Positions 1 to 22,130 of a stretch of DNA of 22,130 nt are shown here, one piece after another. The stretch spans positions 1 through 22,130 of IMG/VR virus record IMGVR_UViG_3300005613_000445; one strand, 5' to 3'. The notes under the pieces were generated by a model. The model worked only from the letters and a program-made list of their open reading frames with translations. It was not told the DNA's origin and made no database searches. The stretch comes from a virus. Position 1 is the first letter of the stretch. The number at the start of each line of letters is the position of its first letter. The translations under genes and the position numbers were made by a program.

Positions 1-254
1 TAATATCTTAAACGATAAGCCCACCTTGAAGATTCACAGGCTTTAGCTTCAGCTAAGGATTTAGTTTTAGCACTTAAGTTCTTGCAATCCAGCCTTAAAT
101 AATAAGCCCATTCTGGTACTACCAGATAAAATACTTCAGATAATGGTGTACTATTAGGTATATTAGCTAACTTGTTTAATCCATTAATACAACCGTATTC
201 ACACCAATTATAGGGATTATCCTTAAATATACGCCTCATTTCTCCAACTCTCAT
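1..254 (-). CDS. 29-residue-repeat protein, paralog 1 (partial, runs off left edge)
   Basis: The C-terminus lies beyond the window. The readable part starts MRVGEMRRIFKDNPYN, has the N-terminal block shared with the genes at 473-850 and 1787-2257, and then enters the repeat unit (EWAYYLRLDCKNLS, then a second unit beginning RWAYRLR). The ATG at 254 is preferred over the adjacent ATG at 257 because GGAGG (259-263) is only 1 nt from the latter, and the paralogs start at the equivalent residue. Function unknown. The repeats are helical in character, with conserved W, C and K positions. It is the most downstream visible member of the minus-strand operon. Confidence 0.8.
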   Translation of the reverse strand, partial: MRVGEMRRIFKDNPYNWCEYGCINGLNKLANIPNSTPLSEVFYLVVPEWAYYLRLDCKNLSAKTKSLAEAKACESSRWAYRLRY

Positions 255-263
255 CATACCTCC

Positions 264-452
264 TTATACCATTATATCTGATTTATGGATACAAAGTGTT
301 GCCTGCTGGTCTTCTTTTACAAACTTATGTTTTGTGTACAAAAGTTTTATCCATACTTTCTTGTCCGCAACTGTTTCAATCTTACCGCACATTAGTGCAG
401 ATCTTTTACCAGCTTTGAAGTTTACAACCTGTCCTCTTCTAAAGTTATACAT
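264..452 (-). CDS. Small basic protein, possibly SH3-like barrel
   Basis: 62 residues, with a GGAGG-type site just upstream of the ATG. The sequence alternates short beta-prone stretches (QVVNFKAG, KIETVADKKVWIKLLY) with glycine/lysine turns and ends in CIHKSDIMV. This pattern is reminiscent of small KOW or SH3-like phage proteins, but that is inference from composition only. It lies between two copies of the 29-residue-repeat gene family and is probably co-transcribed with them. No catalytic motif is seen. Confidence 0.7.
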   Translation of the reverse strand: MYNFRRGQVVNFKAGKRSALMCGKIETVADKKVWIKLLYTKHKFVKEDQQATLCIHKSDIMV

Positions 453-472
453 TATTACCTCCTATTTGTTTC

Positions 473-850
473 TTAAGTTTTCTTAGTCTTAGACCTTAAG
501 TTCTTGCAAAAACGCTTTAAACAATAAGCCCATTTTGAGGATTCACAGGCTTTAGCCTCAGCTAAGGATTTAATCTCAGTACTTAAGTCCTTACAATCCA
601 GCCTTAAATAATAAGCCCATCTTGAAGATTTACAGACTTTAGCTTCAGCTAACTCTTTAACTTTAGTACTTAATCCCTTGCAATCCAGCCTTAAATAATA
701 AGCCCATTCTGGTACTACCAGATAAAATACTTCAGATAATGGTGTACTATCAGATATATCTGATAACTTTTTCAGCCCTTTTGCACAACCATATTCACAC
801 CAATTATAGGTATTCTCTTTAAATATTCGCCTCATTTCTCCAACTTTCAT
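473..850 (-). CDS. 29-residue-repeat protein, paralog 2 (three units)
   Basis: 125 residues. Residues 1-47 form a block shared with the two paralogs (WCEYGC, LSEVFYLVVP). Three tandem units then start at residues 48, 77 and 106, each running W-A-Y-x-L-R/K-x3-C-K-x-L and, in the complete units, ending in L-A-E-A-K. The spacing is exactly 29 residues (87 bp). The last unit is truncated and ends in a lysine-rich tail. GGAGG lies 6 nt from the ATG. Function unknown. The near-identical repeats within and between genes suggest expansion by recombination. Neighbours are all short minus-strand phage genes. Confidence 0.8.
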   Translation of the reverse strand: MKVGEMRRIFKENTYNWCEYGCAKGLKKLSDISDSTPLSEVFYLVVPEWAYYLRLDCKGLSTKVKELAEAKVCKSSRWAYYLRLDCKDLSTEIKSLAEAKACESSKWAYCLKRFCKNLRSKTKKT

Positions 851-870
851 GCTACACCTCCTTTCTTGTT

Positions 871-1131
871 TTAAAAATACCCGATTGAATATTCATCATC
901 CCCTTCCATTGTATGATAACAATGGTCAGATAACATACTAAGATTACTACCAACTGGTCTACCACAACCACAGGAGCAAAGACGTTTAGCCTCCTTTTTT
1001 TTGTGGTAAGCTTCTCTAACACGTTTTTTGTGGCGTTCTTTAGAACAGGCAGAGCAAAACTTTTGTTTGATAGCTGCCTTTTTTGTAATTTCAAGTTCAA
1101 TTCCACATTCTTGACAGTTAATTTTTACCAT
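871..1131 (-). CDS. Small protein with two cysteine clusters (zinc-binding)
   Basis: 86 residues when started at the ATG at 1131, which has a GAAGGTGAG ribosome binding site. An ATG at 1152 has no such site and is rejected. The N-terminus has CQECG and, about 22 residues later, FCSAC, a Cys4 zinc-ribbon arrangement. A basic linker (KKRVREAYHKKKEAKR) follows, then a second cluster CSCGCGRPVGSN with a later DHC. This architecture suggests a small nucleic-acid-binding protein. The role is unknown, and the zinc assignment rests on cysteine spacing alone. Confidence 0.75.
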   Translation of the reverse strand: MVKINCQECGIELEITKKAAIKQKFCSACSKERHKKRVREAYHKKKEAKRLCSCGCGRPVGSNLSMLSDHCYHTMEGDDEYSIGYF

Positions 1132-1154
1132 TGTCTCACCTTCTTCTACCATTT

Positions 1155-1346
1155 TTAATTGTTACAACCGTATCTGTCCCATCTTTCTGCAATTTTAAAA
1201 GCTTTTTCAAAATCATTTTTAGAACAATCATAATAGAGATACATTTCTTCTTTGATTCCTCTATATGATAACCACGGTTCATTTTGAAATAAGTAATAAA
1301 TTGAATATGCTATGTCGTCAATCCAACGTTTAGTATCATCTCTCAT
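1155..1346 (-). CDS. Hypothetical small phage protein
   Basis: 63 residues, mostly helical in character and rich in aromatic and acidic residues (WIDDIAYSIYYLFQNEPWLS). The ATG follows a good GGAGG. The stop is 23 bp from the next gene's start. No recognised domain or catalytic motif. The position in a run of short minus-strand genes and the tight spacing support a real gene. Confidence 0.75.
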   Translation of the reverse strand: MRDDTKRWIDDIAYSIYYLFQNEPWLSYRGIKEEMYLYYDCSKNDFEKAFKIAERWDRYGCNN

Positions 1347-1401
1347 GCTATACCTCCTTTTGTCTTATTTGAAGAAGTAAGTTTTTCTTATATCCCCTTT
1401 T

Positions 1402-1635
1402 TCATTCTATATATTGTAAAAGTCTATAGATTATAGCTATTAATACACCTTTTGACAAATCACCAAGTACAATTTCTTTATTCTTATCAAGATTTATATA
1501 TGATCCTCTACTACTTATACACATATTTACGCCGTTAGGCATATTTGCATCAGATGACATTGCAAATACATCATTATTTATTATAATTGTGTATCTATCA
1601 ACAGTTTTATCACCATTATCATAAACTTTTAGCAT
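1402..1635 (-). CDS. Conserved phage protein of unknown function (VYDNGxKTxDRYT type)
   Basis: 77 residues from the ATG at 1635, which follows GAGGGGG at a 4-nt spacing. A longer in-frame start at 1659 has no such site. The opening VYDNGDKTVDRYTIII followed by NDVFAMSSDANMPNG is a pattern I recognise from many phage early regions, where it is annotated as a conserved hypothetical. The start overlaps the end of the upstream 53-residue gene by 7 bp, so translation is probably coupled. The biochemical role is unknown. Confidence 0.8.
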   Translation of the reverse strand: MLKVYDNGDKTVDRYTIIINNDVFAMSSDANMPNGVNMCISSRGSYINLDKNKEIVLGDLSKGVLIAIIYRLLQYIE

Positions 1636-1790
1636 TTTACCCCCTCTGATTTTGCCCAACTATAAAGACCTTCATCATTTAATACCCACATTTCACGTTC
1701 TTTGTCATTTAATTTACAGTTTGGACAAACTTTTAAAATACATTTACTAAGTTCATCTCTGTTTTCCCTAATAAAGTCCCTCATTCTCAT
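1629..1790 (-). CDS. Short conserved-type phage protein with CxxC
   Basis: 53 residues: starts MRMRDFIRENRDELSKCI, with the motif CPNCK near residue 22 and a tryptophan-containing tail. GGAGG lies 6 nt from the ATG. Its ATGA start overlaps the stop of the upstream repeat gene, and its own end overlaps the next gene, so it sits in a translationally coupled chain. Short proteins opening with this MRDFI-x-ENR pattern are common in phage early regions. Function unknown. Confidence 0.75.
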   Translation of the reverse strand: MRMRDFIRENRDELSKCILKVCPNCKLNDKEREMWVLNDEGLYSWAKSEGVKC

Positions 1791-2257
1791 ACTACACCTC
1801 CTTTTACCTCAGCACTTAAGTCCTTGCAATAACGCCTTAAACGATAAGCCCATTCTGGTTCTTCACAGGCTTTAGCCTCAGCTAATTCTTTAGCCTTGAT
1901 ACTTAAGTCCTTGCAATAACGCCTTAAACGAAAAGCATATTCTGGATCTTCACAGGCTTTAGCCTCAGCTAAGGATTTAGTCTCAGCACTTAAGCCCTTA
2001 CAATCTTTCCTTAGATAATAAGCCCATTTTGAGGATTCACAGGCTTTAGCTTCAGCTAACTCTTTAACTTTAGTACTTAAGCCCTTACAATCTTTCCTTA
2101 GATGATAAGCCCATTCTGGTACTACCAGATAAAATACTTCAGATAATGGTGTACTATCTGATATGTCTGATAACTTTTTCAGCCCTCTTATGCAACCGTA
2201 TTCACACCAGTCATGGGGATTATCCTTGAATATACACCTCATTTCTCCAACTCTCAT
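1787..2257 (-). CDS. 29-residue-repeat protein, paralog 3 (four units)
   Basis: 156 residues from the ATG at 2257, with GGAGG 6 nt upstream. The ORF extends to 2284 but that start lacks a site. The N-terminal block is shared with the genes at 1-254 and 473-850. Four units begin at residues 48, 77, 106 and 135 with a strict 29-residue period (WAYxLRxxCKxLS...KxLAEAKACE). Units 3 and 4 resemble each other most (RLRRYCKDLS), suggesting local duplication. The last unit ends early in KGGVV, and the stop overlaps the next gene's start in ATGA. Function unknown. Confidence 0.82.
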   Translation of the reverse strand: MRVGEMRCIFKDNPHDWCEYGCIRGLKKLSDISDSTPLSEVFYLVVPEWAYHLRKDCKGLSTKVKELAEAKACESSKWAYYLRKDCKGLSAETKSLAEAKACEDPEYAFRLRRYCKDLSIKAKELAEAKACEEPEWAYRLRRYCKDLSAEVKGGVV

Positions 2258-2284
2258 GCTATACCTCCTTATTTTGTTTTGCAT

Positions 2285-2905
2285 TTAAATTGGTCTAAGA
2301 TAAATAGTGAAGTTAAGATAAAACTGAGATGTTGATGTGATTGCAAATATATAATCGTACATATCATTTATAGTATCTAACTCTAATTCCTGCTCAATAG
2401 CTTTTATAACTTTTTCTGGTGTGTCATTCATTCCTCTATGGAATCCGTTCTGGAATATACTACACAACATATCATCATCTTCAAAGCAATTAAATCCTTC
2501 ATTTTCTATTAAAGGTATTGTCCATTCAAACACCGCTTTATTGCAATCGTTTTTATATTCGTCTATTATATACTCAATTTCATCCTCACAACATTCTTTA
2601 CACATATAGCCATCATTTGTAATAAGATAACTTGGTTGCCATCCATAATTTGTTGGACTTGTTCTAATAGCTTTATAGCATACACAACAATCTGTCCATT
2701 CATCATGCCAGCTTATTTCTACATTATAGTTATCTTCTATAAAATCAAATATATTATGAAGTCGTAAGTCTCCATCTTCCCTTCTGACCCACCAGTCCCC
2801 AATTAATAATGGTTTGTCTTCATATTCGGTTTCTTCATAGTAATTAAATTCTGGGATATTTCTATGACAGTAATCAATAATTTTATCCAAATCCGGCTTT
2901 TTCAT
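2285..2905 (-). CDS. Conserved phage protein with treble-clef-like zinc site
   Basis: 206 residues. The central block has WHDEWTDCCVCYKAIRTSPTNYGWQPSY split for reading here as CCVCYKAIRTSP, then YMCKECCEDEI, giving two CxxC pairs that probably bind one zinc. The C-terminal half has NGFHRGMNDTPEKV. The combination of a DEWT-C-x2-C-x2-AIRTSP block and GFHxGxNDxPxK is a conserved-hypothetical family I recognise from phages and conjugative elements. Its biochemical role is not known to me. GGAGG precedes the ATG and the gene is in the same tight minus-strand run. Confidence 0.8.
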   Translation of the reverse strand: MKKPDLDKIIDYCHRNIPEFNYYEETEYEDKPLLIGDWWVRREDGDLRLHNIFDFIEDNYNVEISWHDEWTDCCVCYKAIRTSPTNYGWQPSYLITNDGYMCKECCEDEIEYIIDEYKNDCNKAVFEWTIPLIENEGFNCFEDDDMLCSIFQNGFHRGMNDTPEKVIKAIEQELELDTINDMYDYIFAITSTSQFYLNFTIYLRPI

Positions 2906-2920
2906 GCTACCTCCTTTTAA

Positions 2921-3097
2921 TTAATTATTTTCTATATAATTTATCTGTATAAATTCATGTCCAAGATAGTCCGTTTTATATAATTCTATTTCTGGTATAA
3001 TACCAATAGATCTGTTTGAAAATATTTCAAGTTCCCCGTTTTTTGTGTTGGCTTCAAGTATTCCATCTATTATTTCTTTTAATTCCAAAAGTGTCAT
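2921..3097 (-). CDS. Hypothetical small protein
   Basis: 58 residues from the ATG at 3097, which has an AAGGAG site. The longer ORF upstream to 3235 would overlap most of the 3' end of the larger neighbouring gene and lacks a site. The sequence opens MTLLELKEIIDGILEAN and continues with GELEIFSNRSIG and HEFIQINYIENN. This resembles small phage proteins with a helix followed by a beta sheet. No function can be given. Confidence 0.7.
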   Translation of the reverse strand: MTLLELKEIIDGILEANTKNGELEIFSNRSIGIIPEIELYKTDYLGHEFIQINYIENN

Positions 3098-3122
3098 ATT
3101 CCTACTCCTTTTTATAGTTTGT

Positions 3123-3893
3123 TTAGGTAGTAATTGATTGATCTGATATCCAGGAAGTAGTACCATAAACATCTTGCATTGAATAAGATTGTTCAATATC
3201 TGCAACAATATCAATAGTATCATATTTTGTTTCACCAGATATTTTCAGCTTCATATTTCTATAGGTGGTTTTTTCAAATACCGAACCAGCCCCTTGAAAA
3301 GATGAAAAAAAGCCAAATTGTGTGCCTTTTGGAATATAAATATATTCAGCACCATTGTTTAATTTTTTCCTTAAGTCAACAAGAGTTTCAACGTCTGTTT
3401 TAAATGCAAAACAAAATAATGATCCTCCATATGCACCATTATAAAACTCGAACTCGTAATCTTTTCGTTTTACTCCTGTTTTTACCCTTTTGAAAACATC
3501 TGAAAGATAACTTTCTGGTTCTTTCGGATTATCGAAGGAGTTGCAGCAATCATAATTGCTATATACAACAAGTATGGCCGTTAAATCAGGAGTATTATTC
3601 AACAACTGTTTAAAATTAAAATCAATACAAACATAGCCCAGAAATTTATCCACAAATTCATCATAATCACAACTAAGGTCAAATTCATTATAAACATTAT
3701 TCAAAAATTCATGTTCCATGTCTGATATATAATCCAGGTTTAAGTCAAGAAGTTCATCATAAAATGTATGAATTCCCTCTTCACCTGATATAATTTTCAT
3801 AACATCCTCTTTTGATAGATAGTCCCTTTGGTCCCAGTAAAATTCTGGTTGATTATTTTCAATATAATCAATTATGTCTTGTTCTTTTTCCAT
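3123..3893 (-). CDS. Hypothetical phage protein (IPKGTQFGFFSSFQG motif)
   Basis: 256 residues. The N-terminal half is acidic and helical (DIIDYIENNQPEFYWDQ). The C-terminal half is beta-rich and contains the block YIPKGTQFGFFSSFQGAGS, then TIDIVADIEQSYSMQDVYG. I recall similar IPKGT/FSSFQGxGS blocks in conserved phage proteins of unknown function. GAGGAG lies 8 nt before the ATG and overlaps the end of the upstream gene, so translational coupling is likely. No enzyme motif is evident. Confidence 0.78.
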   Translation of the reverse strand: MEKEQDIIDYIENNQPEFYWDQRDYLSKEDVMKIISGEEGIHTFYDELLDLNLDYISDMEHEFLNNVYNEFDLSCDYDEFVDKFLGYVCIDFNFKQLLNNTPDLTAILVVYSNYDCCNSFDNPKEPESYLSDVFKRVKTGVKRKDYEFEFYNGAYGGSLFCFAFKTDVETLVDLRKKLNNGAEYIYIPKGTQFGFFSSFQGAGSVFEKTTYRNMKLKISGETKYDTIDIVADIEQSYSMQDVYGTTSWISDQSITT

Positions 3894-3896
3894 AGT

Positions 3897-4436
3897 TTAA
3901 TCTCCTCTTTTTTTAAGATAATCCGACACGTTATAGATGTTATAAGAACATGGGGAATAGTCATCAAACCAATCTTTCCCTAAACAATATGTTGGTACAC
4001 CATTTTCAATTGGTGAATCTAAATCTCCAGCACCAGGGCAACAAGGGCTGCAGAATTTTGTGTATGTCATGAATGGCGACTTTAAAACATACAGACCTAA
4101 GTCTGTCGTTTCTATAATATATCCATCCATCTCATACAAATAACAATCTTGATCTTCCTCATAGTTTTCAGATATACACTCTTCTATATCTTCTTCTATA
4201 GAGGCCATTGTGTCATCCGATAGCGATATATCATTCGTTACTTCTAATATTTCATTAATTATTTCTTTTTTTCTATCTTCAATATAAGATTCATATGACA
4301 GATTTCTTCCATGCATATAAATGTCATTAGAAGCATCCGGCGATACAGAATTGTATCCTATAACACCATACCTTATTCCTGCATCCTTGTCCATATTCGC
4401 TTTACCTAATCCATAATCAATTCCAATATATTCCAT
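3897..4436 (-). CDS. Conserved phage protein of unknown function (FCSPCxPGAGxLDSP family)
   Basis: 179 residues. Diagnostic blocks are GLGKANMDKDAGIRYGVIG near the N-terminus, YIIETTDLGLYVLKSPF in the middle, then KFCSPCCPGAGDLDSP and YCLGKDWF at the C-terminus. This block order matches a protein widely found in phages and mobile elements as a conserved hypothetical. The cysteines could bind metal. GGAGG lies upstream of the ATG and the gene is directly followed by the 256-residue gene. No function can be asserted. Confidence 0.85.
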   Translation of the reverse strand: MEYIGIDYGLGKANMDKDAGIRYGVIGYNSVSPDASNDIYMHGRNLSYESYIEDRKKEIINEILEVTNDISLSDDTMASIEEDIEECISENYEEDQDCYLYEMDGYIIETTDLGLYVLKSPFMTYTKFCSPCCPGAGDLDSPIENGVPTYCLGKDWFDDYSPCSYNIYNVSDYLKKRGD

Positions 4437-4454
4437 GATTATACCTCCTTTGTT

Positions 4455-4637
4455 TTATTTGTCTCTTAATCTATTTGCACATTTTTGAGAACATGCAAAT
4501 ATAGGCTTACTACGCCAATTAGGTTGCCAGAAAGTATTACACAGTAGTCCACAATAATGACACCTACCAATATGAGAACTATAAGCTCTTATACCACGCT
4601 TCCATCCGTGTGTACCCTTCTTTTCTTTTTGGATCAT
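4455..4637 (-). CDS. Small zinc-finger-like protein
   Basis: 60 residues, strongly basic N-terminus (MIQKEKKGTHGWKRGIRAY), then CHYCGLLC and ACSQKCANRL. The CxxC plus CxxxC spacing suggests a single zinc site and nucleic-acid binding, by inference only. GGAGGG precedes the ATG. It is part of the minus-strand operon, 18 bp from the next gene. Confidence 0.72.
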   Translation of the reverse strand: MIQKEKKGTHGWKRGIRAYSSHIGRCHYCGLLCNTFWQPNWRSKPIFACSQKCANRLRDK

Positions 4638-4661
4638 ACTCCCTCCTTTGTTTTTTGTTGG

Positions 4662-4940
4662 TTATCTTTCCAGAACCATTCTATCTTCAAAGTCAATGGT
4701 TTTGTCTTTATAATTAACAAACCATTCAAAGTTTTTCTGAAATACATAGAATCCTAAATTAAATTGATCGCTTGTTTGATTCATTCTCTTTTTTGTCGTG
4801 CTGGTACGATAACCACCACTATCAAGACTAATCTTTTTGTTGTTAAATTCAACCACGTCTGTCCAGTGGTATTTTACACAAGTCATATCATTATCTCGAT
4901 AAACTACTGTTTTGTGGCTGCCTATTTGTGTTCGTTTCAT
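4662..4940 (-). CDS. Conserved phage protein (SGGYRTxTTKxRMNQ family)
   Basis: 92 residues. The block SLDSGGYRTSTTKKRMNQ followed by FNLGFYVFQKNFEWFV is a well-conserved signature of a small phage protein seen across many host groups, where it is annotated only as hypothetical. The N-terminal strand-rich part (TVVYRDNDMTCVKYHWTDVV) also fits. A strong AAAGGAGG site precedes the ATG. It overlaps the 3' end of the upstream 99-residue gene by 50 bp, a long overlap. Function unknown. Confidence 0.85.
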   Translation of the reverse strand: MKRTQIGSHKTVVYRDNDMTCVKYHWTDVVEFNNKKISLDSGGYRTSTTKKRMNQTSDQFNLGFYVFQKNFEWFVNYKDKTIDFEDRMVLER

Positions 4941-5190
4941 TCTTTACCTCCTTTTGTTTCGGTTTTAGTTGTGAATCTTCCATTTCTAAATTCCAAACAG
5001 GGCTATTATACATAGCGTATATATCTTTTGTGGCTTGATCATACCCTTTTGCGCCTCTTGGATATTTTCCTGGCATTGGGGTGATGTCATTTCCGTCACA
5101 AATTAATTTGCCAGACCTTAGGTAGATGTTGCGCCTGTAGTCTTTGCGTTTGCCATCACATACACATAGTATGCTTGCTAATTTTTTCAT
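4891..5190 (-). CDS. Hypothetical protein
   Basis: 99 residues with a GAGGAGGG site before the ATG. The N-terminal half has SILCVCDGKRKDYRRNIYL and GKYPRGAKGYDQATKDIY. The C-terminal 30 residues are polar and low in complexity (KPKQKEVKNETNTN) and are encoded where the gene overlaps the start of the next one, so this tail may be unimportant. No domain recognised. Confidence 0.72.
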   Translation of the reverse strand: MKKLASILCVCDGKRKDYRRNIYLRSGKLICDGNDITPMPGKYPRGAKGYDQATKDIYAMYNSPVWNLEMEDSQLKPKQKEVKNETNTNRQPQNSSLSR

Positions 5191-5202
5191 TTTTACCCTC
5201 CT

Positions 5203-5400
5203 CTATCCAAACTGGAGTTGGGGCTGGTTATTATTCTTCAATCCACGACATGAGGTCATTGATTTCTGTTTAATGTAGTCAGCAGCTTCCTGGTGTGTCA
5301 TGTTGCATTCAATTTGTAAGCGCATTTGAAAATCCATAATTTCGGATTGATTCATTTTTAGGAGTTGTTCTTTTTGTGATTTTGGCATTTTGTATTCCAT
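5203..5400 (-). CDS. Small helical protein
   Basis: 65 residues from the ATG at 5400, which follows GAGGA at suitable spacing. A possible earlier start at 5439 would overlap the end of the upstream gene and has no site. The sequence is predicted helical: KSQKEQLLKMNQSEIMDFQM, then CNMTHQEAADYIKQ. This is a compact two-helix arrangement that could be an HTH-like or helical-hairpin fold. No function is assigned. Confidence 0.7.
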   Translation of the reverse strand: MEYKMPKSQKEQLLKMNQSEIMDFQMRLQIECNMTHQEAADYIKQKSMTSCRGLKNNNQPQLQFG

Positions 5401-5425
5401 GATTTTTTCCTCTAAATAGTCTATT

Positions 5426-6016
5426 TTATATAAAAACACGTTTAAATGTTTTCTTGCAAAAGTAAGCAGAACTGTTCAACCCATGTTTAACAGGGAGCTT
5501 TCGGTATAGCTCCCAGGTATCTCCATTTGATCTAACACCATAGTTTCTCATTGTATCTCCAAAAAATTTCATTGTTTTTCTTGTGAAAAAATGTGGTGAA
5601 TGTCCTGCTTTCTCTACCTGATATTTTAATTCACTTGGTGTCATAATACCCCCAATATCTTCTTTCAGGTTCTCAATATCTACTTCTATAGTTAAACCAT
5701 AACCTACATAATAATATGCAAGATAGTCCTCAGGTTCCCCTTCAAACTGTATTTCTATTTCTGATATGTCAAGCCAAATGTCAGTATCCAACATTGATGC
5801 AGGACTCCATTTGAAGAAAGAATTATCCTCAGAAATAGAACTTGACAAATAAAAACCCCTGTCACATTCTGGTACTCGTAATAATTGCTCCCTTACTTTT
5901 TCCCCCGCAAATCTGTTTAAAAAATCCTGATTTAATTGGATACTTCCTTCGCAAAGCGCATCCAATAAAATAACCTTCTCTTGCTCCTCCGCCTCTTCTG
6001 TAGTGAATTTTGTCAT
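5426..6016 (-). CDS. Conserved phage protein (C-terminal TRKTMKFFGDTMRNYGV block)
   Basis: 196 residues. The first 140 residues are acidic and not recognised. The C-terminal 60 contain TRKTMKFFGDTMRNYGVR, WELYRKLPVKHGLNSSAYF and FKRVF. This is a conserved module found at the C-terminus of many small phage proteins of unknown role. GGAGG precedes the ATG. The gene sits in the minus-strand operon with 28 bp to its upstream neighbour. Confidence 0.78.
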   Translation of the reverse strand: MTKFTTEEAEEQEKVILLDALCEGSIQLNQDFLNRFAGEKVREQLLRVPECDRGFYLSSSISEDNSFFKWSPASMLDTDIWLDISEIEIQFEGEPEDYLAYYYVGYGLTIEVDIENLKEDIGGIMTPSELKYQVEKAGHSPHFFTRKTMKFFGDTMRNYGVRSNGDTWELYRKLPVKHGLNSSAYFCKKTFKRVFI

Positions 6017-6044
6017 TTTTTAATCCTCCATTCTTTTAAAAAAG

Positions 6045-6287
6045 TTAATATAAAATTCTAGATGCATGTTTGTAACACCCGTTTTGTGGATTAAAATAAA
6101 AACCTTCTAAATGGTGACTGCTACTGTCCACCATTCTAATCCAAATATGATCATCTTTATCTCTGATTTGTAAGCCTGGCGGCAAGGACAATGCAAATAC
6201 TGTTTTGCAATAATGGCACAAGCCCTGCTCTTCTCCTAATTCACAATTATAAGGCTTTCCACATTTATGACAATTTACTTCACTCAT
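6045..6287 (-). CDS. Zinc-ribbon protein
   Basis: 80 residues. CHKCGKPYNC near the N-terminus and LCHYCK about 17 residues later form a CxxC...CxxC zinc ribbon. The C-terminal half, with HIWIRMVDSSSHHLEGFYF, is beta-rich. AAGGAGG lies just before the ATG. It is one of several small cysteine-pair proteins in this operon. Nucleic-acid binding is plausible but not shown. Confidence 0.78.
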   Translation of the reverse strand: MSEVNCHKCGKPYNCELGEEQGLCHYCKTVFALSLPPGLQIRDKDDHIWIRMVDSSSHHLEGFYFNPQNGCYKHASRILY

Positions 6288-6302
6288 TTTGTGCCTCCTT
6301 TT

Positions 6303-6437
6303 TTAAAGTAAAATTTCTAACATATCAAAGTATCGCTCTAAAAGATCATTTTCGTTTTTCCAATCATATATCCTCCTTTCTAAAATTGTTTTAGCCAACC
6401 TGCATATCAAATCCTCCAAGTCTGATATGCAACGCAC
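6303..6437 (-). CDS. Candidate small helical protein with GTG start
   Basis: 44 residues if read from GTG at 6437: opens MRCISDLEDLICRLAKTI, then ERRIYDWKNENDLLERYF, ending in a stop at 6303. The sequence is a convincing amphipathic helix with coiled-coil character and looks like coding sequence. There is an AGGGAG stretch about 12 nt upstream, so initiation is uncertain. A competing ATG at 6367 has a better GGAGGA site but gives only nine residues. It fills an otherwise empty gap between two genes. Confidence 0.42.
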   Translation of the reverse strand: MRCISDLEDLICRLAKTILERRIYDWKNENDLLERYFDMLEILL

Positions 6438-6477
6438 AGGACTTAATGACTCCCTGCTGTTTTAAAATAGTTTTTAA

Positions 6478-6810
6478 TCATATTACAAAAATTTCTTCTC
6501 CATTCCATTCGAAACGAAGCTCTTCCATCTTTTTGTTGAACTCAGACAGCGTTTCGCCGGCGACTTTAATATTTTCCAGCTTTTTCTGGAAATCCTTTTC
6601 GGCAATATGGTCTCCAATACGCATGAATGCAGTGGAATATCCATGTATCCTCTGTTTTATACAGTCACCATCATAAAGATACATGGCATCTTTTTGTTCT
6701 AAGTATCCTTCTGGTAATTTTTTTCTGGATAGCATTTTTATCGCCAAGATTTCCCTACCAGCTTGCCCTGTTCCCAGGACGACTTTTTTTGTTTTAATTT
6801 TGATACTCAT
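6478..6810 (-). CDS. Hypothetical phage protein
   Basis: 110 residues. The basic N-terminus (MSIKIKTKKVVLGTGQAG) is followed by DAMYLYDGDCIKQRIHGYST and a charged helical C-terminal region, ending in RFEWNGEEIFVI. Its ATG directly abuts the TAA of the upstream gene, with GAGGA inside that gene's end, so translation is probably coupled. Not recognised. Confidence 0.72.
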   Translation of the reverse strand: MSIKIKTKKVVLGTGQAGREILAIKMLSRKKLPEGYLEQKDAMYLYDGDCIKQRIHGYSTAFMRIGDHIAEKDFQKKLENIKVAGETLSEFNKKMEELRFEWNGEEIFVI

Positions 6811-7169
6811 TTAATTTTCCTCCTCTGTTAATAGTTTTTCGATTTTTTCTTTCATCCAAGATTTAATATCTTGAACTGATAACCCTTTCTCCTCAATTGG
6901 TACAAAATTGTGCTCCACTAACCATTCTTTTAATAAATGATTAGATGGAACAAAAACTCCGTCAATAACAGGATATTTTGTATACACCAGTAAAGGCCAT
7001 TCAGAATCTTTGGCTGTGAAAGAAGGGTATGTAATATACCCACTTTCAATATTGGTTTTGCTCGCAACGGTTTCAATTAGAGAAACCATACTGCCTGCAG
7101 TTGTAAACAAAATTTCTACTTTTTCCCTTGATCTTGACTTATGTCTGATGATCTTATGTAAATTCTCAT
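6811..7169 (-). CDS. Hypothetical protein, probably frameshifted near its 5' end
   Basis: The open frame with recognisable coding character begins only at a TTG (7110) without a good ribosome binding site and gives 99 residues (VSLIETVASKTNIESGYI onward). Upstream at 7169 an ATG with GGGAGGG at 7 nt starts a different frame, MRIYIRSSDISQDQGKK, which stops at TAG (7116-7118) right after an A5 run. A -1 shift at AAAAAG joins the two frames smoothly. The likely intact product is about 116 residues. Either an A was lost, the base call is wrong, or a programmed frameshift operates. Function unknown. Confidence 0.5.
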
Positions 7170-7201
7170 AGTTAAACCCTCCCTCTTATTACACTTTTTA
7201 T

Positions 7202-7288
7202 TCAGAATAAAATCCTTTCCATTCTACCGTAAGCAAGCCATTTCCAATGTATAGAAAAATGAATGTCCAAGTCACAAAAATTATGCAT
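7202..7288 (-). CDS. Candidate 28-residue peptide
   Basis: An ATG at 7288 follows AAAAGGAGG at a 4-nt spacing and opens a 28-codon frame (MHNFCDLDIHFSIHWKW, then LAYGRMERILF). The ribosome binding site matches those of the neighbouring genes and the position continues the head-to-tail order, 32 bp before the next start. The peptide is rich in aromatic residues and has no recognised motif. It may be a real microprotein or a leader. Confidence 0.38.
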   Translation of the reverse strand: MHNFCDLDIHFSIHWKWLAYGRMERILF

Positions 7289-7392
7289 AAAACCTCCTTT
7301 TAAGCTTATTTAAAAGTTTTAAAGATGTTAATACCATAGAAAAATAGCCATTATTCCAAAGTCTTATGCTTGTAGGTGTTCAATAATTAAAC

Positions 7393-7414
7393 ACTGTATG
7401 TTTTTACATACAGT
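7393..7414 (-). terminator. Hairpin overlapping stop of the 103-residue gene
   Basis: A perfect 9-bp inverted repeat, ACTGTATGT and its complement, with a TTTT/AAAA loop. It overlaps the stop codon of the gene at 7404-7715. On the minus strand no clear U-tract follows, so it may be an mRNA 3' stabiliser or a weak terminator rather than a strong one. Confidence 0.4.
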
Positions 7415-7715
7415 ATGTTCCAATTTTGTATTCATCACAGTTTTCATCAGATGTTATTTGTATTAATATCCCAGAAAAATATGTGTGTGCAATAAAACCA
7501 TCCCATATGGAATCTGAAGATAACCCATATGTTTCAAATTCTGATATGTGATACCAACTTCCTCGGTATTCAATGAATCTATCATTATCATATGCATCCA
7601 GATCTTCCATCCAGTCAAATTGTTCCCTAAGTACCTTCTCAGGTACTTCTGATATGTGTTTAAAATTCCTCCATTGGTTGTTTGTAGTGATTCTAGCTTC
7701 TAAATCCATTTTCAT
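7404..7715 (-). CDS. Conserved phage protein (FDWxED...YRGSWYHxSEF family)
   Basis: 103 residues. The order of blocks is VLREQFDWMEDLDAYDNDRF, IEYRGSWYHISEFETYG and WDGFIAHTYFSGILIQIT, ending in YKIGTYCM. I recognise this arrangement from small conserved hypothetical proteins in phages and mobile elements. The start at 7715 follows GAGGAGGG and the leader AATAAATC, a leader also present before the two genes upstream. The role is unknown. Confidence 0.8.
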   Translation of the reverse strand: MKMDLEARITTNNQWRNFKHISEVPEKVLREQFDWMEDLDAYDNDRFIEYRGSWYHISEFETYGLSSDSIWDGFIAHTYFSGILIQITSDENCDEYKIGTYCM

Positions 7716-7738
7716 GATTTATTCCCTCCTCTTTAGTA

Positions 7739-7978
7739 TTATATCATGATTTGTTCCCTGATATATACAGGAAATCTGAGAAATTGGGTGTGAATTCTGT
7801 ATATCCTGTAATATTCAGGATGGCTGGCCAGAAACTCCATGAATTCTATCCATAATCGCTTATAATCTCCAATAATTCTGTCGGATGGAGTTTCTGTTTT
7901 CATTAATAAAAGCAGAAGCTCTAGGGAGGATTCCATATCCTCAATTTTCTGTGAAAGGTTTTTGATTTCTTGCTTCAT
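7739..7978 (-). CDS. Coiled-coil protein of the IEDM/EFLASHP family, copy 1
   Basis: 79 residues. A heptad-like N-terminal helix (MKQEIKNLSQKIEDMESS, followed by a run of leucines) leads into KTETPSDR and EFMEFLASHPEYYRIYRI. The KIEDM...KxETP...EFLASHP core is shared with the gene at 8015-8209 and partly with the gene at 8817-9581, so they are paralogs. GGAGGAATAAATC before the ATG is nearly identical to the leader of its neighbours. Oligomerisation through the coiled coil is likely. Function unknown. Confidence 0.75.
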   Translation of the reverse strand: MKQEIKNLSQKIEDMESSLELLLLLMKTETPSDRIIGDYKRLWIEFMEFLASHPEYYRIYRIHTQFLRFPVYIREQIMI

Positions 7979-8014
7979 GATTTATTCCTCCTTGTTTTGT
8001 TTTTGTGGTTCAAT

Positions 8015-8209
8015 TTAGATTGGGTGACTTGCTAAAAACTCTAAGAATTCTGCCGGAGTTTCTGCTTTTAACAGAAATGATTTCATATCCTCAATTTTCT
8101 GCAAGAGTTTTTTCATATCTTGAATTTCTTGCAGGATTTCTTTTTCCTGGCGTGATACTTCTTGCAATAATTCTTCCTCTAGTTTTTTGATTTCATTTTC
8201 TTGCTTCAT
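8015..8209 (-). CDS. Coiled-coil protein of the IEDM/EFLASHP family, copy 2
   Basis: 64 residues, almost entirely a charged coiled coil (KKLEEELLQEVSRQEKEILQ), then KIEDMKSFLLKAETPAEFLE and the end FLASHPI. It is a shorter paralog of the gene at 7739-7978 and of the N-terminus of the gene at 8817-9581. The start at 8209 has GGAGGGAATAAATC, the repeated leader. It is the first gene downstream of the noncoding inverted-repeat block. Confidence 0.75.
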   Translation of the reverse strand: MKQENEIKKLEEELLQEVSRQEKEILQEIQDMKKLLQKIEDMKSFLLKAETPAEFLEFLASHPI

Positions 8210-8247
8210 GATTTATTCCCTCCTTTGCGCTGTTTTAACATTAAACT

Positions 8248-8297
8248 CTAATTGCCTCTAATCGCCTCTAATCGCCTGTAATCGCCAATAATCAGGA
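8248..8297. repeat. Five imperfect 10-bp tandem repeats
   Basis: Units close to CTAATCGCCT recur with an exact 10-bp period: two nearly identical central copies and diverged ones on each side. One unit equals about one helical turn, so a protein binding each unit would line up on one face of the DNA. The repeats lie in the noncoding block 8220-8528, upstream of the coiled-coil genes. Iteron or operator function is inference. Confidence 0.55.
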
Positions 8298-8338
8298 TTT
8301 TATTTATAACTGCCTGATTTTATTAGTAGCGAAAAAAG

Positions 8339-8538
8339 GCTAATTTAAAAAGTTTGCCGGGAGAAATCTTCATTATTTTCCGTACTCAGGGTACAGGAAT
8401 CAGGGTATTTACTTTTATATTAAGTACTTACCAGAAATCAAAGAAAAACGCCGAAAATCAAAGGAATTAGGAGTAAATCCTGAATGTCCTATAATATTTC
8501 TGGTTCAAAGTTTTTCCCGGCAAACTTTTTAAATTAGC
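8339..8538. repeat. Perfect 23-bp inverted repeat around a 154-bp spacer
   Basis: The left arm at 8339-8361 (GCTAATTTAAAAAG to GCCGGG) is the exact reverse complement of the right arm at 8516-8538. Similarity continues imperfectly inward. The spacer 8362-8515 holds no convincing ORF. The right arm contains the stop codon of the 29-residue membrane protein. No target-site duplication is obvious on the flanks. It could be a small non-autonomous element, a replication or recombination site, or a very long mRNA hairpin. Confidence 0.75.
8414..8441 (-). promoter_or_regulatory. Weak candidate promoter inside the inverted repeat
   Basis: On the minus strand TTGATT (8436-8441) and TATAAA (8414-8419) are separated by 16 bp, in an AT-rich context. 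It would drive the coiled-coil genes and the rest of the minus operon. The -35 box matches consensus only in its first four bases. Confidence 0.3.
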
Positions 8539-8618
8539 AGTGCTAGAAGGGCGCCCATACAAATAATACAGATCATGAATATTATATCGAGTATGGTATC
8601 AATTATTAAGTCAAACAT
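8529..8618 (-). CDS. Tiny membrane protein, copy 1
   Basis: 29 residues: starts MFDLIIDTILDIIFMICI and continues hydrophobically to the end, forming a single membrane helix after three to seven polar-mixed residues. GGAGG lies 5 nt before the ATG. It is a paralog of the next upstream gene (8643-8744): DTILDIIFMICIICMG against STILDIIFIVCLVCLG. The stop lies inside the right arm of the 23-bp inverted repeat. Small phage membrane peptides can be holin-like, toxic or regulatory; none of these is shown. Confidence 0.62.
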   Translation of the reverse strand: MFDLIIDTILDIIFMICIICMGALLALLI

Positions 8619-8642
8619 TTTTAGCCTCCATATAAAAAATTA

Positions 8643-8744
8643 TTAATGAAGAACACCTGAAATAAAAGGAATTGTAAACGTCATATAGACACCTAAACAA
8701 ACAAGGCAAACTATAAATATTATATCAAGTATTGTGCTAAGCAT
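8643..8744 (-). CDS. Tiny membrane protein, copy 2
   Basis: 33 residues: MLSTILDIIFIVCLVCLG, then VYMTFTIPFISGVLH. One membrane helix is likely. The ribosome binding site and leader (TATATGGAGG) are shared with the 29-residue paralog downstream. It begins only 16 bp after the terminator hairpin that ends the 254-residue gene, so its expression may depend on terminator read-through. Confidence 0.62.
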   Translation of the reverse strand: MLSTILDIIFIVCLVCLGVYMTFTIPFISGVLH

Positions 8745-8760
8745 TTTTAATCCTCCATAT

Positions 8761-8797
8761 AAAAAACCTCCCAAACTTTTGAAGTCTGGGAGGTTTT
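8761..8797 (-). terminator. Intrinsic terminator after the 254-residue gene
   Basis: On the minus strand AACCTCCCA pairs with TGGGAGGTT, and the stem extends inward to about 14 pairs with one mismatch around a 3-nt loop. A run of T residues (TTTTTTATAT) follows. It lies 20 bp after the stop at 8817. The hairpin is nearly symmetric, so weak activity on the plus strand is also possible. Confidence 0.85.
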
Positions 8798-8816
8798 GTT
8801 TAAGGTATTTGATTAC

Positions 8817-9581
8817 TTAACCGACCGCTGCAATTTTATCTTGCTTGTTAGTCTGATTTTTTGCCCTCGCCTTTTCAAGCGCGAGTTGCCCTTTTGCCCT
8901 TGCCTTTTCGATTTTTTCCCGTCTTTTAGCTGCCTTTGCCGCGTCCTCCTTGGCCTCCTTCTTGTTTGCGGCACGAATTGAAACACTGATATTATAATCA
9001 AAATCGCCTGTTTCGGGCTTGTAATGGTGCAGGCCTATAGACCGCTTCCGAAGTGTTAGCAGTCCAACGGTGTCCTTAAGACTGTAACATTTGACAAAAG
9101 TCTGGCGTAATAGGGCTTTTAACTCATTCACCGCTTGGCTTTCTTGAAAAGTCAGGGGATTTTTTCTGACTGCATTACAAGTGACTACAAGGCGCCGGTT
9201 ATCCTGTAACTTTTCAGTTACAGTAACCGGCGCGGATTGTCGTGTCCCAATTGTTGAGCTTGCAATTTTTTCAATAACTGTCTGATTTTTTGGTAGGAAG
9301 TCTTGCGCCTCGTTTGATAAACTTTCTTCGTGTGTGTCCAGTTTTTTTGCAACTGAGCACGTTTGATTTTTTACCCATTTTTCATGTTCAGCCTGATACT
9401 GAGTTCTGAGTAAAGACCAGTTATTTTCTGAGCGCTCCCCCAGAAATTCAACCACCTCTGCTAACGTCCCCGTTTTTCGCAAGAAATTCTTCATATCTTC
9501 GATTTCCTGCGGGAGTTTTTCCTGTTTGTTTGCTTTTTTTGTCATGGTTTCATTCTCCTTTTCGTTTGCTTTTTTTGTCAT
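8817..9581 (-). CDS. Hypothetical protein with IEDMK module and basic coiled tail
   Basis: 254 residues, first gene of the leftward transcript. Residues 1-24 contain a duplicated MTKKAN start (see the 9545/9581 repeat). The stretch PQEIEDMKNFLRKTGTLAE next to VEFLGERS is related to the IEDM/EFLASHP coiled-coil genes. The middle (NRRLVVTCNAVRKNPLTF, then LLTLRKRSIGLHHYKP) looks like a folded alpha/beta domain I do not recognise. The C-terminal 50 residues are an Ala/Lys-rich helix (KKEAKEDAAKAAKRREK), probably nucleic-acid contacting or coiled coil. Being first behind a strong promoter suggests abundant early expression. Confidence 0.75.
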   Translation of the reverse strand: MTKKANEKENETMTKKANKQEKLPQEIEDMKNFLRKTGTLAEVVEFLGERSENNWSLLRTQYQAEHEKWVKNQTCSVAKKLDTHEESLSNEAQDFLPKNQTVIEKIASSTIGTRQSAPVTVTEKLQDNRRLVVTCNAVRKNPLTFQESQAVNELKALLRQTFVKCYSLKDTVGLLTLRKRSIGLHHYKPETGDFDYNISVSIRAANKKEAKEDAAKAAKRREKIEKARAKGQLALEKARAKNQTNKQDKIAAVG

Positions 9582-9598
9582 GGTTTCATCCTCCTTTT
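9536..9598. repeat. Tandem duplication of ribosome binding site plus start codon
   Basis: Reading leftward, AAAGGAG, ATGAAACCATG and ACAAAAAAAGCAAAC occur twice in succession with a 36-bp offset. This gives two in-frame starts (9581 and 9545), each with its own ribosome binding site. The second copy encodes the residues MTKKAN again. Confidence 0.8.
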
Positions 9599-9626
9599 GT
9601 TTTTGGTTCTGTTTTTGGTTGTCTTT

Positions 9627-9654
9627 ATTCTATCAGATAGGGCAGGCGTGTCAA
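9627..9654 (-). promoter_or_regulatory. Strong leftward sigma70-type promoter
   Basis: On the minus strand a perfect TTGACA (9649-9654) and TAGAAT (9627-9632) are separated by 16 bp. Transcription would start near 9620, about 40 nt before the ATG at 9581. It is the only clear promoter for the minus-strand operon. Confidence 0.75.
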
Positions 9655-9663
9655 ACTCAATAC

Positions 9664-9694
9664 CAGGTGATTACACCTGAATATCCAGGTATTC
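9664..9694. promoter_or_regulatory. Palindromic candidate operators behind the leftward promoter
   Basis: CAGGTGATTACACCTG is a perfect 6-bp-arm palindrome with a 4-bp centre. It is followed directly by a second symmetric element, GAATA-TCCAGG-TATTC. Both lie just upstream of the leftward -35 box, fitting a regulator binding site. A further hairpin-like element (GGCTATTTTTAGCC, within ATCGGC...GCCGAT) lies near 9715-9743. Confidence 0.5.
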
Positions 9695-9828
9695 CTTGCG
9701 ATAGCTCCTATTATCGGCTATTTTTAGCCATTTACGCCGATATCCTGATATAGTTGGTCCTCCTGCTGGTGTAGTTGGTTCGGGATCTGGAGCGAGGACC
9801 TCCTCAAGCCCCAGCCCAAATTTTTTAT

Positions 9829-9958
9829 AATTTTGCAGAAGTTTTTTATATAAGGGTTTTAGGATTGAGTGTTAAAGGGTTTGAGGGTTTTAGGATAAGG
9901 GTTAAAGGATTTTAGGATAAGGGTTTTAGGATTACAATTTTGCAGAAGTTTTTTATAT
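9829..9958. repeat. 23-bp direct repeats enclosing G-rich telomere-like repeats
   Basis: Identical 23-bp copies lie at 9829-9851 and 9936-9958 (AATTTTGCAGAAG to TTTTTTATAT). Between them is an array of units related to AAGGGTTTTAGGAT, with at least four copies in various truncations, all with G-runs on the plus strand. No ORF is present. The block is between the two divergent promoters and upstream of the terminase genes. Candidate roles are packaging site, origin or regulator array. This description covers the main content of the gene-free stretch 9655-9975. Confidence 0.8.
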
Positions 9959-9975
9959 TTGGATTGATTTATTAC

Positions 9976-10017
9976 TTGACATTAGTATAACTGTGTATTA
10001 TACTATAGGTTATACTT
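9976..10017 (+). promoter_or_regulatory. Strong rightward promoter with operator half-sites
   Basis: TTGACA (9976-9981) and TATACT (9999-10004) are separated by the ideal 17 bp. The spacer and -10 contain an inverted pair AGTATAA (9984-9990) and TTATACT (9998-10004), and a third half-site TTATACT starts at 10010. A repressor on these sites would block RNA polymerase. The ribosome binding site TAGGAGG follows before the ATG at 10034. Confidence 0.8.
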
Positions 10018-10033
10018 AACGTAGGAGGTTTTC

Positions 10034-10330
10034 ATGGTAGGATTATGCAGGAATTGTAAAAAGCGTGATGTATGTACGGAGTTATGTAAGGAAGCCGAGT
10101 TATATGCTAGTTTAGATTATGTAGGTAACAGAGAGGTATTAACAGACGGTCGCAGTTTTGATATAAGCAGTGGCATGGATTGGGGCAACTACATAAATTT
10201 CAATAATAGTGGGATATTAAAGGATATAATACGCAGTATGTATAGAGACGGTTATACATGTACAGACATAAGTTATCATGTACCTTGTAGTCGTCGTTAC
10301 ATTCGGTTTATTACTCAGGAGTTTCGGTAG
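10034..10330 (+). CDS. Small HTH protein with cysteine cluster, probable late-gene regulator
   Basis: 98 residues. The N-terminus has C5-x2-C8 and C14-x3-C18 (CRNCKKRDVCTELC), a likely zinc site. Residues 61-95 (ILKDIIRSMYRDGYTCTDIS and on to RRYIRFI) form a helix-turn-helix of the sigma region 4 or ArpU-like type. Phages often carry such a regulator just before the terminase genes. It is the first gene behind the strong rightward promoter with operator half-sites, so autoregulation or late activation is plausible. Start chosen from TAGGAGG 5 nt upstream. Confidence 0.75.
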   Translation: MVGLCRNCKKRDVCTELCKEAELYASLDYVGNREVLTDGRSFDISSGMDWGNYINFNNSGILKDIIRSMYRDGYTCTDISYHVPCSRRYIRFITQEFR

Positions 10331-10409
10331 TAAAAGCAGGATTATTTAGTGTATAATTGGGCAGTTAGTTAAATTTTCATACATAGTAAAGGGAATTAGG
10401 TGGTATTAT

Positions 10410-10997
10410 TTGGCACGCATATCTGACATAGAGCGTATAAAGCGATTACACGAGATTTCGGCACTTAACGATGAGGGATTATCGGACAGCAAGATAGCTG
10501 ACAAGTTAAGTGTAGACATCATGGTTATCAAGCGTGGTCAGCGTTATTTAGAGGAATTAGGTCGTGCGGATTTAACGCCTGAGGTATTAGCTGGCAAGCG
10601 TTCCGAGTTATATTTAGAGCTTGAGTCGGCTACTGAGGAAGCGAAGAGGCAGTATGATTTATACAGCATGCCTATTGAGTGCAGGTATTGTAGTGGTAGT
10701 GGTTACATAGATGACGTGGTATGTAGCAAGTGTCATGGTATAGGCAGCGTACACAAGCCTGTACATGCTGAGCGATTTTTACGTGTTTGGTTAGATATGA
10801 TAGAGAGGAAGGCCAAGTTGTATGGGTTAGACAATATAAAGAGGGAGTCCACGTTTCAGCAATTTAATTTCAGTCGGGAGTATGAGCCTGACGTAGTAAT
10901 TCCGAGTGGGATGAAGCATCAGGCCAAGGTATTAGCTAAGGCTATCAAGGATTCACATGAGAGCAAGTTACGGAAGGCGTATGAAGAGGGGTTATGA
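10410..10997 (+). CDS. terS: Terminase small subunit with embedded zinc motif
   Basis: 195 residues from TTG at 10410, with AGGTGG 6 nt upstream and no suitable ATG. Residues 18-50 are an HTH (DEGLSDSKIADKLSVD) that would recognise the packaging site. The middle region holds CRYCSGSGYIDD and CSKCHGIG, a DnaJ-like Cys4 zinc module. The C-terminal half is helical and basic. Assignment rests on the HTH, size and position immediately before the large terminase, which it overlaps by 17 bp. It would bind phage DNA and regulate the packaging motor. Confidence 0.75.
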   Translation: MARISDIERIKRLHEISALNDEGLSDSKIADKLSVDIMVIKRGQRYLEELGRADLTPEVLAGKRSELYLELESATEEAKRQYDLYSMPIECRYCSGSGYIDDVVCSKCHGIGSVHKPVHAERFLRVWLDMIERKAKLYGLDNIKRESTFQQFNFSREYEPDVVIPSGMKHQAKVLAKAIKDSHESKLRKAYEEGL

Positions 10998-12903
10998 TAG
11001 CATATCTGACATTCAGGAGCATCGTGTTGAGGTAGCGGACGGTTTAGATGGTGAGTTACCAGACTATCTAGTGGATTATTTTGACAACAAGGAGCGGGTA
11101 TTAGAGAGGGCGGAGTTTTTCAATGAGAAGCGCAGGTTACGAGCTTCCAGCACGTATGAGGAGAAGGCTGGGTATTTTAAGGGGTTAGACAAGGAGTTTT
11201 GGGATAGGAACGAGTTTGAGGTAGTTAAGAAGAGGCGCAGGTTGGGCAGTCATTTAGAGGCTGTATATGAGGAGCCTGCCCGGAATTTGGATAGGGTTAA
11301 GGAGGATGAGGCATTAGATCCTGACGCTATACGGGTACTTGTTGCGATGTGCGAGAAGGATCTGTATTTATTTGCAATCCGGTATTTCTCACATTATTTA
11401 AAAGTTCCCAGCTCTAGTTTTCACAGGTATTTATACAAGTTTTTATCGGACAATCTTAATTCTCGGAGGAAGTATGCACGGGGGTTTAAGCATGCGGTAC
11501 CGGCGCCACGTTCGTCGGCGAAGAGTACGATAATATCGAACATATTTCCGTTATGGTGTGTAGCTTACAACAAGAAGAAATTTATAATTATAGTATCAGA
11601 CACGCTTGACCAGGCCACGGATTTTCTATCGGACATAAAGCGTGAGATTATAAACAACGAGTTATTACAGCGTGATTTTCCGCACATGGCTGGCAAGGGA
11701 CCTATTTGGAAGCAAGACGAGATAATAACCAATAATGACGTAAAATTACTTGCACTTGGCACAAAGTCTAAGATACGTGGCAGAAAGTTTGGCATACACC
11801 GTGTAGACCTATTAATTGGGGACGATCTTGAGAACAGTGATATGGTACGTTCAGAGGCTGAGCGAACTCATATTCGGTACGAATGGTTCAACAAGGATTT
11901 TCTTCATGCGCATGGTGAGAAGGGCACATACACGGACATACTAATAGTAGGTACTATATTAAATAAATATGCGTTATTACCTGCTATATTAGATCCTGAT
12001 CAATACCCGGATTGGACGACCAGGAAGTTCAAGGCGGTTTTACAGTTTTCAGAATCTCCATTATGGGATAAATGGGAAGAGTTATACAAGAACAGGTTTG
12101 ACAAGGATAGGATAGAGACTGCACGGGCGTTTTTTGAGGAGCACAAGGCTGAAATGCTTGACGGTGCTAAGGAATTATGGCCGGAGGGTGATCCCTACTA
12201 TGATTTAATGGTTGACAAGATTTCCGATTACAGTGCTTTCCTATCGGAAAAGATGAATGATCCCATAGATCCATCAAAGATATTAATACCTTATGAGAAG
12301 CTAAGATTTGAAAACTTCAGTGAAGGCTGGATCAAGAAGATTTTACAGAATAGGAATAACCCTCGGTATGGGGCGTTAGATCCCTCGCTTGGCAAGAAGA
12401 GCAATAAGGGTGATTATTCGTCTATAACGACTATTGTTAGAGACCTAAAGAGCGGGTACATATTTGTAATAGGGTTAGATTTAAAAAGGCGTAGTGTAGA
12501 GGATCAGATTAAGTCTATCTTACGTTTTCATACAATATATAGGTACAAATTATTCGCAGTTGAGACGAACGCATTTCAGTTAGTAGTTGCTGACAACTTG
12601 AGGAGGCTTTCTCGGAAGAGTGGCTTAAATGTACCAATCAAAGACGTTATTGTAACTAAGGATAAGAAAATGCGGCTTGAGAAGCACATCCCTATTATTT
12701 TAGATGGTACTGTTATATTTGATAAATATGCTGCTAATAATAAGATAGGGTACTCTAAATCTTTGGAGCAACTTACTACATTTATAGGGGATAGTAGTGA
12801 CGCTCATGACGATGCTGTTGATAGTTTATCCATGTGTCTTGATTTAATTACCAGGCGCACATTTAAGCTTCGCACAAAGCAAAACAGGCGAAAACACATT
12901 TAA
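10981..12903 (+). CDS. terL: Terminase large subunit (ATPase and nuclease)
   Basis: 640 residues from the ATG at 10981 (GGAAGG upstream); an in-frame ATG at 10957 is possible. It packages DNA into proheads at the portal. ATPase domain: deviant Walker A PRSSAKST (about 176-183), Walker B DLLIGDD (276-282), coupling motif TDILIVGT (318-325). RNase H-like nuclease domain: ALDPSLGK with GDYSS (from 465), AVETNAF (526-532) and HDDAVDS (609-615) supply the acidic metal ligands. The N-terminal 120 residues are highly charged. The length is somewhat above the usual 450-550, mainly because of this N-terminal extension. Confidence 0.95.
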   Translation: MKRGYDSISDIQEHRVEVADGLDGELPDYLVDYFDNKERVLERAEFFNEKRRLRASSTYEEKAGYFKGLDKEFWDRNEFEVVKKRRRLGSHLEAVYEEPARNLDRVKEDEALDPDAIRVLVAMCEKDLYLFAIRYFSHYLKVPSSSFHRYLYKFLSDNLNSRRKYARGFKHAVPAPRSSAKSTIISNIFPLWCVAYNKKKFIIIVSDTLDQATDFLSDIKREIINNELLQRDFPHMAGKGPIWKQDEIITNNDVKLLALGTKSKIRGRKFGIHRVDLLIGDDLENSDMVRSEAERTHIRYEWFNKDFLHAHGEKGTYTDILIVGTILNKYALLPAILDPDQYPDWTTRKFKAVLQFSESPLWDKWEELYKNRFDKDRIETARAFFEEHKAEMLDGAKELWPEGDPYYDLMVDKISDYSAFLSEKMNDPIDPSKILIPYEKLRFENFSEGWIKKILQNRNNPRYGALDPSLGKKSNKGDYSSITTIVRDLKSGYIFVIGLDLKRRSVEDQIKSILRFHTIYRYKLFAVETNAFQLVVADNLRRLSRKSGLNVPIKDVIVTKDKKMRLEKHIPIILDGTVIFDKYAANNKIGYSKSLEQLTTFIGDSSDAHDDAVDSLSMCLDLITRRTFKLRTKQNRRKHI

Positions 12904-12922
12904 ATTTTAAGGAACGGTGTAT

Positions 12923-14452
12923 ATGGCTAAAATATTAAGTGAGCGGGAACATCCTGCTTATTCAGATAATATAAATGATTGGCTGTTCTATTCAAATGCT
13001 GTTAGGGGTGGGAGTGCATTTGCTAATGAAGAGAATTTATTTTCTCATCGTTTAGAGGATGCTGATGATTATCAGCAGAGGTTAGAAAGATTATATTATC
13101 TGAACTATTGTGATTGTTTATCAGACATATACAACTCATATATATTTCGTGAGAACATACGCAGACCTCCAGATTTAAGGCTGGAGCAGTTCAGGAATAA
13201 CTGTGATGGCAAAGGCACGTCAATATCTGAGTTCATTAAAAAATGTGGTAAGCTTTCAGACACTTATGGTGCAGTACATATACTTGTAGATATTTCAAAA
13301 TCGAATAAGAAGCAGCCGTCTGTAGCTGATGCTAAAGCTTCTGGTATATCGCCATTTGCAGTTGCAATTCCTCCGACTAAGTTAAAGGATTGGAGTGTTA
13401 ATAGTAAGGGTGAATTCAGGTGGGTATTATATGAGTACCTATATTATAATGATGATGATCCCACTAAGGATCGTATTGAAGAAACTCATTATAAGATAAT
13501 CACGACTGACGAATGGTGGATTGAGAATGAAAAAGGTAAGCCAATAACGTTTGCTGATGGTACTGAAAGTAAAGGCAAGAATAGCTTAGGATTTATACCT
13601 ATTTATACTATGTACAGAAAAGAAAGTGAGATAGACAAGATTGGTGTGTCTATGTTAACTGATATTGCTGGTATAAACAGGATTATAATGAACTGGTGTA
13701 GTTTAATAGATGAGCAAATGGAGCGAAATACGTTCTCTCAGCTTATTACACCGGACGATTCAGCAATGGATGAGGATGAGCAACGTGGTAGAGACCCACT
13801 TGATAGGATAGGCACATCATCCATATTCACATTCAACCCTGAAAGTAAGCATCCTCCCAGTTTTATATCTCCCGAAACATCAACTATTACAACCATTTGG
13901 AAAATTGTAGCAGATCATGTAAAAGAGATATTCAGGTTAGCAGGACTTCAGGGAGGCACATCAGACTTATATACTTCTCGAAGTGGTAGACAATCACAGC
14001 AGAGTTTTATGGGTGTGGATTCATCCTTAGCGGAAAAAGCTCTTACATACCAGAAGTGTGAGAATGCAATATCAAGATTAGCATATAAGCAATTAGGTAT
14101 ATCTGACGAGTATGATAATGTTAAGTACCCTACAAGTTTTAACACTGTGGCACTTAACGAGGAAATAGATGGCATTTTGAAAATATTAGAGCGAAACTTC
14201 AGCACGACTTTAAATAAAACAATTATTAAGGAAGTTGCAAGAAAAACTACACCGCTTGTATCTGAAAATACTAAGGAAACTATTGAGCAGGAAATAGATG
14301 CTGGTGATGGTATTGTAAAACCCACACCGAGTAATTTTAGAATACAGGCTGAAAAAGAAGGGGATGGAAATCCTGCTTCAAATTTATCAGATAGTTTTAA
14401 AACAAAAGATGTTAAGGATAGAGAGGAAAGTAGTCATAGAACGCAGAGTTAA
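12923..14452 (+). CDS. Portal protein
   Basis: 509 residues from the ATG at 12923, with AAGGA 9 nt upstream; a GTG at 12917 is too close to the site. It follows the large terminase by 19 bp and precedes the scaffold and capsid genes, the classic portal position. The N-terminal part has YYLNYCDCLSDIYNSYIF, and the core has SVNSKGEFRWVLYEY and INRIIMNWCSLIDEQ, then a helical section typical of portal stems. It would form the dodecameric ring through which DNA passes. The C-terminal 40 residues are polar and probably disordered. Assigned mainly by size, order and overall character. Confidence 0.82.
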   Translation: MAKILSEREHPAYSDNINDWLFYSNAVRGGSAFANEENLFSHRLEDADDYQQRLERLYYLNYCDCLSDIYNSYIFRENIRRPPDLRLEQFRNNCDGKGTSISEFIKKCGKLSDTYGAVHILVDISKSNKKQPSVADAKASGISPFAVAIPPTKLKDWSVNSKGEFRWVLYEYLYYNDDDPTKDRIEETHYKIITTDEWWIENEKGKPITFADGTESKGKNSLGFIPIYTMYRKESEIDKIGVSMLTDIAGINRIIMNWCSLIDEQMERNTFSQLITPDDSAMDEDEQRGRDPLDRIGTSSIFTFNPESKHPPSFISPETSTITTIWKIVADHVKEIFRLAGLQGGTSDLYTSRSGRQSQQSFMGVDSSLAEKALTYQKCENAISRLAYKQLGISDEYDNVKYPTSFNTVALNEEIDGILKILERNFSTTLNKTIIKEVARKTTPLVSENTKETIEQEIDAGDGIVKPTPSNFRIQAEKEGDGNPASNLSDSFKTKDVKDREESSHRTQS

Positions 14453-14494
14453 ATAATAGGATAATTAGCTGGCTACTTTGAAAGGGGGAAATAT

Positions 14495-14716
14495 ATGGCA
14501 GGAGTTAGCAGTACTAAGTAGGATAAAGAATGGAGGGCACAAGAGGATGCATATTGTTTAATACAAGCTGAAGCAATTAGAATGGATAAATCAAGAATTT
14601 CTGCTGCTAAGCGTGCTGCAAAGAAAATGGCTGTGGAAAAACAGAAAGAGGTAAAAGCAGCACTTAAAATTGGAAAGCCTATTAAGAAGAAGGTTGCTAA
14701 AAGAAAGAAAAAATAA
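14495..14716 (+). pseudogene. Small conserved head-region gene interrupted by an in-frame amber codon
   Basis: An AAAGGGGG site precedes ATG 14495, reading MAGVSSTK and then TAG (14519-14521). The same frame continues open for 64 codons: DKEWRAQEDAYCLIQAEAIR, then SAAKRAAKKMAVEKQKE, and a lysine-rich end at 14716. The downstream part matches a small phage family I recall as YDKxWxAEDDARTLxxAExI, with TAG falling where tyrosine is expected. A single base change from TAY would explain it. Other genes here end in TAG, so wholesale reassignment is not supported. It may be a dead gene, an amber-suppressed gene or a sequencing error. Confidence 0.65.
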
Positions 14717-14769
14717 AAACTGCGATGGATTTCGTTAAAAATCTATCTGGAATGATGGAGGACAAAACT

Positions 14770-15705
14770 ATGGATTTAGAAGCTAGAGCAAAAGAATTGG
14801 GTATAGACGTACAGGAAGGTGTAACACAGGACGAGTTAAAAAAGTTAATTGCTGATAAAGAAAACGAGCAGGATGATAGTAAGGATGTAGAATATTGGCG
14901 TGCAGAAGCAAAGAAATTTTCTAGTGAATTGAAGAAAGCGATTGCAAAGCGGGATGCGTTAAAGTCTGACAAGCAGACTCTTGCAGGTAAGATAAAAGAG
15001 CTTGAAGATTCAATGGTTGGTATGACAGATAAGAAACAATTAGATGATCTTAGAACTGAACTGGAAGAACTAAAGGAATTTAAAAATACGATAGATAAAA
15101 AGAAAGAAAAGGAAAAGCTTGATAAGTTAGATGAAGTAGAGCGAATTAAACTTGAGAAGGATAAAAAAGTTAATGAAATCCAGCAGATGATGGACGACTT
15201 AAAGGCTTCCTTTAATACTGAGAAAGAACAAACAAAAACTGAGCTGGAAAAAGCTCGTGATAGGATTGCAAAGCTTAGAAAAAGCACGCTTGATGTTGAT
15301 ATTATGGAAGCAGCAGGTAAGAATAAAGCGTGGAGCCCAAAACAGATTGTAAAACTTGTTAGAGACGATTTCACATATGATGATGGTCTGGACAAGTATT
15401 CATATATAAAACGGGATGCTAAGGGAAAAGTTTTAGATGAACTTACAGTTGATGAGTATGTATCAGAATTCTTGAAGTTAGAAGAGAACGAAAACCTTGT
15501 AAGAAGCGATGCAAATACAGCATCATTTAATTCTGATAAAGCCACTTCAACTACAACCAGTTCTACTACAACTAGTAAGTATAACCCTAAAGATCCTGAT
15601 ATTATTGAAAAAGCAAGTGATAATTCTATGTCTCCAGAGCGTTACATAAAAACGCTTGAAGCTCGTGATAAGGCTATGGCTCGTAGAAAGAAAACGAACA
15701 ATTAA
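14770..15705 (+). CDS. Capsid scaffolding protein
   Basis: 311 residues from the ATG at 14770 with GGAGG 8 nt upstream; an in-frame ATG at 14725 has no site. Residues 1-30 (LEARAKELGIDVQEGVTQ and on) resemble a small HeH/LEM-like helix-extended-helix. Residues 45-185 are a long Lys/Glu-rich coiled coil. A Ser/Thr-rich linker (TSTTTSSTTTS) leads to a basic C-terminus (ARRKKTNN) that could bind the capsid shell. Composition and position between portal and capsid fit a scaffold that directs prohead assembly and is later removed. Confidence 0.82.
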   Translation: MDLEARAKELGIDVQEGVTQDELKKLIADKENEQDDSKDVEYWRAEAKKFSSELKKAIAKRDALKSDKQTLAGKIKELEDSMVGMTDKKQLDDLRTELEELKEFKNTIDKKKEKEKLDKLDEVERIKLEKDKKVNEIQQMMDDLKASFNTEKEQTKTELEKARDRIAKLRKSTLDVDIMEAAGKNKAWSPKQIVKLVRDDFTYDDGLDKYSYIKRDAKGKVLDELTVDEYVSEFLKLEENENLVRSDANTASFNSDKATSTTTSSTTTSKYNPKDPDIIEKASDNSMSPERYIKTLEARDKAMARRKKTNN

Positions 15706-15748
15706 AATGTTAATTTAATACAATGGAGTTTGTATAAACCCAATTAAT

Positions 15749-15766
15749 AGGGTATGGATATACCCT
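15749..15766 (+). promoter_or_regulatory. Hairpin in the scaffold to head-protein leader
   Basis: AGGGTAT and ATACCCT form a perfect 7-bp stem with a 4-nt loop, followed by TTTAAAA. It occludes an upstream in-frame ATG (15754) of the next gene, which supports the later start at 15799. It may be a processing site or weak attenuator. Confidence 0.45.
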
Positions 15767-15798
15767 TTAAAATAGATTATAAGGAAGTGAAAAATAAG

Positions 15799-16296
15799 AT
15801 GGCTAATGACGAAATAAAATTTGGAATTCGTGAAGGTCGGGGGCTGGGTAAAGAATACCCTGTTGCTGCCAGTCAGTATTTCCATAATAGAGGTGGGCAC
15901 TTTGTGTACTTTTCTGCTGGAAATGTTACTCTTTGTGGTAGTGCCACTGCAAGAGTTGCTGGTTGGGCTGAAGTTCCTAAGCAGGCTTCTGGTTATAATG
16001 CCTGGAAAAGTTCGGCTACAGCAGAAGCAGATTCTGTATTTGTAATTACAGAACGAGATGTTGTATATGAGATGCCTTGGGATAACTCTGTAGGAGCTAG
16101 TTTGAACGCTTCATTGGTGCTTAGCGGTGTTGGTATAAATCTTGAAGCTACAACTACAGGACAAACCGCTTATGATCAAGTACAGAAAGCCAGAGGTGGG
16201 GGTAAGTGTGCGGCAACTCCGCTTAAGGTTATTGATATTAATAAAGAAAATTCTACTGTCTTTGTAAAAATTATGACAAATAAGATGCAGGGATAG
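15799..16296 (+). CDS. Probable head protein (decoration-like)
   Basis: 165 residues, starting at ATG 15799 (MANDEIKFGIREGRG). AAGGA is 13 nt upstream, rather far, and earlier in-frame starts at 15754 and 15787 cannot be fully excluded. The composition is beta-rich and glycine/alanine-rich (HFVYFSAGNVTLCGSATA, GVGINLEATTTGQTAYDQ), typical of virion proteins. It sits directly between scaffold and major capsid genes, where capsid-stabilising or decoration proteins are often encoded. I do not recognise a specific family. Confidence 0.68.
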   Translation: MANDEIKFGIREGRGLGKEYPVAASQYFHNRGGHFVYFSAGNVTLCGSATARVAGWAEVPKQASGYNAWKSSATAEADSVFVITERDVVYEMPWDNSVGASLNASLVLSGVGINLEATTTGQTAYDQVQKARGGGKCAATPLKVIDINKENSTVFVKIMTNKMQG

Positions 16297-16311
16297 AGGG
16301 GGTGACATGAA

Positions 16312-17544
16312 ATGGCAGTAAAACGAAGCGCGTTTACTGAAGCAATGAAAGATGATTTATATTCGTATTTTTGGGAGAGGTATCCTCAAGAAGAGTCAGT
16401 ATGGGAAAGCTTGTTTGAGATTGTAGATTCAGATTCGGCGTATACCCAATTTACCAGTGCGATAGGCTTGGGTATACTTTTGGAGAAGCCTGAAGGTGAG
16501 ACAATACAGGCTGAAGAGCCTATGGAAAGCTATACCATAATTTGTAAGAATCGAACGTTTGCAAGGAAGGTTCCGTTTTCTTATGAGTCTGTTCAGGATT
16601 CTAAGAAAGGCAACCTGTTGCAGGCTACAGTTTCAACTTGGGGTGAAGCCGTGGTTAGAACTAAAGAAACTTTTTATTCTAACATTTTTAATAAAGGTAC
16701 TCTAACCGCAGGGGATGATATTTTTAACAACAGTATTACTGGTGTTATATCAGACCCTTCTGGTGACTTTATTTATGATGGTCTACCTTTCTTTGATACG
16801 GTACATCCTGATAGAGTTGGGAATACATATTCAAATATAGAGGCGTCAAGAAGTCTGACTCATACTAATCTTGAGTCAACCTATTTGACATACACGTCAA
16901 CTAATAACAGGGACGAGCGTGGTAATGTGTTTACGCTTGTACCTGATGTACTCCTGTTTAACCCTGCTCTTAAGTTTACAGCACAGGTTATCCTGAATAC
17001 ATCTGCTATTCCTGGAAGTCAGGACAATGATGTTAATGTTCTGTCCAGTATTGTTGAGCCACAGGAATGGTCCTATATTGATGATACCAATGCTTGGTTC
17101 CTCGGTAAAAGGAAAATGGGGCTTATGGCTACAAACCGGGAGGATGTAAATCTAGACTTTTGGCAGGATGAGGAGAATTTAACTTATTATGCCAGAATTA
17201 TATGCAGGTATGGCGGGACTCCTACAAATTGGAGATTGAAAAGCCAATGTCTCCCTACATTGCAAAGTGTAGAAAACAACTGGGTGAATTGCTGGGAAGT
17301 CCATGATATGGATAATCAGCAGCCAAGCTTGGATAGAAATATCCTTGAAGGTTCAACGACTAATTTCCGATTCTTAACAGGTAAAGCTGAAGAAAGTAAT
17401 GAAAACACGAGTGCCCAGCTCTCTATTGCTGCATAGAGATGAAGATATAGTCTGAACTATATGGTAACATATAGAAATAAAGTTTAAATGACTTTATGAT
17501 AACAATAGTATGATTGGTTTGCTAACAACCAAGCTGCTGCTTAG
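16312..17544 (+). CDS. Major capsid protein, gene split by a group I intron
   Basis: An HK97-fold-type major capsid protein of the Mu gpT-like kind, judged from SLTHTNLESTYLTYTSTN, DVLLFNPALKFTAQVILN, LDFWQDEENLTYYARIICRYG and the gene order. A strong GAGGGGGTGA site precedes ATG 16312. The uninterrupted ORF runs to TAG 17436, but everything after about 17232 is intron sequence. Favoured product: exon 1 at 16312-17232 joined to exon 2 at 17518-17544, ending RYGGTPTNW-FANNQAAA, about 315 residues. That W-containing short tail is typical of the family, whereas the read-through tail is not. Confidence 0.88.
17233..17517 (+). ncRNA. Group I self-splicing intron in the capsid gene (IA-like, no ORF)
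   Basis: The four conserved core elements are present in order: P, GAATTGCTGGGAA (17286); Q, AATCAGCAGCCAAGC (17314); R, GTTCAACGACTAA (17351); S, AAGATATAGTC (17442). Stems: candidate P1 ATTGG/CCAAT (17228-32/17244-48), P2 CTACA/TGTAG, P3 CTGGGTG/TGCCCAG, P5 TCCAT/ATGGA, a P6 hairpin GGATA-GAAA-TATCC, P7 GACTA/TAGTC, P8 TCTCTAT/ATAGAGA, P9 CTATATG-GTAA-CATATAG, P9.1 ATAAAGT/ACTTTAT. Extra sequence between R and P3' suggests subgroup IA. Boundaries are uncertain: ATTGG occurs at both ends, and the base facing G17243 is A, not the usual U. An alternative is 17221-17508; both keep frame. Confidence 0.87.
17518..17544 (+). CDS. Major capsid protein exon 2
   Basis: Encodes FANNQAAA followed by TAG, in frame with exon 1 once the intron is removed. 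Only eight residues, so no automatic gene finder would call it. It could begin at TAT 17509 (YDWFANNQAAA) under the alternative splice model. The first bases TTT can pair with the A-run at 17239-17242, just 5' of the guide sequence, as a P10 helix. Confidence 0.72.
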   Translation, partial: FANNQAAA

Positions 17545-17603
17545 TAAGTATAATTAAGTAGGTAGCTTATAACAAATAACTTAGAGGGGCGACGGCATAA
17601 AAA

Positions 17604-17637
17604 GGGCTGGAGCCTGTTTCTTCAGCCCCCCTCTTTT
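17604..17637 (+). terminator. Terminator-like hairpin after the capsid gene
   Basis: GGGCTG (17604) pairs with CAGCCC (17623), extended by three more pairs including one wobble, and is followed by a C/T-rich tail with TTTT. It would reduce read-through from the capsid gene into the homing endonuclease gene. The rest of 17545-17657 holds no other feature I can name. Confidence 0.55.
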
Positions 17638-17657
17638 CCTAAACAGGAGGTAAAGTT

Positions 17658-18470
17658 ATGATACTAAATGCAACAAAGGTTTCTGGAGAATCTGTGGATA
17701 TAAGTCTATTGGGTTCTCCAGGATTCAGATCTTTAATAAGGGTAGAGTTTATCTGTGATGTTTGTAAAGAGATAATAAGTGTAAGATTGGATACTCTTTT
17801 AAGAACTAATTCTATAGAAAAGCAAGTTTGTGAAGAATGTAAGAAAAAAATAAGATATCCTAATGGTAGAGTATCTGCAAAAGAACGTACAGCAAAATAT
17901 AAAAGAAAGCATGAAGTAGCAAAATCTTTAAAAAAGTATAAAGGTTTAGAAGGAATAGATTATGTAACTTGTAAGATTTGTGGTAAGCGAGGGTTATACA
18001 TAGACAGTAGACATCTTAAAACAAGGCATAATATTACTAAAGAAGAATACCTTGATGAATTTCCAGAAGCGCTCTTAATATCAGAGAAGAAGAAGGAAGC
18101 ACAAGCAAGACCAAAGAATAAGAGTAATTTAGGTAAAAAGTTTTCTAAGAAACATAGAGAAAAGATATCTCTTGCTAGAACTGGTGGAGTTCCTTGGACA
18201 GAAAGAGAGTTAGATAAATATGTTGAGTATAAGGCTAAGGTACGACATCTAACCAACCAGAATTTTTGTGAGTATTATGACCAGATAAATCCTGACAAGC
18301 TTCCACGAGGATTCAGGGACTATCATTTGGATCATATTTATCCTGTAATAGCAGGATTTAAGAATGGAATTGAACCAGAGATAATTGCAGCACCTAATAA
18401 TTTACAGATGCTATATTGGCGAGATAATTTAAAAAAAGCTGGGGGTGAGTACTGCGCATCTCCTGACTAA
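17658..18470 (+). CDS. Free-standing HNH homing endonuclease with NUMOD3 and zinc fingers
   Basis: 270 residues; AGGAGG precedes the ATG. Domains in order: a Cys4 ribbon (C33, C36, C58, C61); a C2H2-like finger (C105, C108, H119, H124) of the CKICGK...HLKT type; a NUMOD3 DNA-binding motif (GKKFSKKHREKISLA, 159-173); and a C-terminal HNH nuclease (YHLDHIYPV 222-230, PNNLQML 246-252, N257). Such enzymes cut intronless or gene-less alleles to spread themselves. It lies 113 bp after capsid exon 2 and may provide the cleavage that mobilises the intron, but that pairing is inference. Confidence 0.9.
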   Translation: MILNATKVSGESVDISLLGSPGFRSLIRVEFICDVCKEIISVRLDTLLRTNSIEKQVCEECKKKIRYPNGRVSAKERTAKYKRKHEVAKSLKKYKGLEGIDYVTCKICGKRGLYIDSRHLKTRHNITKEEYLDEFPEALLISEKKKEAQARPKNKSNLGKKFSKKHREKISLARTGGVPWTERELDKYVEYKAKVRHLTNQNFCEYYDQINPDKLPRGFRDYHLDHIYPVIAGFKNGIEPEIIAAPNNLQMLYWRDNLKKAGGEYCASPD

Positions 18471-18473
18471 AAA

Positions 18474-18502
18474 GTGGAGGGCAAACAGCCTTTTTCCTCC
18501 AC
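18474..18502 (+). terminator. Hairpin after the first HNH gene
   Basis: GTGGAGG (18474-18480) pairs with CCTCCAC (18496-18502). A competing inner hairpin (GGC-AAACA-GCC followed by TTTTT) is possible. Only the inner form has a U-tract, so termination would be weak. It may mark the end of the inserted endonuclease cassette. Confidence 0.4.
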
Positions 18503-18527
18503 CTATATAAAAAAGGTGGGTTAACAT

Positions 18528-18779
18528 ATGGATACGTTATCTAACAAAACAAAGTCTGGGGATTTTGAGTTTCCCACTACTACAGAAGATATGGAAGCTT
18601 TAGATACTTGGAAGCCTGGGAATACTATTGGGGGTACGTTTGCCAAGAGTCTTAAGGCAGATAAGGCGTACAGGGACGATATAAATAAGGCTTATGGTAG
18701 GGAGAAAGACTATTATTCTAACGTATTATATGTTGACACCATGCGACCAATTGGGCAGCAACTAAAAGATTTAAAGTAG
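18528..18779 (+). CDS. Hypothetical protein in head region
   Basis: 83 residues, GGTGGG 7 nt before the ATG. The sequence is polar and probably mixed helix/coil: SGDFEFPTTTEDMEALDTWK, GGTFAKSLKADKAYRD and REKDYYSNVLYVDTMRP. No membrane segment or catalytic motif. It is followed within 9 bp by the zinc-finger gene. By position it may be a minor head or connector-associated protein. The family is not recognised. Confidence 0.7.
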   Translation: MDTLSNKTKSGDFEFPTTTEDMEALDTWKPGNTIGGTFAKSLKADKAYRDDINKAYGREKDYYSNVLYVDTMRPIGQQLKDLK

Positions 18780-18788
18780 AGGTTAATT

Positions 18789-19268
18789 ATGGAGATATGT
18801 AAGATTTGTGGTAAGGAGTTTAAGCAAATAACATTAACGCATGTAAAAACGCATGGCTTAAAAACTATGGATCAGTATGAAAAGTATGATATTAATGTAC
18901 AGCGTGATATAGAACCTACTGGAAACACTGAAATAACTCCTAAAGAAATGAGTAAAAGGATTTGGGGCGAGCAGGAGCGGGACACGTCTAGACCTTTATC
19001 AGACTTCCTTAAAGAATTTGATATTACAGAGAAGGAACTCAGGGCTGTCACCCGTAAATATAAGGATGGAAAGCCTATAAATCCTATTATGGATGCAGCT
19101 AATCGGGATAAAATGGGTGAAAAAGAAGCTGCCGAAATAAAAGATCAAGAAGAGGTAACCACATTTCGAGCTGAAACCGCAGAATCTTTGCAACGTGATC
19201 ATAATTATATTCTTAAAGAATCATATAAAGGTCCCCCGAAGCGATGGGTGTTGTGTAAAAAGAAATAG
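18789..19268 (+). CDS. C2H2 zinc-finger protein
   Basis: 159 residues. Residues 4-22 are a finger C4-x2-C7-x10-H18-x3-H22 (CKICGKEFKQITLTHVKTH), followed by GLKTMDQYEKYD. The same finger style, with CKICGK, H-x-K-T and a following T-x-x-x-Y, is in the neighbouring HNH enzyme. The remainder is charged and helical (PLSDFLKEFDITEKELRAVT). The very C-terminus is RWVLCKKK. It is probably DNA-binding, perhaps a virion-associated or regulatory protein. Start codon context is a modest GAGG. Confidence 0.72.
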   Translation: MEICKICGKEFKQITLTHVKTHGLKTMDQYEKYDINVQRDIEPTGNTEITPKEMSKRIWGEQERDTSRPLSDFLKEFDITEKELRAVTRKYKDGKPINPIMDAANRDKMGEKEAAEIKDQEEVTTFRAETAESLQRDHNYILKESYKGPPKRWVLCKKK

Positions 19269-19443
19269 CTTGGGTAGTTGTGGTTATAGTCATTACCAAA
19301 AAGAATGGAAGCTCAGATATAAGTGTTCAACAATTATATTCTGAATATGTTAAAACTTAACGAGATTTATACTATTCGGTATAATATCATCTGAAATATC
19401 CCAGTTTCAGATGTACTCAAACAAAGAAAAGGGGTTGATTTAA
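19269..19443 (+). other. Gene-free leader with a 9-bp inverted repeat
   Basis: No gene with a credible start was found. A perfect hairpin CATCTGAAA / TTTCAGATG with an 8-nt loop lies at 19388-19413, about 15-30 nt before the AAAGGGG ribosome binding site of the next gene. It may protect or regulate the mRNA. A second symmetric stretch (TATACTATTCGGTATA) lies just upstream. Confidence 0.5.
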
Positions 19444-19812
19444 TTGGGTAATTCAACATACAAATCACATTTGAGGTCATTTGATGGCACACAACGAATT
19501 TCAGGGTTCAGTGCAATTGCTAGTATCAATAGCATATCAGCAACTACATTGGAGGCAAAAACGTCATTAACTGCACCTGCTGTAACAGGTAGTACGTATG
19601 TAGCAGGTACTTCATATATTCAGATAGGGGCAAAAAAGATTATTTTCTCAACGGATGCCAGCACTGCGGCAACTATAAATGCAGAGGCTACTGCATTGGC
19701 TAAAACGCTTGATTGTGCAGCTACAGTTATGCCTGGTAGCTTGGCGTTGGGAAAAAGTGAGCTGTGGGTGTTCACAAGTAGCAATTCTGCCACGATGCTA
19801 AGCGTGCCCTAG
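19444..19812 (+). CDS. Probable virion protein, Ser/Thr/Ala-rich
   Basis: 122 residues from TTG at 19444, preceded by AAAGGGG. The composition is Ala/Ser/Thr-rich with beta character (FSAIASINSISATTLEAKTS, YVAGTSYIQIGAKKIIFS), as in head-decoration or fibre-associated proteins. No signature motif is recognised. It precedes the second homing endonuclease gene, which is inserted between it and another beta-rich virion-type gene at 21065. Confidence 0.65.
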   Translation: MGNSTYKSHLRSFDGTQRISGFSAIASINSISATTLEAKTSLTAPAVTGSTYVAGTSYIQIGAKKIIFSTDASTAATINAEATALAKTLDCAATVMPGSLALGKSELWVFTSSNSATMLSVP

Positions 19813-19822
19813 TGGCTTTTAT

Positions 19823-19880
19823 AGTTGTGGCTAGGATAGGCCATCCAAAAAGAAGCTTTCCTCAGCTTCCTGCCACAACT
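19823..19880 (+). terminator. Nested hairpin before the second HNH gene
   Basis: AGTTGTGGC (19823-19831) pairs perfectly with GCCACAACT (19872-19880). Inside it, GAAGC (19852) pairs with GCTTC (19865). There is no U-tract. It sits between the virion gene and the homing endonuclease and could be a processing signal or part of the original intergenic region at the insertion point. Confidence 0.45.
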
Positions 19881-19914
19881 TAACAAATGAGGTATCTCTT
19901 GAGGAGGAGATGTT

Positions 19915-21063
19915 ATGCGTAAAAAATATACATATGAGTTTGTTAAGAGTGAATTTGAGAAAGAAGGCTATACGTTATTATCTAAAGAATATAAAGATTC
20001 CAAATCAAAATTGAAGTATCGGTGTCCAAAAAATCATCAAGGTCGCATATCTTATAGTAGTTTTCAGCAAGGGCATAGATGTATAGAATGTGCTGGTCTT
20101 AAAAAGCATACATATGAGTTCATTAAGAGCCAGTTTGAAAAAGAAGGGTATCAGCTTTTATCTACAGAATATGTGAATAACAGGCAGAAACTAAAAGTTA
20201 AATGTGACAAAGGTCATACTTACTTAGTAGCATATCGTGATTTTGGTTATGGTAAAAGATGTAAGCTGTGTTTTTATGAGCGTAATAAGTTTTCATATGA
20301 ATTTGTCAAGAGCCAGTTTGAGAAAGAAGGATATACGTTATTATCTAAAGAATATAAAGATTCCAAATCAAAATTAAAATATCTTTGTCCAAAAGGGCAT
20401 ATAGGATCTACAACCTTTCATAGTTTTAGAGAGGGTACTAGGTGTTCAATATGCTATAGAGAAAATATCTTTGGGGAAAACAGTACAAATTGGAAGGGTG
20501 GAGTGACAAAATTAAAGATAGCACTATATGATACATATGCTCATAAATTAGATTGGTGTGAGGAAGTACGAAGAGACCCTAATAATTATGATTATCTTCA
20601 AGTTAGATGTAAATTTTGTGATAATTGGTTTGCTCCTACTATTAGAAATGTTCAAGCTAGGATAGATGTTATAGAAGGTAGAATAGGAGGCGGATGTAAC
20701 TTATATTGCTCTACCAAATGTAGAAAGAGTTGTTGCTTGTATGGGCAACAGAAGTATCCTAAAGGTATTAACAAATACGAAAACTATAGAGCTGAAGTTA
20801 AGTACATAAGCAATGTAAACTTTCGTAAGTTTTATTGGCAAATAAACCCAGAGAATTTAAAAAGAGGCTATAATTTTTATCATTTAGACCATATTTATCC
20901 AGTAATAGAAGGATTTAATAATGGAATACCTCCAGAAGTACTTGCAAATCCAAATAATTTACAGATGCTATGGTGTTCAGATAATTCAGAAAAAAGTGAT
21001 AAATTAAATATAACAAAAAAAGAGTTGTATGATGGGTATAATAAGTTTAATGAGGTGAATTAA
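19915..21063 (+). CDS. HNH homing endonuclease with three zinc-ribbon modules
   Basis: 382 residues; GGAGGAG precedes the ATG. Three tandem modules of about 60 residues (5-60, 66-119, 127-180) each read YEFxKSxFEKEGYxLLS, then C-x3-GH-like, and C-x2-C, a recombined DUF723-like zinc ribbon used for DNA recognition. A further cysteine-rich region (C232-x2-C235, C261, C265, C269, C273-C274) follows, and a C-terminal HNH (YHLDHIYPV 322-330, PNNLQML 346-352) closely matches the other HNH gene. Modules 1 and 3 are almost identical in DNA. It ends 1 bp before the next ATG. Free-standing, not in an intron as far as visible. Confidence 0.9.
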   Translation: MRKKYTYEFVKSEFEKEGYTLLSKEYKDSKSKLKYRCPKNHQGRISYSSFQQGHRCIECAGLKKHTYEFIKSQFEKEGYQLLSTEYVNNRQKLKVKCDKGHTYLVAYRDFGYGKRCKLCFYERNKFSYEFVKSQFEKEGYTLLSKEYKDSKSKLKYLCPKGHIGSTTFHSFREGTRCSICYRENIFGENSTNWKGGVTKLKIALYDTYAHKLDWCEEVRRDPNNYDYLQVRCKFCDNWFAPTIRNVQARIDVIEGRIGGGCNLYCSTKCRKSCCLYGQQKYPKGINKYENYRAEVKYISNVNFRKFYWQINPENLKRGYNFYHLDHIYPVIEGFNNGIPPEVLANPNNLQMLWCSDNSEKSDKLNITKKELYDGYNKFNEVN

Positions 21064-21064
21064 T

Positions 21065-21412
21065 ATGTCAGGGATATCTATAATAACAGATCGTACTGCC
21101 CACAAGTTTGAAACTATAACTGTAGGAACAACTTTAGCTGTCAGCTTTACCGCAACAACTATTGCACCTACATCTGGTTCTCTAAAAAACAATGTGTGTA
21201 AGGAGGCATTCTGTGTCCTCTCCACTAATTCAATACGTTTTACATATCATCAAGGTGGTACACCAACTGCAGAAGTTGGAATACCATTATATAATGGGCA
21301 GGATTTAACATTAAAGGATGTTGCTAACGTGCAGGCATTTAAGGCTATAGCGGCGGATTCCTCGGCTACAACTAATGATCTACCCGTCTTGCATTGTACA
21401 TACAGTTTTTAA
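21065..21412 (+). CDS. Small conserved virion-type protein
   Basis: 115 residues, starting in the GAGGTGAATTAATATG overlap region at the end of the homing endonuclease gene. Beta-rich: ITVGTTLAVSFTATTIAP, then SIRFTYHQGGTPTAEVGIPL and QDLTLKDVANVQAFKAIA, ending HCTYSF. The pattern RFxYxGxTPTxxxGxxLxxGxxLxLxxxxxxxxFKAI is one I recall in small phage structural-region proteins of unknown exact role. It likely belongs to the head-tail or tail-fibre cluster. Confidence 0.72.
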   Translation: MSGISIITDRTAHKFETITVGTTLAVSFTATTIAPTSGSLKNNVCKEAFCVLSTNSIRFTYHQGGTPTAEVGIPLYNGQDLTLKDVANVQAFKAIAADSSATTNDLPVLHCTYSF

Positions 21413-21422
21413 GGAGGCTTCT

Positions 21423-22130
21423 ATGAAACGGTTATTTATATCAATTTTACTGATTATTTTCAGTAGTAGTATGGGTTATGCGGCTATTGGTGGTGGTCCA
21501 ATATCTGGTTTTCCTTATGGGAATATCGCTTATACCCTTATACCTGCTACTGACAATGTTTATGATATAGGGTCTTCGTCTAAAAGATGGCAAGATTTAT
21601 ATAGTGTGTCTGGTACGTTTTCTGAGATTACAACGTCTTCATTACTGTTGACAAACGGGTCTGCCATGCGTGTAAGCACGACTGATTCTGGACATGATTT
21701 TTCACTTCAGACACATGATACTTTAATTTGGATAGATGCATTAACCGTTACAAGTGGTGCTGTACCCTCTATAGCTGTAGGTACTACTGTAGTATTTGAT
21801 ATAGTTGATGTAACTGACGGGAATATTCCATATATGAAAGCTGCGGGTGCTGGATTTGGGGATTCTCCAGTTTCCACTAGTGGATCTGATGTTTCAGTTG
21901 CAGCAACCTTCGTTAATATTCAAAGTAACACCCCATCTATAGCCCTTAATGACACAACCACAAGCAAGACCGCAGATGCTTTCATAAACAACACTGCAAA
22001 CGACAACGACGATGCCGTAATGACCTTTGGCGTTGATGATAGTGGTGGGGATGACCAAACATATATCGAGTTAGACGGGGTAAACGAAACGGTTGATATT
22101 TTACAGGTCGCTACTGTCATACCTGATGGT
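21423..22130 (+). CDS. Fibre-like virion protein with N-terminal signal-like segment (partial, open at right edge)
   Basis: 236 residues are visible and no stop occurs before the edge. AAGGAGG precedes the ATG. Residues 1-20 (MKRLFISILLIIFSSSMGYA) look like a Sec signal peptide. Residues 44-60 (DNVYDIGSSSKRWQDLY) are the motif that commonly opens phage tail-fibre or tail-collar repeats. The remainder is Thr/Ser/Asp-rich beta sequence (NTPSIALNDTTTSKTADAF). It probably takes part in host binding. A cleavable signal on a virion protein is unusual and may instead be a hydrophobic anchor. Confidence 0.72.
   Translation, partial: MKRLFISILLIIFSSSMGYAAIGGGPISGFPYGNIAYTLIPATDNVYDIGSSSKRWQDLYSVSGTFSEITTSSLLLTNGSAMRVSTTDSGHDFSLQTHDTLIWIDALTVTSGAVPSIAVGTTVVFDIVDVTDGNIPYMKAAGAGFGDSPVSTSGSDVSVAATFVNIQSNTPSIALNDTTTSKTADAFINNTANDNDDAVMTFGVDDSGGDDQTYIELDGVNETVDILQVATVIPDG

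Follow-up and report, generated by a model that had tools for sequence, protein, structure and literature searches.

The window, the whole 22,130-nt stretch of virus DNA analysed here, contains a major capsid gene that follows, in this order, genes for the terminase, the portal, the scaffold and a small head protein. The capsid open reading frame (ORF; 16312-17436, plus strand) appears in the ORF list with 374 codons, as an earlier note on this DNA had reported, and as annotated it comprises 308 real capsid codons followed by 66 codons of intron, not the 70 that the note had counted. Its product has profile matches to PHROG 371 (major head protein) and Pfam PF25209 (Phage_capsid_4), and the capsid profile of the clade matches the solved Mu gpT-type capsid structures 8rkc/8rkx (E 2e-5). 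The gene is interrupted ten codons from its end, and the locus is composed as follows:

16312-17236, plus strand: capsid gene exon 1 (codons 1-308 and base 1 of codon 309); PHROG 371, PF25209, gpT-type profile and gene order
17237-17512, plus strand: group I intron, 276 nt, ORF-less; RF00028, splice pair from the HMM of intronless relatives, covariation in four copies
17513-17544, plus strand: capsid gene exon 2 (YWFANNQAAA and stop, with base 1 of the Y codon in exon 1); aligns with the C-termini of intronless relatives
17658-18470, plus strand: free-standing HNH-type endonuclease gene beside the capsid gene; phrog_5104

Elsewhere in the window, three paralogous genes on the minus strand (3-257, 473-850 and 1787-2284) are internally repetitive, with units of about 23 aa (WAYxLRxDCKxLSxxxKxLAEAKACE).

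Splice junction and fold of the window intron

The junction was located with an HMM built from 17 intronless capsid proteins of IMG/VR relatives, against which 1111 products, combining exon ends at 17215-17255 with intron ends at 17485-17534, were scored with no splicing rule imposed. Removal of 17237-17512 gave the top product (530.1 bits), compared with 519.8 bits for the unspliced product and 514.7 bits for the boundaries proposed in the earlier note (17233-17517, 285 nt), which lie 4-5 nt off. The runner-up junction, shifted by one base, scores just 0.5 bits below the best, so homology alone places the junction within 1-2 bases. Group I rules select the same pair, with exon 1 ending in U (the U.G of P1), the intron ending in G and P10 formed by AUUGG and CCAAU. 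One and the same splice pair follows from the 17 intronless relatives, from the pairing of P1 and P10 and from the U...G rule, and it is also recovered from protein homology alone.

Joining the exons restores the gene as it stands in intronless homologues. The spliced capsid has 318 aa with the C-terminus NWRYWFANNQAAA, that of the relatives being NWRFWYACNVAAA; the product ends in TNWRYWFANNQAAA and that of the intronless locus L002 in TNWRFWYACNVAAA. In the protein, the junction reads ...TNWR-YWFANNQAAA, with the Y codon split between its T and the following AT. The earlier note had drawn the natural C-terminus from a short downstream frame, correctly for the FANNQAAA end, and had read this frame as YDWFANNQAAA, where the mature form is YWFANNQAAA. 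It had likewise foreseen that homology would stop and then resume, which it does at the group I junction, but after residue 308 rather than about 307 and with YWFANNQ rather than FANNQ. Because the exon frame continues through 66 codons of the intron, gene finders yield a false 374-residue protein, and annotation that relies on them gives a capsid with 66 false terminal residues and misses 10 real ones. Structure prediction for an intronless capsid protein with 16 sequences gave a pLDDT of 34, too low to support arguments from structure about the C-terminus.

In the covariance-model search that the earlier note had proposed, the Rfam group I intron model RF00028 aligns from end to end with 17227-17474 at 86.4 bits (E 4.4e-21), far above its gathering score of 50 bits, and it is the sole match in the window above an Rfam gathering score; a TeloSII RNA candidate at 3753-3835 (31.5 bits, gathering score 86) was taken as chance. 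Together with the junction and the covariation described below, this match bears out the claim of a group I intron hidden in the major capsid gene. The core described in the note is also present, namely the P, Q, R and S segments, the helices P3-P9, a GAAA loop (in P6a) and a GTAA loop in P9, and the stop of the false ORF does lie in P8. The ORF list holds none within 17237-17512, in agreement with the note, and hence the window intron encodes no endonuclease. The minimum free energy of the intron has a z-score of -2.9 against dinucleotide shuffles. Its elements, all on the plus strand, are:

17231-17236, plus strand: P1 5' strand GGAGAU, pairing with GUCUCC at 17249-17254; conserved U.G at the 5' splice site
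17244-17248, plus strand: P10 strand of the guide sequence, CCAAU, pairing with AUUGG of exon 2 at 17513-17517; from sequence
17280-17285, plus strand: P3 5' strand, pairing with 17413-17418; RF00028 and covariation
17290-17324, plus strand: P4-P5-P6 core including the P and Q segments; RF00028 and covariation
17358-17362, plus strand: P7 5' strand GACUA (R segment), pairing with UAGUC at 17448-17452 (S segment); invariant in all four copies
17363-17405, plus strand: P7.1/P7.2-type extension; compensatory changes in 7 pairs
17420-17439, plus strand: P8, holding the TAG at 17434-17436 that closes the false 374-codon ORF; ORF list, RF00028 and covariation
17457-17497, plus strand: P9 and P9.1 hairpins; compensatory changes in 8 of 15 pairs

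The P7.1/P7.2-type extension suggests an IA-like subgroup.

The same insertion, in codon and phase, is found in three relatives, L001, L017 and L031 (RF00028 91.9, 86.9 and 84.9 bits). When the four copies are aligned on a group I structure with the P3/P7 pseudoknot, 95.1% of cells are paired, and 35 of 77 pairs are altered on both sides with pairing kept, a count reached by none of 500 shuffles (mean 16.3) and far from the 2-7 obtained with slid structures. The U.G at the 5' splice site and the last intron base G occur in all four copies, and two other P1 pairs show compensatory changes; the P10 pairing is perfect in the window and L001, and weak in L017 and L031. Nucleotide identity between the window and L001 is 86% in the intron and 74% in the exons, as either strong constraint on the structure or a recent transfer would produce. 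The intron differences between these two are spread over codon positions 1, 2 and 3 as 10/10/9, so the tail is free of protein constraint. Additionally, the 66-codon tail, through which the earlier note had considered that relatives might align, is absent from all intronless relatives. On these two grounds the tail is intron and not protein, and a protein domain was rejected. A scan of genome contigs for relatives found none.

A group I intron hotspot in the capsid gene

In this clade, the capsid gene is a hotspot for group I introns. In 15 of 35 capsid loci, 24 introns occupy six exact sites, with at most four per gene; their mapping imposed a U before the intron and a G at its end, the run without this rule being for the window only. 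The sites and their occupants are:

After nt 11: L014, L022, L031, L032, L034, L065
Codon 9: L017, L020, L025
Codon 13: L032
Codon 17/18: L001, L025, L031, L056
Codon 44/45: L031, L032, L065, L066, L067, L069
Codon 309/311 (the 3' site): window, L001, L017, L031

RF00028 scores above its gathering threshold in 13 of the 24. Another five (in L001, L025 and L032, and two in L031) fall below it at 21.8-45.2 bits; four of these contain a full LAGLIDADG ORF and one, the third intron of L031, only a remnant. The remaining six, in L056, L065 (two), L066, L067 and L069, gave no RF00028 match in the Rfam scan and are identified by splice mapping with the profile of the capsid. An S-segment motif is present in the introns of L065, L066, L067 and L069, and the motif search missed L056. 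L066 and L067 are near-copies. Three introns interrupt the gene of L032 and four that of L031 (gene 2476-5111; introns 2487-2760, 2802-3636, 3718-3995, the one with the LAGLIDADG remnant, and 4794-5079). Intron ORFs belong to LAGLIDADG_2 (L001, L025, L031, L032), TnsA-like nuclease (L017, L020, L025, L032) and HNH with NUMOD3 (L022, L034) families.

Capsid genes are as a rule among the most expressed phage genes, and at the level of the clade such a gene tolerates up to four predicted self-splicing introns. The literature searched, with most subscription literature outside its reach, held no report of a four-intron capsid gene or of a capsid gene family with six intron sites; to our knowledge, the three-intron gene of phage Twort is not a capsid gene.

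LittleE and Tuc2009 already provide examples of phage capsid genes with a group I intron, and splicing of the LittleE capsid intron was proven by RT-PCR and protein sequencing (PMC3706429). Like the window, mycobacteriophage LittleE has a group I-type intron in its major capsid gene, an exon 1 that ends in U and an intron that ends in G (PMC3706429). Unlike the LittleE intron, which measures 819 bp, carries a LAGLIDADG ORF on the opposite strand and meets an in-frame stop after 30 bp (PMC11855218), the window intron has 276 nt, is ORF-less, lies near the 3' end of the gene and is open in frame. Phage Twort, too, is credited with a gene that has more than one group I intron, namely three (Landthaler and Shub 1999; cited in PMC6669764); in the relatives of the window there are up to four, in the capsid gene and over six sites. 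In a collection of annotated phages, the highest-scoring counterpart of the window intron, with 74% over part of 182 nt, is an intron by the dUTPase gene of crAss-like phages (BK010471, MT006214), which involves a different gene and is annotated with an HNH endonuclease, whereas the window intron has no ORF. The ShiLan-type insertion in a phage methylase gene is also open in frame and thereby hidden (PMC11855218), and is reported to lack the group I structure that is unambiguous in the window.

Possible mobility and neighbouring endonucleases

In a tree of 32 capsid proteins, intron presence is scattered, and the 3' site needs 2-3 changes of state. L015, with no introns, and L032, with three (1552-4828), have capsid coding sequences that are 96.5% identical (34 of 966 nt differ). 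Of these, 15 fall no more than 35 nt from an occupied site, in flanks that together account for 15% of the gene; a binomial test gives P 4e-5, for a 35-nt limit picked after the positions were seen. The stretch nt 136-541 is free of differences, and another cluster, at nt 895-958, spans the 3' site, where neither gene has an intron. These clusters would be the pattern expected of co-conversion during homing. The introns thus appear to be mobile by homing, perhaps in trans in the case of the ORF-less copy of the window.

The HNH gene beside the capsid gene is a possible in-trans mobility factor. Its orthologue in L001, with 72% identity, occupies the corresponding position, and L031 has a counterpart of partial similarity; both loci bear the intron. 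The cluster over the unoccupied 3' site of L015 and L032 also fits mobilisation of the ORF-less intron by this adjacent gene in trans (collaborative homing). Collaborative homing has reportedly been proposed for the cyanophage psbA intron. However, related HNH genes also stand near the intronless capsid genes of L009, L010 and L016, and the intron-bearing L017 has another nuclease at that place. A strict link between HNH gene and intron was therefore dropped as proof, the association being loose in a comparison of co-occurrence only, and we regard mobilisation by this gene as a tentative addition that is rather less probable than its absence.

A second endonuclease-like gene of the window (19915-21063) has a C-terminal module in common with the HNH gene (57% over 77 aa); the N-termini of the two differ, and there is a CapR domain in one.

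The open frame and alternative readings

In all four introns at the 3' site the exon frame stays open for 66-70 codons, whereas all 20 at the other five sites stop within 0-17. A first-order Markov model gives 66 open codons a chance of 0.2-0.9% per copy. When bases are re-drawn at variable columns, all four frames remain open in 0.3-0.8% of trials, in a simulation that ignores base-pairing constraints and for a frame whose openness had caught attention ahead of the test. The four introns differ in length by amounts that preserve the frame. The two remaining frames of the conserved core contain stops, which makes one of the three insertion phases favourable from the outset. Most group I introns in coding genes have an early in-frame stop that halts the ribosome and protects folding (PMC3073962, PMC3984707). 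Here, with a frame that continues for 66 codons into the ribozyme, splicing may not be efficient while the RNA is being translated.

With fold, covariation, junction and presence/absence polymorphism all observed, the capsid gene of the window almost certainly carries a 276-nt ORF-less group I intron, one member of the six-site hotspot, which would be spliced in vivo to give the mRNA of a 318-residue capsid. The pre-mRNA would fold into the ribozyme, an external guanosine would cut after U17236 at the U.G of P1, the freed exon would attack behind the terminal G17512, and ligation would give an mRNA that encodes the 318-residue protein. Were the tail instead a true C-terminal extension, with an incidental RNA match, the frame open in all four copies despite its low chance in each would be explained. 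This reading deserves almost no credence, as no intronless relative has the tail, differences fall evenly over codon positions, the RNA covariation is strong and the genuine C-terminus lies downstream. Hardly more probable is a decayed intron relic that no longer splices and leaves an extended or defective capsid: introns do decay in this clade, as the ORF remnant in L031 attests, but here the core helices are all intact, the P1 U.G and terminal G are kept in four copies, and an insert that could not be removed from the capsid gene would probably be fatal to the phage.

Taking the window intron, then, as one that splices, selection may still have acted on its open frame, such that ribosomes crossing unspliced RNA would produce a minor 374-aa capsid or tie splicing to translation. 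The contrast between the four open and 20 early-closing introns, the frame-preserving length differences and the rarity of open frames among re-drawn sequences point in this direction. Nevertheless, we consider it unlikely: amino-acid constraint is absent (10/10/9), the simulation has the two limits given above, the tree contains only about three changes of state, and the core stops leave a third of insertion phases favourable from the start. Similarly improbable is the wider scenario in which introns with three nuclease families invaded six fixed points and the frame at the 3' site was kept stop-free, leading to regulated splicing or a minor extended capsid. If true, the stop-free introns would contradict the view that an early ribosome stop suits group I introns of coding genes. 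Twenty introns with an early stop and four open ones in a single gene family offer a natural experiment on whether splicing of a group I intron requires the exclusion of ribosomes.

Some further features accompany the capsid genes of the clade. L001 has a tandem duplication of its first exon (ATGGGTGTTAAACGAAGTGCATTTACAGAGATGTATAAAGAT) at 4070-4166, directly in front of the codon-17 intron, and copy 1 ends in a stop. Downstream of the capsid gene, int-alpA RNA (RF02996) scores above its gathering threshold in L009, L010, L020, L025, L032 and L065, and a HEARO RNA occupies 1967-2158 of L016.
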